Assembly: GCF_001510645.1 (NCBI RefSeq)
Contig: NZ_LMVB01000001.1
Span: 2,118,981-2,182,980 of the forward strand
DNA from: Paenibacillus sp. FJAT-29882
GTDB lineage: Bacteria > Bacillota > Bacilli > Bacillales > DSM-1321
DNA: 64,000 nt
Reading direction: 5' to 3'
In this document: positions 1 to 64,000 of the stretch, one piece after another
Layout of the letters: every line of letters begins with the position of its first letter
How positions within the stretch are numbered: the stretch's first letter is position 1
Made by a program: the position numbers and the translations under genes
Notes under the pieces: generated by a model
The model's input: the letters and a program-made list of their open reading frames with translations, nothing else
Databases searched by the model: none
What the model was told of the DNA's origin: nothing

Positions 1-113
1 GTTGGTTCAAACGCTTCTAGAATGGCGATTAGCTTATCTTTAATTGTTACCTCTTTGGCTGGTGCCAATTCCATAATTCCATTTACATGTGGTGGTTCGT
101 AATAGATTGTCAT
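1..113 (-). CDS. Phage protein, 3' end cut by window edge
   Basis: An ATG at 113 is preceded by an AGGGGG ribosome binding site about 8 bases upstream and opens a frame that runs without a stop off the left edge of the window. Only 37 residues are visible, beginning MTIYYEPPHVNG. It follows the tail-fibre genes in the same direction, so it is probably a late-operon gene (baseplate accessory or lysis region), but no family is recognisable from this fragment. Confidence 0.6.
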   Translation of the reverse strand, partial: MTIYYEPPHVNGIMELAPAKEVTIKDKLIAILEAFEP

Positions 114-125
114 ACTGTTACCCCC

Positions 126-611
126 TTATGCTTTTAAGTAAATCCAAGCGTTCATCGTATGTGCTACTGTGTCTTGATTTGAAAGTCCAACTCTAACAAA
201 TCGTGCGCCTATTTCATAAACAGCTTTCTTAGTTGTTGTAGTACTTTGAGGTATATTATCAAATCCGGCTTCGTTCACACCATCAGGAGAGTAATAAACA
301 TACACGATAGAGTTAGCAGGTCCATCGTTCTTGAACGTAATTCCTATCTTGTCAAACCCGTCTGTGTCGAACCAAGCGCTTTGACTAAGTCCACTAGCAG
401 GTACACTAACTGCGGCATGCGTTTGAATAGTCTTTTGATAGTGTCCTTGAATGTCAACAGGTTGCATGATTGCACTATCTTTTAACGAGCTAGGAATTGG
501 ATTATTTTCTCCTGTTAATACCATCGATCCGTCTTTTTTTTCATGTTGCGGCAGGGGGACAGCTATCCCGTATAAATAAGTAAAAAGTATATCTTTTATT
601 TTCTTGGGCAT
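126..611 (-). CDS. Putative phage tail-associated protein of unknown function
   Basis: A 161-residue soluble protein without signal peptide or membrane segment. The C-terminal two thirds is rich in aromatic and beta-type residues (SIVYVYYSPDG, RFVRVGL, NAWIYLK), as expected of a beta-sandwich that decorates a tail tip or fibre. It lies at the distal end of the tail-fibre cluster, 12 bases upstream of the next gene. No catalytic motif is seen. Assignment as a tail or receptor-contact protein rests on position and composition only. Confidence 0.55.
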   Translation of the reverse strand: MPKKIKDILFTYLYGIAVPLPQHEKKDGSMVLTGENNPIPSSLKDSAIMQPVDIQGHYQKTIQTHAAVSVPASGLSQSAWFDTDGFDKIGITFKNDGPANSIVYVYYSPDGVNEAGFDNIPQSTTTTKKAVYEIGARFVRVGLSNQDTVAHTMNAWIYLKA

Positions 612-644
612 GTGATCACCTCATTAATTAATTGGAAAAATGGT

Positions 645-672
645 ATAAAAAATACACCTATTTAGTAGGTGC
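645..672 (-). terminator. Rho-independent terminator
   Basis: On the minus strand a GCACCTA/TAGGTGT stem is followed by ATTTTTT, just downstream of the membrane coiled-coil gene that ends at 679. Confidence 0.6.
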
Positions 673-678
673 ATAAAA

Positions 679-1224
679 TTAATCAACCTCTATGTTATTT
701 TGCCAGACAATTACCCATTCAATATTGTTTCCATGTAGAGTAGAACTGTAGTTTAATAATCCTGCTGTGAAACTGTGTTCACCTTGTTCTAAAAGAACAT
801 AAGAAAACGGCTCTGTCCCATCTGTAGCTGATATTGAAAGCTTTGTTGTCGGATCATCCCAGTTTATTGAACCGTTCAAACCTGTTACTTTTATAAATTT
901 TCCCTCTTCCAAAAATTGTCCAGAAACAGTTCCTTTTGCCCACTTTAAAGGGTAATTTTCTTTAATCAATTTCAAAACCTTTTTATCAATTGAGTTCTCT
1001 GCCTGATCTATACCTCGTTCTATCCCTTTACTAATAGAAGTTTTCACTAAAAAATATAGAGCTATCCCAACAGCACTAACTGAGGCAACTATTATTCCTA
1101 ATACAGAATAAAACCAATAAATATTATTATTGATATTCTCTTGAAAAAGCGACACATTGTCTTGTAAACCTTCAAATCTTAATTCTAAATCCCTAATTTT
1201 TGTGGCTAATTCCTCTGTTTTCAT
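679..1224 (-). CDS. Membrane protein with N-terminal coiled coil
   Basis: About 181 residues from the ATG at 1224, chosen because GGTGGAGGAAG lies just upstream; an ATG 12 bases further upstream is in frame. An N-terminal heptad-like helix (residues 1-40) precedes one strong membrane segment (about 40-65), then a basic/acidic helix and a C-terminal beta-rich domain of roughly 90 residues. A helix, one membrane span and an outer domain would fit a superinfection-exclusion or lysis accessory protein, but no family is recognised. It is followed directly by a terminator. Confidence 0.6.
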   Translation of the reverse strand: MKTEELATKIRDLELRFEGLQDNVSLFQENINNNIYWFYSVLGIIVASVSAVGIALYFLVKTSISKGIERGIDQAENSIDKKVLKLIKENYPLKWAKGTVSGQFLEEGKFIKVTGLNGSINWDDPTTKLSISATDGTEPFSYVLLEQGEHSFTAGLLNYSSTLHGNNIEWVIVWQNNIEVD

Positions 1225-1363
1225 AACTTCCTCCACCCCGTAAACTATTACAAGGTGAGTATATCACTTTGAATAAGAAATAAAAAGTTGGAGCTAAACA
1301 TAACAGCATATACAAAACCATTAATAAAAGAGAAATATTGTAATAGTTTGTAATCCAATTCAA
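1193..1363 (-). CDS. Possible small hydrophobic protein
   Basis: A TTG at 1363 follows GGAGAATAAA and opens a 56-residue frame with one or two hydrophobic stretches (ISLLLMVLYMLLCLAP), overlapping the start of the next gene by about 30 bases. The hydrophobic core and the overlap make translational coupling to the downstream membrane protein conceivable. No homologue is recognised and the frame may be fortuitous. Confidence 0.3.
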   Translation of the reverse strand: MNWITNYYNISLLLMVLYMLLCLAPTFYFLFKVIYSPCNSLRGGGSYENRGISHKN

Positions 1364-1410
1364 TTTATTCTCCATCCTTCTTTTAATTCACTTTATGAGA
1401 ATTTCGGCAT

Positions 1411-1434
1411 AAAAAATACACCTCATTGGGTGTT
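1411..1434 (-). terminator. Weak terminator-like hairpin
   Basis: Minus strand: a short ACACC/GGTGT stem followed by a run of six T. It lies between the 51-residue gene and the hydrophobic small ORF. Confidence 0.4.
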
Positions 1435-1466
1435 TGGTTTGTTGCATATAATTTTCCTGTTACGCA

Positions 1467-1622
1467 TTAAGCTACTCGTTGATTATCCATTAAACCTTTT
1501 AATTCTGTGTATTGCGCTGGTGAAATTCGGTTTCCTAAAAGGTAAACGTCTAATTTATTAAGCATGTTAGTATACTCGTAATTTCCACCTTGAATAACTT
1601 GTTTTGATAATGAGTAAATCAT
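1467..1622 (-). CDS. Small phage protein (51 aa) of the XkdW/XkdX region
   Basis: The start is the ATG at 1622 with GGGAGGTG seven bases or so upstream. The protein (MIYSLSKQVIQGG..., KLDVYLLGNRISPAQYTEL, ending LMDNQRVA) is helical and resembles the short proteins commonly encoded after tail-fibre genes in PBSX-like Bacillus phages. It sits 13 bases after the preceding late gene. Its role is unknown. I recognise the type of protein from experience of such phages rather than from a named domain. Confidence 0.65.
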   Translation of the reverse strand: MIYSLSKQVIQGGNYEYTNMLNKLDVYLLGNRISPAQYTELKGLMDNQRVA

Positions 1623-1635
1623 TTTCGCACCTCCC

Positions 1636-1935
1636 TTAAATTCCGTTTCTTATTTCAGTTAGTACCGCGATATATTCTATGTTCAATAGAATTTGCGCTT
1701 GAAATTCCTCTTGCGATATGGATTTTTCTGACGGTGTGTATCCTTCAATCACGACGTATTCTTGAATTAACTTCTTTGTGGCAGAATCCCATGTATCGGA
1801 AATCCGAAACCCTTCTTTTTCTGGTAATAAAGCCACGTTTCCGATATCTATTTCGTTAATTTTTGATGAGTCATATGGGATTTTAGAACTAGAAACAGTT
1901 ACTAATTCATTTGTTTTTGTCACATATACAATCAT
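1636..1935 (-). CDS. XkdW-like small tail-region protein
   Basis: A 99-residue protein starting at the ATG at 1935, which has GGAGGTG about 10 bases upstream and lies within the last codons of the preceding gene (4-base overlap). The N-terminus (MIVYVTKTNELVTV) forms a beta-rich half and the C-terminal half (EEFQAQILLNIEYIAVLTEIR) is helical, a layout seen in the XkdW-type proteins after tail-fibre genes. A longer frame to 1980 exists but has no good ribosome binding site. Confidence 0.55.
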   Translation of the reverse strand: MIVYVTKTNELVTVSSSKIPYDSSKINEIDIGNVALLPEKEGFRISDTWDSATKKLIQEYVVIEGYTPSEKSISQEEFQAQILLNIEYIAVLTEIRNGI

Positions 1936-3083
1936 ACGTTCAACACCTCCGCTTCTTTGATTTTTTCTGTTATGTTGCACGTTATTATGTTGTTGTTGTA
2001 TGAGTTTCCTCCTGAGTACGAACCCGGCGATGCCGTTACAAAAATTTCCCCTTTATGTTGGAAAATACAGCATTGGCCGTAATCGCTATTTATATTCATA
2101 AAATCGAATGCTATTAATGGCTTCAAGGAAATTGTGTTATTTGCGCTATTATATTTCCATCCGTTTATAAAAATTTTGCCAGTTGCCTGAGCGATCATAT
2201 ATATATTGCCATTGAAAGTGATAGTGTTGAATACCCACCTACCCCTTCCCAAATAATCATCGACATTTAATTTCAAAGTCATTGTTTCTATATCAACAAT
2301 GTTATTCTTGTCCGTTAACCATAAACTACCACTGATATTTTTTATACCAATCACACCATATTGGTTTTTAAAGGCTGAAAAGAGTATGATATCCGATGAA
2401 TTTTGCGCAGTGGTTTTCTTAGAGTTTTTACATGTTTTCTGCGCCATATCTATTTCGAATAAATATCCGTCATAAGAACTACTGTAGCTATAGTAAGCGC
2501 CGATTTTGAATATGTCTGAGTCCAGATCACGGAAAGCCGTTACTTCACCGCTTATTGTAGAATCTCCGTTCAACATGGTTATTGTTACTTTTGTCCATGT
2601 GACGGTCGTTAAAACGCTCGGTAGTTGAACATAGAAATATTCACTATTACTTGTCATACTTCCCGGAGCTAACACATGAAGAACATTTCTTTTATCTATC
2701 ATAGTTACTACATTGTAATTTGACGCTCTCCCAAGCGTGAGAGCTTGATTCAAAACCATCGTTGTTGTTCTGTCGCTGTTTATTTTGAACGCTATTATCC
2801 TTGCTGTGGATCCACTGGTACTTAGCATAACGATAAATTCATTGTTAGTTGTCGTATATACATTATTGAAATTTAGAATAGTGGGCATTTTCGGTTCCGT
2901 ACTTAACGGATTATACATAGCGCCCTTATTTGCATTGTTCGACTTGTAAAAAATAGGGATTCCGAATCTTCTTGTTTCCTCGGCTGGGAGTAACCCGTAA
3001 TCCGTTCGACCTTGTTCGTCTTGCAGTACCAAAAAACTAGGTAATTCTTTGTTTCCGATTCTAATGATATCACCTGTAGCCAT
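1932..3083 (-). CDS. Putative tail fibre or receptor-binding protein
   Basis: A 383-residue protein rich in Ser, Thr, Asn and aromatic residues with repeated short beta-strands, suggesting a beta-propeller or beta-solenoid head domain. The N-terminal 40 residues (MATGDIIRIGNKELPSFLVL) look like an attachment segment. It is four bases downstream of the repeat-containing fibre gene and one of four consecutive fibre-type genes, so it is a good candidate for the host-contact protein. No sugar-binding or hydrolase motif is evident. Confidence 0.55.
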   Translation of the reverse strand: MATGDIIRIGNKELPSFLVLQDEQGRTDYGLLPAEETRRFGIPIFYKSNNANKGAMYNPLSTEPKMPTILNFNNVYTTTNNEFIVMLSTSGSTARIIAFKINSDRTTTMVLNQALTLGRASNYNVVTMIDKRNVLHVLAPGSMTSNSEYFYVQLPSVLTTVTWTKVTITMLNGDSTISGEVTAFRDLDSDIFKIGAYYSYSSSYDGYLFEIDMAQKTCKNSKKTTAQNSSDIILFSAFKNQYGVIGIKNISGSLWLTDKNNIVDIETMTLKLNVDDYLGRGRWVFNTITFNGNIYMIAQATGKIFINGWKYNSANNTISLKPLIAFDFMNINSDYGQCCIFQHKGEIFVTASPGSYSGGNSYNNNIITCNITEKIKEAEVLNV

Positions 3084-3087
3084 ATGA

Positions 3088-3588
3088 TTAAACCTCCTTT
3101 AAAAATAGTCCGTTTTTATCAACGTGTAATGTGTATTTTTTTCCTGCGTAATCACCATCGCCAAGTGCAACACCGCCCACATTGGTAATGGCTTGTTTTA
3201 CCCTTTGAGGGGTCATGTATTTATTGGTAGCCGTACCCGCTTCAGCTTCAGCTTGTGTCGCAATTCCGAAGTCTTGTACGTTCGTTAAACCAACCTGATC
3301 TTTCGTAACGGCGTGTGGGTTGTCTTTTTTATTGGCATGAGCATCAGCTTTGTCATAGGCGGTTTTTACCGCTTTTGATGTGGCTGCCATTGTTTCGCTA
3401 TCGCTTGATGTACTACTCGATAGCTGTACATGCCCCTTTTTTGTTGTTGACGCATTTTCAGCCTGATGTTCAGTAAAAGCCTTCTCTATATCATCGCCAC
3501 TTCCTAAAAATGTTGTTTTTGCTTTAGCGTGTGGATAGTAGGAATTCCCCTCTGAATCTTCTATTCTAATATTTCTTTGTTCTGGCAT
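3088..3588 (-). CDS. Phage tail fibre protein with tail-fibre repeat
   Basis: A 166-residue protein. The central part carries the hallmark of tail-fibre repeats: STTKKGHVQLSSSTSS, TAYDKADAHANKKDNPHAVT and KDQVGLTNVQD, followed by the sequence ATNKYMTPQRVKQAI typical of fibre connector regions. It has no membrane segment. It lies between the collagen-like gene and the large beta-rich protein, all in the same direction with gaps below 15 bases, and probably forms part of the trimeric fibre shaft. Confidence 0.75.
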   Translation of the reverse strand: MPEQRNIRIEDSEGNSYYPHAKAKTTFLGSGDDIEKAFTEHQAENASTTKKGHVQLSSSTSSDSETMAATSKAVKTAYDKADAHANKKDNPHAVTKDQVGLTNVQDFGIATQAEAEAGTATNKYMTPQRVKQAITNVGGVALGDGDYAGKKYTLHVDKNGLFLKEV

Positions 3589-3600
3589 AAATCATACCTC

Positions 3601-4230
3601 CTAAACCTTTTTGAAGAATAGACTGACTTGTGTTGCACCGGCATAGGTTGTACCATATTTTAGATTTTCCCCAGAATCTCCTTTTTCCCCCTTGGGACCT
3701 TGGGATCCGGTTGCTCCCGTGTCACCTTTAGGTCCTTGAGGGCCAGTTGAACCAGAAGCACCAGTTGCTCCTGTCGGTCCTTGGGCTCCGGCGTCACCCT
3801 TTGGCCCTTGAATACCCGTGTCGCCCTTTATACCTTGATCTCCTTTAAGACCTGGAATACCCTGCGCACCTGTGTCCCCTTTAGGGCCTTTAAAATTCCC
3901 TCGATTAGTCCATGCGGCAGCTCCTGTTTTTTCATAAACGTCCCCATTTGTTGTGTTGAGAGCCCAATCCCCAACTACACCTAATCCTGTAGCAGGTGCT
4001 GCCGTTACATTAAAAAGTTTCGTTCCCGGAGTACCTGCTATCCCTTGCGCTCCAGTATCTCCTCTATCTCCCTTGTCCCCTTTTTGCAATACTAAACTTG
4101 AAATATAAGATTGAAGATCAGTTCCGTTGGCAAGAAGAACAGCTTTTGCTTCTGTTTCTGGAATTACTGTTTCTATTACACTTCCTGTATTCGGGTCTAA
4201 TAATTGGATCTGAACGATATTTCTTGCCAT
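3601..4230 (-). CDS. Collagen-like tail fibre protein
   Basis: About 209 residues from the ATG at 4230 (AGAGGG upstream; the TTG at 4233 is a weaker alternative). Gly-X-Y triplets make up residues about 51-70 and 115-185 (GDKGDRGDTGAQG, GPKGDTGAQG), split by a non-collagen insert of about 45 residues that includes VVGDWALNTTNGDVYEKTG. Such repeats form trimeric helices in phage fibres. The short C-terminal block after the last triplet probably nucleates trimerisation. GC content is locally raised because of the glycine and proline codons. Confidence 0.8.
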   Translation of the reverse strand: MARNIVQIQLLDPNTGSVIETVIPETEAKAVLLANGTDLQSYISSLVLQKGDKGDRGDTGAQGIAGTPGTKLFNVTAAPATGLGVVGDWALNTTNGDVYEKTGAAAWTNRGNFKGPKGDTGAQGIPGLKGDQGIKGDTGIQGPKGDAGAQGPTGATGASGSTGPQGPKGDTGATGSQGPKGEKGDSGENLKYGTTYAGATQVSLFFKKV

Positions 4231-4240
4231 CAAATTCCCT

Positions 4241-4591
4241 CTATTCTTTGAATTTTATCCCCATCATTGGGCTTACTTGAATATTTTCACTGGTTCCAAT
4301 TGGATTTGCGTCAGTTATATGGAAGTAAAAAGAACCTTCCTTGCGATTTTGGATTGACGGAGGGTTACTAGTTATTATTATTTTATCTTTCAGTTTCTGC
4401 GTTATTTCCGTCTTATGCGTAGCAAGCTCTTCTTTCCTAGCAAGTTCACTGAGATCAATATTTTCAGCCTTTTCATCAATTGCTTTTAATGCAGCATCAA
4501 CTTTATCTAAATTTTTATTTACGACTGCTACATCATAAAATTCTAATGGGTCTTGCTTTACTAAATTATAATTCGTTGTGTTTGTTGCCAT
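4241..4591 (-). CDS. Tail fibre N-terminal or attachment protein
   Basis: A 116-residue protein starting MATNTTNYNLVKQDPLEFYDVAVVNKNLDKVDAAL, the pattern found at the N-terminus of many phage tail-fibre proteins of the XkdV class. A helical middle (ELARKEELATHKTEITQKL) and a beta-rich end follow. It is much shorter than a complete fibre, so the fibre seems to be built from several separately encoded pieces. The ATG overlaps the stop of the xkdU gene. Confidence 0.65.
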   Translation of the reverse strand: MATNTTNYNLVKQDPLEFYDVAVVNKNLDKVDAALKAIDEKAENIDLSELARKEELATHKTEITQKLKDKIIITSNPPSIQNRKEGSFYFHITDANPIGTSENIQVSPMMGIKFKE

Positions 4592-5139
4592 TAAGTAAGC
4601 ACCTCGTTTCTTAATTGCTCATGTGTGTAGGCTGCTAGTTGAGAATGTGTATATTTTGCTAATGTAATATGTTGATTGTATAAAAGGCTTAAATCAATAA
4701 TTAGGTTTGCAGGAACAATCCTATTAAGGAGATTACCAACATCCTGAAAGTTTGATTTTGCAGTTAAAGCTATACGAACTTTTAATTTATAGTTGTTATG
4801 ATCTAGCACTAATGAATAACCATCTTCACCACAAAGATTAACGAGTTGCCTTGTGAGTGTTCGTAATGTATTAGGCAACTGCTCGTTCATCCTAACTAAA
4901 ATCCTAAACTTTCGATCTTCTAACGTATCCGCACCTTTTGGAGTGATATTCATTATTTTTTCACGTCGTTGGACACCATTCGATGATGATGTGCTTATAA
5001 ACTGATCATCTTTAAGTTGGTTTATGGCTGATATAATATCGTCAATTTCTCGTTTTTCAACATTCGATAATACTTGATATTCCTTTACCTCATGCAAAAT
5101 GGGGGGCAGGTAATTTAATAAATCAATGTCTCTATCCAC
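4591..5139 (-). CDS. xkdU: Baseplate wedge protein XkdU-like (DUF2313)
   Basis: A 182-residue protein with the order and composition of the DUF2313/YmfQ family: an N-terminal helical segment with LLNYLPPILHEVKEYQ, a middle helix and a compact C-terminal domain. The position immediately after the baseplate J gene, with an eight-base overlap, is the same as in PBSX. In contractile tails this protein joins the baseplate wedge to the J-like protein. Confidence 0.8.
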   Translation of the reverse strand: MDRDIDLLNYLPPILHEVKEYQVLSNVEKREIDDIISAINQLKDDQFISTSSSNGVQRREKIMNITPKGADTLEDRKFRILVRMNEQLPNTLRTLTRQLVNLCGEDGYSLVLDHNNYKLKVRIALTAKSNFQDVGNLLNRIVPANLIIDLSLLYNQHITLAKYTHSQLAAYTHEQLRNEVLT

Positions 5140-6187
5140 TCACAGTCCCCCTTATAGGGATATTATCCGGTTCCAGTACAATATTTTGCTGAGCTCCATT
5201 AATCGTCGTATTCATGATATCTATGACTCCTGTTACATTTAACAATCTAGTCTCAATCTGACTATTGCGGACTACGAGGTTATCCGAGTCCGCCCAAGTC
5301 TCGGCAAGTTCAATAAAATATTCATCTATTACAGAACATAATGATGATTCTACATCGTCCCAAATCCAGCCATCTTGTAGGGTCACATTAGTGGCAATGT
5401 TTAATATCGTTTCTGAAACTCCAACTACAGTAACGATATGCCCGATTGGAGCAATACCAACACCTTCCCCTTGATTTGTCAGAGGGTCAATTGCCATTTG
5501 CACTTGATCTATCAATACAGAACTCGGCTTCTGGAAATCAGAATTAATGATTATTAACTTAACAGCTCCGCCGCCATTCCATGCACGATAGACTTTGACA
5601 CCACCGACACCGGGTAACTCATTTGTTTTTTCTTTATAATCAGCAATATTACCGCCAAACGCTTGCGAATCGAAACTATTAAAATATTTATTTCTTAGTG
5701 AAGCATTATCTTCTTCATCTTCACCTGGCACAAGCAACTCGGTTAATCGGGCATCGGTTAAATCATCAATATATTCAATAGGAATCAGGTTCCCTAGAAG
5801 TAAATTCGGTTCCGCACCTTCCGTTTCACATTCCATTTTAAAAACCCCATCACTAATTTTTTCTCTAACCACATAGTTATAATTCTCTAAAGAAAAACGA
5901 GATTCAATAGGTACATCAATATTAAAAACACCTTTGAATATTGCGTGAGTTGCTGGATCAGGAGTAATACCACGCTCTGCACATCGTCGTATTAAATACT
6001 CGTCTTCGGCCGTATCGGCAAACGTTTGATCATATGTGTAATCTATTTCAGCATATATATTACACACTTCGATAGCTGCAGGGGAAAGTGCATTCCAAAT
6101 AATCGAACCTTCTCGCTTATCAACATCATCCGGGACCTCATCGAGCATTCTTTGCATAACCAGATCAAATGTTATGTGCTCGTACAT
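5132..6187 (-). CDS. xkdT: Baseplate J-like protein (XkdT)
   Basis: A 351-residue protein typical of the baseplate J family. The N-terminal region has the conserved REGSIIWNALSPAAIEV segment and AEIDYTYDQTFADTA; the middle has LRNKYFNSFDSQAFGGN and GVGGVKVYRAWNGGG, diagnostic of P2 gpJ/XkdT proteins. It forms the baseplate wedge of the contractile tail. Length and neighbours (DUF2634 upstream, DUF2313 downstream) match PBSX. Confidence 0.9.
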   Translation of the reverse strand: MYEHITFDLVMQRMLDEVPDDVDKREGSIIWNALSPAAIEVCNIYAEIDYTYDQTFADTAEDEYLIRRCAERGITPDPATHAIFKGVFNIDVPIESRFSLENYNYVVREKISDGVFKMECETEGAEPNLLLGNLIPIEYIDDLTDARLTELLVPGEDEEDNASLRNKYFNSFDSQAFGGNIADYKEKTNELPGVGGVKVYRAWNGGGAVKLIIINSDFQKPSSVLIDQVQMAIDPLTNQGEGVGIAPIGHIVTVVGVSETILNIATNVTLQDGWIWDDVESSLCSVIDEYFIELAETWADSDNLVVRNSQIETRLLNVTGVIDIMNTTINGAQQNIVLEPDNIPIRGTVSG

Positions 6188-6600
6188 TAGATATTCACCG
6201 TCCTCTCAGCTCCAAAATCACCAAATATGGTGTTAACGGTAAATGTAAGAAAAATAGATTTCTTTTGCACATCAAAAGAAAAAGCATCAACTCCAAAGAT
6301 TCTGTCATCTTGTGTTAACGCCTCATATATTCTCCTTTTTAATTCGGGGATTACATATGAGGTAGGTTCCCCATATAAATCATGAAGTTCTATTCCGTAG
6401 TTCCACGAATAGATAATATGCTCATATCGCTCTGTATTCAGAATTAAATAAACAGCCTGTTTAACTGCTTCTAAACCATCTACAAAACCTAAAATAATAT
6501 TTTTATTTAAATCTATAAAATACGATTTAGTAGGTTGTTCCTCTATTTCAAAATCATCTTGTAAATCATCATAGTCATTATTAGGAATCATCATAATCAC
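6187..6600 (-). CDS. xkdS: Baseplate wedge protein XkdS-like (DUF2634)
   Basis: A 137-residue protein of the DUF2634/gp25 lysozyme-like fold family, with LNTERYEHIIYSWNYGIEL and the C-terminal SFDVQKKSIFLTFTVNTIFG beta-hairpin. These proteins nucleate the baseplate wedge. The start used is a GTG at 6600; an ATG at 6594 is an alternative. Its last base overlaps the start of xkdT, consistent with translational coupling. Confidence 0.8.
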   Translation of the reverse strand: MIMMIPNNDYDDLQDDFEIEEQPTKSYFIDLNKNIILGFVDGLEAVKQAVYLILNTERYEHIIYSWNYGIELHDLYGEPTSYVIPELKRRIYEALTQDDRIFGVDAFSFDVQKKSIFLTFTVNTIFGDFGAERTVNI

Positions 6601-6863
6601 ATCCGATCTAAGACAACGAACAATTGCCCTTTTTGTTGCCGCAGTAAAATTACACTGTCACCTTCTTCAAGTGGTTGTTCCGTTTCAAATCGACTAGGTA
6701 TAATCAAATGGATAGCCTCTAAATTTAATTTTTGCTCAACATTAATTTGTAAAGGATTATCACTAATAACAGTACCAAATACAACAGCAGTCGGTTTGGA
6801 ATCTTCAATCACATTTAAAGCTATCTTCTTAATTAGATCAACTAGGTTAGGCAATAAACTCAC
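6597..6863 (-). CDS. xkdR: Baseplate protein XkdR-like (DUF2577)
   Basis: An 88-residue protein of the DUF2577 type: PNLVDLIKKIALNVIEDSKP at the start, then a small OB-like beta-domain ending GDSVILLRQQKGQLFVVLDRM. It overlaps both neighbours and has the same position as xkdR in PBSX, between the hub and the gp25-like wedge protein. It probably caps or spikes the hub. Confidence 0.75.
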   Translation of the reverse strand: MSLLPNLVDLIKKIALNVIEDSKPTAVVFGTVISDNPLQINVEQKLNLEAIHLIIPSRFETEQPLEEGDSVILLRQQKGQLFVVLDRM

Positions 6864-8883
6864 CGCCCCTTAATGTCAAATTCATGTAATGCTCGTCATC
6901 TTCATAAAGATGCTTGACCTTTTCAACAAGCATATAATTATTTGTTACTAAATCCCCTAGACTTAAACGGACAGCTATTAAACTACCGCCACGTACACGC
7001 CAGTCTCCCAAAGCATTATTTATTGTAAGATTACGAGTTTTTTGATTAAGTAATGCTAGTAAGGCATTCGCTTTTACATTCCCATTCATGTTGTTATCGA
7101 TCTTTTCATAATGTTGCAGGACACCCCAGCTATTCATGTTAGCTCCATGCTGAGCGATATAAATTTCACGTACACCTTTTTCTTTATTTTCAAATGAAAG
7201 TTTGATTTTATTATAGGTTTGTTCGTCAATTGATGTGGAATAAGTAAAATTCTCTCCCGTTTCTTCATCAATCAGAAGATCCAATTTCATTTTGCTGATA
7301 CCTTTTAATGTTAGTTTTCCAAAATCATCATAAAGTACGTACATTCTCGACTTGGAAACAAGCGTATCATCCAAAGCACCTTGAATAATATCAAATAAAG
7401 TCTTGTTGTCCTCGATTTTAGAAGCAATCTTATACGCTGTATTTTCAAGGCTACCAACATTCAAACGGAAATCATTTGCAATCATACTTATCACTTCATC
7501 CGCACGCTTATTAGCATACACATACGTATCTTTGTTTTTAAAATATCTTAGCTGGTCATAGGCTGTCACTTGAATATGATGATCTTTATCTCTTTTTTTC
7601 GTGAAGACAAAGCCATAAAAGATTTTTATGCCATTAATTATCAAACGGACAGGGTCACCCTCTTGTACAGATATCCCATTGTCTTTAACGACGGTAAACT
7701 TTAATATACCTGGGGAACCCTTCCGTTCAGTTTCCCAAGTAATTTCATCTTTTAGCATAGGCAAAAAAATCTGAGATTTGCTTAGAATGATTAGTTCCAC
7801 CGTATCTTTTGTAACTGAACCAGAATAATTTAATAATAAATTATCTCGTTTTTGCATGGATTGCCCTGTCGTATAATTTACTGTACTAGTAATAGGTTTA
7901 TTTGCTGTTGTGGAAGTGCTAGATGAACTTGATGCGGTTCCTCCAGTTGCACCCGCTGATGCTGACGAACCACTTTCTATATACCTAATAACCGCACATA
8001 TTTTTGTAGTATTGTAGGAAATGCTGCCTTTAATAACACCTTTAGTTTTATTCGCAGCATGAATAATGCCGCCATCAGTATTAACGGCAGCAACATGAGT
8101 GATTTTATTCGATCTAGATGTACCACTATCTGTGTTATAAAAAATAATATCCCCTGATCTAACTCCTATACTACTTAAAATATTCGATGGGGATGGGAGA
8201 TTTTTTCCGACTTTGGTATAACTGCTTGGATATAACAAAGAAAAACCTTTAGCATAGACCTCCTCACTTGAAGTCGTTACAGCTCTACCGTTATCCTTAT
8301 GCACAAGATTTACTCCTGCTGATTGAAAAGCACGGTAAATAAAACTGGAGCAGTCAAAGCTATTTGCCCCAAACCTATTCGCTTGGCTATAAGCCTTCCC
8401 TAATTGCTGGTTCATGTATTTTAATACTTGATCTATAATAGTTACCGATTTAACAGATGTTTTCGTTGCTGCTGTTGATGCTTTATTGTCATACTGATCC
8501 AATTTATATTTTTGTATGGTACTAATTAACTTAGATGTATAATTAGGATCTTCCGCATATCCGGCCTGATAAACATATCTACATGCCATTTTATAATCAG
8601 TACAATCTATAAGGTTCTTATACCGACTTTGCCTTAAAAATAGACCTGAATGATCAGATATGCTTTCTGACCATGAATTATACTTTCTATATCCATTGTA
8701 AGATTTCCCGTTATAAGTACCTTTCATCCCAAATAAATTATTCGCATTTTTAGCTAAATTACTACTACCAAACCCACTTTCAAGGCAAGCTTGAGCTAAA
8801 GTTAGACTTGCTAATATACCCGTCCTTTCCATATCAGCAACAACGATTGGAGCAATTGTATTAATAAAATTACTTGCGCTCAA
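6847..8883 (-). CDS. xkdQ: Tail hub protein XkdQ fused to two cell-wall hydrolase domains
   Basis: A 678-residue fusion. Residues 1-130 are a glucosaminidase/muramidase-like domain with the likely acid Glu35 (QACLESGFG) and the NLFGMKG segment. Residues about 145-305 are an NlpC/P60 peptidase with the catalytic Cys178 in FDCSSF and His263 in THVAAV. A Ser/Ala/Thr-rich linker (305-335) leads to the gp27-like XkdQ hub (340-678). In PBSX xkdQ encodes only the hub. Here both glycan and peptide cleavage appear to be built into the tail tip, presumably to open peptidoglycan locally at infection. Confidence 0.85.
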   Translation of the reverse strand: MSASNFINTIAPIVVADMERTGILASLTLAQACLESGFGSSNLAKNANNLFGMKGTYNGKSYNGYRKYNSWSESISDHSGLFLRQSRYKNLIDCTDYKMACRYVYQAGYAEDPNYTSKLISTIQKYKLDQYDNKASTAATKTSVKSVTIIDQVLKYMNQQLGKAYSQANRFGANSFDCSSFIYRAFQSAGVNLVHKDNGRAVTTSSEEVYAKGFSLLYPSSYTKVGKNLPSPSNILSSIGVRSGDIIFYNTDSGTSRSNKITHVAAVNTDGGIIHAANKTKGVIKGSISYNTTKICAVIRYIESGSSASAGATGGTASSSSSTSTTANKPITSTVNYTTGQSMQKRDNLLLNYSGSVTKDTVELIILSKSQIFLPMLKDEITWETERKGSPGILKFTVVKDNGISVQEGDPVRLIINGIKIFYGFVFTKKRDKDHHIQVTAYDQLRYFKNKDTYVYANKRADEVISMIANDFRLNVGSLENTAYKIASKIEDNKTLFDIIQGALDDTLVSKSRMYVLYDDFGKLTLKGISKMKLDLLIDEETGENFTYSTSIDEQTYNKIKLSFENKEKGVREIYIAQHGANMNSWGVLQHYEKIDNNMNGNVKANALLALLNQKTRNLTINNALGDWRVRGGSLIAVRLSLGDLVTNNYMLVEKVKHLYEDDEHYMNLTLRGGEFIA

Positions 8884-8898
8884 TTCGTCACCTCATTT

Positions 8899-9564
8899 CT
8901 AACTTAACTTTATAATCTGTCCGGGATATATTTTGCTTGGGTCACTTATTTTATTTAATTTTGCTATCTCTTTATATTTATTGCCATCACCTAGATACTT
9001 TTTGCAGATATTAAATAAAGAATCGCCTTTTTGGACTTTATAAGTCTTAACAGTAGGCTTATTTGTAGTAGGCCTGTTAGTAGTGGTGGAACTGACAGCT
9101 TTACTAGTTGTTGTAGCTGCTTTTTTAATAACAAACTTTTTGGTGGAATAAGGTTTGAATTGTTTGAGATTAAACGAAATGATCAGGTCCATACCTTCTT
9201 CTGCATCTTCGTCAATGCTGTAATCTTCAAGAGATACAGTTAGATTCGTATCGAATAAATGCTTGCCACCAGGTGAAGTTCTTGTAACTATAAATTGAAA
9301 CGGCTTTTGACTTAGTTTTAATTTCTCGATAATCCCTAAATAATAAGCAGCATCTTTGAATCCATCCTTATAGATTGCGAATGGATAACGTACTTGCGGA
9401 ATCATTGCTTTGAATTCAACATCGGTTAATCCAGCTGATTTCAAAATATTAACCTCACCATGATTGATGAGGTTAATCGTTTTGTTCTGATTATTAATAT
9501 TAGTAGTGATTCGTGATGGGGTAACAGGCAACGGGACCTTATCTAAATACACAACATATGGCAT
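8899..9564 (-). CDS. xkdP: Tail hub/LysM protein XkdP-like
   Basis: A 221-residue protein. The N-terminal domain (YVVYLDKVPLPVTPSRIT) is the conserved XkdP baseplate-hub region; after a Thr-rich linker (about 150-170) the last 48 residues are a LysM domain, KTYKVQKGDSLFNICKKYLG to PGQIIKLS. LysM binds peptidoglycan N-acetylglucosamine. It lies between the tape measure and XkdQ, as in PBSX, and overlaps the tape-measure stop by one base. Confidence 0.85.
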   Translation of the reverse strand: MPYVVYLDKVPLPVTPSRITTNINNQNKTINLINHGEVNILKSAGLTDVEFKAMIPQVRYPFAIYKDGFKDAAYYLGIIEKLKLSQKPFQFIVTRTSPGGKHLFDTNLTVSLEDYSIDEDAEEGMDLIISFNLKQFKPYSTKKFVIKKAATTTSKAVSSTTTNRPTTNKPTVKTYKVQKGDSLFNICKKYLGDGNKYKEIAKLNKISDPSKIYPGQIIKLS

Positions 9565-11795
9565 TAAATATGATCTCCTTCCGCAGCGATGCTCATTTTT
9601 TCATAAATTGTTTGTTCTAAATGGGCAACTACGCCATCAAGGTCTAATTCGCTGTTAATATTGTTTTGCATACCACTCATATCAACCTTGATCTCAGCTG
9701 TGGTAAAACGGTTTACAACTTCTTGTTCTGCCAAGTCACGTAGGTATTTAAGGTCCTCTTCTGTCGCTTCCATAGATTTTGCCATTTTAGCAGTATTAGC
9801 CGCTGTTTTAGCGCCATCTTTCCCCACTTTATCCAGCTTGTCGGCAACAGGTGAATTTGCTCCACTCACTCCTGCAACCTTACCCATTAAGTCCTCAAAA
9901 GTACTGCCAATATCAAGCGCACCGCTTAATTTATCCGCAACACCTGACCCCCAATTGTAACCAGTATTATAGGCATTACCAATACTCTTCATACTCATTT
10001 TTGGAGCTTCCCAGTAACCAGATGGAGCATCTCCGACCCAATTATTAATGCCGTTTTTCAAATGTGATAGATTACTAGTGATGGATGATTGGTATGATAT
10101 TGTGGTCCCTTTCCCTATGTTTAGAAAATCCTTAATCGAGTCTGGTAAAATACTAGTAAAAGCGTTCCACGCTTTAATGGCAATATTCACTGCAGCAATA
10201 ATCGCATTTACAAAATTTGTTGCAAATGTATCCCATCCGTTTGTCATGGAAATTGCCATATCAAGAACATTGGTTGTAAAGTTAGCAAACAATCTTTTTG
10301 CAGAATAAATCGGATGATTCCACACGTTCACGAAAAATTCAGCAATAGAGGCAAACAAGTTCCACCAAAATGCTACTTGATTGTAAATTGTTGCTCCCAA
10401 GGCAGTGAAATACCCTGCTATCATTCCTGTTGCCGAGTAGGATGTTCCTGCAAATTTATTTATAGCTGCTACTGCAAGGTAAATTACAGCGATAATAGCA
10501 ATAATCCCAATAATAATCCATGTAATAGGACAAGCATATAACGCTGCGTTCAACCCATACTGTGCAGCAGTTTGCATAAATGTTGCTCCAGTAGCCATCA
10601 TTGCCGCTGCTGCTTGACCAGCAGTTCTTATAGCTAAAATAGAATTCCATACTGCAACACCGATTAACGCAGCCTTATGTGCAATTAATACGCCCGTGTA
10701 TACTCCTAAAACAGAAATAAGCCCCCATACAATAGGTGCAATTAACGACCAATTATCATACATAAATCCACCAATTGTCATAATTACAGAAAGTACTAAA
10801 GTAGCCACATCCGCAAACATATATAAGGAGTTTGTTATACCATTTATGAAACCATGGAATTTATCGCTGTTTGCTATGTCATTGATCTGCTGTAAGACAG
10901 ACTGAAAAGCCCATAATGCATTATTCTGAAAACTAGTCCATATTTGTTCAAAAGTAAGAGGCATTGAGTTGAACTTATCATTTATTTCGTCAGTGGCAGC
11001 AAACATCGCTTTCTTCACAATGTCAGCAGTAATTTGTCCTTCTCCAGCCATTTCTCTAATCTTACCAATCGGAACTTCTAAGTAATCAGCAATGGTATGA
11101 ATGATATTTGGAGCGTGCTCAAAAATACTGTTAAGTTCCTGACCTCTTAAAACTCCACCACCAAGGGCCTGAGTCAGTTGGATTGTGGCGTTTTTCATAC
11201 CATCAGCACTTGTACCAGCGATACCAAATTGCTTGTTAAGTAACTCACCAAACATTACAACTTCACTATTAGATGAAAATGCATCTCCCGCATTCATCGC
11301 TAATTTCCCAACCAAATCAGCAGTATCTGAATACACTCCATAAGATCGTTGAGCAGAGTCGAAAATCATTCTTTGTAATTCAGCAGTAGTTTGTAATCCA
11401 TCATTAACCATTTCTAGACGGGCAGTTGTGTTAGTTAACTCATCAGATAGTGCGATAACATTACCACCAGCCTGAAATGAAAGATAAGTCGCAGCAACTG
11501 CTGCTAATTTGGACAAGAGACCATTTGCAGCAGATGTACCGTCCCTTATATTATTATTGAAGCGTTGCTGTTGTTGATCTGCTTCACGGATTTCGCTTTC
11601 AATTCGATCAAAAGCTGATTCTGCTCTTTGTAATTCTTGCCTTGCCGCCTGAATACTTGCTGTATCAATCGCATTACTTGATGCCCTTTGTAGACTCTCA
11701 AACGAACTCAATACTATATTCATCGCATTATTCATAGACTTAAAAGCCGGGGACATACCATCATATATTTGAATTGCAGTCCTTATAGTAGCCAA
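9564..11795 (-). CDS. xkdO: Tail tape measure protein (XkdO-like)
   Basis: A 743-residue protein with an N-terminal coiled coil (residues 1-80), the conserved tape-measure region (about 120-270, including LTNTTARLEMVNDGLQ and QLTQALGGGVLRGQELNSIF), then a hydrophobic block with several membrane-like helices (about 310-450) and a helical C-terminus. Its length sets the tail length. It is much shorter than PBSX XkdO (over 1300 residues), so a shorter contractile tail is expected. Confidence 0.85.
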   Translation of the reverse strand: MATIRTAIQIYDGMSPAFKSMNNAMNIVLSSFESLQRASSNAIDTASIQAARQELQRAESAFDRIESEIREADQQQQRFNNNIRDGTSAANGLLSKLAAVAATYLSFQAGGNVIALSDELTNTTARLEMVNDGLQTTAELQRMIFDSAQRSYGVYSDTADLVGKLAMNAGDAFSSNSEVVMFGELLNKQFGIAGTSADGMKNATIQLTQALGGGVLRGQELNSIFEHAPNIIHTIADYLEVPIGKIREMAGEGQITADIVKKAMFAATDEINDKFNSMPLTFEQIWTSFQNNALWAFQSVLQQINDIANSDKFHGFINGITNSLYMFADVATLVLSVIMTIGGFMYDNWSLIAPIVWGLISVLGVYTGVLIAHKAALIGVAVWNSILAIRTAGQAAAAMMATGATFMQTAAQYGLNAALYACPITWIIIGIIAIIAVIYLAVAAINKFAGTSYSATGMIAGYFTALGATIYNQVAFWWNLFASIAEFFVNVWNHPIYSAKRLFANFTTNVLDMAISMTNGWDTFATNFVNAIIAAVNIAIKAWNAFTSILPDSIKDFLNIGKGTTISYQSSITSNLSHLKNGINNWVGDAPSGYWEAPKMSMKSIGNAYNTGYNWGSGVADKLSGALDIGSTFEDLMGKVAGVSGANSPVADKLDKVGKDGAKTAANTAKMAKSMEATEEDLKYLRDLAEQEVVNRFTTAEIKVDMSGMQNNINSELDLDGVVAHLEQTIYEKMSIAAEGDHI

Positions 11796-11814
11796 TTAAA
11801 CCACCTACTTAAAT

Positions 11815-11841
11815 TAAAAAAACGCAACATTAAGTCGCGTT
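11815..11841 (-). terminator. Rho-independent terminator inside tail operon
   Basis: Minus strand: AAACGCGAC/GTTGCGTTTTTTT hairpin overlapping the end of the 129-residue gene, upstream of the tape measure. It may lower readthrough into the distal tail genes. Confidence 0.55.
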
Positions 11842-12219
11842 TAAATGTTTTTTAATATACAAAACCCATCTGTCTATTCCGTCTAAATAATCTTGAAGTG
11901 TACCTTCCAAAGTTTCATATTCATATAAATCTATTAATATTTGCATCCATGTTTTTCTTCCTTGCAACTTCACTTTCCCGATAGGATAAGTAATATAATT
12001 CACATCAATTGCTTTATTACTCATTCTTCTTAACGTCAAATTCTTTGTTTCGCCATTTTGAGAAAGCCTTAGTATTAAATGATGAATAAATTGCTTTTCT
12101 TCTTCAGAGATCTCACAATATTTACTTTCCCTTAATTCTCTTGTAACCATATCATAGATGTCCAAATTAACTCCGATATGCTTAACTTTAGCTTTCTTAG
12201 AAAATAACTTAAACAACAT
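11830..12219 (-). CDS. Hypothetical phage protein
   Basis: A 129-residue soluble protein, basic at its N-terminus (MLFKLFSKKAKVKH), with helices in the C-terminal half (WMQILIDLYEYETLEGTLQDYLDGIDRWVLYI). It lies between the tail chaperone and the tape measure, with two bases separating it from the preceding gene, and ends in a terminator. It is not part of the canonical PBSX set, so it is probably an accessory insertion. No family is recognised. Confidence 0.55.
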   Translation of the reverse strand: MLFKLFSKKAKVKHIGVNLDIYDMVTRELRESKYCEISEEEKQFIHHLILRLSQNGETKNLTLRRMSNKAIDVNYITYPIGKVKLQGRKTWMQILIDLYEYETLEGTLQDYLDGIDRWVLYIKKHLNAT

Positions 12220-12221
12220 AA

Positions 12222-12563
12222 TCAGAACAGCCTTTGGATTAAAGCTTTGTATAATTTCTCATCAATCTCTATAAGACTTTTGTTTCCATCATTAAATTCA
12301 ATTGCAATGACATGAGTTCCTTTTGTTTTAGCTGTTAAGCCTGCTAATAATCCAACAGGTCCCAATAAAGCACCACCTACTAACCCTCTCGCAATTCCAC
12401 TAGTTGCACTCTTTCGATGATCCTCTGTAATAACTTCGTAATTGGCTACATTTTCTTTCGTCAATTCAATTGGAGTGCTCGGTGTAGCATAAATACCAGG
12501 AGTTACAAATCCCATTACCATACTACCCTCATATTCTCCAGCAATAACTTTATTTCGTGCCAT
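12222..12563 (-). CDS. Hypothetical phage protein with glycine-rich hydrophobic loop
   Basis: A 113-residue protein: an N-terminal beta-rich part (MARNKVIAGEYEGSMVMGF), a glycine-rich hydrophobic centre (GLVGGALLGPVGLLAGL) that could insert in a membrane, and a C-terminal beta-hairpin plus helix (VIAIEFNDGNKSLIEIDEKL). Good GGAGGGG ribosome binding site. It pairs with the following gene as an accessory couple between chaperone and tape measure. No known function. Confidence 0.55.
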   Translation of the reverse strand: MARNKVIAGEYEGSMVMGFVTPGIYATPSTPIELTKENVANYEVITEDHRKSATSGIARGLVGGALLGPVGLLAGLTAKTKGTHVIAIEFNDGNKSLIEIDEKLYKALIQRLF

Positions 12564-12614
12564 GTTTAACCCCTCCTATTCCATAAGTATACAAAAAAGG
12601 GAGGGATCATTCTA

Positions 12615-12812
12615 TCACTTCCGACCACGTCGCTTTGCTTTACTCTTCTTTTCTTCAGCCTTTTCGTTTTCAATCTTAATTTGAACAGACGCAATAACCA
12701 TTGCTTTCTCAAACTTAGGCAGATTCAAGAACTCTGACGGCCATTTATGAAGCTTATGAAGGCAGTAATACGCGACATTCGCTTCATAATCGCCGTCATT
12801 GATTAGTTTTTT
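12615..12812 (-). CDS. -1 frameshift extension of the tail assembly chaperone
   Basis: After the AAAAAAC heptamer a -1 shift continues the XkdN reading frame for about 64 codons (KLINDGDYEANVAYYCLHKL, ending KSKAKRRGRK) to a TGA at 12615-12617. There is no separate start codon with a ribosome binding site at its beginning. This is the gpG/gpGT arrangement of tailed phages, in which a small share of ribosomes make a long chaperone that bridges tube and tape measure. Confidence 0.75.
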   Translation of the reverse strand, partial: KKLINDGDYEANVAYYCLHKLHKWPSEFLNLPKFEKAMVIASVQIKIENEKAEEKKSKAKRRGRK

Positions 12813-13228
12813 GCTTCTTCTACCGCATCTTCCATAGTGATTTCAAAACCATTTACTTCCTGAACCTTCGTTAAATAATCGGCATATTCACCAGGATTGA
12901 GCATTTTCTTTAGCATAGAATCATCACCCATCACCCCATAACTGTTTTGGAGTTCAGCGTCGTTTAGATTTGGGAATACAGTACACTTGGCTGCCAGTTT
13001 CCCTAGATATTTCGGATAATCAGTTTCCGGAACAAACTGATTTTTCTTTCCTGGCACTGGTACGCGTCGAGTGCAAGACTTTCTCAATGCCTCATCTTCT
13101 TCCGATGTAATAGCACAGATTTCCCACTCGATTGGCTTGCCATCCTCTACAAATCGTTTAGATGCAACGTACTTTTCATTTTCAACCTTCAATGCGTTTT
13201 GACTCAAAAATGCGCTTAAATTACTCAT
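12803..13228 (-). CDS. xkdN: Tail assembly chaperone XkdN-like
   Basis: A 141-residue protein from the ATG at 13228 (AGGAGG upstream; the longer frame to 13267 has no site). The sequence MSNLSAFLSQNALKVENEKYVASKRF and the long helical C-terminus match XkdN. It lies between the tail tube and tape measure. Its frame ends two codons after an AAAAAAC slippery site with a TAA, so it is the short gpG-like product. Confidence 0.8.
   Translation of the reverse strand: MSNLSAFLSQNALKVENEKYVASKRFVEDGKPIEWEICAITSEEDEALRKSCTRRVPVPGKKNQFVPETDYPKYLGKLAAKCTVFPNLNDAELQNSYGVMGDDSMLKKMLNPGEYADYLTKVQEVNGFEITMEDAVEEAKN
12806..12812 (-). promoter_or_regulatory. Programmed -1 ribosomal frameshift site (A AAA AAC)
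   Basis: Read on the minus strand in the xkdN frame the last codons are GCA AAA AAC TAA, so the heptamer is in the canonical X XXY YYZ phase. The -1 frame stays open for about 64 further codons with phage-like sequence. Confidence 0.8.
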
Positions 13229-13305
13229 AAATAAATTCCTCCTAAATTGTAATAGGTATTTTCTCACTTCTTGTCGAAATAGGACTATAGAAGGAGGTGG
13301 TAATT

Positions 13306-13623
13306 ATGAAAATTAAAGGAATGAAGGAACTTCAAAAACAACTTAAGAATATGGAACGTGGCGCTAAAGAACTTCAAAAAACAAAAAGTGCTTCCTTTGA
13401 TGAATTATTTATTCAATCGTTCATGAGAAAAAACACCCAGTTCAATTCATTTGATGAGTTTTTAACAGCTGGTAATTTTATTGTTGAAACTCAAGAAGAT
13501 TTTGAAGCTATTCCAGATGAGGACATGGATCAACATGTTGCCAAAACGACTACCTTTAAAGATTGGCAAACCATGCTCGATACTGCCGCAAGTGAATATG
13601 CTTTAAGAAAACTAGGTTTTTAA
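13306..13623 (+). CDS. Accessory phage protein on the opposite strand within the tail operon
   Basis: A 105-residue protein starting at the ATG at 13306, with GGAGGTGG just upstream. The sequence MKIKGMKELQKQLKNMERGAKEL, FDELFIQSFMRKNTQFNSFDEF and SEYALRKLGF belongs to a small acidic/helical protein type frequently found as a reversed gene in Bacillus prophages. It is transcribed against the tail genes, so it can be expressed in the lysogen. A TTGTCGAA box stands 26 bases upstream. Function unknown. Confidence 0.65.
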   Translation: MKIKGMKELQKQLKNMERGAKELQKTKSASFDELFIQSFMRKNTQFNSFDEFLTAGNFIVETQEDFEAIPDEDMDQHVAKTTTFKDWQTMLDTAASEYALRKLGF

Positions 13624-13760
13624 TTTATTTTCGATTCTATATCTAACTCGAAGCCATCAATTTGTTGAAGAATTTCTTGAAGTTGTTCAGAGAGAGTTGC
13701 AGCTCTCTCTAACAATTTCTGTAACTCCTCTATATTCTTTATTCGGATTTTCGCCTTCAA
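13620..13760 (-). CDS. Small coiled-coil phage protein (46 aa)
   Basis: A TTG at 13760 preceded by GGGGTGG opens a 46-residue frame (MKAKIRIKNIEELQKLL, LSEQLQEILQQIDGFELDI) with clean heptads. It overlaps the last bases of the convergent plus-strand gene and follows the tail tube gene. Coding is supported by the ribosome binding site and amphipathic pattern; the role is unknown. Confidence 0.6.
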   Translation of the reverse strand: MKAKIRIKNIEELQKLLERAATLSEQLQEILQQIDGFELDIESKIN

Positions 13761-13806
13761 AGATATCCACCCCATTCAAAATAAAGCTTTTTTTAATAAG
13801 AGAGTT

Positions 13807-14322
13807 TTATTGCATACCTGCTAACATTTTGAACTTTTCTGGAATTTCAAAGTCATCAAAGGTAAAATCCATATCCTCATCCAAGTATTCTGCATCAGCA
13901 TCGAATTTAGCAAGGATGCCGCCATCGATATTACAATCTTTTAGAATGACAGTTTGACGACCAACGGAAGACGTTGGGTCCTCATTAGTGATTTGGATAT
14001 CAAAATAAATATCCTCACCAGTCTTTTTATATCGATACAACAATTCACGAAAAATCGAAGTGTTATAGTGGAATGTCGCAGATCCACTACCTGTCCACCC
14101 AGTTGATTTGTTACCTCGCCCTGTACGACCGAGGATAGGAACCTCACTTTTTTGTTTTTCGACTGATGCCTCTAGATTGATAGCTTGCATAAAGTTATAA
14201 CGATTGCCGTTTAGCGTGACAAAACATTCAGCAAGTGAAGCGCTGACAGCATCTTTGGCGTTCATTGATTGAGCAAAATGTTGTAAATCCAATCGTAAAA
14301 GATCTATTTTCTTATCATTCAT
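13807..14322 (-). CDS. xkdM: Tail tube protein (XkdM-like)
   Basis: A 171-residue protein from the ATG at 14322 (AAAGGGG eight bases upstream). Segments AKDAVSASLAECFVTLNGNRYNF and GRTGRGNKSTGWTGSGSATFHY are characteristic of the XkdM/phage tail-tube family, which forms the inner tube of contractile tails. It directly follows the sheath gene, the usual order. Confidence 0.9.
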   Translation of the reverse strand: MNDKKIDLLRLDLQHFAQSMNAKDAVSASLAECFVTLNGNRYNFMQAINLEASVEKQKSEVPILGRTGRGNKSTGWTGSGSATFHYNTSIFRELLYRYKKTGEDIYFDIQITNEDPTSSVGRQTVILKDCNIDGGILAKFDADAEYLDEDMDFTFDDFEIPEKFKMLAGMQ

Positions 14323-14339
14323 ACTTACAGCCCCTTTCA

Positions 14340-15650
14340 TTATTTTACTGATACTGTCATATATAATTGGGCCATCGCGTTTGTAACCGTCACAGCATCA
14401 CTAACAACAACTGATTTCTTTGAATCACCTTGTTCAACAGTAACTAGGTCTGCATTAAAATCTTCAATTGCTTGAATTTGCTCTAGCTCTTGATGATGTT
14501 TGACGATATCATTCCAAAAGCCAATACGGCCAGATGGATTGTTTTGAATCTTACCGAGATAACGAGTATTAAACAGTACAGCAATATCATTAGCGATTTG
14601 ATCTAGCACCCTAATTGTTTGGTTATATTTGAAATCATCATTTTTTTCTTGAGTAAACGATACGAATGTATTGATATCTTCTAGCACTCGCACTTCATCG
14701 CCCACACGGTGGAAAATAAATTTACCTGCTTTCAAAGCATCTTGTAGTTGCATTTGCTTATAGTTCACATCTACTGTAAATTCACCGTCATACTTTTTAT
14801 TCGTATTCGATTTATTGACGGGACACCCTGCCTCGGCTCCAGTTACCCAATAAACTAAAGAGGATTCATTCACACCTGCATCCGTCACTTTATTTTCAAC
14901 AGAGATAATTCCTTCATAATCAGCCGAATTCACCTTATAAAGCACTGTTTGGAACTTAGCCCCTATATCTTCTCTTAAACGTTTAGTGAAGGCGGTATAC
15001 AATGCCTTGACTGCTTCTGTTGTAGTTAAGCAACCAAGCGTATGGAAGCTAAATGCTTCAATTTTATCTAAAAACGTTTGATGATCATCGCCTGTAATGG
15101 AACTCGCATTAGTTCCCCCTGTCAAAGGTACCCCTGCCGACACAGCTAAGGTTGCACCTGTTTTAAATTGAACAAAATCATTATTAATCAGTTTAGTTGC
15201 AGAAGAAACCGTCTGAATATCCACTTTCTTATTACCAAGCAAAGTGGATACATCGAAATCAGATGGATTATCAGCATTTTTTGTGATCACTATCTTTAAA
15301 TCATTTCCTCTAGTACCACTATATCTCGCTGAAGCAAAGGTATTTTGAGCTTTCACGCCCTTACCAAGGCGGAATAAATGTAGTGTTCTAGCATTCAAGA
15401 ACAACTCCCTAATCCCAATCAATTTTTCATGAGTGTAATCATATCCAAAAAGAGATTGAGAATCCTGTTGGAAAGCCTCGTGATGAACAGTAAAAACGGC
15501 TTCCTCTTCTCCCCAATCGAGTTCGAGGGCAAACGCTGCCACGCCACGATCAGATAGTGATGAGCTTGCTCTAGCTGCACTAACAAAGTTTATATATGAA
15601 CCTGGTAATACTTTGTTTTGACTAGTAAATGTACCTCCACCTAATGCCAT
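14340..15650 (-). CDS. xkdK: Contractile tail sheath protein (XkdK-like)
   Basis: A 436-residue protein with the family N-terminus GGGTFTSQNKVLPGSYINFV and the sheath segments RDRG-type SLSDRGVAAFALELDWG and NDLKIVITKNADNP, plus the C-terminal region NDIAVLFNTRYLGKIQNNPSGR typical of the subtilisin-like-fold sheath domain. It marks this phage as a myovirus. One base separates it from the preceding small gene. Confidence 0.92.
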   Translation of the reverse strand: MALGGGTFTSQNKVLPGSYINFVSAARASSSLSDRGVAAFALELDWGEEEAVFTVHHEAFQQDSQSLFGYDYTHEKLIGIRELFLNARTLHLFRLGKGVKAQNTFASARYSGTRGNDLKIVITKNADNPSDFDVSTLLGNKKVDIQTVSSATKLINNDFVQFKTGATLAVSAGVPLTGGTNASSITGDDHQTFLDKIEAFSFHTLGCLTTTEAVKALYTAFTKRLREDIGAKFQTVLYKVNSADYEGIISVENKVTDAGVNESSLVYWVTGAEAGCPVNKSNTNKKYDGEFTVDVNYKQMQLQDALKAGKFIFHRVGDEVRVLEDINTFVSFTQEKNDDFKYNQTIRVLDQIANDIAVLFNTRYLGKIQNNPSGRIGFWNDIVKHHQELEQIQAIEDFNADLVTVEQGDSKKSVVVSDAVTVTNAMAQLYMTVSVK

Positions 15651-15836
15651 TTAGTTCACCTTACCTTTCAAAAAGCCTTTTATTTCTGTTTCTACTTGTT
15701 TGAGGGTATACGTTTGATTATCTTTTAATAGAGCTTCTACAAGATCCTGCTGTACTCTATATTGATCTGATGCCAAAATCTGTTTTTTTGTAAAAACAGG
15801 TTCATCTTTACCTAAAGAATCTTTTTTCTTTGTCAC
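15651..15836 (-). CDS. Small phage protein before tail sheath
   Basis: A 61-residue lysine-rich protein (MTKKKDSLGKDEPVFTKKQIL, DNQTYTLKQVETEIKGFLKGK). Such short proteins are usual before the sheath gene in PBSX-like phages; their role is unknown. It overlaps the preceding gene by four bases and ends next to the sheath start, so it is clearly in the structural operon. Confidence 0.7.
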   Translation of the reverse strand: MTKKKDSLGKDEPVFTKKQILASDQYRVQQDLVEALLKDNQTYTLKQVETEIKGFLKGKVN

Positions 15837-16273
15837 GAATTAACCCCCTCTCTCAAACCACTTTTTACAGATAACCCTTCCATTTCATCATCCTGAACAG
15901 TTTCTTTTCTGACAAATAGGTTATAATTAACGAAAAAATGAAGCACCCCATCGAATGCCTCACTATTTAAATTTGTGCCACGAACAAGATCACCATTAAC
16001 AGTGATGTATTCCAGAGCATCAGTTAATTCCTCGGCAATCTCATTTAATTCAATGTTTTTTTCATGCTCACTTTTAGGGAAATAGTGGATATCGAAAAAG
16101 TGTTCCCTGAAATATCGTGGCCCGATGATTTGAGTCTGACCGAAGCGCAAAAAGGCAATAAAAAAACAAGGCTCATTAAAACCCTGCTTGATTTCTTCGC
16201 TATATATATCGTATTCATCCCCAAACACTTGATTCAGCTTAATAGAGATGCCATCAACGATACTATTAATCAC
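15833..16273 (-). CDS. Tail terminator/completion protein (DUF6838-like)
   Basis: A 146-residue protein beginning MINSIVDGISIKLNQVFGDEYDIY with the beta-rich centre PCFFIAFLRFG and HFFDIHYFPKSEHEK, and a C-terminal FFVNYNLFVRKE. The pattern fits the small tail-terminator proteins between the HK97 gp10-like protein and the sheath in XkdJ position. It overlaps the upstream gene by eight bases. Confidence 0.7.
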   Translation of the reverse strand: MINSIVDGISIKLNQVFGDEYDIYSEEIKQGFNEPCFFIAFLRFGQTQIIGPRYFREHFFDIHYFPKSEHEKNIELNEIAEELTDALEYITVNGDLVRGTNLNSEAFDGVLHFFVNYNLFVRKETVQDDEMEGLSVKSGLREGVNS

Positions 16274-16763
16274 TAAAACACTTCCTTAGGAATTCTTCTA
16301 CTTTCCGATCAACAATTTTCTGAGACTGTGATCTTAATTCATCCTCTGAGATTGTCAGCATAAATTGCCCCTTCACCCAGCCTTTATGAGATCGAGTCCT
16401 ATGTCCAAATTCCACGTAAGGGGCATAATGAACGGGATTTATGACCTCGATTTGAAACACATGCCCAGTTTTAGTAACAGGTAATGATTCTGCATAAGCT
16501 TTGGCGCTTTTATTAGATGATGAAGCCGCTGCCTCCGCATGTGTTTTGGCAGTCCACCCACGTCTTAAAGTACCCCCATTTTTACCTGAAGAATTTGGAT
16601 ATTGACCAACAGGAGTACGTTTAATTACTTTCGCAAGCAACCGAGCAGCAAGCTCCTTAGCAACACCCTCACAAAACTTTTCGAACTCTCTGCTCTGCAG
16701 TTTTTCCATTCTCTTTTGCAGATTTTTCAACTGCTGGAAATCAACACTACCCCACCTAGCCAT
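16266..16763 (-). CDS. HK97 gp10-like head-tail completion protein
   Basis: A 165-residue protein from the ATG at 16763 (GGTGGG upstream). The sequence FCEGVAKELAARLLAKVIKRTPVGQYP and LRRGWTAKT, then NPVHYAPYVEFGHRTRSHKGWVKGQFML, is the gp10/XkdI family signature. The protein joins the head connector to the tail. Confidence 0.85.
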   Translation of the reverse strand: MARWGSVDFQQLKNLQKRMEKLQSREFEKFCEGVAKELAARLLAKVIKRTPVGQYPNSSGKNGGTLRRGWTAKTHAEAAASSSNKSAKAYAESLPVTKTGHVFQIEVINPVHYAPYVEFGHRTRSHKGWVKGQFMLTISEDELRSQSQKIVDRKVEEFLRKCFSD

Positions 16764-17128
16764 TATGCCCACCCATCGAAAAGATTTAAGGCGATTTCTT
16801 GATGGGTAGAGTAGACTGCCGGAACCCCGCTATGGGAGTAATCCGTAGTCCTCCCATCTTGGGTAACTGTAATTTTTGACCCTGCTTTTATAATAATTTC
16901 TGGTGCTATAAATAGCTTTGTCACTTGAGATATAGTAGGTGCATTATCAAATTCGCTTGCAGAGGACACTGTTTTAAAGGATAAACGACAAGGTTGATTC
17001 TCTAAAACGGTCACTTCTGTTTGCCTCGTCCTTTTTGTCTCTGGGTCCTTTATCGACTGATATTCAGCAATTGTACATATTCCCATATACAATTTTTCAA
17101 TCAATTTTCGATGACGAGTCATGCTCAT
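16763..17128 (-). CDS. Head-tail stopper protein (XkdH-like)
   Basis: A 121-residue basic protein (MSMTRHRKLIEKLYMGICTIAEYQ) with beta-strands and TKLFIAPEIIIKAGSKITVTQDGR. Position between the connector and gp10-like protein, and the fold-like pattern, match XkdH/SPP1 gp16-type stoppers. It overlaps both neighbours by a few bases. Confidence 0.7.
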   Translation of the reverse strand: MSMTRHRKLIEKLYMGICTIAEYQSIKDPETKRTRQTEVTVLENQPCRLSFKTVSSASEFDNAPTISQVTKLFIAPEIIIKAGSKITVTQDGRTTDYSHSGVPAVYSTHQEIALNLFDGWA

Positions 17129-17502
17129 ATTGCTCTAAGCTTCCTAAATTTGTTGAGTTCATGAGTGTAATTTAAAACTAAAGTGTCAAGACTGCCCTTT
17201 GATGCACTGGTAATGTCATTGCCTTTATTGCCATAAGACACGTTGGTATCACCTAATTTAACGGAAGAAACACCTTCACTGACATTATCTATAATCGCTT
17301 CCTCGTTCGGATGCTCAATACGAAGAATATCCATGACCATGGATGCCCAGACAAATTTAAGGGCCTCTGGTATCTCACCTATATTGCAATATAGCTTGAT
17401 TTTCCACTCTATTTGCTCTATATAATCCATGATTAGTTCAACAAGAGAATCATCAGTCAGTTTCAATCGGCGTTTGACGATAGCAAGAATTTTATCATTC
17501 AT
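17125..17502 (-). CDS. Head-tail connector/adaptor protein (gp6-like)
   Basis: A 125-residue mostly helical protein: ILAIVKRRLKLTDDSLVELIMDYIEQIEWKI is the typical N-terminal helix pair of phage gp6/YqbG connectors, which attach under the portal. Short overlaps with both neighbours. Confidence 0.75.
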   Translation of the reverse strand: MNDKILAIVKRRLKLTDDSLVELIMDYIEQIEWKIKLYCNIGEIPEALKFVWASMVMDILRIEHPNEEAIIDNVSEGVSSVKLGDTNVSYGNKGNDITSASKGSLDTLVLNYTHELNKFRKLRAI

Positions 17503-17716
17503 CGATTAGTCCACCATTTAAAAATGCAGCATGTTCTGATTTGAGAATTTCAATTTTCTCACCTTTTTTATATCGATCTTGCCCATATTTAATATTACTT
17601 TTCAAAATTACCTTAACGGTTTTTTCCTTTTTAGGTGTCTCCGGCTTTTGCTCAGCCTCAGAAGTCTCATTGAATTTTTCTTCAAGATCAGTTGCATTTT
17701 CATTATTCTTAGACAT
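17495..17716 (-). CDS. Small head-region protein
   Basis: A 73-residue protein with an acidic disordered start (MSKNNENATDLEEKFNETSE) and a C-terminal beta-domain VKVILKSNIKYGQDRYKKGE followed by IEILKSEHAAFLNGG. This C-terminal pattern (DUF7210-like) is common directly after the capsid gene. Function unproven; probably capsid or connector accessory. Confidence 0.65.
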   Translation of the reverse strand: MSKNNENATDLEEKFNETSEAEQKPETPKKEKTVKVILKSNIKYGQDRYKKGEKIEILKSEHAAFLNGGLIDE

Positions 17717-17764
17717 ATGAAAATCTCCTTTCTAAATTAAATAAGGAAAGGTATTACCCTCCCC

Positions 17765-18808
17765 TTAATTAACTTTCGCAATAAAAATATTATCGATTGT
17801 TTCAAAGCTTGGTAAAATGATCATACTGACGATGGTTTCAACGTTTACTGGATGAGGCTCTTTAATAGTGGTAACAGCTACACCAGTATTCACAATAGAA
17901 ACATCTGCAGTCGCATTACCAGCCATCAAGTCAGACTCCTCAGGTGTTGTTCCATAATACGTACTCCCTAGGTTGCCATCAGGAATCAACGTGAAATAAT
18001 CATCTGGATAGAAATTATGCAGCGATCCGTCCTCAGCACGGTATTTCTTGTTATAAACAGCAACAGAAAGTCCTAACTTAGCAGATAGGTATTGTTTTAA
18101 CATTGACTCAGTCATGATAATGTTTTGTCCCCCCAGAGGGTTCATATCAAGACGGATACTCTTATGCTCAAGCAACGAGGTAAAAGTTTTTCGAGACACG
18201 ATTGCATTAGTCGGACGAACACCCGTATTATCTTCCACTGTGTCCATCCAGGTTAATATATCTTGAATTGGAGTTGAACCTTGATCGCTCCATTGTGCAC
18301 CTGCAGTTAATGTTTCCTTGTGATCATTTTTCATCTTGTAATCATAATCGTAATCTAAACGATTGGCCGTAATGCGGATTTTTCCTGTAGAGAGCAATTG
18401 CATAATCATTCTCTCTGGCTGCACCATTGCTCCATTTACAAGATTAGTGATGTCATCATAAATATTATTGATAACCGGCATAATCATGCTATCAAGGTTA
18501 GATGTAGCAAGACGATTCAATTCTTGGCGATCTTTTTCCCCAATCCTCATCGCTTCACGGAAGAAAGGCATCTCAGTTTGTACTTTATCGAATCCAATAC
18601 GGTCTCTAAGAGTTGCCTTAGAATCGAACTCAGATGGCATAAGGGCGACTGGTAACCCCTTTGAACCCTTAATCCAGCTCAAGTCCAGACCAAGCTGCTT
18701 CTTGGCAGGGAAAAGAACGGAACCTAGATATGGAATGGTGTTTGAAGGGTTAGTCTGGTAATAGGTTGCAATATTATTTGAATTCACTAAATCAAAGATT
18801 GTTGGCAT
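17765..18808 (-). CDS. Major capsid protein (phage E-type)
   Basis: A 347-residue protein of the phage capsid E family: MPTIFDLVNSNNIATYYQ, YLGSVLFPAKKQLGLDLSWI and MPFFREAMRIGEKDRQELNRL at the N-terminal side, ARPTNAIV-like substrate strand GVRPTNAIVSRKTF, and C-terminal beta-domain. It follows the decoration-like gene and scaffold, the usual assembly order. Confidence 0.88.
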   Translation of the reverse strand: MPTIFDLVNSNNIATYYQTNPSNTIPYLGSVLFPAKKQLGLDLSWIKGSKGLPVALMPSEFDSKATLRDRIGFDKVQTEMPFFREAMRIGEKDRQELNRLATSNLDSMIMPVINNIYDDITNLVNGAMVQPERMIMQLLSTGKIRITANRLDYDYDYKMKNDHKETLTAGAQWSDQGSTPIQDILTWMDTVEDNTGVRPTNAIVSRKTFTSLLEHKSIRLDMNPLGGQNIIMTESMLKQYLSAKLGLSVAVYNKKYRAEDGSLHNFYPDDYFTLIPDGNLGSTYYGTTPEESDLMAGNATADVSIVNTGVAVTTIKEPHPVNVETIVSMIILPSFETIDNIFIAKVN

Positions 18809-18823
18809 ATAATCATTCCTCTC

Positions 18824-19180
18824 TTATTTCAAAAATGTGACTTGCTTTAGTGCAGTTACCGCTTCAGCAACTGGTGCGGCAGGAATCTTGTTTAAGTCCA
18901 CGAATCCATGAATAAGCATCGCTGCTGGAGCTGGGCCATAGGTAACATCCGTATCATTGAACAAGACACCTTCTGAACCTACCCCATTTACTGCTTTTAC
19001 TTTTTTAGAAGGGTCGGCAAGAATCCCCCCACCAAGGATAGTACCAGCAGGAACAATTTTCTTTCCATTAACAGCAGTAATGCCTGCATCATCTACCGTC
19101 ACCGCTACGTTCACATAATGATCTGGGAACTTTAAAATCCCTTTTTTATTTGAATGGCTTTCAACTACAAATTTACTCAT
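18824..19180 (-). CDS. Putative head decoration protein
   Basis: A 118-residue beta-rich protein (MSKFVVESHSNKKGILKFP, GKKIVPAGTILGGGILAD, MLIHGFVDLNKIP). A small protein of this type between scaffold and major capsid protein is usually a lambda gpD-like capsid stabiliser. No charged or catalytic motif is seen. Confidence 0.7.
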   Translation of the reverse strand: MSKFVVESHSNKKGILKFPDHYVNVAVTVDDAGITAVNGKKIVPAGTILGGGILADPSKKVKAVNGVGSEGVLFNDTDVTYGPAPAAMLIHGFVDLNKIPAAPVAEAVTALKQVTFLK

Positions 19181-19193
19181 TCAATATTCCTCC

Positions 19194-19868
19194 TTAGTTA
19201 AAATAGTGGCCGCGGGCTTTTTCAAGGGCTTCTGAATTTTGCGTTAAAGCCTCAGCTGCCTTTTTACCATAGTTAATCGCACCAGACGCAGAACCACCTC
19301 CTGGTGTTGAACCTTTAAGTCTTTCTTCTACTGCAGTTTGGACTGATTCACGAAAAGCTTTTTCAAATGTGTCCACATTCAATTTCGTTTTCTCTGCATC
19401 AGATGCAAGTAAAAGTTCAGCGAAATCGATAGGTAACTTCTTTTCATTTAAGATTTTAATAGTTTCAATTTTGAGCTCTCTTTGTTGGATAGATAGTTCC
19501 CTATCCTCGATATCCTTTTTCTGTTTATCTAGAAGAGCCTGTTCTTTCTCAGAAGCAGACATTTTAGCAAGCTTCTCAGCCTCTACTTTCTCAGCATCAA
19601 GTTTGGTTTTAAAATCTTGTTCCCATTGTGCTTGAGCTGTTTTCAAAGCTTCAGCAATTTTTTTATCTGTTTCACTTTGCAGAAGCGTTTGCAGTTCCTC
19701 TTGCGATTTTGGTAGCTCCGTTCCTGCTGGTGGATCTCCTTGGCCTCCGACTTGACCTGCTCCAGGATCATTTCCACCTCCTCCTGCCGCGCCAACTCCT
19801 GCGCCTCCACCTGAATCTGGTGCTAATAATGGAACCCCAACAAACCTACCACCAATCTTTTTGAACAT
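19194..19868 (-). CDS. Capsid scaffold protein
   Basis: About 224 residues from the ATG at 19868, which has GGAGG seven bases upstream; the long upstream frame is unlikely. A Gly/Pro-rich start is followed by a strongly helical, charged centre (KTAQAQWEQDFKTKLDAEKV, LLDKQKKDIEDRELSIQQRE) and RESVQTAVEERLKG, characteristic of phage minor structural GP20/scaffold proteins. It precedes the capsid genes. Confidence 0.82.
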   Translation of the reverse strand: MFKKIGGRFVGVPLLAPDSGGGAGVGAAGGGGNDPGAGQVGGQGDPPAGTELPKSQEELQTLLQSETDKKIAEALKTAQAQWEQDFKTKLDAEKVEAEKLAKMSASEKEQALLDKQKKDIEDRELSIQQRELKIETIKILNEKKLPIDFAELLLASDAEKTKLNVDTFEKAFRESVQTAVEERLKGSTPGGGSASGAINYGKKAAEALTQNSEALEKARGHYFN

Positions 19869-19907
19869 TTTCATTCCTCCTAATGTCTTATAAAGTTCTT
19901 GTGCAAA

Positions 19908-19931
19908 ATAAAAAGCCGCATTAATTGCGAC
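19908..19931 (-). terminator. Intra-operon terminator-like hairpin
   Basis: Minus strand: AGTCGCA/TGCGGCT stem followed by TTTTTATTTT, between the minor head gene and the scaffold gene. It may tune transcription of the capsid genes or mark a separate start. Confidence 0.5.
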
Positions 19932-20959
19932 TAATTCGAAACGTATTTTTCTTTCCAAGCCTTATAACTCATATTTGCAGGCACATGATATGTTTTACCG
20001 TCAGACCCTCTTGCCGCCCTCTGACCAAAGTTGTCCTCGAAATAAGGAACTGTAACAGATCTGCACCAAGCGTGCAATGGGGGAGCAGTTATGCCGACCT
20101 GGTAATCTTTCATATCGAATACTTTCCCATCAAGGTCCTGACAAACCTTACTGGTCTTTAAATCGAGAGTTGCCACCATCTCAAACTTTTCAACGTTCAG
20201 ATCATTGAAAGTCTCTTTTTGTGATGCAGAAGCAAAGAATGCTGATTCGGTCATAACTAGCCTTCCAGCTTTCTTTCTAGAAACGTCAAATCTCTCAGAA
20301 ATTGTTTTGATTACCTTGTCTGGTGCATCTCCTCTAACGATGGATTGTGTCAGTTCAGTGTGAAGGACATTCACCAATTCAGTTTTGTTCTTCCAGATAC
20401 GGTCTGAAAAGTTTAATCCATCCGGCGCCCATGGCTTTGAAGCAATTCTTTCAATTCTCTTTGTATCTATAGCAGGGATTGCCCAACCAACACTAATTCC
20501 CTTTTGGATTTCGAATGCTGATTTGTAATATCCATCAGAAATAATACTAGAAGCTAAAGAATTGATGGAACCATTTTGGCTCCCATAAAGCACTTCGATT
20601 TGCTGTTGAATTGGAAGCATCATTGCTTCCAACTTAGAGATATGAACCCTCGCAGAAGCATTCTCCAATTGTTTAAGCCATCTTTGGTTCAAAGCATTAT
20701 CTTTCCCGTATTTGATGTAATCATTAACGTCCCAAAGAAATTCTTTAAGTTCCCCTTTACTTAATAGCTTCTTTGCATCCGAGAGGGAAATCTCATTATT
20801 GGACGCTAAACGGGTATACCATTTGAGCAGATCCTTTTCAAGACTTACCAAGGTTCTTTGATACTGCTTAGCTATTTCATTATTGGTTTGCTGCCCTTGC
20901 TGTATAAGATGAGATTCTAGATCTACAAATCTTTTCTTCCAGTAATCTCTTGATTTCAT
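19931..20959 (-). CDS. Minor head protein (SPP1 gp7/Mu gpF-like)
   Basis: A 342-residue protein. The C-terminal half contains the gpF-type motif TESAFFASASQKETFNDL and KVCQDLDGKVFDMKDYQVG followed by TAPPLHAWCRSVTVPYF, which is diagnostic of phage head morphogenesis proteins. The N-terminal helical half (WYTRLASNNEISLSDAKKLL) is also typical. It acts in procapsid assembly next to the portal, whose stop it overlaps. Confidence 0.87.
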   Translation of the reverse strand: MKSRDYWKKRFVDLESHLIQQGQQTNNEIAKQYQRTLVSLEKDLLKWYTRLASNNEISLSDAKKLLSKGELKEFLWDVNDYIKYGKDNALNQRWLKQLENASARVHISKLEAMMLPIQQQIEVLYGSQNGSINSLASSIISDGYYKSAFEIQKGISVGWAIPAIDTKRIERIASKPWAPDGLNFSDRIWKNKTELVNVLHTELTQSIVRGDAPDKVIKTISERFDVSRKKAGRLVMTESAFFASASQKETFNDLNVEKFEMVATLDLKTSKVCQDLDGKVFDMKDYQVGITAPPLHAWCRSVTVPYFEDNFGQRAARGSDGKTYHVPANMSYKAWKEKYVSN

Positions 20960-22293
20960 TCTTGATCACCAGTATCCTCATTCCCTTTCTCAAAAGAATA
21001 AGGATCACTTTCGTCAATCATCTTCTTACGTTCCTCATCCTTACGGGCAATCTCAGCATCCGCATCATCAACAAAAGGTAGCTGACTTAGTTGAGTTTTT
21101 TCGCTAAGTATACCTGATAAATCCTTAACCATATCCACCAACTCTACAAGATTTCGAGGTATGTTTCTATGAAACTTAAGATTGATCTTATTGTAATCAT
21201 ATTGACCGCCTTTGATGTTAAGAAAATTAGTAATCATCCGCAGCCGTTTGATAAGGGGCGATTTGAATTTTCTCTCCTTGATAGATGCAATTTGTTCTAA
21301 TCCCCAAAGCTTATACTTCATCGCTTCACCAGATACATTTCCCGCGAATTTCTCATCAGTTAGATCTGGAACTTGGCTAATACGATGAATGTCTGTTTGG
21401 AGCCGTGTCTTATTATTTTCGGTGGCAGCATCATTAATATTCTTAATAAGCCAGTCAGCCTCACCTTCTGGTGGTATCAATAATACTCGATTTTCCTTCA
21501 TTGTCTTGATATCAGTACCTTCAGTGGCATCCATACCAACTAACTTAAGATAGGCATCTGTAAAATACTCAAAATCATTAGCCGTGTCAGATTGCGATTT
21601 ATTATAAGCATCTATTAATGATAGAACAATCTCGAAGTCACCCATGAGTTCGTTGTTATTCGGATACTCAATGATTGGGACCTCTCCGAAGTAATGGTCT
21701 TTCCTCTCGAACTCTTCAAGGCGGCCGTTAGATGAATGGAAATATATAATTTCATCAGCAGTGTATACTTCTGCCTTGTCCAATTTCTCCCCAGTGATGA
21801 TATTTTCAGTCTGATATTTTCTAATGGCGAAAATCATAGTTTCTTCAATATCATCCGAATAGACAGGAATAATGGTCTTTTTGTCAATCTCCTTGAATCG
21901 TACATTGGCGGTCTCATCCGCATAGACTAATTCAAAAGCACGTCCACACATGCTCATGGATTTAGCGAGTTCAAAATTGGTATCCTCTTCACAATTATCG
22001 TCTAAGATCTCGAATACCTGGTCAAGCAACGCTTTATCATCGCTTTCGTAAGTAACAGGAACACCCATGAAGTAACCAGTTGCATTATCAGTGATTAGCT
22101 TCGCATAATTGATAACCAGCTTATTATTTGGTTTATCAGGTCCAACTTCTCTCTTAAGAATTTCATGTTCGCCAGTATAATATTTCTCGAGCTTATCAAT
22201 ACGCTTTTCTTCGAGCACACCCCACTTAGAGATAATATTCGCTATCAGCAGGCCTGTAATTTCCGTACCCTTAGGTATCTTAATTTTAAGCAT
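20956..22293 (-). CDS. Portal protein (SPP1 gp6-like)
   Basis: A 445-residue portal of the SPP1 type: LEKYYTGEHEIL, KPNNKLVINYAKLITDNATGY and MGVPVTYES near the N-terminus, then NELMGDFEIVLSLIDAYN and SGEAMKYKLWGLEQIASIKE. Portals form the dodecameric ring through which DNA enters the head. Lies 15 bases after the large terminase gene. Confidence 0.9.
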   Translation of the reverse strand: MLKIKIPKGTEITGLLIANIISKWGVLEEKRIDKLEKYYTGEHEILKREVGPDKPNNKLVINYAKLITDNATGYFMGVPVTYESDDKALLDQVFEILDDNCEEDTNFELAKSMSMCGRAFELVYADETANVRFKEIDKKTIIPVYSDDIEETMIFAIRKYQTENIITGEKLDKAEVYTADEIIYFHSSNGRLEEFERKDHYFGEVPIIEYPNNNELMGDFEIVLSLIDAYNKSQSDTANDFEYFTDAYLKLVGMDATEGTDIKTMKENRVLLIPPEGEADWLIKNINDAATENNKTRLQTDIHRISQVPDLTDEKFAGNVSGEAMKYKLWGLEQIASIKERKFKSPLIKRLRMITNFLNIKGGQYDYNKINLKFHRNIPRNLVELVDMVKDLSGILSEKTQLSQLPFVDDADAEIARKDEERKKMIDESDPYSFEKGNEDTGDQE

Positions 22294-22308
22294 TAAACAA
22301 CACCACCT

Positions 22309-23652
22309 TTAGAGACCCAATAATTTCTTATCCATAGAGCCAAGTTTATTTTTGTTAAATAGAATCGTATTCACAAAATATCGATCACCATCAAGTTGGT
22401 GGTCATTTTGTTTAATCGGCTTATCTTCACCGCGATCAGCAGCCTTTTCATCCCAAATATAAGAAGAAAACTCACGGAAAGTTTCTACGCATCGATCATT
22501 GTATTTAATCAGACCATCATTGAGGGCATTACCAACATTACGAATTCCATCGATGACCTCATTCTTTGCCTTAATCACTTTAAATCCGTTTTTCTTCAAA
22601 AGGGCAATAAAAGAAGCAGCCGATGGATCTACAATCACACCTTTAAGATTTTTTATATCATCTGTAAACGCCTGTAGATCCTCTAAATACTCTTGGTCTG
22701 TTTTTTGCTTACTCTTTTGTCGACCATCGTAATGGTATTCCTTGTCCTTGTACCAAAGTTCATTGGAAAGACCCCACAATCCAAAGGTTGTCGGGTTCTG
22801 CGTACCATAATCAATACTGACATAGCACTTGGAGTATGGTCTTTCTTGTGTAGTCACGACATGCTTGTCCTTATTAAACATGTCATAAATAACGCCCTCA
22901 GCAAGCACCCATAAGCCTAGAATGAACCGCTGATAGAAGATGCCCTTATACATCCTCTTGTAACGCTCTTTGGTCTTAGCTGTCAGGGAAAGGTTATCAT
23001 CCATCGTGAAATGGATATGTAGCATGTTCTTATCTTTTAGTTGGTCCAGATATTCCACCTTGAACCAATGATATGGACCAGCTGGGTTGCAGTTGAACCA
23101 AAACTTTGCCCCATCAACAGAACAACGAGCTGTTGCCTGATTAACAAATGATTGTGGCATCAATGCAACTTCGTCAAAGAACATGCCAGCAAGCGTAATC
23201 CCCTGTATAAGATCCTGTGAACCTTCATCCTTACCACCAAAAATATAAAAGTAATTCGTTTTACCTTTATAGGAGATGGTCAAGAAATTATCTGCTCGAT
23301 GGTCCTTAACTCTATAACCTCGCGCCTTTAACATTCGCTTCAATGGAGTAATAACGTTACGTCGAAAAGAACCAATCGTCTTTCCGGCCATACCTAAGTT
23401 CACTTCATCGAACGTATCCATTCCCCACATAACGTAGGATAGGGACATAACGACTGTTTTCCCAGCACGGACGGAACCATCACAAATAACCCCGTCTTTA
23501 TCTTTGACAGGGGAACCATTTCGCCACCAGGTTAAAACTTGCTTTTGCTTTACTGAGAAAGGTTTAAAGGTAAATGGTGCTGGCTTTTTCTTCTTAGCTG
23601 GCTTACTCGTCAGGAAAGCAAACGACTTAGCTTCAATCTTCGTTTGTGTCAT
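22309..23652 (-). CDS. xtmB: Terminase large subunit
   Basis: A 447-residue ATPase/nuclease from the ATG at 23652 (GGAGGTG upstream, inside the end of the small subunit gene). Walker A-type CDGSVRAGKT lies near residue 60 and the Walker B segment MFFDEVAL near 160; the C-terminal nuclease domain has CYVSIDYGTQNPTTFGLWG and GVIVDPSAAS and ends with DDHQLDGDRY-like acidic residues. It packages DNA with the portal. Confidence 0.92.
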   Translation of the reverse strand: MTQTKIEAKSFAFLTSKPAKKKKPAPFTFKPFSVKQKQVLTWWRNGSPVKDKDGVICDGSVRAGKTVVMSLSYVMWGMDTFDEVNLGMAGKTIGSFRRNVITPLKRMLKARGYRVKDHRADNFLTISYKGKTNYFYIFGGKDEGSQDLIQGITLAGMFFDEVALMPQSFVNQATARCSVDGAKFWFNCNPAGPYHWFKVEYLDQLKDKNMLHIHFTMDDNLSLTAKTKERYKRMYKGIFYQRFILGLWVLAEGVIYDMFNKDKHVVTTQERPYSKCYVSIDYGTQNPTTFGLWGLSNELWYKDKEYHYDGRQKSKQKTDQEYLEDLQAFTDDIKNLKGVIVDPSAASFIALLKKNGFKVIKAKNEVIDGIRNVGNALNDGLIKYNDRCVETFREFSSYIWDEKAADRGEDKPIKQNDHQLDGDRYFVNTILFNKNKLGSMDKKLLGL

Positions 23653-24520
23653 TATTCCACACCTCCGAAGTTGTAGCATCTAAAGCGGCTTCAAAACCAT
23701 CATCCTCATATTCTTCTTCTTCATTCGCTCCAAAGACTTTATGATGAGAAATTTTAAGTTTCTCTTCCTCAACTTGACGCTTGAATTTGTCTGGGAACAA
23801 GTCGAAGTATAAGGACAATTTATCCAAGGCCTTCATCTTGTCAGCAAGCTTAACCGATATACCGTCTTTGCCCTTTTTAACTTCTGTAATTAGAGTCCCA
23901 TCAACTTCATTGGCATTCTTGAAATCAACATAGTTGTAGCTATACATCACAGGTTCGCCGTTTTCATCTAATATAGGTTCGCCAGTTAATGCATTGACTT
24001 CCGGCTGTTCCTTTTGCCCAAAATCAACAAAGTCTGTAATGTCAGCAAATGCTATCTTTACCCACTTATTTAGAACGTCTTGAGCATCAATAAACAGATT
24101 TCCTGTCATTTCTTTCTTCATTCGCTGAATAAACTCTTTCACCCTAACATTCCCTAACAGCCTTGGACCTTGCACATGAGCTGTATCTAGAGAATACCCA
24201 GCCTTAATTGCTGATTGAGTAGCATTGAATGACTTAACGTAATGAAAACAAAAAAGCCTTTGTTTATCAGTAAGTCTATCTGAATCAAGCTCATCTTCTT
24301 TTATTATTTCTGGCTCGCTTTGTGGGGATGCATCCTTCTTTTTTAGGGTTGCAACCTTTTGATTTTTGGTTGCATCCTTTTTCGTTGGATTCCTCGACCA
24401 ACCTTCACGGCTTTTTCTGCTTTTCAAGGTACCAATTTTCACATCATGCTTATCAGCAAGAGCCTGCAAAGTAATCTTAGAAGTTTCATATTCATTTCTT
24501 ATTTCATCCCAATTAGGCAT
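23633..24520 (-). CDS. xtmA: Terminase small subunit
   Basis: A 295-residue protein. The N-terminal 50 residues contain a helix-turn-helix (ITLQALADKHDVKIGTLKSR); residues about 80-140 carry the terminase_2 core LTDKQRLFCFHYVKSFNATQ and SAIKAGYSLDTAHVQGPRLL. It recognises the pac site. It is the first gene of the structural operon and overlaps the large subunit. Confidence 0.9.
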   Translation of the reverse strand: MPNWDEIRNEYETSKITLQALADKHDVKIGTLKSRKSREGWSRNPTKKDATKNQKVATLKKKDASPQSEPEIIKEDELDSDRLTDKQRLFCFHYVKSFNATQSAIKAGYSLDTAHVQGPRLLGNVRVKEFIQRMKKEMTGNLFIDAQDVLNKWVKIAFADITDFVDFGQKEQPEVNALTGEPILDENGEPVMYSYNYVDFKNANEVDGTLITEVKKGKDGISVKLADKMKALDKLSLYFDLFPDKFKRQVEEEKLKISHHKVFGANEEEEYEDDGFEAALDATTSEVWNNDTNED

Positions 24521-24567
24521 GTCATGTCACCTTCCACCTCCTAGTATTTGAGTTGTTTTGGGCAAAA

Positions 24568-24590
24568 GAAAAAGCACCCTTTATTGATGC
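24568..24590 (-). terminator. Rho-independent terminator
   Basis: Minus strand: GCATC/GGGTGC stem followed by TTTTTCTTTT, three bases after the SLATT-like gene and upstream of xtmA. Confidence 0.65.
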
Positions 24591-24592
24591 TT

Positions 24593-25099
24593 TTATTCTT
24601 GAATTTCCTGTTTAGTATCGCCATTTTGCAATTCTGTTTCCTTCACTTTCACAGAATCCATTATATTGTCTAAAAAGGAATCGTATCTATTCTTAAACTC
24701 TTCTAATTTTTCAGCAGTAGGATTCTGATTGCTTTCTAGATAAAATTGTACATCTAAAAGCAGCCTGGTTACGAGTCCAACTCGAATCGCTATTTTTTTA
24801 TCACGAGTAGTTAAGTTTAAAAATTGATCCATCGTAGTTAGAACAGTAAGAATTCCACTAAGTATTAAAGCCAACGAAGGCCCAAAGTTATTTATTTTCA
24901 AACCTAATATCACTGTTATTGTTGATGAGATTCCAACTATTGTTATTTTCATCCAAAAAGCTTTCCTTTTAGCAACCTCGTGACTTTTACTAAGCGATTC
25001 CATATTGCTATTTAGTAATTTAATTAAAAAAAGAAAATTTTTTACAACTTGCAAATCTGTCAAAATATCACCTTCTTTAATATTTTTGTCATTAATCAT
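24593..25099 (-). CDS. Two-membrane-segment accessory protein (SLATT-like architecture)
   Basis: A 168-residue protein with a helical N-terminus, two adjacent membrane segments (about 50-70, ITIVGISSTITVILGL, and 75-93, ALILSGILTVLTTM), then a long helical cytosolic tail. The pattern of two central membrane spans followed by a conserved helical region is that of SLATT/DUF4231 effectors of membrane-acting defence systems. The resemblance is architectural only. It sits alone between terminators, upstream of xtmA, a typical moron position. Confidence 0.5.
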   Translation of the reverse strand: MINDKNIKEGDILTDLQVVKNFLFLIKLLNSNMESLSKSHEVAKRKAFWMKITIVGISSTITVILGLKINNFGPSLALILSGILTVLTTMDQFLNLTTRDKKIAIRVGLVTRLLLDVQFYLESNQNPTAEKLEEFKNRYDSFLDNIMDSVKVKETELQNGDTKQEIQE

Positions 25100-25157
25100 A
25101 TTCTAATGTTAGAAAGATTTCTATTGTACTCCATTTGGATACAATCATTGATCTATA

Positions 25158-25192
25158 TTTGAAAGGCACCCATTAAATGAGTGCCTTTCAAA
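25158..25192 (-). terminator. Strong (bidirectional) terminator after micro-protein 1
   Basis: A near-perfect inverted repeat, TTTGAAAGGCAC with its complement around TCATTTAATG, begins eight bases after the stop of the 31-residue ORF on the minus strand. Confidence 0.8.
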
Positions 25193-25200
25193 CTATAAGA

Positions 25201-25296
25201 TTATGGGCGAACAATACCTTGATATAAAACAGGATATCCGCCTGTACCTGGATCACCTTGCAACATTGGGCTTCCACCACTTCCTGGAACTTTCAT
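25201..25296 (-). CDS. Gly-rich micro-protein 1 (31 aa), QGIVRP C-terminus
   Basis: The ATG at 25296 has a GAAGGAGGG ribosome binding site about 8 bases upstream. The product starts MKVPGSGGSPMLQG, contains DPGTGGYPVL and ends YQGIVRP. An internal repeat GG-x-P-x-L is visible. A related 41-residue ORF lies at 27737-27862 with the same DPG-x-GG and QGI-x-RP blocks. A strong terminator follows immediately. No known family; neither a typical signal peptide nor a Phr or arbitrium peptide pattern is present. Confidence 0.7.
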   Translation of the reverse strand: MKVPGSGGSPMLQGDPGTGGYPVLYQGIVRP

Positions 25297-25342
25297 TTTA
25301 CACACCCTCCTTCTAATAGTAGTGATGAATATGAGCTAACTA

Positions 25343-25591
25343 TCACTTTTTTATTGTTATTTTTTTATAATCTACATCAAATGTATTTGGGTAGCCACAT
25401 TCATCACGAGGACAATATGCATATACATTAATTGGTGTTCTATCTTCATTTCTCGTATTAGGACTAACCGCAACTTTGTTTTTAGGTAAAACATGTACAG
25501 TTAATACTCCACTATAGTGTTGTGGCACTTGATAATACCATTCAAAATCTTTATCACAATCCTGACAATTATGCTTGCCTTCAATTAACAC
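25343..25591 (-). CDS. Small protein with CxxC and CxxxxC metal-binding pairs
   Basis: An 82-residue protein from a GTG at 25591 with GGTGGTGAGAA upstream. It has HNCQDCDKDFEWYYQVPQ near the N-terminus and YCPRDECGYPNTFDV near the C-terminus, two cysteine pairs that could bind one zinc as a split ribbon. It is 46 bases upstream of micro-protein 1 and probably in the same transcript, which begins beyond the TTTGTCGAA box at 25654. Confidence 0.6.
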   Translation of the reverse strand: MLIEGKHNCQDCDKDFEWYYQVPQHYSGVLTVHVLPKNKVAVSPNTRNEDRTPINVYAYCPRDECGYPNTFDVDYKKITIKK

Positions 25592-25653
25592 TTCTCACCA
25601 CCCTTTTGCCATATAATTATCAGCGACAGAAAGTTCATGTACAATCTCTATCG

Positions 25654-25662
25654 TTCGACAAA
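25654..25662 (-). promoter_or_regulatory. TTTGTCGAA box (candidate Spo0A box)
   Basis: Exact TTTGTCGAA on the minus strand, 62 bases upstream of the GTG start at 25591. It is in the context CATG-T-box-CGA, nearly identical to the copy at 26651. Confidence 0.5.
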
Positions 25663-25727
25663 ACATGACAATTCATCCATAAACAAAGACGACATTCCCA
25701 ACCTGATCACCTTCTTTCTCCATAATA

Positions 25728-25750
25728 AAAGCACCCACCTAGGTGAGCGC
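25728..25750 (-). terminator. Rho-independent terminator
   Basis: Minus strand: a stem centred on CACCTAGGTG followed by GGTGCTTTTAT, downstream of the coiled-coil membrane gene that ends at 25820. Confidence 0.6.
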
Positions 25751-25819
25751 CGAATTTAGTTCGTTTATCTTTCTTCTTAATTTCCCATCCTACAAAAAAA
25801 GAACTGCTTTTTTTAAAAA

Positions 25820-26590
25820 TTAATTCTTCTTCATTTTTTCAAAATCACCAGATTTAACCAGAATCGCTACTTTCCGACCAGATGAAAAGACTTTTGTACT
25901 AATTTTCATAGCACCGATTCTTCTGAATTTCTTTATTGCTTGTTCAACACTATCCTCTGTAGCATGAAGATTATTATCAACTAAATATTTTTTGAAATTT
26001 TTTCTAACGAATGATGATCCCATTTCTAAATCGCTTAAGTATTCAGCTAACGCAGCCTCTATTTCATTATCAATGCGGAACATGGTATCCTCAAACTTGC
26101 TTATGCCTTTATTTATTTCCTTCTTAAATTCTTGTTCAATAGCTGCTTCGACATCTGGGGTTATCTTTATTGATTTTTTATCAAGAATCTTTGAAATGTC
26201 AATATTCCCCACTTCCTCTTTAAGGTTTGAAATTGCCTCTATAATTGTTGTTGTATCAGTTTTAGTATGAGTTTTAAGCTCCGACAATTCATCCTTTATA
26301 TCACTTAAAGAATCTGTTACTTTGTTAAGTTCGTTAATTTTGTTAGTTACATCTATTAATGCTTGATTTATTAACCTGCTTTGGCTAGATGAATCTATTG
26401 ATTGAACGAAAGAATAAATAATCGCAACCCCAGCAAGAATTAATGAGGCTATTCCTACCGCAAAAGAAATCTTATCCAGTAACACATCTGTTGTTTGTAT
26501 TCTTATGGTCCAACTTAAAATAATGATAAAAAGTAAGAATCCAATCCAATAAACAAAGTCCCTATTTGTAAATAACTTTTTCTTTTCCAT
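25820..26590 (-). CDS. Membrane-anchored coiled-coil accessory protein
   Basis: About 256 residues from the ATG at 26590 (GGGGAG upstream). Two N-terminal membrane segments (roughly 10-28 and 38-62), then a long coiled coil (SRLINQALIDVTNKINELNK, LSDIKDELSELKTH) and a C-terminal domain of about 90 residues that resembles a winged helix (ATEDSVEQAIKKFRRIGAMK). Flanked by terminators on both sides, with a TTTGTCGAA box 60 bases upstream. No family recognised; membrane topology suggests sensing or exclusion at the membrane. Confidence 0.6.
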   Translation of the reverse strand: MEKKKLFTNRDFVYWIGFLLFIIILSWTIRIQTTDVLLDKISFAVGIASLILAGVAIIYSFVQSIDSSSQSRLINQALIDVTNKINELNKVTDSLSDIKDELSELKTHTKTDTTTIIEAISNLKEEVGNIDISKILDKKSIKITPDVEAAIEQEFKKEINKGISKFEDTMFRIDNEIEAALAEYLSDLEMGSSFVRKNFKKYLVDNNLHATEDSVEQAIKKFRRIGAMKISTKVFSSGRKVAILVKSGDFEKMKKN

Positions 26591-26650
26591 ATGTCCAACT
26601 CCCCTCATTTACCTATTTCGGTAAAGAGAAGCTTTTTTTTAATAAATTCG

Positions 26651-26659
26651 TTCGACAAA
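26651..26659 (-). promoter_or_regulatory. TTTGTCGAA box (candidate Spo0A box)
   Basis: Exact TTTGTCGAA on the minus strand, 60 bases before the coiled-coil membrane gene and just after the terminator of the upstream gene. Confidence 0.5.
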
Positions 26660-26667
26660 TCATGCAA

Positions 26668-26698
26668 AAGAAAAAGCACCCGATATTATTCGGATGCT
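26668..26698 (-). terminator. Rho-independent terminator
   Basis: Minus strand: GCATCCGA/TCGGGTGC stem followed by TTTTTCTTTT, overlapping the end of the HELGH metalloprotease gene. Confidence 0.75.
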
Positions 26699-27237
26699 CC
26701 AGAGACTTTATTTAATTCATTTTTAAGAAGTTCATTATAGCCTTCCTGTTCTGCAATTTCATACAATAATGTTATTCTCTGTTTCAACAACTCTTCACAA
26801 TCAACCGATCTTTCCAAACTATCATTTCTTATTACTTCAAAAAAGCCCTTATATTCATTATTGATTATTTTTCCAGCAATATCCCAAGCATTCTTTTCCG
26901 CTAAAATTCTATTATATTTAATTGTATCTAGAATCTTTTCATCATAACCAGTTTTTATTAACAAATCGTAACAGGTAGATATTTCACGACTTATCTTATC
27001 TAAGTCTTTATCTATCGCATGCCCTAATTCATGACATAGTACAATTTCAGCATACACATTCAATGGTAAATCATAATATCTAGAACCACCAGTCAATGTA
27101 TCAATATTTACTTCAATGGATTTCCTTATTGGATCATAATTCATCTCTACAGATTCGTTATTTGTAAGACATAAATCCGCATCAATATTATGACTATCAA
27201 CCTTTTCTTTGAGGATATTCATTAAATTTTTTATCAA
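26686..27237 (-). CDS. Putative zinc metalloprotease (HELGH), accessory
   Basis: A 183-residue protein from the TTG at 27237 (GGTGAGGAG upstream). VLCHELGHAIDKDLDKI gives the HExxH zinc motif near residue 70, and a later AEKNAWDIAGKI supplies a possible third ligand, as in ImmA/IrrE-like peptidases. There is no signal peptide, so it acts inside the cell. Unlike ImmA it is not beside a repressor gene. It has its own terminator and a TTTGTCAAA box 39 bases upstream. Confidence 0.7.
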   Translation of the reverse strand: MIKNLMNILKEKVDSHNIDADLCLTNNESVEMNYDPIRKSIEVNIDTLTGGSRYYDLPLNVYAEIVLCHELGHAIDKDLDKISREISTCYDLLIKTGYDEKILDTIKYNRILAEKNAWDIAGKIINNEYKGFFEVIRNDSLERSVDCEELLKQRITLLYEIAEQEGYNELLKNELNKVSGASE

Positions 27238-27276
27238 TACCCACTCCTCACCAAATATTTTCCTTCACATATGTAA

Positions 27277-27285
27277 TTTGACAAA
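27277..27285 (-). promoter_or_regulatory. TTTGTCAAA box (candidate Spo0A box variant)
   Basis: TTTGTCAAA on the minus strand matches the TTTGTC-R-AA form of the Spo0A box and stands 39 bases before the HELGH gene. The same word also occurs by chance inside a coding region at 35391, so this single copy is weak. Confidence 0.35.
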
Positions 27286-27338
27286 TAGTTACTATTCCCC
27301 TGCTTTTCTTACAAATATTTGATTGAGTACTTAGCTCT

Positions 27339-27626
27339 TTATTGTATATTTGAATATGCCTGTTTATCTAACTCAAATACCGCATTGTCTTGAGCTTCTT
27401 CTAATGTATCGCCAATACCAACAGCCAAGTAATCCCTACCGATGATTGCAGTACTATCTTCATTTTCATCATATAAATTTAAATACACTTCCACACGATC
27501 TGCGAAGAACAGAAAAATGAAATCAACAGCATCTTTATGCTCGTTAAACATAATACCTGTCTCATTATCTAAAGCTCCCAATCCAAAACTTTCGTCTTCC
27601 ACTAACTTTTCTAATTGTGTTTTCAT
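27339..27626 (-). CDS. Acidic hypothetical accessory protein
   Basis: A 95-residue acidic protein from the ATG at 27626 (AGGAGG upstream). A single alpha/beta domain is suggested by the alternating strands and a final helix: DAVDFIFLFFADRVEVYLNL, then GIGDTLEEAQDNAVFELDK. The Asp/Glu-rich surface could mimic DNA, but this is speculation. It lies between micro-protein 2's terminator and the HELGH gene. Confidence 0.55.
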   Translation of the reverse strand: MKTQLEKLVEDESFGLGALDNETGIMFNEHKDAVDFIFLFFADRVEVYLNLYDENEDSTAIIGRDYLAVGIGDTLEEAQDNAVFELDKQAYSNIQ

Positions 27627-27697
27627 GGTCATCCTCCTTCTATAAAGAAAGATTCAACATGCAGGCAAATAGTCCTTGTAAAAGTTTTGTAAAATAA

Positions 27698-27723
27698 AAA
27701 GACACCCAATGATTGAGTGCCCA
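27698..27723 (-). terminator. Terminator after micro-protein 2
   Basis: Minus strand: GGCACTCA/TGGGTGTC stem followed by TTTTTATTTT, about 14 bases after the stop of the 41-residue ORF. Its stem resembles the terminator after micro-protein 1. Confidence 0.75.
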
Positions 27724-27736
27724 CCAAATTATAGTA

Positions 27737-27862
27737 TTATGGACGAATAATACCTTGTTTCATAATGGCTCCTCCACCAACACCCGGATCTAACAATACG
27801 TTTCCTCCGATTGGTGGTTTTGTATAACCGCCTACTTTCTCACTCTTCACGACTCTTTTCAT
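27737..27862 (-). CDS. Gly-rich micro-protein 2 (41 aa), QGIIRP C-terminus
   Basis: The ATG at 27862 follows GAAAGGAGGG by eight bases. The product has a basic start (MKRVVKSEKVGGYTKPP), then GGNVLLDPGVGGGAIM and ends KQGIIRP. It aligns with the 31-residue ORF at 25201-25296 over the whole length of the latter. A TTTGTCGAA box lies 26 bases upstream and a terminator directly downstream. No known family. Confidence 0.7.
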   Translation of the reverse strand: MKRVVKSEKVGGYTKPPIGGNVLLDPGVGGGAIMKQGIIRP

Positions 27863-27888
27863 ACTATCCCTCCTTTCAAATATCTCAT

Positions 27889-27897
27889 TTCGACAAA
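27889..27897 (-). promoter_or_regulatory. TTTGTCGAA box (candidate Spo0A box)
   Basis: Exact TTTGTCGAA on the minus strand, 26 bases before the start of micro-protein 2, in the context C-T-box-ATGAG, identical to the copy at 29239. Confidence 0.5.
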
Positions 27898-27918
27898 AGA
27901 AGATAAATTCCTGCATAC

Positions 27919-28128
27919 TTACCCTAGCACTATTATTATCGTTTTATACAGCACAAATAGCATGGCAGCTATAGCTATATAATTAGAAATACTCTGCGGT
28001 AACTTGATTGTAACAAGAACAAATTTAACAAGTAGTCCAACAATTAATGGGATAATTACTATCACAGCAAGTTGTAAAGCTAAATTGTCCATTTGTCCCT
28101 TAAGTGGACTAAAATCTATCTTTTCCAT
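27919..28128 (-). CDS. Small two-span membrane protein (69 aa)
   Basis: A 69-residue protein with two membrane segments, LAVIVIIPLIVGLLVKFVLV and SNYIAIAAMLFVLYKTIIIV, and a short amphipathic N-terminus. Holins have this size and topology, but it lies far from any lysis gene, so the call stays open. It directly precedes micro-protein 2 and could share its transcript. Confidence 0.55.
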   Translation of the reverse strand: MEKIDFSPLKGQMDNLALQLAVIVIIPLIVGLLVKFVLVTIKLPQSISNYIAIAAMLFVLYKTIIIVLG

Positions 28129-28167
28129 AATACACCCCTAATGTTATATCGGATGATTAAGGATATA

Positions 28168-28190
28168 TAAAAGCACCCCGAAGGATGCTT
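28168..28190 (-). terminator. Rho-independent terminator
   Basis: Minus strand: GCATCC/GGGGTGC hairpin around TTC followed by TTTTATAT, right after the 40-residue ORF. Confidence 0.65.
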
Positions 28191-28191
28191 G

Positions 28192-28314
28192 TTACTTACT
28201 TTTTAATTCATGCTCAATAACGACTTTTTTTTCAGTTATTTTATATATTAAGTCCTGTTTTTCAGTAGTATTCGTGGCTGTAATATTAGGCAAAAACTTA
28301 CCTTCAACTTTCAC
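28192..28314 (-). CDS. Small accessory protein (40 aa)
   Basis: A GTG at 28314 follows AGGAGG (11-base spacing) and overlaps the end of the HEIFH gene region. The product (MKVEGKFLPNITATNTTEKQ, ending VIEHELKSK) is charged and soluble. The final part of the upstream gene supplies its ribosome binding site, so the two are coupled. Unknown function. Confidence 0.45.
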   Translation of the reverse strand: MKVEGKFLPNITATNTTEKQDLIYKITEKKVVIEHELKSK

Positions 28315-28315
28315 G

Positions 28316-29212
28316 TCACCCAACTCCTCCTGTATTTTGAATAAACTGTCTTAAAGTTAAAGTGTTTAGCATTTCATTCGTTTTGGCGTAATCAAGATTT
28401 AAAAAATAGCAGCAGTAATCTTCAGCGTTCTTAATAACAAATGTAACGGATTCTCCACTTAAGTTAACTGGAGAGAGAATTTTATTTGCTTTTTGCTCTA
28501 ATTCATAAGGAGTAAATATGGGTTCCATTCTAGTTAAGTACCTTAAAAATAAATCATGTTTCATTTCTTTTTTTAAAAATTCATCTACATATTTAATTAT
28601 GTTCACAATAGTCTTCCTCATATCTTTTGGAGTTGAAGTATTCTTAGATAGACGCCTTAATCTTTTGTATATTTTATATTCTATAGGTTGAAATTGACTT
28701 ATTTCTTGTTCAATTCCTTCTACTAAAGCAGGGGTTCTTACATACGCTTCAAAGATTCGAAGAGCTCTATCTAACTTGTTTGGGCCTGTATATTCTGTAT
28801 GTATTTTTTCTTTAACACTTTCAAAAAACTCATTATCTAATATACTTTGACTAAATTTTTCTTGCTTCATCATCCGATAAATTTGTGTATGTTGAACCGT
28901 ATTCTCTATATTCGTCAATGCACTATCTGGTCCTGAACCATAATTAAAATCATATAGATAAATTTTTGGGAAACCTTGGAGGAATAATTTCGCATGAAAT
29001 ATTTCATGAACAAACGTTTCAATTAATTGTTTGCAATCAGGTCTTAGATAAACTTTTAATATTTTATTCCGTTTTTCCACTTCCTGCGCACCGTATGCCT
29101 CATCAAACAAAGGATTTGATTCTTCAAGTTTATGAATTTCTATCGTGTATCCTTGTTGAGACGCAAGACGTTTCACCTCATTATAAATTGGTATTTCTTC
29201 TGGATTTATCAT
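28316..29212 (-). CDS. Putative metalloprotease-like accessory protein (HEIFH)
   Basis: About 298 residues from the ATG at 29212, which has GGGGAG six bases upstream. FVHEIFHAKLFLQG near residue 85 is a HExxH zinc motif, followed by NIENTVQHTQIYRMM with further His/Glu candidates for a third ligand. The rest is helical and charged. No signal peptide. Its ribosome binding site lies in the stem of an inverted repeat that also contains a TTTGTCGAA box. Not a family I can name. Confidence 0.6.
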   Translation of the reverse strand: MINPEEIPIYNEVKRLASQQGYTIEIHKLEESNPLFDEAYGAQEVEKRNKILKVYLRPDCKQLIETFVHEIFHAKLFLQGFPKIYLYDFNYGSGPDSALTNIENTVQHTQIYRMMKQEKFSQSILDNEFFESVKEKIHTEYTGPNKLDRALRIFEAYVRTPALVEGIEQEISQFQPIEYKIYKRLRRLSKNTSTPKDMRKTIVNIIKYVDEFLKKEMKHDLFLRYLTRMEPIFTPYELEQKANKILSPVNLSGESVTFVIKNAEDYCCYFLNLDYAKTNEMLNTLTLRQFIQNTGGVG

Positions 29213-29218
29213 TTTCAT

Positions 29219-29254
29219 CTCCCCTTATGCCTACTCATTTCGACAAAAGGGGAG
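29219..29254 (-). repeat. Inverted repeat over ribosome binding site of the HEIFH gene
   Basis: CTCCCCTT at one end and AAGGGGAG at the other (8 perfect pairs, 20-base loop). On the minus-strand transcript the 3' arm contains the GGGGAG ribosome binding site. Confidence 0.6.
29239..29247 (-). promoter_or_regulatory. TTTGTCGAA box (candidate Spo0A box)
   Basis: Exact TTTGTCGAA on the minus strand, 27 bases before the ATG of the HEIFH gene and partly inside the inverted repeat. Confidence 0.5.
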
Positions 29255-29268
29255 AATTTCCTTCAAAT

Positions 29269-29294
29269 AAAAAACGCCACCACAAGGTGACGCC
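29269..29294 (-). terminator. Rho-independent terminator
   Basis: Minus strand: CGTCACC/GGTGGCG stem followed by TTTTTTATTT, between the late regulator gene and the HEIFH gene. Confidence 0.75.
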
Positions 29295-29353
29295 CTAATC
29301 ATATTCCGTTCATAATCGGAGAGTATTTCCTACTCCCCGTCCTGCCTTCCATT

Positions 29354-29812
29354 CTAGCACGCGGATTTTGATTTCGATAAATCCGTAACCTCTGTAACAT
29401 TTGGAACATATACACTAATTTGGTTAACTATGGAATCCTTAATACGTCCTATATGAGAATGAGATAACCCCATATGAAGAGCAATCCAACGATAAGACTT
29501 GCCTTCTAATATCCAATGCAGAACTTCAAAATCACGATCATCTTGAATAATAGCCATACGGTCCTGTATAATTTGCACCTTTTCCTCATATTGAGCAATC
29601 TTCTTATACCGTTTTTCTCTACGTACAACCTCTTTGAAAATAGGATCACTGGTTACGCCTTGTGGCTTCGGGAGTGTGGCTTCAATACCATATTGAACAG
29701 TAAGTCCTTCACCCGCATCCTGCATTGAATCTCGTAATATCTTTATGGAGTTCATCATCCAATGGTAGTCTTTCAAAATACTCTCAATCTGTTTGCTAGC
29801 AGTTTCTTTCAA
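29354..29812 (-). CDS. Late transcription regulator, sigma region 4/ArpU-like (Xpf-like)
   Basis: About 152 residues from the TTG at 29812 (AAAGGAG upstream). The C-terminal third is a sigma-70 region 4-like helix-turn-helix: DFEVLHWILEGKSYRWIALH followed by MGLSHSHIGRIKDSIV. In PBSX the sigma-like Xpf, placed between xtrA and xtmA, turns on late genes; here the same position is held, separated from xtmA by inserted genes. It is therefore the probable late activator. Confidence 0.75.
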   Translation of the reverse strand: MKETASKQIESILKDYHWMMNSIKILRDSMQDAGEGLTVQYGIEATLPKPQGVTSDPIFKEVVRREKRYKKIAQYEEKVQIIQDRMAIIQDDRDFEVLHWILEGKSYRWIALHMGLSHSHIGRIKDSIVNQISVYVPNVTEVTDLSKSKSAC

Positions 29813-29839
29813 TTTAATCGCTCCTTTATTAATCAAAAT

Positions 29840-29886
29840 AAAAAAGGACACCAAACAAACGGCGTTAACCGTTCATTCAGTGTCCT
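29840..29886 (-). terminator. Terminator upstream of the late regulator
   Basis: Minus strand: GGACAC/GTGTCC outer stem with an inner CGGTTAACG palindrome, followed by TTTTTTATTTT. It closes the HEPN-like gene unit. Confidence 0.7.
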
Positions 29887-29917
29887 CCAGAGGGCTGGTA
29901 GAATACTCAATCTTTCT

Positions 29918-30820
29918 TTATTTAAAATTCTTCAAATAATATTCATAACTAGCTTTATTTCTAAAATGTTGTTTTGTAACTTTGATTTCCTTTTTCAGTA
30001 GTAATTGTATAACATCATTAATGAAATTATAAAGTCTAACTACATATTTATTAAGACTTTTATAGGCATAATCATACGGCTCCTCAAAGTCAGCACTTTG
30101 ATTTGTATCATCATAATTAAACAATTTTACTTCCAAATGTATTGGGAATGTTCTTCCATCTATGGTGTGTTGATATCTTGTACTAAAATCATTGTAATGC
30201 GTAATTAAATCTCTTGGAGCAACAGCACCTTTAATCCAAGCATCATAATTTTCCAAAATGAAATCCATTAATGGATCACCTTTTAGCTCCATTACCTTTT
30301 GCATTAATCCTCTTGCCTTCCCACTAGATTTAATTCGTCCAAATGTCGACTCTAAAGAAATACCAGAATAATAAAACGACATTAAGGGCACAAGCCGATC
30401 TATTAGTGTTTTTATAGAAGAAAAAATTGATTGCACATATATATTTAAATGACGCTCTAAATTCTTATTGTCCAAATTTTTAAAATCATTTAATGTGTAT
30501 TGATTTAAAGTATCTAAATACTGATTTAAAAAATATGCAGGTGATATATAGCTGGTTAGAGACTTAGATAAATAATAACTTGGTAATGCGGAAATTCCAA
30601 AATAGATTTTATCATCTGTTTTATACTTTAATTCCTTTTCACCAATTTTTTTTTCAAAATAAGCTAAATTATCTACTAATGAATTAATATCTATTTTCAA
30701 TCTTAGGTATTGATCCACCTGTTCTACTTCTAATTCTCCAGATCGAATTAATCTTTCCAGCTCTCTTTGAGTTTTTATATAATCATCTATAAACGACTTT
30801 TTTTCTTTATTACTACTCAT
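29918..30820 (-). CDS. Putative HEPN-domain protein, accessory
   Basis: A 300-residue, almost wholly helical protein with an N-terminal coiled region. RDLITHYNDF places an R-x4-H motif at Arg203/His208, the catalytic signature of HEPN ribonucleases, in the last helical bundle; SFYYSGISLESTFGRIKSSG precedes it. The overall layout is like the Cthe_2314-type HEPN proteins. Its neighbour is a four-span membrane protein. It may be an abortive-infection or exclusion gene; no activity can be shown from sequence. Confidence 0.5.
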   Translation of the reverse strand: MSSNKEKKSFIDDYIKTQRELERLIRSGELEVEQVDQYLRLKIDINSLVDNLAYFEKKIGEKELKYKTDDKIYFGISALPSYYLSKSLTSYISPAYFLNQYLDTLNQYTLNDFKNLDNKNLERHLNIYVQSIFSSIKTLIDRLVPLMSFYYSGISLESTFGRIKSSGKARGLMQKVMELKGDPLMDFILENYDAWIKGAVAPRDLITHYNDFSTRYQHTIDGRTFPIHLEVKLFNYDDTNQSADFEEPYDYAYKSLNKYVVRLYNFINDVIQLLLKKEIKVTKQHFRNKASYEYYLKNFK

Positions 30821-30846
30821 AACTCTTCCCCTCTCAAACTAAGCCA

Positions 30847-31224
30847 CTACATACTTTTGTTACGCATCATTAAAGATAATCCCAAACTAAAGATCGCTAT
30901 ATAAGATGATAGCTTAGATATTACTTCATCTGCTGCATCTACAAAAAGCTCTATAATTACAAGTGGTATTATAAATGATAAAGGGATAGCCGCCGCGATT
31001 ATTAAAGATTCAACTAAACGAAAAAACTTAATCCCCTTTATTTGTTGCGAGCTTAATTCTTCATCTTCTTTTGCTTGGATTTCAAAAAAATCAGAAACAG
31101 TAATGCAAAAAGCAAAGATAGATAACCCTAGAATTATTCCGCTATGTATATTAAAAGCAAAAGCAACAATAGCAGAAAAAGTAAAACCTACTCCTAATAA
31201 CCATATAAATTTATGATCTTTCAA
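30847..31224 (-). CDS. Four-span membrane protein, accessory
   Basis: A 125-residue protein with four hydrophobic spans (WLLGVGFTFSAIVAFAFNI, IILGLSIFAFCITV, SLIIAAAIPLSFIIPLVII, YIAIFSLGLSLMM) and an acidic loop (EIQAKEDEELSSQQ). It overlaps xtrA by four bases and is 26 bases before the HEPN-like gene, so the pair may act together at the membrane. Confidence 0.55.
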   Translation of the reverse strand: MKDHKFIWLLGVGFTFSAIVAFAFNIHSGIILGLSIFAFCITVSDFFEIQAKEDEELSSQQIKGIKFFRLVESLIIAAAIPLSFIIPLVIIELFVDAADEVISKLSSYIAIFSLGLSLMMRNKSM

Positions 31225-31457
31225 AAATCTTCCCCCTCATCAAACTTAACCCGCTTAATCTTACCTTGATGAGTGACGATCTTCGTTTCCCCATGTTCGG
31301 GCAATCTAGTGAGCTTGACCTTACCATCACAAACAACAATGGCAAAGCTTCCTTTTACATCCATTATATCAATTTCTAGTCTATTTGTCCTAGGGTCTAT
31401 TTCAAGATTTTGGAGTCTAGTAGAATTTTCATTAATAAGCCTGGCAGCTTCTTTCAT
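31221..31457 (-). CDS. xtrA: XtrA-like phage protein
   Basis: A 78-residue protein whose last 60 residues fit the XtrA family: NLEIDPRTNRLEIDIMDVKG, FAIVVCDGKVKLTRLPEHGE and TKIVTHQGKIKRVKFDEGED. GGGAGG precedes the ATG. In PBSX xtrA lies directly before xpf and the terminase genes, the same relative order as here apart from the inserted genes. Function unknown, possibly linked to late control. Confidence 0.75.
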   Translation of the reverse strand: MKEAARLINENSTRLQNLEIDPRTNRLEIDIMDVKGSFAIVVCDGKVKLTRLPEHGETKIVTHQGKIKRVKFDEGEDF

Positions 31458-31491
31458 TGAGATTCCTCCCGTGGTAAAATGTAATTGGGTG

Positions 31492-31518
31492 GACTGGGAG
31501 AAATCTCAGTCTTTTTTT
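31492..31518 (+). terminator. Terminator-like hairpin before the riboswitch
   Basis: GACT-GG-GAG pairs with CTC-AGTC across AAAT and is followed by TTTTTTT on the plus strand. It would stop plus-strand transcripts entering from xtrA antisense, insulating the c-di-GMP-controlled unit. The stretch 31519-31626 holds only a weak promoter-like TAAAAT at 31614. Confidence 0.5.
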
Positions 31519-31626
31519 ATTTTCTATAACCTTCCATCAAATACTCACTCCAAATTTAATTCAAAAACAAAATGTAGTCTTTTAGAACCATTTATCATAA
31601 TGCTAACAAGTGATAAAATACCCATT

Positions 31627-31768
31627 AGGCAAATTTTACGAAAGTAAAAGACGCAAAGCCACGGACCTAAGGTTTTTAACTATGGTAGCCGGTTGCCAAG
31701 GTTTTTTTATCTTGTAATTGAAACATTCTTTCAAATTTGCCTTATCATAATGAAAGAAGGTTTTCAAA
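31627..31768 (+). ncRNA. c-di-GMP-I (GEMM-I) riboswitch with expression platform
   Basis: The aptamer covers 31627-31698. P1 is GGCAA (31628-31632) with TTGCC (31693-31697). A TTTTAC-GAAA-GTAAAA hairpin (31634-31649) carries the GNRA tetraloop. ACGCAAAGCCACGG (31651-31664) and ATGGTAGCCGG (31682-31692) are the conserved cores of GEMM-I. A run of seven T (31702-31708) follows P1. Further on, AAATTTGCCT (31733-31742) is a perfect complement of AGGCAAATTT (31627-31636), and TTCTTTCA (31726-31733) pairs with TGAAAGAA (31751-31758), which covers the cheY-like gene's ribosome binding site. Ligand binding is predicted to turn expression off. Confidence 0.93.
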
Positions 31769-32131
31769 ATTAAATCAGTTCTACTTGTTGACGACTCTAA
31801 ATTTATGCGCACTATTCTTAAGAAGCTTGTAAACAGTAAAGATTACTCTATACTTAGCGAGGCAAGTAATGGTATTGAAGCCATTGAGCAATACGGTTTT
31901 TTTCGTCCTGATGTAGTAATACTGGATATTACAATGCCGATTATGAACGGAATAGAAGCCTTAAAAAGCATCTTAAACAATGATCCCAAAGCCAATGTGA
32001 TCATGTGTTCTGCTCTAAGTCAAAAGTATTTAATAAACGAAGCACTTGACTTGGGTGCTAAGGGATTTATTGTAAAACCAAATTTTGATAACATTCTTGA
32101 TATTTTACAAAGTATTGTTCCTAACAGATAA
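31769..32131 (+). CDS. CheY-like single-domain response regulator, riboswitch-controlled, ATT start
   Basis: A 120-residue receiver domain. With the ATT at 31769 as start, the protein begins MKSVLLVDDSKFMRT; Asp8 and Asp9 form the acidic pocket, Asp53 (ILDITMP) is the phosphorylation site, Ser81 (MCSALSQ) the switch Ser/Thr and Lys103 (FIVKP) the conserved lysine. It has no output domain and is closest in pattern to Bacillus CheY. No ATG, GTG or TTG lies between the upstream TGA and the ATG at 31805, which would delete strand 1 and the acidic pocket. AAGAAGG precedes the ATT by eight bases. It is transcribed against the phage operon, as a lysogenic gene. Confidence 0.88.
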   Translation: MKSVLLVDDSKFMRTILKKLVNSKDYSILSEASNGIEAIEQYGFFRPDVVILDITMPIMNGIEALKSILNNDPKANVIMCSALSQKYLINEALDLGAKGFIVKPNFDNILDILQSIVPNR

Positions 32132-32480
32132 CTTTCCTTATTTCAGTAGACAATGAATTAGTGGGGCAAGGTGTTCAGTCAGGTAAACTACTCCACCATC
32201 GAGCCTTGTTCTTTCTTATGTTTTTTATAAAAAATTAAACATTTATTCATAGTTTAGTAACATCTTCTCGGTAAGATAAAGAAGTGAAGAGACCCCTACC
32301 TTTTTCAAAAGTATCACATTAATTTGTCCGGCAAATGCCGGATTTTTTTGTGTTTTACGAAGATGCAGTAAATCTGCTTCTCTTTCCCCCCCCATATCTC
32401 TGGTATTTAGAGAGTAAATTCTATCCTTAAGTATATTTTTTTCATTTTTATCCAGTCTATAATAATCGGAGGTGATTTTA
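32132..32480 (+). other. Intergenic region after the CheY-like gene
   Basis: No convincing gene. It holds a loose hairpin (GGCAAGG near 32164 with CCTTG near 32203) that may end the cheY-like transcript, the strong terminator at 32327-32349, and a TATAAT at about 32457 that could serve the following small gene. Confidence 0.5.
32327..32349 (+). terminator. Rho-independent terminator
   Basis: TCCGGC-AAAT-GCCGGA followed by seven T on the plus strand, 196 bases downstream of the CheY-like gene. Confidence 0.85.
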
Positions 32481-32630
32481 ATGAACAACCCAAACCCTAA
32501 AAAAGAAACACATGTAAACAAAGAACTGCAACAAAGTATTGATGAAGTCGGTCTTGATGCAGATGAACAAGCTATGAATGGATTATACGGAATGCCAGAA
32601 ACTGATTTAGAAAATAGTCAAAACGATTAA
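32481..32630 (+). CDS. Small acidic protein (49 aa)
   Basis: The ATG at 32481 has CGGAGGTG seven bases upstream. The product (MNNPNPKKETHVNKELQQ, then DADEQAMNGLYGMPETD) is hydrophilic and acidic, without membrane segment. It is followed by an interrupted small ORF and a shared terminator, making a two-gene unit next to the riboswitch unit. No family recognised. Confidence 0.6.
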   Translation: MNNPNPKKETHVNKELQQSIDEVGLDADEQAMNGLYGMPETDLENSQND

Positions 32631-32668
32631 GCACTAAGCAATCTAAAATGTTTTGGAGGTAAAAATAA

Positions 32669-32836
32669 ATGTCACATCAAACGGATAGAATTTAGAAACA
32701 AAAAACTAAATCATTAATAGACAATCGTCAAGGTTCAGGTTCAGAATATCACACAGAGCATGCTGGTCATGTTGAAGGATACGGTCAGCCGCACCCAGTT
32801 AATGGCGGAAGTAATTCGACTAAAAACAAAGGTTAA
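32669..32836 (+). pseudogene. Small ORF interrupted by TAG at codon 9
   Basis: TTGGAGG precedes an ATG at 32669. The frame reads MSHQTDRI, TAG at 32693-32695, then stays open for 46 codons (KQKTKSLIDNRQGSGSEYH, ending GGSNSTKNKG) to TAA at 32836. A restored sense codon would give a 55-residue hydrophilic protein. No other start with a ribosome binding site exists after the stop. Confidence 0.5.
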
Positions 32837-32849
32837 TCCCAATTCTTTT

Positions 32850-32881
32850 AAGAGTGAACAAATTTTAGTTCACTCTTTTTT
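32850..32881 (+). terminator. Rho-independent terminator
   Basis: AAGAGTGAAC/GTTCACTCTT, ten perfect pairs, followed by TTTT on the plus strand, 14 bases after the interrupted ORF. Confidence 0.85.
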
Positions 32882-32986
32882 ACGGTTTATTCGAAATGTT
32901 CACTACCAAAGTCCATTTATTTTTATTTACTATAAAGGTAATTTTCAATTATACTTAAGTGAATTATTTTATTAAGGAGATTTAAT

Positions 32987-33334
32987 GTGAAAACCACTTT
33001 GCCTTGTCCGAATTGTCAAAATGCTATAACACTTGATGACTTTGAGAACTTTTCATCACCTTTTACCATGAAATGTCCGAATTGCAAGGCCAAATTAAAA
33101 GAAACTCGAGTAACCCCTTTTCTATTAATCGGTGTGATTGCTATCATTCCTTTATTTATTTACTTAGGAGAAACAGCAAAAACTTTTTTATCTGGCATAA
33201 TACCTATTATTGATAAAATACCTACCTCTATCGTATTTATTGGTGTTCTATACCCCGTGTATGCCATATACGAACGATTTAATGGACTTATCATGTTTAA
33301 TAAAGGCAATTTGCAATTAAAAAAGCGTCAGTGA
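32987..33334 (+). CDS. Zinc-ribbon membrane protein
   Basis: A 115-residue protein from a GTG at 32987 (AAGGAGA six bases upstream). An N-terminal zinc ribbon, LPCPNCQNAITL and MKCPNCKAKLKE, is followed by two hydrophobic spans (PFLLIGVIAIIPLFIYLG and PTSIVFIGVLYPVYAIY). The zinc ribbon plus two-span layout is common among small Firmicute membrane proteins of unknown role. It has its own terminator and plus-strand orientation, as a lysogenic accessory gene. Confidence 0.65.
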   Translation: MKTTLPCPNCQNAITLDDFENFSSPFTMKCPNCKAKLKETRVTPFLLIGVIAIIPLFIYLGETAKTFLSGIIPIIDKIPTSIVFIGVLYPVYAIYERFNGLIMFNKGNLQLKKRQ

Positions 33335-33338
33335 ATAG

Positions 33339-33363
33339 AAGCGTGGTATTGTCACGCTTTTTT
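33339..33363 (+). terminator. Rho-independent terminator
   Basis: AAGCGTG/CACGCTT stem followed by TTTT on the plus strand, directly after the zinc-ribbon gene. Confidence 0.85.
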
Positions 33364-33438
33364 AGTTTTTAAATAAGTAGGTTTTTTATCTATTACTCAT
33401 AATATTTCAACCTAGACTAAACTAGATTAGCCGATTAT

Positions 33439-33720
33439 TTAACGAATATATTCCTGCCGGTCCAATCGTTCCATAATCCCAAGATGCTCCTCATACCCGA
33501 ATGGCTTTTCCCGTTTCAACCATAGCTTGTACTCATTCCATCGTTTCCAAGGATTCTCTTCCCTGACCTGTTCTATTTCACGCTGTAGGATGATGCCTGA
33601 TTCTCTGACGTTGCTAACTATATCCCACCTAGATTTATCTGATAGATGCATGCTTTCGTTTTCCTGCACAAGATAGATAATGTTCTTAGCCATTCTTTCT
33701 ACTCGTTCATCACGTTTCAT
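33439..33720 (-). CDS. Hypothetical phage protein, last gene of replication operon
   Basis: A 93-residue charged, helical protein from the ATG at 33720 (GGGGTGGG upstream), MKRDERVERMAKNIIYLVQE to MERLDRQEY. It is separated by 31 bases from its neighbour and closes the early operon, facing the zinc-ribbon gene. The Arg/Glu-rich helical pattern suggests nucleic-acid or protein binding but nothing specific. Confidence 0.6.
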   Translation of the reverse strand: MKRDERVERMAKNIIYLVQENESMHLSDKSRWDIVSNVRESGIILQREIEQVREENPWKRWNEYKLWLKREKPFGYEEHLGIMERLDRQEYIR

Positions 33721-33751
33721 GCACCCACCCCATTTTTTAATATAAGGAAAT

Positions 33752-34057
33752 TCAAAACGACAGTTCTTGAGGCAACCTTTCCTGCAACTCATCAAACCAT
33801 TGCCTATCCTCTGTATCCATGGCGAAATCCATCATGGAATATAAGTCTTCTTCCTCCAGTGAGGACTCACAGAGATCAACACAGTCGAAATTAACCCACA
33901 TCTTTGAGTTTATTTCCGTATCAATAGGAGTCCTTGTAAAACGAACGTAATATTGCCCTCTTAATAAGGAAATCCCTTCGATATATCCTACAAACTGAAA
34001 GTTACCCTTAAGGATTATCCAATCACCAACATGCAGAAGGTTATCTTCGGCCTTCAT
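33752..34057 (-). CDS. Hypothetical phage protein
   Basis: A 101-residue acidic protein starting at the ATG at 34057 (AGGGGG upstream; the longer frame lacks a site). A small beta-barrel-like first half (LLHVGDWIILKGNFQFVGYI, LRGQYYVRFTRTPID) is followed by an acidic helical end. The start overlaps the HhH gene, so it is co-translated in the early operon. Unknown function. Confidence 0.6.
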   Translation of the reverse strand: MKAEDNLLHVGDWIILKGNFQFVGYIEGISLLRGQYYVRFTRTPIDTEINSKMWVNFDCVDLCESSLEEEDLYSMMDFAMDTEDRQWFDELQERLPQELSF

Positions 34058-34283
34058 TCTGATCGCCCCCTTCATCAAATTGCTGCATAAAGTAATTTTC
34101 GATTTTCGCCGCAGTCTTCTCACCGATACCAGGAACCGTTTCAAGCTTTTCTAATAGTTTCACGAAATTATCAGCATCCGATTCTTGCTGCTGTTTTGCT
34201 CCTGCAGCATAACCTCGGTTAAATGCTGTCATGATGGCTGGATTAAGAGGGGAAACCTTTTTCTGTTTCAATGCATTATTCAT
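34041..34283 (-). CDS. Small helix-hairpin-helix DNA-binding protein
   Basis: An 80-residue protein whose C-terminal part, LETVPGIGEKTAAKIENYFM, is a helix-hairpin-helix motif (non-sequence-specific DNA binding). The N-terminal half has a short helix (PAIMTAFNRGYAAGAKQQQ) seen in phage recombination accessory proteins. Lies just after rusA and a tiny ORF, suggesting a role in recombination or junction processing. Confidence 0.65.
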   Translation of the reverse strand: MNNALKQKKVSPLNPAIMTAFNRGYAAGAKQQQESDADNFVKLLEKLETVPGIGEKTAAKIENYFMQQFDEGGDQNEGRR

Positions 34284-34407
34284 AAACCTTCCATCCTCTC
34301 CGTAGCCGTTTATTTAATTCGTTTTTCCTTAACGGTTCATAAAGAAAGACCTGTTGTTTCTGCTCCCTATCCCATCGAAAAAGGAGCGTCCATTTACGAC
34401 GAGACAT
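34276..34407 (-). CDS. Tiny basic phage protein (43 aa)
   Basis: The ATG at 34407 overlaps the rusA stop (TAATG) and has AAGGGAG eight bases upstream. The product (MSRRKWTLLFRWDREQKQ, LYEPLRKNELNKRLRRGWK) is very basic. Its end overlaps the HhH gene start by eight bases, showing a tightly coupled operon. Function unknown. Confidence 0.6.
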   Translation of the reverse strand: MSRRKWTLLFRWDREQKQQVFLYEPLRKNELNKRLRRGWKVYE

Positions 34408-34817
34408 TATTTCAGCTCCCTTATAGATACTTCAATACCTGTTTTTTCGCTGTATATCTTCAAAGCTGTGACTTTAGCAATCTGGTTATCGTCCTGCCAA
34501 ACTATTTTATTCAATGCGTCAAACACGCCTTTTACTAGATTGTCTGCATCAGGCTTTTTCGTGTGATAACTGAAAACGGCGTCCTCTTTTTTCTTTTTAC
34601 TCCAGCTTTTCGGTATCGGCATAAAGAAAGTAATTCGTGCTTCTAATGGTCCGGAGGGGAAAAAGTCTCCTTTTAACTGCTGTTTAGCAAGTAATTGAAT
34701 ATGGGATTTATAAGCTAGGTAACGTTGCGCCGCAGCATTTATGTATTTTCCACGTTGAGTCATTCTGACGGCACCCATTGGTGTGACTGGTAAATTAAGA
34801 TTGATCAACATCTTCAC
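34407..34817 (-). CDS. rusA: Holliday junction resolvase RusA-like (YqaN)
   Basis: A 136-residue RusA-family endonuclease. The catalytic region KPDADNLVKGVFDALNKIVW with WQDDNQIAKV supplies the conserved Asp residues (DxDN, D, DD). RusA dimers cleave four-way junctions. In the skin element the RusA-like yqaN also ends the recombination/replication operon. Start is a GTG at 34817, with an ATG two codons later also possible. Confidence 0.88.
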   Translation of the reverse strand: MKMLINLNLPVTPMGAVRMTQRGKYINAAAQRYLAYKSHIQLLAKQQLKGDFFPSGPLEARITFFMPIPKSWSKKKKEDAVFSYHTKKPDADNLVKGVFDALNKIVWQDDNQIAKVTALKIYSEKTGIEVSIRELK

Positions 34818-34959
34818 CTAACTTCGACTCTAAAAAGGATAACTGACCTTCTGGCGGTTCATTTTCGAGCTTCTTTACCTTAGTTGCATAAACAGGACCA
34901 ATGCCCTTAGCGATGCTTTTTGCACTTTTTAATGGACGGTTACATACCGGACAATTCAA
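34795..34959 (-). CDS. Small zinc-finger phage protein (DUF6011-like, 54 aa)
   Basis: A TTG at 34959 follows GGTGAGG and overlaps the stop of the preceding small gene. The product starts MNCPVCNRPLKSAKSIAKGI with GPVYATKV, the single CxxC-type motif of DUF6011-like proteins, and ends with an acidic tail (EGQLSFLESKLGED). It overlaps rusA by 23 bases. Probably a metal-binding accessory to replication. Confidence 0.6.
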   Translation of the reverse strand: MNCPVCNRPLKSAKSIAKGIGPVYATKVKKLENEPPEGQLSFLESKLGEDVDQS

Positions 34960-35132
34960 GACCTCACCGCCGATGCTTTAGCAAGCTCAATTTTCAATTC
35001 CTCATAACTTAGTAGATCAATAGGCGATCCTGCACGTGAACGACGTATACCCATTTCTTTTAGTCTAGATAAGACAAAATTCCGTTTCATTTCATTTTGA
35101 GATTGAACAGCTTGGTAAAGTAATCCAATCAA
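34956..35132 (-). CDS. Small phage protein (58 aa)
   Basis: A TTG at 35132 lies about six bases after AAGGAGGGG. The product (MIGLLYQAVQSQNEMKRNFV, LKEMGIRRSRAGSPIDLLSY, EELKIELAKASAVRS) has a C-terminal Rho-N/SAP-like helix pair, as expected of a small DNA-interacting protein. Tight spacing with neighbours confirms it belongs to the early operon. Confidence 0.65.
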   Translation of the reverse strand: MIGLLYQAVQSQNEMKRNFVLSRLKEMGIRRSRAGSPIDLLSYEELKIELAKASAVRS

Positions 35133-35149
35133 GCACCCCTCCTTTCCAA

Positions 35150-36091
35150 CTATGGATTTATTTTCTGAAACATCTGGTCCATTTTACGTTTACGATTTTC
35201 CAATTCTTTAATGTTAACTGGCTCATTTGACTCAACAGCTGGATTTTTTTGCAGCCATTCAGGCACAACCTCAATCCTCCCTGAACCCCTTCTATATGGA
35301 GTAACCTTGTTCTGTTTCTGAGCCTGTTTCTCTTTAAATTCAAGCTGATAGGCTTCGACTTCTGATGTCTTTTTAAAACCTTTGTCAAACCAATCTGTTA
35401 AGATGGCTTCAACATATCTCCACGTCTTTTTACCCTGTTCTGTTGAACGCTTCATGGCCAATACAACTAGTTCATCCGAAAGGTCTGCACACCAGGAGGA
35501 TATCTTTTCAGTTATATAACTACCTATCACACCAAAACCATTCTCTTCATAGAACCGAAATGGATTCTCTTGTGGAACTGGACTTACATCTACAGGTTCA
35601 TCTATCACAAAGGGTTCTACGTATTCCTGCTCCTCTTCTTCTACACCTATCTCAGGTTGAGCAATCTCTGGTGGCTCCCAAGAAGTAATAGTAAGGCCAT
35701 CTATGTGATATCCAAGAGCTATGCAGTTATTGATAAACTCGTTTACTAGATCTTTGTTTTTGATACCATCAAGTTCTTTTTTTATACAAGCAATCACTTT
35801 CGGACTCTTGATAAAGTTGTACTTTGCCCAATTGACAATCATGATTTCCTTCGTCTTACCGTCATAAATGATTTTTCCGTAATCAATGAATCTCTGAAGC
35901 AACTTATCTACAGTTTCGCGGTTATATCCCGTCTCTGTTTCGACGATGCGCTTCGGGAGTTCATAAATGCCGCATTGTGAGGTTTTACTGTTAGTCATTA
36001 AATACAAGTAAAAATATTTTTCCTCCGGTGTAAGGTCAAGAACGAACCCATCCTGCCAAAACTCGATATGCACTTGTCTATATTTCGCCAT
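35150..36091 (-). CDS. DnaD-domain replication initiation protein (YqaL-like)
   Basis: A 313-residue protein from the ATG at 36091 (AAAGGAG upstream). The N-terminal winged helix (MAKYRQVHIEFWQDGFVLDL, TPEEKYFYLYLMTNS) and C-terminal DnaD domain (NPFRFYEENGFGVIGSYITE, WRYVEAILTDWFDKGF) are clear, joined by an acidic/Pro linker. Such proteins load the host helicase at the phage origin. The acidic linker at residues 150-180 is unusually rich in Glu. Located between recT and rusA, as yqaL in the skin element. Confidence 0.85.
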   Translation of the reverse strand: MAKYRQVHIEFWQDGFVLDLTPEEKYFYLYLMTNSKTSQCGIYELPKRIVETETGYNRETVDKLLQRFIDYGKIIYDGKTKEIMIVNWAKYNFIKSPKVIACIKKELDGIKNKDLVNEFINNCIALGYHIDGLTITSWEPPEIAQPEIGVEEEEQEYVEPFVIDEPVDVSPVPQENPFRFYEENGFGVIGSYITEKISSWCADLSDELVVLAMKRSTEQGKKTWRYVEAILTDWFDKGFKKTSEVEAYQLEFKEKQAQKQNKVTPYRRGSGRIEVVPEWLQKNPAVESNEPVNIKELENRKRKMDQMFQKINP

Positions 36092-36095
36092 GCTC

Positions 36096-36266
36096 TTATC
36101 TCCTTTCACAAATAGCAAAGCTATTTTTAACTACTTTCACGGTATAATCTGGATACGATTTTTTCATATATTTAAGGACTAGCTTTTTTAAGTGATCCTT
36201 ATCCTTTGCCTCCTCCCAGATCCACGCTGGAAGGAGGACATTTGTCTTATATTCGAAATTACTCAT
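36096..36266 (-). CDS. Small phage protein between recT and dnaD (56 aa)
   Basis: The ATG at 36266 overlaps the recT stop as ATGA. The product (MSNFEYKTNVLLPAWIWEEA, LVLKYMKKSYPDYTVKVV) is basic and alpha/beta. Its last codons contain the ribosome binding site of the DnaD gene. Proteins of this kind are common at this spot in yqa-type phages; function unknown. Confidence 0.65.
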   Translation of the reverse strand: MSNFEYKTNVLLPAWIWEEAKDKDHLKKLVLKYMKKSYPDYTVKVVKNSFAICERR

Positions 36267-37147
36267 CAGTCAAATTTAATTTCCTGATCAATTACAGAAG
36301 GCTTTTCTTTCGAATCAGTTTTCCCTGTTTTTGGTACTACATCGATAATTTCCGGCTCGGTAATATCTTCAACCTCACTTGCCTCATCAGTTATATCCTT
36401 CATTTCTGGTTCCTTCTCGTCCTCAGCAACAGCAGTTTGCATTTCAACAGATAGAATTCCCCACTTGCCAAGCATGTTCCTTAAAACAGTCTTCATAGCC
36501 ATAGCATCATAATCAGAACGCCAAACATTGTTTAAACTCGTTTTGTCCTTAGCTTTATTAAACTTAATGCGATGCGCTTCTATTTCATCACGGGTCCAAT
36601 AGACGGTCTTTTCAAAACCATTTATCAGTTTGAAATATCCGCAATATCCGATCACCTTATCGCTTGTAGCAGCATCTAAATCAAGGTCAATTTCTTCTGT
36701 AAGGCGGTTCCACTTAACGAGTTCACCTTCACGAACCTCAATGACATTAATGCTTTTATATTGGCCTGTTCTAAGTGCTAACTGAATGTATCCTTTGTAT
36801 CCTAGTTGGAATTGTGCCGCCTTATGGCCTTTCTTGCTGTCATAGAAAGGAACAATCCAGGCATATCCAAGATTCTTATCAATCGGTAGATCCAGAGTGG
36901 CTGCCACCATCGCAGAGGAAACGATACTCATTGGCTCAGCTGCCTGAATGTTAGGATCTCCGTTATATAAATTCAGCAGAGATGACATAAATTGAGGTGC
37001 CTTTTTTTCTAAAACCTGTTCAAATTTCTTTTTCATTGTTGGGGCACTAAGTAAATTTTTAAGACCCAGAGATTGAGCAGCAACCTGTTTTGATGCTTCT
37101 GGTTGTTTATTTACTAATTGATTTTTTAAAGCAGCATTTGTAGCCAT
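36266..37147 (-). CDS. recT: RecT-family single-strand annealing protein (YqaK)
   Basis: A 293-residue annealing protein with the RecT core: NIQAAEPMSIVSSAMVAATL, FQLGYKGYIQLALRTGQYKS, INVIEVREGELV and GYFKLINGFEKTVYWTRDEI. The C-terminal 40 residues are an acidic tail. It acts with the YqaJ nuclease in homologous recombination and overlaps its stop codon by one base. Confidence 0.92.
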   Translation of the reverse strand: MATNAALKNQLVNKQPEASKQVAAQSLGLKNLLSAPTMKKKFEQVLEKKAPQFMSSLLNLYNGDPNIQAAEPMSIVSSAMVAATLDLPIDKNLGYAWIVPFYDSKKGHKAAQFQLGYKGYIQLALRTGQYKSINVIEVREGELVKWNRLTEEIDLDLDAATSDKVIGYCGYFKLINGFEKTVYWTRDEIEAHRIKFNKAKDKTSLNNVWRSDYDAMAMKTVLRNMLGKWGILSVEMQTAVAEDEKEPEMKDITDEASEVEDITEPEIIDVVPKTGKTDSKEKPSVIDQEIKFD

Positions 37148-38097
37148 TAATTAGCCATCTCCTTCACAGCGAATTTACGAAAACTAGTTTCTTTCAGGAC
37201 CTCACGGTAAATATCAGGGTATTTTTCTTTCAAGGCCTTTGTATCGACTCTGCTTTGTGATTGGTTTTTCCAAGATACAAGGAAGCTGTCGACCAGACCT
37301 GTTTCAGCATCCTTTAGTTCAGCCTTGATTTTATTTTCAATTTCCGTTTTCGCTAACTTGATGAGTTTTTCGTCAGCTTTGATTTCTTCGTATTGAGCCA
37401 AATACTCTTTATAGTCAGATGGGAGAATAATCTCCTTGTCCTTTTCAGCGCGGTCATATTTTTCTTTAAGGTATTTTTCAGCAGCACTGGACCCGTCCAA
37501 CTCTGGAGGGATTCCTTGAAGAACATGAAACTCCCAGAAATGCTTTTCAGCAGAGAAAATCATGTTGATAAGCTCCTCATCACGTTCTACTTCTTTCCAG
37601 ATAAATTTATTTCCACCGACAAGCACAGCGATATAACCCTTTTCCTTACCTGTCACACCAAGGTAATGTTGAACTTGCACAAGATAGGTGGCCGGGACTT
37701 CATCTAACTCCCATTCCTTTGCTAGATAAGCACTTGTTGTCTTGCATTCAAGCAAAGAAGATTCACCAATAACGAGCCGATCCAGGTTAGCCTTAATAAA
37801 GGGGTATTCTGGATGGGTGTACATGAAGTTTGTTCGACGAACCTTCTTATCTGTGCGCTTTTCAAATTCCTTGGCAACCACATTTTCCATTTCATTTCCC
37901 CAATAGATGGCTTCATTATCAATTTCTTGTGGGGTAACCTGTCCCGTTTTCTCAAGCCATAATTCAAACGCTGTACGGTATTTATTTAGGCCGAGAATGA
38001 TTCCAGCATCACTGCCACCGATTCCTTTAGTACGTTCTTCAAGCCATTCCATACGGCTCATATAACGAGTAGAAATTGCATTCATATTCATTGCCAT
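37147..38097 (-). CDS. yqaJ: YqaJ-type viral recombinase (exonuclease)
   Basis: A 316-residue protein from the ATG at 38097 (AAAGGAGG eight bases upstream). Motifs of the lambda-exo/RecB-like YqaJ family are visible: WLEERTKGIGGSDAGIILGL, ELWLEKTG, AIYWGNEMENVVAKEFEKRT, ANLDRLV and LLECKTTSAYLAKEW. Digests DNA 5' to 3' to supply single strands for RecT. The coiled C-terminus is typical of the phage versions. Confidence 0.92.
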   Translation of the reverse strand: MAMNMNAISTRYMSRMEWLEERTKGIGGSDAGIILGLNKYRTAFELWLEKTGQVTPQEIDNEAIYWGNEMENVVAKEFEKRTDKKVRRTNFMYTHPEYPFIKANLDRLVIGESSLLECKTTSAYLAKEWELDEVPATYLVQVQHYLGVTGKEKGYIAVLVGGNKFIWKEVERDEELINMIFSAEKHFWEFHVLQGIPPELDGSSAAEKYLKEKYDRAEKDKEIILPSDYKEYLAQYEEIKADEKLIKLAKTEIENKIKAELKDAETGLVDSFLVSWKNQSQSRVDTKALKEKYPDIYREVLKETSFRKFAVKEMAN

Positions 38098-38111
38098 AAT
38101 AAAGTCCTCCT

Positions 38112-38147
38112 TTACCGTCACTGGACAATGTAGTACAATGACGGTAA
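38112..38147. repeat. Inverted repeat in yqaJ leader
   Basis: TTACCGTCA and TGACGGTAA, nine perfect pairs with an 18-base loop, directly upstream of the yqaJ ribosome binding site; the last bases of one arm run into AAAGGAGG. Confidence 0.6.
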
Positions 38148-38195
38148 TTCAATTATTTTTAAATCACTGGTTCCTGTTCTCAGCAGGAGCCATTT

Positions 38196-38414
38196 TTATA
38201 TTGCTGTTGAAAATATCGCTTGATATTCTTCTGCAAGAAAGCGTTCAAGATTATCTTTCAAAATTAATTCGCCATCAATTTCAACATAATCATCACCGGA
38301 TAGAATCTCTGTTCCAAAATAATCAACGCCTGCATGTTCAAGTTGATCTACCATGTTCGGGTAACCAGTACGTTCAATTTCTTCAATTACTGGATGATCT
38401 CTCACATTCCTCAC
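38196..38414 (-). CDS. yqaI: YqaI-like phage protein
   Basis: A 72-residue acidic protein: HPVIEEIERTGYPNM, then VDYFGTEILSGDDYVEIDGE and LILKDNLERFLAEEY. The D-Y-F-G-x-E-I and GDD-Y-V segments match YqaI of the skin element, which also lies immediately before yqaJ. Function unknown; the conserved linkage suggests a role with the recombination genes. Confidence 0.7.
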   Translation of the reverse strand: MRNVRDHPVIEEIERTGYPNMVDQLEHAGVDYFGTEILSGDDYVEIDGELILKDNLERFLAEEYQAIFSTAI

Positions 38415-38506
38415 CCCCTTTCAAATCATGAGTTAATCCCATGTTCTTGATGCGCAGTTGGAATTTGCCGTAGCAGTTAAAAATTTCTATAATAGACTTA
38501 TCGATT

Positions 38507-38626
38507 CTAGAGCTTTTTCTCTGAAAGTAGTAAGTAGCCGCTTACTGCTTTTTTTGTTATTTTCTCTAATAAAAACTGCTTTGTTATACCTGATAAACTC
38601 AGCCATTCTCCAGCTTTGATTCTCAT
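38507..38626 (-). CDS. Possible tiny phage protein (39 aa)
   Basis: An ATGA overlap with the preceding gene and a GGTGAGG site seven bases upstream support the ATG at 38626. The product (MRIKAGEWLSLSGITKQFLL, KKAVSGYLLLSEKKL) is short and basic. A second frame beginning MAEFIRYNKAVF overlaps it, but has a poorer site. Low certainty. Confidence 0.4.
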   Translation of the reverse strand: MRIKAGEWLSLSGITKQFLLEKITKKAVSGYLLLSEKKL

Positions 38627-38895
38627 GAATTCCTCACCACCATTTCTACCAAAATCCCTTTAGCTCTCATCAACTTAACAACCTCTTCAAATCGATCACG
38701 ACGAACCTTTTTGTCGTGCAGTCTTTCAAGTTCGCGAATAGAATTTAACAAATCAATAGCCGTCAGCTTTGCTTCCTCAAAATCCCCTTCGTAAAGTGAC
38801 TTTTCAATACGTCCATAGCAACTATGTACGGCTCCAAACTCTTTGGCAGCATGCTTTATATCTTGCGGTAAAACTGAATTTTTAGTTAAATCCAT
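38623..38895 (-). CDS. Hypothetical phage protein
   Basis: A 90-residue charged helical protein from the ATG at 38895 (GGAGG nine bases upstream), MDLTKNSVLPQDIKHAAKEF to MVVRNS. The start overlaps the end of the XRE gene by ten bases, so the two are coupled. Helical composition (EGDFEEAKLTAIDLLNSIRE) suggests a tetratricopeptide-like bundle. No function assigned. Confidence 0.6.
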   Translation of the reverse strand: MDLTKNSVLPQDIKHAAKEFGAVHSCYGRIEKSLYEGDFEEAKLTAIDLLNSIRELERLHDKKVRRDRFEEVVKLMRAKGILVEMVVRNS

Positions 38896-39149
38896 ATAAT
38901 AAATCCTCCAATCAATGTTGATAGACTTTGAACAACAGTTGTAATATCTATTCCACATAGAAGAGCAGCCAGTGCTTCAGGAGCTTGAGTTGCCTGGAAC
39001 CATCTAATAGCATCCGCTAACTTTAATTCCAGCTTGTCATTCTCCAATCTCGAGACAGCACTCCTAGATATAAATATCTTTTCGGCCAGTTCCTCTTGGC
39101 TAAGTCCGGAGCGAAGCCGCGTTTTACGGAGCATTGAACCAAATTGCAT
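38886..39149 (-). CDS. XRE-family regulator of the early operon
   Basis: An 87-residue protein with an N-terminal helix-turn-helix: RLRSGLSQEELAEKIFISRS, AVSRLENDKLELKLADAIRW. The C-terminus is hydrophobic (STLIGGFIIWI). GGGAGGTG precedes the ATG, and TGTGCA repeats lie directly upstream, so it may regulate its own operon. It lies between the antirepressor and the recombination genes. Confidence 0.75.
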   Translation of the reverse strand: MQFGSMLRKTRLRSGLSQEELAEKIFISRSAVSRLENDKLELKLADAIRWFQATQAPEALAALLCGIDITTVVQSLSTLIGGFIIWI

Positions 39150-39170
39150 AATATGCTCACCTCCCTATAA

Positions 39171-39195
39171 TGTGCAGATATTGCACATGTGCAGA
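39171..39195. promoter_or_regulatory. TGTGCA operator-like repeats
   Basis: TGTGCA-GATAT-TGCACA forms a palindrome at 39171-39187, and TGTGCAGA occurs again at 39188. They lie 22 bases before the second XRE gene. Confidence 0.5.
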
Positions 39196-39256
39196 ATATG
39201 GACAGAATTTAAGTATTAAATTTAGTAAAATTTACATATAGGTAGAAACTAGATTG

Positions 39257-39955
39257 CTAGCTTACTTTACGAGGTAACCAGTTTTCTATGTAGCGGATTG
39301 CACTTTGTAGTTCCTGCCTCTTAACATCTTTGTAGCTGGCGACGCCGAACCTGTCTTTGATTTCCCGATAGATTTCTTTGAAAAGCCTGGCAGCTTCTTT
39401 CTTATCTTCGGTAAATTCATATACTCGGCGCGCTACACCTTTTTGTAAGCGACGTTGTTCGCCGTGATCAAGGGTAATTTGTTGTTCTACTTTTATTTCA
39501 AGCTCTTGAATCTTATTAGAATGTTCGGTAGTGACTAGTTTTAGCTCTTCTGTTTCCTCGGCTGTGATGGCTGATAGTTTCATGAGAGCGACTAAGGATT
39601 GTTTTTCGTTTAATGGGACGATCTTGTCTGTAGAGTAGCTTCCTGTTTGCCGGATGGATGGAAGAACTTCTTCTACAATCCAATCAGTGAATTTTTCTGC
39701 TTCCGGTTTACGAGAAGTGAAAACTAATTTATAAACACCAGCTTCGTTAATAACAGCCATTTGTTGCATTCCACCAAGGGTATTCACAGTATGAAGTCCC
39801 TTTTGTTTCGGATTTAATCGATCAACAGAACGAGTAACGTTTGTTAATTCCAAAATGTCACAAACATCTTTTGCTACGAACCAAGGCTGATTATCTTTCA
39901 AAACTGTTCTAACTTGTTGTTCTTGATAATTGAACACTTTTTGTAATTGATTCAT
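39257..39955 (-). CDS. Phage antirepressor (BRO-N plus C-terminal ORF6C-like domain)
   Basis: A 232-residue protein. Residues 1-110 are a BRO-N domain (VFNYQEQQVRTVLKDNQPWF, VAKDVCDILELTNVTRSVDR, ANEAG-type VINEAGVYKLVFTSRKPEAE). After a helical linker, the C-terminal domain (RRVYEFTEDKKEAARLFKEI, RFGVASYKDVKRQELQSAIR) resembles ORF6C. Such proteins release prophages by acting on repressors. Good GGAGG site upstream, shared with the end of the tiny gene before it. Confidence 0.85.
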   Translation of the reverse strand: MNQLQKVFNYQEQQVRTVLKDNQPWFVAKDVCDILELTNVTRSVDRLNPKQKGLHTVNTLGGMQQMAVINEAGVYKLVFTSRKPEAEKFTDWIVEEVLPSIRQTGSYSTDKIVPLNEKQSLVALMKLSAITAEETEELKLVTTEHSNKIQELEIKVEQQITLDHGEQRRLQKGVARRVYEFTEDKKEAARLFKEIYREIKDRFGVASYKDVKRQELQSAIRYIENWLPRKVS

Positions 39956-39966
39956 TCGTGGACCTC

Positions 39967-40113
39967 CTATAAATCGTGATATTCAAGAAACTTTACTAGA
40001 GCTTTTACAGCATCCTCTTTGCTATAACTGGGGTCATTAACAAGATCATAAGCAATCTTCAAAATATCTGTTCTCATTTCTGACTTTCGAAGCATTTCTT
40101 GGATGTCTGGCAA
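39967..40113 (-). CDS. Tiny acidic phage protein (48 aa)
   Basis: A TTG at 40113 follows AAGGAGG by about eight bases, overlapping the preceding gene's end. The product (MPDIQEMLRKSEMRTDILKI, ending VKFLEYHDL) is helical. Only 11 bases separate its stop from the antirepressor start, so it is a member of that operon. Function unknown. Confidence 0.6.
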   Translation of the reverse strand: MPDIQEMLRKSEMRTDILKIAYDLVNDPSYSKEDAVKALVKFLEYHDL

Positions 40114-40488
40114 TTAGACGACCTCCTTCTTGAAATAGCTTGTGTTTTCATCAACCCAGCGAGTGTGCTGCTCGATCCACTTGAACAACAAATGAGTCGG
40201 TACCAGAACTCCAGCTTCTCGAAATACCGGAAAGTCAGAACGATTTATCAACTCTGATGTCTTTGTCTCACCAATGTTGAACAGCTTCATCAACTGCTTT
40301 CTTGTAAGCAATGGAGGTAATTGGTCTTGTTGAAGTACTTCGGTTATAGATCGTTTAATCTCTTCTCGAAATATTTCTCGAATGTTCTCATCAACAAGCC
40401 CGAATACTTCTGTAACAGCTTTTTGTATTTCTGCATGGAAGATGCTTAAAACGTGTTCATCAGCTAGCTCTAATTTAACTTGGGCCAT
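40114..40488 (-). CDS. Excisionase-like DNA-binding protein
   Basis: A 124-residue protein from the ATG at 40488 (AAAGGAGAAG upstream). The C-terminal half contains a winged-helix/MerR-like element LPPLLTRKQLMKLFNIGETK and TSELINRSDFPVFREAGVLV typical of phage excisionase-like regulators. A helical N-terminus likely dimerises. It may be an early regulator or Xis; position downstream of cro favours early control. Confidence 0.65.
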   Translation of the reverse strand: MAQVKLELADEHVLSIFHAEIQKAVTEVFGLVDENIREIFREEIKRSITEVLQQDQLPPLLTRKQLMKLFNIGETKTSELINRSDFPVFREAGVLVPTHLLFKWIEQHTRWVDENTSYFKKEVV

Positions 40489-40583
40489 TATACTTCTCCT
40501 TTCGTACTTATAAATCGATCTTAACAAATTAGCTTTTTTCCAATTTTCACAGATAAGAATGCCGTACAAATTCATAACAGTTT

Positions 40584-40598
40584 GTTTCGCAAGGTAAT
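40584..40598. promoter_or_regulatory. Degenerate copy of the lysogeny operator
   Basis: GTTTCGCAAGGTAAT matches the operator GTTCCGTAAGGTAAC at 41139 in 12 of 15 positions and lies about 95 bases upstream of the excisionase-like gene start. Confidence 0.4.
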
Positions 40599-40694
40599 TA
40601 GCAATTCCTGTTTCTTATGCTTTCATGATGTTTCATTTTGATTAATGAAATTGGGAATTTATTCATAGGTTCATGTCAAGTGTTTTTTAATAAT

Positions 40695-40847
40695 TTACGA
40701 AATTTGAATTACTTGTTGCTGACAGATGTCACTCAGTTTCAGTTTCATCCCTTTTATAAGCTCTGGAACCTCTGCGAAGATTATGTTGTTAGCTGCTAAT
40801 ACATTGATTAAATCGTTTATGACTTATTCTTTTTTTTTTTGGTTCAT
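40695..40847 (-). pseudogene. Small phage ORF interrupted by TAA at codon 8
   Basis: AAAAGGAG precedes the ATG at 40847. The frame reads MNQKKKE, TAA, then stays open for 42 codons: VINDLINVLAANNIIFAEVP, ELIKGMKLKLSDICQQQ, to TAA at 40695. The downstream part looks like a real small phage protein. A run of 11 A just before the stop makes replication slippage possible, though a single indel does not restore the frame. Confidence 0.5.
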
Positions 40848-40860
40848 GCGATTACTCCTT

Positions 40861-41088
40861 TTAGGCTGAATTCGCTTTATCAAGTTCCCCTAAGGAACTA
40901 TCATTTTCAAAAAAAATAGTCCATTTGAAACTTAGTGAGCCAGCAATTCTTTTAGCGACAGCTACACTTGGTGTTTTCGTGCCATTTTCAACATGTGTAT
41001 AAAAGCTTCTAGATATGTCACACATTTTTGCTACTTGATCTTGTGTTAGCTTTCTATTGGTGCGTTTTTCTTTTAGCCAAGATCTCAA
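40861..41088 (-). CDS. Cro-like XRE repressor
   Basis: A 75-residue helix-turn-helix protein. The TTG at 41088 is preferred because GGAGGTGA lies eight bases upstream; the open frame continues to 41103. The motif KLTQDQVAKMCDISRSFYTH followed by VENGTKTPSVAVAKRIAGSL is classic XRE. It is divergent from the ImmR-like repressor across the operator array, with a consensus promoter at 41132-41160. Confidence 0.8.
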   Translation of the reverse strand: MRSWLKEKRTNRKLTQDQVAKMCDISRSFYTHVENGTKTPSVAVAKRIAGSLSFKWTIFFENDSSLGELDKANSA

Positions 41089-41131
41089 TTTCGTCACCTC
41101 CACGTTCCTTTTAGGAACATCTTATATTTGT

Positions 41132-41160
41132 ATTATATGTTCCGTAAGGTAACACGTCAA
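41132..41160 (-). promoter_or_regulatory. Cro-side (early) promoter
   Basis: Minus strand: TTGACG, 17 bases, TATAAT. The spacer contains the operator at 41139-41153, so bound repressor would exclude RNA polymerase. Confidence 0.85.
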
Positions 41161-41189
41161 CAACATATTAACTCTTTTAGGAACATTAA

Positions 41190-41218
41190 TCGAAAGTTTC
41201 TAAAAGAAACATTATAAT
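41190..41218 (+). promoter_or_regulatory. Repressor promoter
   Basis: TATAAT at 41213-41218 with a weak -35 (TCGAAA) 17 bases upstream. The operator at 41196-41210 fills the spacer, implying autoregulation. Confidence 0.6.
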
Positions 41219-41250
41219 AGCATTAAGAAACATAGGAAAGATGTGGTTTT

Positions 41251-41697
41251 GTGGATATTCTAGGTAAAAGAATAAAACAATTAAGAGAAAGTAAAAAACA
41301 AACAGATAGTAAGTACACCCAAGGGTATATAGCGAATTTAATCGGTGTTGCTAGAACTACATATACAGCTTATGAAAACGGGACTAAGCAACCATCTCTT
41401 GAGACTGTTAATAAGATTGCGGATGTATTTAGCGTTTCTACAGATTTTTTACAAGGACGAACGAACAATCCTACTCAATTGGGCCACGCTGAAAAAGATG
41501 AAAAAGACATCGCAAAGCGTATGGAAGAAATAAAAAAAGACCTATCTAGTCAAGATGGTCTCATGTTTTCTGGTGAACCCTTAAGTGAAGAAGCAGTAGA
41601 ATCACTTATGGAAGCAATGGAGCACATGGTTCGTCAAACTCAACGAATCAATAAGAAGTACATTCCTAAGAAGTACAGAGATAAAGAAACCGAATAG
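41251..41697 (+). CDS. ImmR-like CI repressor
   Basis: A 148-residue repressor from a GTG at 41251. N-terminal helix-turn-helix YTQGYIANLIGVARTTYTAY with ENGTKQPSLETVNKIADVFS, then a helical, charged C-terminus (VESLMEAMEHMVRQTQRINK). No LexA-like protease domain is present; inactivation is presumably by the ImmA-type protease encoded 18 bases downstream, as in ICEBs1 and related phages. Confidence 0.88.
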   Translation: MDILGKRIKQLRESKKQTDSKYTQGYIANLIGVARTTYTAYENGTKQPSLETVNKIADVFSVSTDFLQGRTNNPTQLGHAEKDEKDIAKRMEEIKKDLSSQDGLMFSGEPLSEEAVESLMEAMEHMVRQTQRINKKYIPKKYRDKETE

Positions 41698-41715
41698 GAA
41701 TGCGAGGCGAATCAA

Positions 41716-42156
41716 GTGGGTTGGATTAAAGAAAAGGTTATTGAACTTACGAAGAAATATGATACTAGAGATCCATTCGAACTTGCTTCATGCTTAAATG
41801 TGTTTGTGTTCGAATGGGACTTTCACGAAGAAATCAACGGGGTATACAAGTATGACAAACGAAACAAGTACATATACATCAATTCCAATTTAAATATAAA
41901 TAATAAATTGTTTACTTGTGCTCATGAGCTAGGCCATGTTGTACTCCATCCTAGAGCCAACACCCCTTTCATGAGAAAAAATACACTATTATCCGTGGAT
42001 AAGATCGAAAAAGAAGCTAATCGATTTGCTGTTGAATTGCTGGTTCCTGACGAAGCTTTGTATGACTACCAAGATAGCAATCTATCAATACATGAAATAT
42101 GTGAGCAATACTCAGTTCCTAAGGAGTTAGCGTGCATAAAAAATTTTAACAATTAA
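41716..42156 (+). CDS. ImmA/IrrE-type metalloprotease
   Basis: A 146-residue protein with the zinc motif FTCAHELGHVVLHP (HExxH) and a downstream Glu in KEANRFAVELLVPD, the ImmA third ligand. It probably cleaves the adjacent repressor during induction. It forms an operon with the repressor gene, ending at the terminator at 42186. Confidence 0.9.
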   Translation: MGWIKEKVIELTKKYDTRDPFELASCLNVFVFEWDFHEEINGVYKYDKRNKYIYINSNLNINNKLFTCAHELGHVVLHPRANTPFMRKNTLLSVDKIEKEANRFAVELLVPDEALYDYQDSNLSIHEICEQYSVPKELACIKNFNN

Positions 42157-42185
42157 CTAGGTATATCCACACATTACTATTTCAT

Positions 42186-42208
42186 CACGAAAATACATTC
42201 GTGTTTTT
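42186..42208 (+). terminator. Terminator of the immRA-like operon
   Basis: CACGAA-AATACA-TTCGTG followed by TTTTTATTTT on the plus strand. Confidence 0.8.
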
Positions 42209-42275
42209 ATTTTAGGCACCGATGGGTCAATTGCCCATATATACATAAATATCACATTCGATAGGAGGTTTATAA

Positions 42276-42338
42276 ATGAGCTGAAATTGTCCTTTTCGTA
42301 TAAACAGTTTCAGTTGTCTTTGCAAATTTATATATTAA
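42276..42338 (+). pseudogene. Possible small ORF with TGA at codon 3
   Basis: AGGAGG stands seven bases before the ATG at 42276, but codon 3 is TGA; the frame then continues for 17 codons (NCPFRINSFSCLCKFIY). Either a decayed micro-gene or a leader of the following membrane-protein gene. Weak evidence. Confidence 0.25.
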
Positions 42339-42357
42339 AGATAAACGGGGTGTAGAT

Positions 42358-43095
42358 TTGATAGCTATTTTCATAATAGGCTTTCTAGTATTTTTATTTT
42401 CTTTAACCTACCTAATTTTTCATTTTATTAAAAAGATAAAAAATAGGAACCGCACACTATCGAAAAAAATCTTCTATTCTACTTTTGTAGGGGGGTTACT
42501 CTTATTTATTGTCGGGGGTTCTTTTATGGATACTGGAATACAGGATCAATTAAATGAAGCCTTAGCAAATAATGAAAAATTAACTTCTGAAGTCAATGAA
42601 CTGAAGTCTAAGGTTAAAGAACTACAAAAAAGTAATAAGGATCTAATTACAGCTAATGAGAAATTAGATAAAGACTTAAAAGATACAACAACTAAGGTTA
42701 CAGCATTAGAACAAGCTAAACAGGAGCTAAACGATCAAAAAACTACCTTTGAACAGGACAAGGTCGGTCTCAATAAACAAATCACGGATTTAGATGCTAA
42801 AAATAAAACTTTAGAGAGCGAAGTTACTAGTTTAAAAGAACAACTTACAAACAAAAACACAACAGCTAGCGCAAACAAGAGTTCAAACTCTAACACATCA
42901 GGAACAACAAATAAGACTGCTTCATCATCTAATAGCTCGAGCCCAAAAACTGCTACGGATACTACTGGTGGAAATGAAACCTTTGCTAATTGCACTGAAC
43001 TTAGAAAAGTTTACCCCAACGGAGTACCGAGCTCTCATTCAGCCTATCAATCAAAAATGGACCGTGATAAAGACAATTATGCTTGCGAGAGATAA
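42358..43095 (+). CDS. Membrane-anchored coiled-coil protein with C-terminal excalibur domain
   Basis: A 245-residue protein from a TTG at 42358. Two N-terminal membrane spans (residues 1-25 and about 43-60), a 110-residue coiled coil, a Ser/Thr/Asn-rich linker and a C-terminal excalibur domain (FANCTELRKVYPNGVPSSHS, AYQSKMDRDKDNYACE), whose DxDxD-like loop binds calcium. It lies between immA and int and is expressed from the lysogen side, so surface exclusion is a plausible role. Confidence 0.75.
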   Translation: MIAIFIIGFLVFLFSLTYLIFHFIKKIKNRNRTLSKKIFYSTFVGGLLLFIVGGSFMDTGIQDQLNEALANNEKLTSEVNELKSKVKELQKSNKDLITANEKLDKDLKDTTTKVTALEQAKQELNDQKTTFEQDKVGLNKQITDLDAKNKTLESEVTSLKEQLTNKNTTASANKSSNSNTSGTTNKTASSSNSSSPKTATDTTGGNETFANCTELRKVYPNGVPSSHSAYQSKMDRDKDNYACER

Positions 43096-43102
43096 ATAGA
43101 TT

Positions 43103-43125
43103 GCCCTCCCCTGGGCTTTTCTTTT
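43103..43125 (+). terminator. Rho-independent terminator
   Basis: GCCC-TCCCCT-GGGC followed by TTTTCTTTT, directly after the excalibur gene. Confidence 0.75.
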
Positions 43126-43164
43126 AAAACTAAAACAGAACATATATTCTATATCGGAGGTTTC

Positions 43165-43359
43165 ATGATGAATGCTAAAAACGAAATTGAAAAATTCAAT
43201 CTACAAGAAGAAATTAAGAAGTCTAAACAAACAGGCGTGAAGTTGGTGAAAGTCCCTCTGCTCAATAATTTTAGATTAGTAGACGGTAAATTGCAATATG
43301 ACATCGAAGATTATATCGAGACGCCTATACATTTTTTGAAAGATGAAAAATTGAATTAA
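43165..43359 (+). CDS. Small hypothetical lysogeny-region protein
   Basis: A 64-residue protein with CGGAGG upstream of MMNAKNEIEKFNLQEEIKKS; the C-terminal part is beta-rich (NNFRLVDGKLQYDIEDYIET). No membrane segment or known motif. Between the excalibur gene and the repeat-rich leader of the integrase. Confidence 0.55.
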   Translation: MMNAKNEIEKFNLQEEIKKSKQTGVKLVKVPLLNNFRLVDGKLQYDIEDYIETPIHFLKDEKLN

Positions 43360-43393
43360 GGAGTCGCGCATGCGCGTATCATCATCATCTATA

Positions 43394-43428
43394 TTCTTAT
43401 TCTCTTTCTTATTCTCTTTCTTATTCTT
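43394..43428. repeat. Three tandem copies of a TTTCTTATTCTC 12-mer
   Basis: Copies at 43394 (11 bases, lacking the first T), 43405 and 43417 (last base T). A pure pyrimidine/A tract continues to about 43446. Confidence 0.7.
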
Positions 43429-43470
43429 AGTTCTTCTTCTTCCCCCTAGTCTATGGATAGTCTATGCATA

Positions 43471-43636
43471 CCCTATCGATACCGTATAGATATGGTATAA
43501 AACCTTTATGTATCAAGGGTTACAGCAATTTCAACAAATATGTAAAATCTATCCTATAGATACTGTACTTATACCATATCCGTAGTGTTTCTATAGAGTA
43601 TGCATACGGTATCTACACCCTATTTATACCGTATGC
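43471..43636. repeat. Array of CCTAT-nn-ATACYGTA repeats and inverted partners upstream of int
   Basis: CCTATCGATACCGTA (43472), CCTATAGATACTGTA (43553) and CCTATTTATACCGTA (43619) are direct copies; TACGGTATCTA (43605) is an inverted partial copy. GATATGGTATAA (43489) has an exact inverted partner at 43569. The array occupies the integrase leader and is very AT-rich. These look like protein-binding sites, e.g. for Int, Xis or a regulator. Confidence 0.6.
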
Positions 43637-43680
43637 AAGGAGTATAGATAGACCTTAAAAATGAAAGGTTGTGGAATATA

Positions 43681-44838
43681 TTGGCATACTTCCGGAAAGT
43701 GAAAGCAAAAAATAAAAAAGGATATACTTGGGCATTTACGATTGAAATTGGGATTGATCCTGAAACAGGAAAAAGAAAACAACTCACACGAAGAGGTTTT
43801 GAAACTAAAAAAGATGCAGAGATGGCTTCAGGAAAGATTCAACAGGAAATAGAGAATGATGAATTTATTCAACCGAAAAAGGTACTTGTAAAAGATTTTA
43901 TGGTCGACTGGCTAAATAATATTGCTAAACAAAATGTTAAGCCTTCTACTTTTGCTGGTTATAAAGGGGTTGTTGCTAAAAGGATCATTCCTATATTCGG
44001 GGCTTTAAAACTAGAACAACTAAAACCTATTATGATTACAAAATATTATAATTCACTCTTAGAAGAAGGATTATCTGAGGAATATATTGATTATATACAT
44101 TCTATTCTTAAAACATCCTTAAATACTGCTGTAAAATGGGAATTCATTAAAACAAATCCTGTTGTAAAAGCTGATAAACCTTCTCTTAAGAAAAAAAGCG
44201 TTTCAACATGGAGTATAGAAGAATGTAATGCATTTCTCTCCAAAGCGAACGAAGACAGCAAACCTCATTTTTATATTTTGTATTTATTAGCAATCTATAC
44301 TGGAATGAGACGAGGAGAAATATTAGGATTGAAATGGAGCGATATTATTTTTACCCAAAAGAAAATAAGTATTGCTAGGACTCTATATTATATCCACGAT
44401 CAAGGTATTATTGAACAATCGACCAAAAACGACGGATCAACTCGTGTAATTTCTATATCTGATATGGTAATAAACGAACTAAAAAAACATCAATTGTGGC
44501 AGAAAGAACGTAAACTAGAATATGGTATCCCCTATTCAGAAGATGGATATATAACAGCTAATCACAAAGGCGAAGCATTGAATCCAAATTACGTTTATAA
44601 TCATTTTGTAAAAATGACTAAGAAAGCAGGATTAAAGAAAATACGCTTCCATGATTTACGTCATACACATGCTACAATTATGCTGCAGCTAGGAGAACAT
44701 CCGAAAATCGTCTCTGAGAGATTAGGACATTCTTCAATCGAAATGACGATGAATACCTATTCTCACGTTACACCAGATATGCAGCAAGATTCTTCTGATC
44801 GCTTTGAAGAGGCCTTAAAAAACGCGAAAAATCTATAA
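43681..44838 (+). CDS. int: Tyrosine integrase
   Basis: About 385 residues from the TTG at 43681 (AAAGG upstream; a TTG at 43669 is an alternative). An AP2-like arm-binding N-terminus (GYTWAFTIEIGIDPETGKRK) and SAM-like core-binding domain (VKDFMVDWLNNIAKQNVKPS) precede the catalytic domain with Arg in TGMRRGEILGLKW, His/Arg in FHDLRHTHATIML, His in LGHSSIEMTMN and Tyr in TYSHVTPD. It lies at the end of the prophage and is followed by GTGGTCAA repeats and the mutL terminator. Confidence 0.93.
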   Translation: MAYFRKVKAKNKKGYTWAFTIEIGIDPETGKRKQLTRRGFETKKDAEMASGKIQQEIENDEFIQPKKVLVKDFMVDWLNNIAKQNVKPSTFAGYKGVVAKRIIPIFGALKLEQLKPIMITKYYNSLLEEGLSEEYIDYIHSILKTSLNTAVKWEFIKTNPVVKADKPSLKKKSVSTWSIEECNAFLSKANEDSKPHFYILYLLAIYTGMRRGEILGLKWSDIIFTQKKISIARTLYYIHDQGIIEQSTKNDGSTRVISISDMVINELKKHQLWQKERKLEYGIPYSEDGYITANHKGEALNPNYVYNHFVKMTKKAGLKKIRFHDLRHTHATIMLQLGEHPKIVSERLGHSSIEMTMNTYSHVTPDMQQDSSDRFEEALKNAKNL

Positions 44839-44840
44839 AT

Positions 44841-44859
44841 GTGGTCAATCCGTGGTCAA
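44841..44859 (+). repeat. GTGGTCAA direct repeats (probable att arm sites)
   Basis: GTGGTCAA at 44841-44848 and 44852-44859, 11 bases apart, two bases after the integrase stop. Similar repeats follow tyrosine-integrase genes in many Firmicute phages. Confidence 0.55.
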
Positions 44860-44867
44860 ATAGCCAT

Positions 44868-44914
44868 AACAAAAGGTTGAAGCCCCTATTCTACAAGGGT
44901 TTCAACCTTTTGTT
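44868..44914. terminator. Bidirectional terminator of int and mutL, prophage junction region
   Basis: AACAAAAGGTTGAA pairs perfectly with TTCAACCTTTTGTT, with an inner CCC/GGG. It ends both converging genes. The attachment core must lie between the integrase stop and about this point, since mutL is complete. Confidence 0.75.
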
Positions 44915-44916
44915 AT

Positions 44917-46872
44917 TTACATCACACGTTTAAACATCTTCTCCATGTCATAGCCTGAGTAATGAATAATAATCGGCCTGCCATGAGGGCATGTAAAAGG
45001 ATCAGATGATTGCCTGAGTTCATCCAAAAGTGCTTGAATTTCATCATTGCGAAGATGGCGATTGGCTTTAATGGAAGCCTTACAACTCATGAGGATGGCT
45101 GCTTCTTCACGAAGTTTCCTTATATCCACTTTTTTCATAGATAAGAGTTGTTCAATCATTTCTTCGATTATTTCCTGTTCAATTCCTTTAGGAAACCATT
45201 GCGGATGAGCTCGTACAATGAAGGAATTGTAACCAAATTCTTCTAGGAAAATCCCGACTCTTTCCAACTCTTCCGTATTCTCATTAATGCGAATGCACTC
45301 GTCATTAGAAAATTCCAATGTAATAGGGACGAGCATTTCCTGGAGTTCATTTTCAACACGACCCACTTTTTCTGAAAAATACTCATACTTAATTCGTTCT
45401 TGAGCAGCATGTTGATCAATAATATACAGGCCATTTTCATTTTGGGCAAAGATATACGTTCCATGCATTTGACCGATCGGATAAAGAACAGGCACTCTTG
45501 GCACATCTTTCGCAATGATTTCAGCCCCATCAGAAAATACCGCATTCATATTTGTTTCACAATGAAATTCAGTCGGTGAGTCCTCATCTGCTGCTTCATG
45601 ACTCACTATATCTTCTTGATATGGTTGAAAGACTCTTATTTCTTCATGTAGATTATCGGGATATGCTCTGTCAAGTTGTAAAGTAGACTCATCACGAATA
45701 TACGACTGACCACTGATTTGATGATTTTCTCCTTCATTCCTCAACGTTTCTTTTATAATCGTTGAGTCTTTTTTTGCACTTTCAAGTATTTCATTCTCCC
45801 CTTGATCGACATGTCCTAGGTCTAGTGACGTTTGCTCACTTTTCAACTGTTCTTTTTGTATTGGAGCAAATCCACTTGGAATTAATGCTCTTTCCTTAAA
45901 GGCTAATTTTATTGTTTCAGTGACAAGCTGGTTCAACTCTTGTTCTTTACTCAATCTCACTTCCATTTTTGCAGGATGTACATTGACATCGACTAATATT
46001 GGATCCATTTGAATAGATAGAAGAACTATAGGATATCTACCGATTGGAAGTAGTGTGTGAAAACCTTCCGAGATTGCTTTTGCCAATGGATAGTTTTTGA
46101 TAAATCTTCCATTTATCATCGTTGAAATATAATTTCTGGATGCACGAGTAATCTCCGGTAAAGCAATATAGCCTTGAATGGTGAAGTCTAATGATTCACC
46201 AGTAATTGGGATCATCTTCTTCGCAATATTAATCCCATAAATGGCAGCAAGAACTTGTCGAACATCACCATTGCCGTTCGTATGGAGTAATCTTTTCCCA
46301 TTATGTGTAAGTTGAAAAGAGACTTCTGGCTGGGAAAGAGCAAGCCGGTTGACGACATCTGTAATATTACCTAGCTCCGTATGGATGGTTTTCATATATT
46401 TCAAACGTGCAGGTGTGTTATAAAACAAATCAGAAACGAGCAGATCCGTGCCCTTTCTACTGGAATGGGCGGATAACTCTTTAATAAGTCCCCCCTCAAG
46501 CATAATCTTCGTTCCCGGTCTGTCTCCTGTGCTTGTTTTCATTTCAAATTTAGAAACGGATGCAATACTTGGGAGCGCCTCACCACGAAACCCCAAAGTA
46601 CGAATCCTGAATAGATCATTTTCATCTTTGATTTTACTAGTCGCATGGCGATGAAATGCCTTTTTTACATCCTCTGGAAGAATCCCATCACCATTATCAA
46701 TAATCCGAATTGAGGATAACCCCGCTTCTTCAATTTCAATTTCAATGATTGAGCTGTTCGCATCAATCGCATTTTCCGCAAGTTCTTTGACAACTGATGC
46801 AGGTCGTTCAACTACTTCACCAGCAGCGATTTTATTCGATAACGCTTCATCGAGTTGGACAATGTTTCCCAA
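44917..46872 (-). CDS. mutL: DNA mismatch repair protein MutL
   Basis: A 651-residue GHKL ATPase and endonuclease. N-terminal motifs ENAIDAN and [18 protein letters not shown] bind ATP; the C-terminal domain has [14 protein letters not shown] (endonuclease, metal binding) and [12 protein letters not shown]. It works with MutS to nick newly made DNA. The prophage sits just beyond its 3' end, leaving the gene intact. Fifteen bases separate it from mutS. Confidence 0.97.
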
Positions 46873-46887
46873 GTTATCACCTCACAT

Positions 46888-49506
46888 TTATTTTAGTTTT
46901 TTTTGCAGTTTATAAAGCATATTTAGTGCATCAAGTGGTGTCATGTCCAATATTTCTACTTTTTTTAGATCCTCAAGTACTTTAATTTCTTTTGAAGAAG
47001 AGACCTTCTCCTCTGAAGGCAACGCCTGTTCAAAAAATGATAATTGAGATTCATTTGCTGATTCTTGTTTATGTTGATTATTTGCTTCGTAAACAATCTC
47101 AGAGCTGGCTGCTTGTGGGACAGCTAATGTATTTCCTTGTTCAAGCTGTGAAAGAATGACGTTTGCACGGTTGATCAACGCCTCTGGCAATTGAGCAAGC
47201 TTTGCTACATGGATTCCGTAACTTTTATCTGCAGGACCTTCTTTTATTTTATGAAGAAATACAACATGGCCATTTTGCTCAACAGCACTTACATGAACAT
47301 TTTTCAATTTTGGTAGTTCTTCATCTAAAACGGTCAGTTCATGATAGTGAGTCGAAAAGAGCGTCTTCGCCCCTATTTCTCCATGAATATATTCAATGAT
47401 TGCTTGAGCAAGTGCCATGCCGTCATATGTGCTTGTACCACGGCCTATTTCATCAAATAATATTAAACTATCTGCAGTCGCATTCGTAATGGCATTCCTC
47501 GCTTCTAACATTTCAACCATAAAAGTACTTTGCCCAGAAATTAAATCATCTGCAGCCCCAATCCGGGTAAACACTTTATCAAATATCGGTAATATCGCTT
47601 CGTCTGCCGGAACATAACAACCGATTTGCGCCATAATAGACGTTAAGGCAATCTGACGCATATACGTACTTTTCCCCGACATATTCGGACCTGTAATAAG
47701 CAAAACTTCTCTTTCAGTGTCCATATAGCAGTCGTTAGGGACATATTCCTGTGATTGCAACACTTTCTCAACGACTGGATGTCGACCATTCTGCAATACA
47801 ATCTTTCTATCATCTGAAAATGTAGGTTTTACATAATGTCGTTCTTCGCTTATCGTCGCAAAGCATTGTAGCACATCTAGCTCACTGACTTGTTTAGCCA
47901 GAGCTTGCAAACGTGGGATAAATTCTTTAACACGCTCACGAATCCCGATAAACAGATCATATTCAAGCCGAATGCTGTTTTCTTCAGCCTGAAGAATCAA
48001 TGCTTCTTTTTCTTTTAATTCAGGAGTGATAAACCGCTCTGCATTCGATAAGGTTTGTTTCCGTTCATAACGGGAATCATCCAGATTCTGAAGATTTGCT
48101 CGCGTTACTTCAATATAGTAACCAAACACTCGATTATAGCCGATTTTCAACGATTTAATCCCGGTTTTTTCTCGTTCTTCTCGTTCAAGCGTAGCAATCC
48201 ATGTCTTCCCATTCCGACTAGCATCACGGTATGTATCCAGTTCCGCGTGAAACCCGTCTTGAATGAAATTCCCTTCTTTTATCGAAAGTGGTGGATTATC
48301 AATGAGTGATGTTTCCAATAAATCGGTCAGCTCTTCGCAAGGATCAATTGCTTCAGAGAGCAAAGCCATGTCTTCATTTTCAATACTAGCAATAATGTCA
48401 CGTATATTCGGGAGCTGTTTCAGCGAACGCTTTAACTGAATTAAATCCCTTGCATTGACATTGCCAAACGCGACCCGACCAGCTAATCTTTCCAGATCAT
48501 ATACTTCTTTTAAACGCTCGCGAAGGTCTTGCCTTTCAAAATAATGACGAATAAGTGTTTCAACAAGATTGCTTCTATGACCGATTTGGGCCCTGTCAAT
48601 TAAAGGGCGATCAATCCATTGCTTGAGCATCCTTCCACCCATCGCTGTTTTTGTTTCATCGAGTAGCCATAAAAGGGAACCTTTCTTGCCTTTACCACGA
48701 ATCGTTTCGGTGAGTTCTAAATTTTTTTTAGAATAATAATCCAACTTCATATAATGATCCGTTTCATAGGACTGCACAATTTGCAGATGATCTAGGCTTC
48801 TTTTCTGAGTCCGAAATAAATAATGCATCAGTCTTGATGCCGTCTTTTTACTCTTTTGATCCTCTAGATTTGTTAATAAGTTTGAAAACTGATCGTTTAC
48901 ATCGATTTGATCTTCGAAAGAAAGTGCAGAAACACCTCGATCCTTCAGCTGCTTTTGCCGAGCTTCTTGGAAATTAGCTTCTAACACGACCTCCTTCGCC
49001 CCAACGATCGCTAATTCATTAAACACGCTATCAAAAGAACCATTCGTAATAGTAACCTTGCTTTCCCCAGTTGTTAAGTCGGCATAGACAAATCCGAATG
49101 TCCCATCGAAAAAATCAGTGATAGAGGCAATGTAATTATTTTCTTTCTCCTCCATCCCTTTACCATCCATTTTCGTACCTGGGGTTATTAATTGGACTAC
49201 TTCGCGACGAACGACTCCTTTTGCTTGCTTAGGGTCTTCGGTTTGCTCACAAATTGCGACTTTATATCCTCGCTCTATTAAAACATCTATATAAGAAGCT
49301 GCAGAGTGATAAGGGATTCCGCACATTGGAATACGGTCTTCACTACCACCACGGCTTGTCAACGTAATTTCGAGTTCTTGTGAAGCATGTACGGCATCTT
49401 CAAAAAACATTTCATAAAAATCGCCTAAACGAAAAAACAAAAAGGCATCTTGATACTCTGCCTTAATTTTTAAATATTGTTGCATCATCGGCGTATTCGC
49501 TGCCAT
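46888..49506 (-). CDS. mutS: DNA mismatch repair protein MutS
   Basis: An 872-residue protein from the ATG at 49506 (GGAAAGG upstream; an upstream in-frame ATG lacks a site). The N-terminal mismatch-recognition region has [15 protein letters not shown] (Phe-x-Glu), and the ATPase domain [15 protein letters not shown] (Walker A), [14 protein letters not shown] (Walker B). Forms the mutSL operon with mutL. Confidence 0.97.
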
Positions 49507-49657
49507 TGTTTCAAAACCTTTCCTGCTAAGATCTTTGTTTGGATTCATTATAACATACGGCCCCTGCTGGTTTCACGTATACTCTTTTGGAAAAGCGTCA
49601 AGCAAAAATTTCAAATCATTTTATTTACAATAAAAAATAGCAACATTTTTTCATAAT

Positions 49658-49687
49658 GAAACCGGATGAACGATTGCACATCCGGTC
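49658..49687 (-). terminator. Terminator-like hairpin after cotE
   Basis: Minus strand: GACCGGATG/CATCCGGTTTC stem with little T tract, between cotE and mutS. Confidence 0.5.
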
Positions 49688-49719
49688 TGATTGCAGGTGC
49701 TAAAGTTTAATCCTTGGAT

Positions 49720-50256
49720 TTATTCATCTTCAAATTCGTCTAGAAAATCTGGATCTAGATCTTCGAAATCATCGTCTAAATCTGAATACCAGTCATCATC
49801 ATCACAGCCATGTGGATTAACAGCAACACAAACCTTCGTCTCTCCAATGACTTCCACAAAGAATTCCCGTTCCACATGAACAATGATTTTTTGTCCACAT
49901 GGAGAAATGCAGGCTTCAATGCAATTTGGCTGTTGTACAGCTTTTGCTATAACATCTTGATCATCATGGCAATCAGGATCACGATATTTCAACGAGATAA
50001 AGTCACAATACGTAACCTTTTCTGTGACGACTTCGGTTTTTGTATTATGATTATACGAATACCAAACGTTAATCTCGTAGCTGCCGCGAATTTCTACCTT
50101 CTTGCCAATTTTCTCTGCTTCGTACTTATGGTTGATGATCCAACAGCCTAGAATGCTTGTGGGATGATGAGCCGGGCAAATGGTGTGTTGGGACTTCGTA
50201 AATTTTCGTCCTTTTGCCACCACCGCTTTCGTTATAATCTCTCTATAGTGTGACAT
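49720..50256 (-). CDS. cotE: Outer spore coat morphogenetic protein CotE
   Basis: A 178-residue protein with the CotE sequence [40 protein letters not shown] and [19 protein letters not shown], and an acidic tail ([20 protein letters not shown]) needed for coat-protein recruitment. GGAGGG precedes the ATG. Its presence is clear evidence of a spore former. Confidence 0.97.
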
Positions 50257-50465
50257 GCTAGCGAACCCTCCTCATACAGTTTCCATTCATCCTATGCGTG
50301 TAAAAAGTCTAGTGTGCAAGTTATTTTGATTTAGAAACTGGATGTAATTAGTTTTTAACCTACACTAGTCTATGCGTCCCCATAGGGATATGTGTCATAG
50401 CTTGTTGGAGTCGGTAGATAGCAAGAATTAGTAATGATATCACGCTTTTTTCAGGCAAAAGAAAG

Positions 50466-50501
50466 AGGATGTCCCTTAATTGGGGCATCCTCTCTGTCTT
50501 A
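50466..50501 (-). terminator. Terminator of ymcA operon
   Basis: Minus strand: AGAGGATGCCCC/GGGACATCCTCT stem followed by TTCTTTTG. Confidence 0.8.
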
Positions 50502-50502
50502 T

Positions 50503-50931
50503 TTATGAACAACCATTACCACCTGCGCGCACTTTAGAACCCGTTTCTCCACTTAATAGATCGCCTTCAGTCGTTTCAATAATAATATCTGTTACTCGAT
50601 TAGAAATCTGTGAAGCAACCATTTGTAATAAGTCGTTTACGTCCACCTGTGACTGCTTGAATTCCTGAACAATTGGTAAATCATCCAATTCTTCTTCAAT
50701 TGCGGTAAGTTTGCTTTGTGTTTGTTGATAAGCCTTCTCTTTTCCGTAATTTTGGAAATTCACAGCTTGCTTTTGCAGACTTTTCATGCTCGCAATCATT
50801 TCACGCACTTTCTGATTTTCATTGATTTGCGCTTCTGCACGTTTGAAAAAGTCAACTTCATCTGTTTCTGCAATCATTTTCGCTAGATCTGCTGCTTTAG
50901 CTAGAATTTCATCTTTTGTAAAGTTCGCCAT
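50503..50931 (-). CDS. ymcA: RicA (YmcA) regulatory protein
   Basis: A 142-residue helical protein with the YmcA signature MIAETDEVDFFKRAEAQINE and PIVQEFKQSQVDVNDLLQMV and C-terminal GDLLSGETGSKV. It acts with YlbF and YaaT on RNase Y-dependent RNA processing, sporulation, competence and biofilm formation. Follows miaB by two bases. Confidence 0.93.
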   Translation of the reverse strand: MANFTKDEILAKAADLAKMIAETDEVDFFKRAEAQINENQKVREMIASMKSLQKQAVNFQNYGKEKAYQQTQSKLTAIEEELDDLPIVQEFKQSQVDVNDLLQMVASQISNRVTDIIIETTEGDLLSGETGSKVRAGGNGCS

Positions 50932-50933
50932 CT

Positions 50934-52475
50934 TTATTCCCCTTTGACCGCTGCCACTTCTTCAACCATATCACCTTTTAACGACCATGTTTTCGCTTCG
51001 ATTACTTTCACTTTCACAATTTGGCCAATTGCAGATTTAGGTCCTTTGAAGTTGACTAGTTTATTTTTCGTCGTATATCCGGCTAAAACGTCTGGATTAT
51101 TTTTACTTTCACCTTCGACAAGCACTTCAACAATTTGACCTTCATATGCCTTCATTTTTTCAGCAGACGATTCGTTTACAAGTGCATTCAATCGTTGCAA
51201 ACGCTCTTTTTTGACTTCCATCGGTATATTATCCTTCATTTTCGCAGCTGGAGTCCCTTCACGAGGTGAATAAATGAACGTATACGCCGCATCGAATCCG
51301 ACTTCACGGAACAATGATAACGTTTCTTCGAATTGTTCATCTGTTTCATTTGGGAAACCAACAATAATATCCGTTGTTAATGTAGCATTTGGAATCGCTG
51401 CTTTAATTTTTCTTACAAGCTCCAAATACTGTTCTCTCGTATATTTACGAGCCATGATTTTCAAAATATCACTGCTTCCAGATTGGACGGGTAGATGGAT
51501 ATGTTCAAGAAGATTGCCACCTTTTGCAAGAACTTCAATTAAATGATCATCAAAATCTCGTGGATGGCTTGTTGTGAATCGAACACGCGGTATATCAATC
51601 TTGCGTATTTCGTCCATAAGGTCTCCTAGACCGTATTCGATATCTTCCAAATCTTTCCCATAAGCATTTACGTTTTGCCCAAGTAAGGTGACTTCCTTAT
51701 AGCCCTGTGCTGCAAGATGACGCACTTCTTGAATAATTTCTTCAGGGCGGCGACTTCTTTCTTTCCCTCTTGTATACGGAACAATACAGTAGGTACAGAA
51801 TTTATCACAACCGTACATAATATTAACCCATGCCTTGGTTTTCCCTTTACGGACTTTAGGAAGATTTTCGATCACATCTCCTTCTTTAGACCATACTTCA
51901 ATGACCATTTCCTTAGACATATAGGCATCATGTAAAATATGAGGCAAGCGATGGATGTTATGTGTACCAAAAATCATATCTACGAAACCATGCTTCGATA
52001 GAATTCGATTTACAACTGATTCTTCTTGTGACATACAGCCACATACACCAAGTAATAAATCCGGCTTTTCCAGTTTCAATGATTTTAAATGTCCGAGTTC
52101 CCCAAATACTTTATTCTCAGCATTTTCTCGGATTGCACATGTATTAAGCAAGATTACATTGGCATCGTCAACTGTGTCAGTTGCTTCATACCCTAATGCC
52201 ATAAAAATACCAGCCATAACCTCTGTATCATGTTCATTCATTTGACAGCCGTAAGTACGAATAAAAAACTTACGACCCTCGCCCATTCCACTTAATTGTT
52301 CTGGGATGGCAAATTGATCATATTTCACTTCTTCTTTGCCGCGCTTTTTCGCTTCCTTCAAGGAAGGTGGAACGTATACAGCTTGGAAATATTTGCTGTA
52401 GTCCTTTTCGGATTTTTTGTCCGCTGGCTTTTCAGCAGTTATTTGTTGCGTTTCCAGGCGTTGTTTTTCGTTCAA
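50934..52475 (-). CDS. miaB: tRNA methylthiotransferase MiaB
   Basis: A 513-residue radical-SAM enzyme from the TTG at 52475 (AGAGGGG upstream; MNEKQ start as in Bacillus). The N-terminal cluster domain has [14 protein letters not shown]; the radical-SAM CxxxCxxC is [16 protein letters not shown]; a TRAM domain ends the protein. Makes 2-methylthio-N6-isopentenyladenosine at tRNA position 37. Confidence 0.96.
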
Positions 52476-52716
52476 GAATATCCCCTCTTTCAATTCCATT
52501 TGCATGTACCATTCATACATCCTATTATTCTTGACTTACAACATACCATTTTAAACTATTAAAGGAATTTCAACAATCCTTTATCCTTTTTATTCGGATT
52601 TCAGCCACGGATTAAGGATATTCCAAAAGGTTTCACCGCTCCTATCATGTTACTTACGTCTTTAAACTGGCAGTAGTAATTGTTGTAGTCTGCCCCTATC
52701 TTATAGGAAACCCCTC

Positions 52717-53895
52717 TTATTGAATAATCCCAAGCTCTTTTCCAGCTTTTTCAAAAGCTTTCAACGCTAGTTGTAATTCTTCCTTCGTATGCTGAGCCGT
52801 TACAATTGTTCGAATTCGGGCCCTTCCTTTTGCTACGGTTGGGAAAGCAATGTCTTGTGCAAAAACTCCATATTGAAGCAATTTATCCGAAAATTGATGA
52901 GACAATCCTTCATCGCCAACTATTACAGGTGTTATAGGCGTTTTGCTGTGTCCCGTATTGAACCCTAATGTGTTCAAGCCTTCCTTTAAAAATTCGGCAT
53001 TATTCCAAAGCTTTTCAATCCTTTCGGGCTCTTCCAACAACACGTCCACCGCCTCCATACAAGCCATAGTTACAGCAGGCGGGTGCGACGTACTGAATAA
53101 AAATGGACGGCCCTTATGAATTAAATAATCGATTAATGTTCTTGTGCTTGCAACATATCCACCAAGTACCCCAATTGCCTTACTAAGCGTACCTACCTGA
53201 ATATGCACTCGGCCATCCAGACCGAAATGGTTAACAGTTCCTCGGCCATTCTCCCCTAATACACCTGATCCATGCGCATCATCAACCATAACTAGCGCAT
53301 CATATTTCTCCGCCAGTTCGACAATTGCAGGAAGGGGAGCGATATCTCCATCCATCGAAAATACTCCATCTGTGACGATTAGTTTTTTTCGATACTCTTG
53401 CGTTTCTTTGAGTGTCTGCTCTAACGATTCCATATCAACATGCTTATATACTTTACGCGTCGCTTTCGTTAATCGGATTCCATCAATGATAGAGGCATGA
53501 TTCAATTCATCCGAAATAACAACATCTTCATCTGTTAAAATAGCAGAAAGCACGCCTTGGTTCGTTGTAAATCCTGATTGAAATACGAGAGCCGTTTCAG
53601 TATGTTTAAACTTTGCTAGTTTTTCTTCAAGTTTATTGTGCATAGTAAATGTTCCTGCGATAGTACGGACAGATCCTGTCCCAGCTCCAAATTGCTCAAC
53701 TGCAGCCAATGCTGCTTTTTTCAAACGTGGGTGATTGGATAAACCTAGATAGTTATTTGAAGAAAGCTGAATCACGCTTCTTCCTTCAATCATAACTTTT
53801 GATCCTTGTTCGGATTCTAATTCAATTAAACTTCGAAATACACCTTGCTTTTGCATAGTATCTAATTCTTTTTGCAAATATTCAAAACCCTTCAT
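52717..53895 (-). CDS. kbl: 2-amino-3-ketobutyrate CoA ligase
   Basis: A 392-residue PLP enzyme from the ATG at 53895 (AGGAGG upstream). [20 protein letters not shown], the Asp-containing [13 protein letters not shown] and the PLP lysine in [14 protein letters not shown] are clear. With tdh it converts threonine to glycine and acetyl-CoA. Confidence 0.95.
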
Positions 53896-53938
53896 CTCTA
53901 TTCCTCCTGACATATAAGGTGACAATCTATTAATCTGG

Positions 53939-54982
53939 TTACGGATGTAAAACCACTTTTCCACATTGCCCTTTTATCATTAAATCAAAGCCTTTTTCAA
54001 ATTCTATTAATGGAAAATGATGAGTAATCAATGGGCCAATATTAACTTGACCTGATGCTAACAAGCTTGAAACCTGATGCCACGTTTTAAACATAAGTCT
54101 ACCTGTGATTCCTTGCACGGTAATGCCTTTAAATACAATATCCTCGGTTATGTTAATTTCTACAGATTCTGAAGGTAAACTTAATATCGATAAACGGCCA
54201 CCATTTGTGATCATTTTAAATCCTTGCTTGATAGCTGTTGGATGTCCACTCATTTCGCAAACAACATCGACACCGCTACCATTGGTAAGCTGTTCTACGT
54301 AAGCTATTGGATCATGGAGTTTGGAATGAATGGCATGTGTCGCACCCATTTTTTCCGCCAACTTTAATCGATAATCATTTATATCGATAGCAAGAACGGT
54401 TGATGCACCTACCGCTTTGGCTACAGCAATCGCCATCAATCCAATCGGACCGCAACCAATAATCGCCACAGTTTTTCCTGCTACATCCCCAGATAATACT
54501 GTATGAACCGCATTGCCCAACGGCTCTTGAATGGATGCAATATCTACGTGCATACCAATTGGATTTCTCCACAAGTTTCCTTGTGGCAGTGCTACATATT
54601 CCGCAAAGCATCCTTGTGTATCCACACCTACTATTTTTGTATTTTTACAAATATGAAATTGACTTGTTAAACATTGTAGGCATGCTCCACAGACAATATG
54701 GGTTTCTGCAGATACAAAATCTCCCACTTTTACACTCGTAACACGGGCACCAATTTTCACTACCTCACCTGAAAATTCATGGCCAAACACATAAGGTGGA
54801 TTCACCCTTCTCCTTGACCATTCATCCCATGTGTAAATATGCACATCCGTACCACATATGGATGTAGCTTTAACTTTTATAAGTACCTCTTCATCATGAA
54901 TCTTTGGAATGTCGACCGTTTGTATTTCAGCACCATACCCCCGTTTATGCTTGACAATCGCTTTCATTTTTCCATTCATCAT
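53939..54982 (-). CDS. tdh: L-threonine 3-dehydrogenase
   Basis: A 347-residue zinc alcohol dehydrogenase family enzyme. Catalytic zinc ligands in [12 protein letters not shown] and [10 protein letters not shown], structural zinc cysteines in [15 protein letters not shown], and NAD-binding [19 protein letters not shown]. Start ATG at 54982 after GGGAG. It is followed after 43 bases by kbl. Confidence 0.95.
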
Positions 54983-55211
54983 GTACACTCTCCCGACATA
55001 AAAACAAGGATAACACTTAATACGGATTGTAAAACGACCATATTTTATTCATGTGATTCCATATATTTTACATAAAAATTCATTCATCTGATTAATTCAC
55101 TCTTGATGTAATGCTTTTCTGCGCTAAAAGCAACTATTGAATTGAATTTCTTTATCGATACTAAGTAAATTGTACTGGCACATTTATCTTATTAACGGGC
55201 TGATGCCTGAA

Positions 55212-55239
55212 ACCCACACTACAAAGCACGCATACAATA
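55212..55239 (+). promoter_or_regulatory. Sigma-K-like promoter
   Basis: CATACAATA at 55231-55239 matches the sigma-K -10 pattern CATA-n3-TA; an AC lies 17 bases upstream. It is 37 bases before the coat-like gene. Confidence 0.5.
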
Positions 55240-55276
55240 TCTTGTACTGTAGCACTCATATAAAGGAGGGAAACAA

Positions 55277-55588
55277 ATGGGTCAAAAGCATAATTGCGGA
55301 ATCCGGTCATTTGAAGAAGTTGGCCCGGTTACTTGCTTTAAACCGTGTCATAAATGTTCTTGTAACCAATCCAATCACTCTAAATGCTTCAAACCATGTT
55401 CTTGTGATAAGAAGAAAAAGAAAGAAAAATGCCAGTGTTCTACAAAAAACATCGTAGATTCCTCTAATAACAATCATCATCACAATCATCATCACAATCA
55501 TCATCAAAAAAATTGCTGCTGTTTATTTTCATTCAACTTCTGCTGCCATCGCAGAAAAAATCATTGTGGCTGCCGTAACAATTTCTAA
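55277..55588 (+). CDS. His/Cys-rich spore coat-like protein
   Basis: A 103-residue protein with AAAGGAGGG before its ATG. It is very rich in Cys, Lys and His: HKCSCNQSNHSKCFKPCSCD, a Lys run, then NNNHHHNHHHNHHQK and C-terminal CCCLF and GCRNNF. Composition fits cross-linked spore coat or metal-binding coat proteins. It has its own sigma-K-like promoter and a terminator, on the strand opposite to its neighbours. Confidence 0.75.
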   Translation: MGQKHNCGIRSFEEVGPVTCFKPCHKCSCNQSNHSKCFKPCSCDKKKKKEKCQCSTKNIVDSSNNNHHHNHHHNHHQKNCCCLFSFNFCCHRRKNHCGCRNNF

Positions 55589-55618
55589 TAATGCAGGTTT
55601 TTAAAACCGTTTATTAAG

Positions 55619-55646
55619 ACAGACTATGAGGTTATAGTCTGTTTTT
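55619..55646 (+). terminator. Terminator of coat-like gene
   Basis: ACAGACTAT/ATAGTCTGT stem followed by TTTTT on the plus strand. Confidence 0.85.
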
Positions 55647-55697
55647 ATGTGATCTTCTTTTTAAATTCAAATTTTAGCATCCCACTAGCATGTTTAA

Positions 55698-56633
55698 TTA
55701 ACAAAATTGCGAATCAGAAGGAAACTTCTTTACAAAATTATTAAACAATAGATCTTTAACAAAATCAGCTGCGTAGTTCTTTGTGAGGGTATTGATTAAT
55801 TCATAGTATCCACGATAATTTGTTAAGCCTAAAACTTTATCATCAATTCCATCAAAATCGGAACCAAAGCCAAGACTTTTTTGTCCCCCAAGGCTACAGA
55901 CATAATCAATATGCTTTAACACATCTGTAATTGTTGCTTTTTTATCTTTTTTTAGAAATTCAGGTACGAATGTGATCCCAATCGGCGCTCCTTTGTTTAT
56001 CAATGCAGAAATTTGGTCATCTCGAAGATTCCTTCGATGCGGACAAAGTTTATACGCATTCGAGTGAGAAGCAATAATATCATGTGCCCGTTCAATTACA
56101 TCCCAGAACGCCCGCTCTGATAAATGGGAAACATCCGTCCAAATTTTATACGCATTTAATACTTGAATCACATTTTCACCAAATCTTGTTAAACCCGCTC
56201 CTCTTAACTCCTTAGCACCATCTGCCACCATATTCGCGAAATTCCAAGTAAGTCCCACTGAACGAACTCCAAGCCTTAGTAAAGTCTTGAGTTTCAATAT
56301 GTCTGCACCGATACAGTCACATCCTTCAAGTGTTAAAACGGCTCCAATTTGATCAACTTTAAGATTTTGAATGTCTTCATTCGTACGGATCCATCTTATT
56401 TGTGGCAATGAAACGATTTTACTAACAAACAACTCGACCATAGACAAAGCCGCCATAAAACGTAGATCAGGGTGAACTTTTTCAGGTATGTATATGGCAA
56501 AGCACTGAACTTTTCCTCCGTTCTCTTTTAATGATTCATATGTTATATCTAACTTGGCTTGATCATGAAAGGAAATAGTCGCGTCACTAAACATTTTCAT
56601 CAGAACGTCACAATGAGCATCGAATATTTTCAT
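55698..56633 (-). CDS. Membrane dipeptidase (renal dipeptidase family)
   Basis: A 311-residue zinc dipeptidase from the ATG at 56633 (AAAGGAATC upstream). Metal and active-site residues appear in FDAHCDVL, TLEGCDCIG, RSVGLTWN, TDVSHLSERAFWDV, IASHSNAYKLCPHRRNL and GFGSDFDGID. Hydrolyses dipeptides, probably in the cytoplasm. It lies between tdh and spoVS, a placement found in several Bacillaceae. Confidence 0.9.
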   Translation of the reverse strand: MKIFDAHCDVLMKMFSDATISFHDQAKLDITYESLKENGGKVQCFAIYIPEKVHPDLRFMAALSMVELFVSKIVSLPQIRWIRTNEDIQNLKVDQIGAVLTLEGCDCIGADILKLKTLLRLGVRSVGLTWNFANMVADGAKELRGAGLTRFGENVIQVLNAYKIWTDVSHLSERAFWDVIERAHDIIASHSNAYKLCPHRRNLRDDQISALINKGAPIGITFVPEFLKKDKKATITDVLKHIDYVCSLGGQKSLGFGSDFDGIDDKVLGLTNYRGYYELINTLTKNYAADFVKDLLFNNFVKKFPSDSQFC

Positions 56634-56758
56634 GTTGTGATTCCTTTCCTTTCTCTTTTTTATACAGGAGATCAGATAGTTAATAGGCATATTGACGCCA
56701 TTTCTTCCATAAAAAGAACCTGCTTGGCTATCCAAACAGGAAATTCTGAATTTTATTT

Positions 56759-57019
56759 TCATCTTGGTTCTATGATCAGTTTTATTGCTGTTCTTTCTTC
56801 CCCATCAATCTTAATGTCTGTAAAGGCAGGAATACAAATCAAGTCCATTCCACTAGGAGCTACAAATCCTCTTGCGATTGCTACTGCCTTGACAGCTTGA
56901 TTTAACGCCCCGGCACCAATAGCTTGTATTTCCGCGGATCCTCTTTCTCTTAGAACCCCGGCTAGGGCGCCTGCTACAGAATTAGGATTAGATTTTGCTG
57001 AAACCTTTAATATTTCCAT
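56759..57019 (-). CDS. spoVS: Stage V sporulation protein SpoVS
   Basis: An 86-residue Alba-like protein, MEILKVSAKSNPNSVAGALA and GAGALNQAVKAVAIARGFVA with IAFTDIKI-like CIPAFTDIKIDG. Almost invariant among spore formers. Needed for septation and coat assembly. GGAGGG upstream of the ATG. Confidence 0.97.
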   Translation of the reverse strand: MEILKVSAKSNPNSVAGALAGVLRERGSAEIQAIGAGALNQAVKAVAIARGFVAPSGMDLICIPAFTDIKIDGEERTAIKLIIEPR

Positions 57020-57091
57020 TCCTAGCCCTCCTTGTTTTCCCTTACCTGTTTGAAACGTGGCTCAAAAGGTATGACTCTATCCACTGCTACT

Positions 57092-57120
57092 ATATTCATG
57101 AATAAATACAGGTATGACAA
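57092..57120 (-). promoter_or_regulatory. Putative spoVS promoter
   Basis: Minus strand: TTGTCA, 17 bases, GAATAT, about 72 bases before spoVS. In Bacillus spoVS is sigma-H dependent; the match here is to a sigma-A-like spacing and remains tentative. The remainder of 57121-57320 shows no gene. Confidence 0.4.
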
Positions 57121-57320
57121 GATGGGAAAATAAAGTGAAACTTCTATTAGCGACAGCCTTTTCACTAATGGTTAGTCCCGTTCTACTGTCGCTAAGATCG
57201 CAGCAAACGCTTCGATCAATCGGGCATTTACGGACAGCTTTCTCTATTCGAATTCTTCAAATTCCCCTACATAAAACCCTAGCATAGAGATGCTACTGTC
57301 CGTTAATGCAGGAAAACGTG

Positions 57321-57350
57321 AAAAACAGCCCGCTTACGCAAGGCTGTTTT
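57321..57350 (-). terminator. Terminator of ymdB
   Basis: Minus strand: AAAACAGCC/GGGCTGTTTTT stem-loop directly after the ymdB stop. Confidence 0.9.
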
Positions 57351-57355
57351 AATGA

Positions 57356-58153
57356 TTAATGAAAAAACGGATGATCGTCGTTTATTAATAATCGATCTAT
57401 TTTGTTTGCTTTTCCAGTTTTTTCATCAATCTCTATGATGACTGCACTTAAGATTGTTCTTCCTTCTTTTGGTACTTCAAAACGCACAGGTAGACTTGTT
57501 AAGAAACGATGGATGACAGCGTCTCTCTCCATTCCAAGAATACCATCGTACGGACCCGTCATTCCAACATCCGATAAATAAGCTGTGCCTTTTGGAAGAA
57601 TACGATTATCTGCCGTTTGAACATGTGTGTGAGTACCAACAACTGCAGACACTTTCCCATCGAGGAACCAACCCATCGCCTGTTTCTCACTCGTAGCTTC
57701 GCCATGAAAATCAACAAAAATTATCGGTGTACGCTTTCTAGCTTCTTCTACAAGCTCTTCTGCTTTAACGAATGGGCAATCCAAAGCAGGCATAAACGTT
57801 CTTGCTTGTAAATTAATCACTGCAATCTCTAATTGATTTAGCTTGATATATTTTATCCCTGCACCTGGGGTTCCTTCTGGAAAATTTGCAGGACGTACTA
57901 AATTCTTCGCAGATTCAATAAATTCAAAAATTTCACGGTTGTCCCAAGCATGATTACCAAGCGTCACAGCCTGAGCTCCAGCTTCAAGGAATTGCCGATA
58001 GATCTTCTCGGTAATCCCGCGACCCCCAGCAGCATTTTCCCCATTAATAATGGTAATTTGCGGTCGATATTTCTCCTTGATTTTCGGTAAATACTCTTTC
58101 ACCATATCTCTTCCTGGTGAACCGACTACATCTCCAACAAAAAGCAATTTCAT
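57356..58153 (-). CDS. ymdB: YmdB metallophosphodiesterase
   Basis: A 265-residue calcineurin-type phosphodiesterase from the ATG at 58153 (AAAGGAATT upstream). Motifs FVGDVVGSPGRDM, INGENAAGGRGIT, TLGNHAWDN, FVDFHGEATSEKQAMG and GTHTHVQTADNRIL supply the metal ligands. In Bacillus it is a cyclic-nucleotide phosphodiesterase that influences the choice between biofilm and motility. Confidence 0.96.
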   Translation of the reverse strand: MKLLFVGDVVGSPGRDMVKEYLPKIKEKYRPQITIINGENAAGGRGITEKIYRQFLEAGAQAVTLGNHAWDNREIFEFIESAKNLVRPANFPEGTPGAGIKYIKLNQLEIAVINLQARTFMPALDCPFVKAEELVEEARKRTPIIFVDFHGEATSEKQAMGWFLDGKVSAVVGTHTHVQTADNRILPKGTAYLSDVGMTGPYDGILGMERDAVIHRFLTSLPVRFEVPKEGRTILSAVIIEIDEKTGKANKIDRLLINDDHPFFH

Positions 58154-58378
58154 AGTTAATTCCTTTCCAAAAACCAAACTTTAATCATTTATTCTTTCCT
58201 ATTGTACCACATTTCATTTCCTGCACTTTTACGTGGATAACCACTTAGAAAAATCGTCGTCGACCATCCGATACAAAAAACTAGTTATTTTAACATAATC
58301 ATAATGACCAATATCATAAATCGAGATCTCGACACCAAAATCCATTTTAAATCACTTTTACTTACACTTTAAAAGAAA

Positions 58379-58420
58379 AACAAAGCGTTGGACCTTAATG
58401 GCCCAAACGCTTTGTTTATT
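58379..58420 (-). terminator. Terminator of rny
   Basis: Minus strand: AACAAAGCGTT/AACGCTTTGTT stem followed by TTTCTTTT, overlapping the rny stop. Confidence 0.9.
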
Positions 58421-59978
58421 TTGCATATTCAACTGCTCTCGTTTCACGTAGCACGGTTACTTTAATATGTCCTGGATAATCTAACTCTTCTTCTATCCGC
58501 TTACGGATATCCCTTGCAAGTCGATGTGCCCCCAGATCATCAATTTGTTCTGGTTTTACCATAACTCGTACTTCACGACCAGCTTGAATCGCAAATGATT
58601 TTTCCACTCCATCATAGGATTCAGATATCTCTTCCAGCTTTTCGAGTCTTCTGATATAGTTTTCAAGCGTCTCACTTCTGGCACCTGGTCTTGCTGCTGA
58701 TAAAGCATCTGCAGCAGCGACTAGTACAGAAATAATCGATGTCGGTTCAGTATCACCATGATGAGAAGCGATACTATTGATAACGACTGGGTGTTCTTTA
58801 TATTTCGTGGCCAATTCTACACCAATCTCTACATGGCTACCTTCTACTTCATGGTCAATTGCTTTTCCGATATCGTGAAGAAGTCCTGCTCGACGTGCAA
58901 GTGTTTCGTCTTCACCTAACTCAGCAGCTAATAAACCAGATAAGTGTGCAACTTCTATAGAATGCTTCAAGACGTTTTGACCATAGCTTGTACGGAATTT
59001 CAAACGACCCAGAATCTTAATAAGGTCAGGATGCAATCCGTGGACCCCTACTTCAAATGTGGTTTGCTCTCCGATCTCTCGGATGTGCTCGTCCACTTCA
59101 CGTCTTGCTTTGTCCACCATTTCTTCAATTCGTGCTGGATGGATACGACCATCCTGTACAAGCTTCTCTAGTGCTAGACGAGCTGTTTCACGTCTTATTG
59201 GGTCAAATCCAGATAAGATTACTGCTTCAGGCGTATCATCAATAATAAGGTCGATTCCTGTAAGCGTTTCAAGTGTCCTAATATTCCGGCCTTCTCGACC
59301 AATAATACGACCCTTCATCTCATCGTTTGGAAGATTGACTACTGAAACGGTGGTCTCAGCAACATGATCAGCAGCACAACGCTGAATTGCAAGTGAGAGT
59401 ATATCTTTTGCTTTTTTGTCAGCTTCTTCTTTTGCACGGTTCTCTGTTTCTTTAATCATAAGAGCAATATCGTGTGCCAGCTCATTTTCAATACGATCAA
59501 TAATAATGGCTTTTGCTTCATCACGAGTCAGGCCTGATACACGCTCAAGCTCTGTTTGCTGCTTACGAACCATCTCATCCACTTTGCTTTCCATGTCTTC
59601 AATATGCTGTTGTCTTTGGTCAAGAGAATCTTCCTTCTTTTCCAAAAGAGTTTCACGTTTATCTAACGATTCATCTTTACGGTCAAGGTTTTCTTCTTTT
59701 TGTAATAATCGATTTTCTTGTTTTTGTAATTCAGATCTTCGTTCTCGAACTTCACGCTCGGCATCTGAACGAGTTTTGTGAATATCATCCTTTGCTTCCA
59801 ATAGGGCTTCTTTTTTCAGAGCATCTGCTTCCCGTTTTGCATCTTCAAGAATTTGTTCAGCAGAATTTCTCGCCCCTGCTATTTTGTTTTGAGTAATATT
59901 CTTAAAAACAAAATAGCTAACAACTGCACCGACGAATAGGCCAAGCAAACTGGAGATGATGAGTTGAATAGGTTCCAT
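58416..59978 (-). CDS. rny: Ribonuclease Y
   Basis: A 520-residue protein: one N-terminal membrane span ([19 protein letters not shown]), a long coiled coil (about 30-200), a KH domain ([19 protein letters not shown]) and an HD domain with [20 protein letters not shown]. The endonuclease starts mRNA decay and partners with YmcA/YlbF/YaaT. Good consensus promoter at 60114-60142. Confidence 0.97.
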
Positions 59979-60113
59979 CGTTTCACCTCCCCTTGCTATG
60001 AACTTTTACTTAATAAAGTTGAACTGTCGGCAAGTACATTGTACATGACTTCAATATACAGCACTTGGCTTTTCAAAATTCTTCATTTTAAAAAATGTAA
60101 AATATACATGTTA

Positions 60114-60142
60114 ATTGTATAGTTGAGAAATTTTATTGTCAA
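60114..60142 (-). promoter_or_regulatory. rny promoter
   Basis: Minus strand: TTGACA, 17 bases, TACAAT. It gives a leader of about 130 bases. The rest of the 369-base gap to recA (59979-60347) holds this leader, an AT-rich stretch and the recA terminator; no gene is seen. Confidence 0.85.
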
Positions 60143-60302
60143 GAGTTTGCAAAGACTCTATACATGAATATTCAGAACGGTTCCAAAAAAATTAGAAAAT
60201 ATCCTTACAACCTTAATTATTTTGCCTGATCATCGAATTAGCCTTGCTAAGCTATATTATTATTATTGACCAAAAATTACCAATTCAAACTATATATACA
60301 AA

Positions 60303-60341
60303 GAAAAGAAGCCTAGTTTTTCATCAGGCTTCTTTTCTTTG
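60303..60341 (-). terminator. Terminator of recA
   Basis: Minus strand: AAAGAAAAGAAGCCTGATGA pairs with the following GGCTTCTTTTCTTT through a long stem. Confidence 0.9.
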
Positions 60342-60347
60342 GCACAA

Positions 60348-61394
60348 TTAGTCGAGCAGGCTCATGTCTTCCTTTTCTTCCTCACTATCTGCAGGCAATG
60401 CATGTTCACCATCTAGATTATAATGATTGCGAATTTTCTGTGCTATTTCAAGTTTAATAGTTTTATTTTCTTTTAAGAAAAGCTTAGCATTTTCTCGTCC
60501 TTGCCCTAGTCTTTCACCGTTATAGGAATACCATGACCCGCTTTTTTCAACGATATCTAATTCTGATCCCATATCAATGATTTCGCCTTCTCTGGAAATT
60601 CCTTCACCATACATAATATCTACTTCTGCTTGTTTGAATGGAGGCGCTACCTTGTTTTTAACGACTTTAATTTTCGTTTTGTTACCGACTATGTCACTAC
60701 CTTGTTTCAATTGTTCAGCGCGGCGCACTTCAAGTCTTACTGATGAATAAAACTTCAAAGCACGACCCCCTGGAGTCGTCTCAGGGTTTCCAAACATTAC
60801 ACCAATCTTTTCACGGACTTGGTTAATGAAAACAGCAATGGTATTGGATTTATTAATTGCACCAGATAGTTTTCTAAGTGCCTGTGACATCATCCTAGCT
60901 TGAAGACCCATATGAGAATCTCCCATCTCGCCTTCAATTTCAGCTTTAGGAACGAGTGCCGCCACAGAGTCAATGACGATAATATCTACCGCACCACTTC
61001 TGACCAATGCTTCTGCAATTTCAAGTGCCTGCTCACCAGTATCTGGCTGTGATAGCAATAGCTCATCAATGTTGACTCCGAGTTTCTGTGAGTAATCGGG
61101 GTCCAAAGCGTGCTCTGCATCAATAAATGCAGCGGTACCGCCATTAGCCTGAACCTCTGCAATCGCATGTAAGGAAACCGTTGTTTTACCAGAACTTTCT
61201 GGACCATATATTTCAATAACTCTGCCTCGTGGATATCCACCCACTCCTAAAGCTACATCCAATGCTAATGAACCACTTGAAATTGTTGAGATTCTTCTAT
61301 CTGTTTGTTCTCCTAACTTCATGATGGAACCTTTACCAAATTGTTTTTCAATTTGTTTCAATGCCATTTCTAGTGCCGCTTGACGATCGCTCAC
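60348..61394 (-). CDS. recA: Recombinase RecA
   Basis: A 348-residue protein with Walker [13 protein letters not shown]-type [20 protein letters not shown], Walker [17 protein letters not shown] and the L2-adjacent [15 protein letters not shown] region. Directs homologous recombination and the SOS response, and would trigger prophage induction. GAGGAGGAAC precedes the ATG. Confidence 0.98.
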
Positions 61395-61628
61395 TCAAGT
61401 TCCTCCTCTATAGGTTAATCAGCTTAGCTGATTAGATAATAAATTTTTAAAATAAAGCAGTAGCTCTTCCCCAGGCTTAGTATGCTAGGGTAATATTCAA
61501 ACTTCTGTACTAATTCGACTTCTAAAAAAGAATGGAAGAAAGTAAGAATACGTTCATGCATTTCTATTTGTGATTATCTTTCATCCATCTAAAATACTCG
61601 CTTAATTCCCTCTTTGATGTCTATCTCT

Positions 61629-61657
61629 ACTATATACTCTTTTCTTTCATTTGCCAA
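61629..61657 (-). promoter_or_regulatory. recA promoter
   Basis: Minus strand: TTGGCA, 17 bases, TATAGT. It implies a leader of about 225 bases. The rest of the 544-base gap 61395-61938 shows no gene. Confidence 0.75.
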
Positions 61658-61665
61658 GCAAAAAA

Positions 61666-61679
61666 CGAACATTCATTCG
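61666..61679. promoter_or_regulatory. LexA (DinR) box of recA
   Basis: CGAACATTCATTCG differs by one base in the second half site from the Bacillus CGAAC-n4-GTTCG consensus. It lies eight bases upstream of the recA -35. Confidence 0.7.
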
Positions 61680-61887
61680 TTTATTGCTAAAGCAATAATA
61701 ACTTAAAAACAGCGTTTCTGTCTAGCAAAAATTCCATTTCCCATTAACAAAAGCTTTAATAATACAATTTTGATCTTTTTGAAAATTAATGCAGTATTAT
61801 AAAAAGATGCAATTTGTGGCTTGTTTTAGCCCTTGTTGCTTCTGCAAGCTAAATAATTCCCCACAAAGGTATTGTTTAATATTCCCA

Positions 61888-61934
61888 AAACAAAAAGAGA
61901 ATGCCTCATTTCACCCTATGAGACATTCTCTTGT
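61888..61934 (-). terminator. Terminator of cinA
   Basis: Minus strand: AAGAGAATG/CATTCTCTT stem with internal CTCAT/ATGAG pairs and TTTTTGTTTT. Confidence 0.85.
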
Positions 61935-61938
61935 AAAA

Positions 61939-63177
61939 TTAGGTAGAAAGATGGTTCAATAGATAATGGCAACCTTTTTTTACACTTCTTATTCTGATCT
62001 GTGCCCTGCTACCAGAGAGATTTAGTTTCTCAACTTTCGAAATCCCATTGCGAAAAGCCATGCCAATAAAAACGGTCCCTACAGGTTTCCCTTCCTGTTC
62101 ATCAGGACCCGCTACTCCAGTAAAGCTGATCCCAATATCTGCATCAAGCTGTGTTCGAATATTTTCGGCCATTTCGATTGCACATTGCTGACTTACGACA
62201 CCGAATGTGGAAATAGTTGCATCTTGAATTTGTAGCAGACTAGATTTAGCATCATTTGTGTAGCTAACAATTCCGCCTTTAAAGACTTTACCAGCTCCAG
62301 GAATTGTCGTTAATTGCTCTTGGAACATCCCACCTGTCAAACTTTCTGCAGCGGCAATGGACATACCTCTTGCAGTTAACTCTTTTACCAGTTCCTTAAT
62401 TAAAGAAGTCTGGTCGCTTCCATAGTAAAAGTCTCCCACACGTTTCATTATTTCCGTTTCAACTTCGCTAATCAGCTGATCACATATTTCTTTTGACTCA
62501 TGTTTAGCGGTAATCCTTAGCGTCACTTCACCATCGCCTGCAAGTGGAGCAATCGTCGGATTGGTTTGATTTTCAAGCAAGTCATCTATCTTCGTCTCTA
62601 GCAATGACTCTCCAATTCCGAAAAAGCGCAGTACCTTTGATTCAATGCGTTCTTGTTTATCTAGCTTTTCCATTAACCTTTTATACCCATATGTTAAAAA
62701 CATAGGCTCCAACTCTTTTGGAGGTCCGGGTAGTAACATATATGTCTTATCCTTTAAAGTAAGAATCATGCCAGGGGCCATTCCGTGATCATTTGCAAGT
62801 ACATCCGCATGTTCTAAAATGAGTGCCTGCTTTTTATTATTTTCTGTCATTTCCCGTCCAGTCTTTGTAAAATACGCTTGGATAGCTGTTAAAGCATGAT
62901 TGTCAAAAACAAGATTTTTTCCTAAATGACGGGCAATCGTTTCTTTCGTCAAATCGTCCTTTGTTGGTCCAAGTCCGCCTGTAAAAATAATGAAGTCAGC
63001 ACGAGATTCTGCAATCTCGATAACAGATTGAAGCCGTTCACTATTATCACCTACAACAGTATGAAAATAAACGTTAATTCCTATTTCTGCTAGTTGCTTA
63101 GATAAAAATTTCCCATTTGTATTGGCTATTTGACCTAATAGTAATTCAGATCCAACCGCGATGATTTCTGCGTTCAT
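61939..63177 (-). CDS. cinA: Competence/damage protein CinA (PNC amidase)
   Basis: A 412-residue protein from the ATG at 63177 (GGGGATGG upstream). N-terminal MoCF-like domain with IAVGSELLLGQIANTNGKFL and FTGGLGPTKDDLTKETIA; C-terminal nicotinamide-mononucleotide amidase domain with AAAESLTGGMFQEQLTTIPG and FTGVAGPDEQEGKPVG. Part of the pyridine nucleotide cycle; found before recA in many Firmicutes. Confidence 0.96.
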   Translation of the reverse strand: MNAEIIAVGSELLLGQIANTNGKFLSKQLAEIGINVYFHTVVGDNSERLQSVIEIAESRADFIIFTGGLGPTKDDLTKETIARHLGKNLVFDNHALTAIQAYFTKTGREMTENNKKQALILEHADVLANDHGMAPGMILTLKDKTYMLLPGPPKELEPMFLTYGYKRLMEKLDKQERIESKVLRFFGIGESLLETKIDDLLENQTNPTIAPLAGDGEVTLRITAKHESKEICDQLISEVETEIMKRVGDFYYGSDQTSLIKELVKELTARGMSIAAAESLTGGMFQEQLTTIPGAGKVFKGGIVSYTNDAKSSLLQIQDATISTFGVVSQQCAIEMAENIRTQLDADIGISFTGVAGPDEQEGKPVGTVFIGMAFRNGISKVEKLNLSGSRAQIRIRSVKKGCHYLLNHLST

Positions 63178-63198
63178 TTCCATCCCCCACAAATTCAA

Positions 63199-63783
63199 TT
63201 ACTTAGAATTAATAAATACAGTTTTGTTTTTTGCGAAATAATCCCATCCAGACCAAACAGTAAAAACCAACGCAATCCATAAAGTGATATTAGCGAATGG
63301 GAATGAAATCAAAACAAAAGGAATATTATGTAATAACAACGCTGATATAGCTACAATTTGTGCCCACATTTTTATTTTCCCTAAAATATCGGCGGCAACT
63401 ACTTCACCCGTTCCCGCAAGTACTAGCCTTAAGCCTGTAACGGCAAACTCCCTACTAATAATGACAATAGCAATCCATGATTGGTTGTACATTAAATCCA
63501 AATCAATTAATACAATTAAAGCTGCTGAAACGAGTAATTTGTCAGCAAGAGGATCGAGAAATTTCCCAAGGTTTGTGACCATATTATATTTGCGGGCATA
63601 GTGTCCATCCACCCAGTCTGTTGAAGCAGCAAGAATAAAAAGTATAGTCCCTACCAAATGATTAACTGGAAGAATGTAGTCCCCCAGCATCAACTCACCC
63701 CAAGAAAAAGGTACGAGCATAATAATTACAAAAATAGGTATTAAGATAATTCTTGATATTGTTATTTTATTTGGCAAATTCAC
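63199..63783 (-). CDS. pgsA: CDP-diacylglycerol-glycerol-3-phosphate 3-phosphatidyltransferase
   Basis: A 194-residue membrane enzyme from the GTG at 63783 (GGAGGG upstream). The CDP-alcohol phosphatidyltransferase motif is STDWVDGHYARKYNMVTNLG with FLDPLADKLL, together with five or more membrane segments. Makes phosphatidylglycerol-phosphate. Bases 63784-63840 are leader sequence. Confidence 0.95.
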   Translation of the reverse strand: MNLPNKITISRIILIPIFVIIMLVPFSWGELMLGDYILPVNHLVGTILFILAASTDWVDGHYARKYNMVTNLGKFLDPLADKLLVSAALIVLIDLDLMYNQSWIAIVIISREFAVTGLRLVLAGTGEVVAADILGKIKMWAQIVAISALLLHNIPFVLISFPFANITLWIALVFTVWSGWDYFAKNKTVFINSK

Positions 63784-63839
63784 AATAGTACCCTCCAAAG
63801 TTGAATAGCATAAGATTCATTTCTTTATACGACAAGCGA

Positions 63840-63866
63840 AAAATAGCCATCATAAAGATGACTATT
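63840..63866 (-). terminator. Terminator of rodZ-like gene
   Basis: Minus strand: ATAGTCATC/GATGGCTAT stem followed by TTTTTC, overlapping the stop of the partial gene. Confidence 0.8.
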
Positions 63867-64000
63867 CAGCTTTTGTAAATTGTATCGTTACATTTTGAAC
63901 GTCTTTCTCTGTTGGAGAAATAGCATATTCGAGTTTCTGATCATTAGCAAAAATCTCCGTTTCATAGGCTCTTCCCGTACGGATGACTACTTCGGATTCA
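63862..64000 (-). CDS. rodZ: RodZ (YmfM) C-terminal domain, 5' part outside window
   Basis: The visible 46 codons end the frame at TAG 63862-63864: SEVVIRTGRAYETEIFANDQ, KLEYAISPTEKDVQNVTIQF, TKAE. This is the extracytoplasmic DUF4115 beta-domain of RodZ, a cell-shape protein, and ymfM/rodZ is the expected gene before pgsA. The rest lies beyond the right edge. Confidence 0.8.
   Translation of the reverse strand, partial: ESEVVIRTGRAYETEIFANDQKLEYAISPTEKDVQNVTIQFTKAE

Follow-up and report, generated by a model that had tools for sequence, protein, structure and literature searches.

A candidate translational c-di-GMP riboswitch cassette with a CheY-like target gene, carried as prophage cargo

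Which gene does a c-di-GMP riboswitch control when it is found inside a prophage, and in which direction may it act? Here, we address this question for the window, by which we mean the whole 64,000-nucleotide stretch of Paenibacillus sp. FJAT-29882 DNA that was analysed. Its preliminary description had placed a c-di-GMP-I riboswitch at 31627-31768 and had left the target unnamed; the target is a gene for a CheY-like receiver, located directly downstream on the same strand. Our main reading, to which we assign a probability of roughly 55%, is that the locus forms a self-contained cassette with a translational OFF switch on the CheY-like gene, and that this cassette is carried as prophage cargo. 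As proposed, it would comprise a promoter, a GEMM-I aptamer, a translational platform, the CheY-like gene and a terminator. At the level of sequence, the aptamer, the gene, the complement of the aptamer strand, the hairpin over the ribosome-binding site, their conservation and the prophage location argue for this reading.

A c-di-GMP-I aptamer is present in the leader

A covariance-model search gave a single RF01051 match in the window, at 31618-31700 on the plus strand (75.1 bits, E 6.3e-13, full model 1-87). The gathering score of this family is 35 bits, and RF01051 was the only Rfam family that reached its gathering score anywhere in the window. The claim of a c-di-GMP-I riboswitch is thus borne out, and this by the very search that had been suggested as a check on it. 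The stretch first described, 31627-31768, corresponds to the aptamer plus leader and ends one base before the probable start codon.

The GEMM-I core and the GAAA-capped P2 helix, both named in that description, are indeed found. P2 is the hairpin TTTTAC-GAAA-GTAAAA at 31634-31649 on the plus strand (RF01051 alignment; -2.5 kcal/mol on folding), its GNRA loop, GAAA, lies at 31640-31643, and the pieces CCUAAG and UAUGG in the RF01051 alignment are presumably the P3 receptor motif for this loop. A closing P1 helix, which had also been claimed, is doubtful: the alignment pairs G12-C37 and C13-G36, and the model contains no 5'/3' closing helix. Moreover, since 8 nt separate the end of a -10-like box from the aptamer GG, little or no 5' strand of P1 may be transcribed. 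The 5' strand of the aptamer itself, AGGCAAATTT (31627-31636, plus strand), is the proposed anti-sequestor strand.

According to the RF01051 alignment, the bases at the presumed ligand contacts are G31628, the pair G31629-C31654, A31655 and C31696/31697. We take these to be the equivalents of G20, G21-C46, A47 and C92 in Vc2 numbering, and we assume that a G at the first contact position (31628) fits c-di-GMP and not cGAMP. The RNA of 31618-31700 is expected to bind c-di-GMP.

The host genome (5.3 Mb in 21 contigs, same genus as Peribacillus loiseleuriae) contains ten RF01051 matches above the cut-off, the window's aptamer among them, and five GGDEF matches. The possibility that P2 is specially weak in the unit was rejected, as the P2 helices of the genome's other GEMM-I leaders fold at -1.2 to -4.6 kcal/mol, against -2.5 kcal/mol here. 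Two of the matches, L004 (C15:251011) and L009 (C1:801849), each lie upstream of a SinI-type anti-repressor (PF08671 scores of 37.2 and 46.7 bits, against a cut-off of 31.4). In Bacillus methanolicus, sinI has previously been listed with a putative c-di-GMP riboswitch in front of it (excerpts of PMC4342826). Near-identical GEMM-I leaders, L001 (C2:115067) and L002 (C16:193227), precede 61-residue Spo0E-like proteins (PF09388, 51.2 bits for the protein after L001, cut-off 23), and such genes would tie c-di-GMP to sporulation control.

The target is a CheY-like gene with a probable AUU start codon

The gene extends over 31769-32131 on the plus strand, stop codon included, and encodes a single-domain response regulator of 120 aa (PF00072, 96.4 bits). 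Its frame is closed by a stop at 31751; the first ATG, GTG or TTG comes at 31805, and starting there would delete the DDS motif. An ATT is located at 31769, 8 nt 3' of the Shine-Dalgarno (SD) sequence AGAAGG (31755-31760, plus strand, read by eye), and is probably the start codon. ATT start codons are known for infC, and an AUU start could add control via initiation factor IF3. The same ATT occurs in L041 and L042, so that a probable AUU start is common to the three Peribacillus copies. L133 and L157 were also considered as AUU starts and rejected, their frames containing a GTG that overlaps the SD.

The lack of ATG, GTG or TTG at the expected start position would also fit a relic, that is, a prophage copy devoid of a regulatory role, with a gene that lacks a normal start codon. 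We find this improbable. Apart from the shared ATT, the dN/dS ratio among the three genes is 0.19-0.25, which indicates selection to keep the CheY-like gene intact; the catalytic residues are retained, and the 37-nt half of the window's aptamer is an exact match to the pattern shared by its relatives.

All the residues of a receiver domain (the DD pair, the phospho-Asp, Ser/Thr, the aromatic residue and Lys) are present in the window protein. In 22 unit proteins the catalytic set is complete save for L168, where the second acid is missing. Two host receivers share 46% and 44% identity with the window protein, and the one at 44%, which adjoins FliY-/FliM-like genes (named by eye), was taken as the host CheY. 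Since the NCBIfam CheY equivalog cut-offs are not reached (117.8 against 200 for CheY_Halo, 50.4 against 189 for PRK10610), we name the window protein CheY-like only. By analogy with CheY, it would have a role in the chemotaxis or motility of the host.

In a tree, which has long branches and an unsettled bootstrap warning, the 22 unit proteins together with L014 and L043 were separated from CheY and YneI-like receivers by a supported branch (100/95). The host CheY and the YneI-like receiver (named by eye) likewise consist of a single receiver domain with the same catalytic residues, but they fall on the opposite side of this branch. No Rfam riboswitch match was found in front of the L043 gene. 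The tree and the residue table cover unit proteins other than L158, L161, L164 and L165, and the tree was also built without L013, L015, L016, L018, L019, L022, L026, L027 and L036. L156 is labelled chromosomal in the tree, yet its flank (L184) holds phage-like ORFs.

Promoter-like and terminator-like sites may delimit the cassette

A promoter-like site, TTATCA-16-TAAAAT with a TG preceding the second hexamer, matches the consensus at 31592-31619 on the plus strand. The 1.1-kb stretch contains seven promoter-like sites, compared to 4.1 ± 1.9 in shuffles, and the promoter match is thus weak alone. Across 39 leaders, the distance from the end of the best -10-like box to the aptamer GG has a median of 8 nt and is 5-10 nt in 30 of them (a count uncontrolled by shuffles), which suggests that the RNA may begin at the aptamer. 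On the same strand, at 32326-32343, a scan found a terminator-like stem-loop with a T run, likely the end of the cassette; terminator-like sites in the 1.1-kb stretch number two, with 0.7 expected. The cassette's own promoter and terminator are consensus matches only, and the conserved blocks end near them. The ends of its transcript are placed there by prediction.

A scan of the segment between the aptamer and the CheY-like gene revealed no terminator-like stem. This bears on the notion that the switch acts on transcription, through termination, and not on translation, as c-di-GMP-I switches of C. difficile do both in prophages and in the chromosome (excerpts of PMC7699646 and PMC6366702). 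A run of seven T at 31702-31708, 3' of the aptamer, could be taken for part of such a device, but it sits in the loop of a small predicted hairpin and is not general among the leaders read. Action on transcription therefore appears improbable to us.

The platform holds a complement of the aptamer and an SD-sequestering hairpin

The platform contains AAATTTGCCT (31733-31742, plus strand), a 10-nt exact complement of the aptamer 5' strand at 31627-31636. It lies in the loop of a predicted hairpin that sequesters the SD, the left arm of which is at 31726-31733 (folding; arms test on 36 leaders) and the right arm, overlapping the SD, at 31751-31758 (folding), both on the plus strand. Across the leaders, the complement of the 5' strand sits in the loop or in the upper 5' arm of this hairpin.

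Of 39 leaders, 31 have TTTGCC in the platform, whereas 1.95 were expected and the maximum in 200 dinucleotide shuffles was 7. A looser test (at least 8 pairs, G-U allowed) was passed by 32 of the 39 leaders; in 100 shuffles the mean was 7.9 and the maximum 14. When 30 leaders were picked by the aptamer alone, 23 had TTTGCC and 27 had TTGCC. As to the exceptions, L164 has no complement, L161 has one only with a G-U pair, L133 and L157 have it only bulged, and L155, L156 and L182 show six pairs followed by a mismatch. Within the genome, the two unit leaders have complements of 8 and 10 nt in the same register; in its eight other GEMM-I leaders no Watson-Crick complement longer than 5 nt was found in that register. 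L013 and L014, CheY-like relatives with a decayed GEMM aptamer, retain the SD hairpin and read as a natural loss of the switch; TTTGCC is absent from their platforms.

On average, each arm of the SD hairpin pairs better with its natural counterpart than with one exchanged between leaders. When all 36 leaders were used, 0 of 5000 permutations equalled the observed fit, and for a set of 24 dissimilar leaders 5 of 5000 did so; in that set the natural counterpart was in the best 5 for 11 leaders and 12th or lower for 9. Conservation of the complement helix is evident across the leaders, which are related by descent, but clean compensatory change is not. An apparent covariation at the bases on either side of the complement, significant with 36 leaders, was dropped because the promoter analysis puts most of the flank bases upstream of the predicted transcript start; at the one flank position that is likely transcribed, covariation is weak in the dissimilar set (406/5000).

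Folding of the two states points to an OFF switch

We compared the folding of 36 leaders with the aptamer imposed and with the complement helix imposed; L133, L157 and L164, which offer no anchor, were left out. The median openness of the SD was 0.175 in the aptamer state and 0.48 in the complement state; 33 of the 36 leaders showed the greater openness in the latter. For three Peribacillus leaders the automatic choice of SD was ATGAAAGA rather than AGAAGG. Thirteen leaders were folded separately with hand-chosen SD sites, and the window then gave an openness of 0.16 in the aptamer state and 0.64 in the complement state.

The energy difference between the states had a median of -0.05 kcal/mol (range -7.8 to +5.6) and was within 2.5 kcal/mol in 23 of 36 leaders, values which depend on the stretch folded (0.8 vs 3.9 for L003) and come from nested folding, which ignores a pseudoknot that could retain both helices and leaves the ligand energy outside the model. 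Five leaders (L153, L158, L161, L003 and L166) disfavour the complement state by 3.5-5.6 kcal/mol, and eight of the 36 favour it by 3.4-7.8 kcal/mol. In 8 of 13 complement-state structures the GAAAG of the P2 loop pairs with the left arm of the hairpin (by eye).

It seems that the two states could work as follows. At low c-di-GMP, as in motile cells, the 5' strand of the RNA would pair with the complementary stretch in the SD hairpin loop, and the GAAAG of the P2 loop could also pair with the left arm; the hairpin would be broken, the SD would be open and the CheY-like protein would be made. When c-di-GMP rises, the aptamer would keep its 5' strand, the hairpin would re-form over the SD and translation would drop. 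Binding of the ligand should shift the balance toward the closed state, and the direction suggested by the folding model is that of a translational OFF switch.

The opposite direction would result from a pseudoknot ON switch, in which pairing of the 5' strand with the loop locks the closed SD hairpin when no ligand is bound, and the ligand frees a weak hairpin. In the window the two helices, 31627-31636/31733-31742 and 31726-31732/31752-31758, can cross without shared bases (by eye), and the complement is separated from the right arm by 9 nt, which is compatible with an H-type pseudoknot. However, in L153, L180 and L129 the hairpin alone hides the SD (openness 0.02 with the aptamer formed). 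Since this is so in several leaders, removing the 5' strand would not switch those leaders on. The frequent pairing of the left arm with the P2 GAAAG instead also speaks against a locked hairpin. We consider the ON switch unlikely and retain the OFF switch as the preferred reading.

The cassette lies in a prophage, on the strand opposite to the phage operons

The genes around the riboswitch include those for an integrase (43669-44838), RecT, YqaJ, RusA, XtrA, a replication-initiation protein with a DnaB_2 domain (PF07261), the terminase subunits and the portal. The prophage is inserted in the chromosome between miaA and mutL (host genes named by eye). The riboswitch lies on the plus strand, whereas the phage replication and late genes are encoded on the minus strand; the flanking gene content thus confirms the location first described. 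A unit that lies within a prophage and runs against the phage operons on either side has the arrangement of prophage cargo (a moron).

The same genome bears a second such cassette, L003 (C1:2070792), with a Cys4 protein, in a separate mobile-looking region flanked by lexA and glnA (named by eye). The two cassettes are 79.8 kb apart, and both are held by the provirus call IMGVR_UViG_2728368993_000001 (114.8 kb; L121, L125, L128). Since host-type genes (glnA-, glnR-, hfq- and miaA-like) lie between them, this call probably merges two mobile regions. A unit close to a glnA-like gene was also seen in three families (L162/L190, L167/L193 and L178/L198, named by eye), and a glnA-like neighbourhood is where the two mobile regions of this genome sit.

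Related cassettes occur inside and outside of prophages

Of 397 genomes of the order, 29 contained matches to an aptamer-only pattern (37 nt, up to 3 mismatches), at 32 sites in total; these genomes represent 17 of 135 genera. Among 398 genomes drawn from the class, three had the pattern, all of them from the same order. Of 30 sites read, 21 were followed by a CheY-like gene and nine by a gene for a small Cys4 protein; a 31st site, L015, likewise precedes a CheY-like gene, and the readings thus cover 31 of the 32 sites, the second G358 site lying outside. The Cys4 proteins are 61-73 residues long and, in an alignment of 12, display the motifs C-x-C-G and C-x-x-C; three of them reach no Pfam cut-off, and the one tested matched no NCBIfam model. 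In IMG/VR, a similar pattern matched seven stretches in six contigs, with a CheY-like or Cys4 gene in all seven. A wider pattern gave 12 stretches, these seven and five others: L133 with a CheY-like gene, L131 with an aptamer and no unit gene seen, and L130, L132 and L134, which are other leaders.

Because neighbourhoods of terminase (phrog_2) caught only some prophages, we used homology of the flanks instead. Phage-like flanks were observed at 4 of 24 distinct places (25 loci), the phage-like ORFs numbering 20 of 24 in L148, 26 of 34 in L183, 10 of 28 in L184 and 11 of 28 in L191. The other flanks had 0-4 such ORFs, the unit gene included, and a chromosomal control stretch 0 of 15; the reference consisted of phages related to those in hand, and prophages of other types could be missed. 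Thus, relatives of the unit often lie outside recognisable prophages. In several lineages, the unit is carried by prophages.

In P. loiseleuriae, a copy outside a recognised prophage is homologous to the window only over 31571-32119, from the promoter to the gene end (80%); in a prophage of this species, homology at 88% extends over 31530-32355, and the adjoining xtrA stretch is shared too. The leader DNA gave no match at 1e-5 to isolated phage records; at E up to 1, matches of 34 nt of leader (E 0.5) in 15 Lactococcus phage records were taken as chance. Four plasmid records matched the leader DNA, the best at E 7e-5. The CheY-like protein matched 93 phage records, all at less than 60% identity, and 19 of the best 20 of these 93 carry no annotation.

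The preliminary description had further proposed that the riboswitch lets the prophage read the motile or sessile state of its host. The presence of the riboswitch in a prophage is upheld by the RF01051 match and the phage genes, and such a reading of the host lifestyle is plausible. Yet the target is a CheY-like receiver and not a known phage decision gene, and the remaining 20 of the 24 places have no phage-like flank. The cassette reads more naturally as a host-type unit that is carried as prophage cargo.

Comparison with known c-di-GMP systems

One established link of c-di-GMP to CheY-like proteins is provided by the Cle subfamily, in which the protein binds it directly (excerpts of PMC6200980). 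A c-di-GMP riboswitch with a CheY-like target, or with the platform described here, was not found in the literature as judged by titles and abstract starts, with subscription journals thinly covered. Tentatively, and with clearly less confidence than we place in the cassette itself, we suggest that the cassettes represent an undescribed class of two-state c-di-GMP OFF switches. In this class the 5' end of the mRNA would serve as both ligand site and anti-sequestor, controlling a separate CheY-like lineage (and the Cys4 protein) across Bacillaceae-type genomes, and prophages would have taken it up several times as a c-di-GMP-gated handle on host chemotaxis.

If this is true, c-di-GMP sets the dose of a CheY-like protein via RNA, by a device that phages carry. 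The cassette would then be an easily tested example of the gating of a prophage gene by host lifestyle, and also a compact candidate sensor by which c-di-GMP could act on translation in Gram-positive bacteria. Judging by its title, a study by Inuzuka (2018, Genes Cells) reportedly deals with a c-di-GMP-I switch that represses translation by masking a distant ribosome-binding site; the likeness to the window riboswitch, masking of the ribosome-binding site upon recognition of c-di-GMP, is drawn from that title alone.

Class I c-di-GMP switches acting on translation have been described, and Bc1, located before mcpE in Bacillus thuringiensis, is likewise a Bacillus c-di-GMP-I switch on a chemotaxis-type gene (excerpts of PMC11218506). 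According to the legend of a probing figure, its ribosome-binding site is trapped with the ligand present; it differs from the window riboswitch in having two terminators in its platform and a receptor as its target (PMC11218506).

Two c-di-GMP-I riboswitches have already been described in C. difficile prophages, and these, Cdi1_4 and Cdi1_5 (phiCD630-1/-2, phiCD119-like), are likewise class I aptamers inside prophages (excerpts of PMC3649979 and PMC7699646). They precede antitoxin RNAs of type I toxin-antitoxin pairs, and a terminated transcript was seen (PMC3649979, PMC7699646). Unlike them, the window riboswitch precedes a CheY-like gene and has a platform that looks translational.
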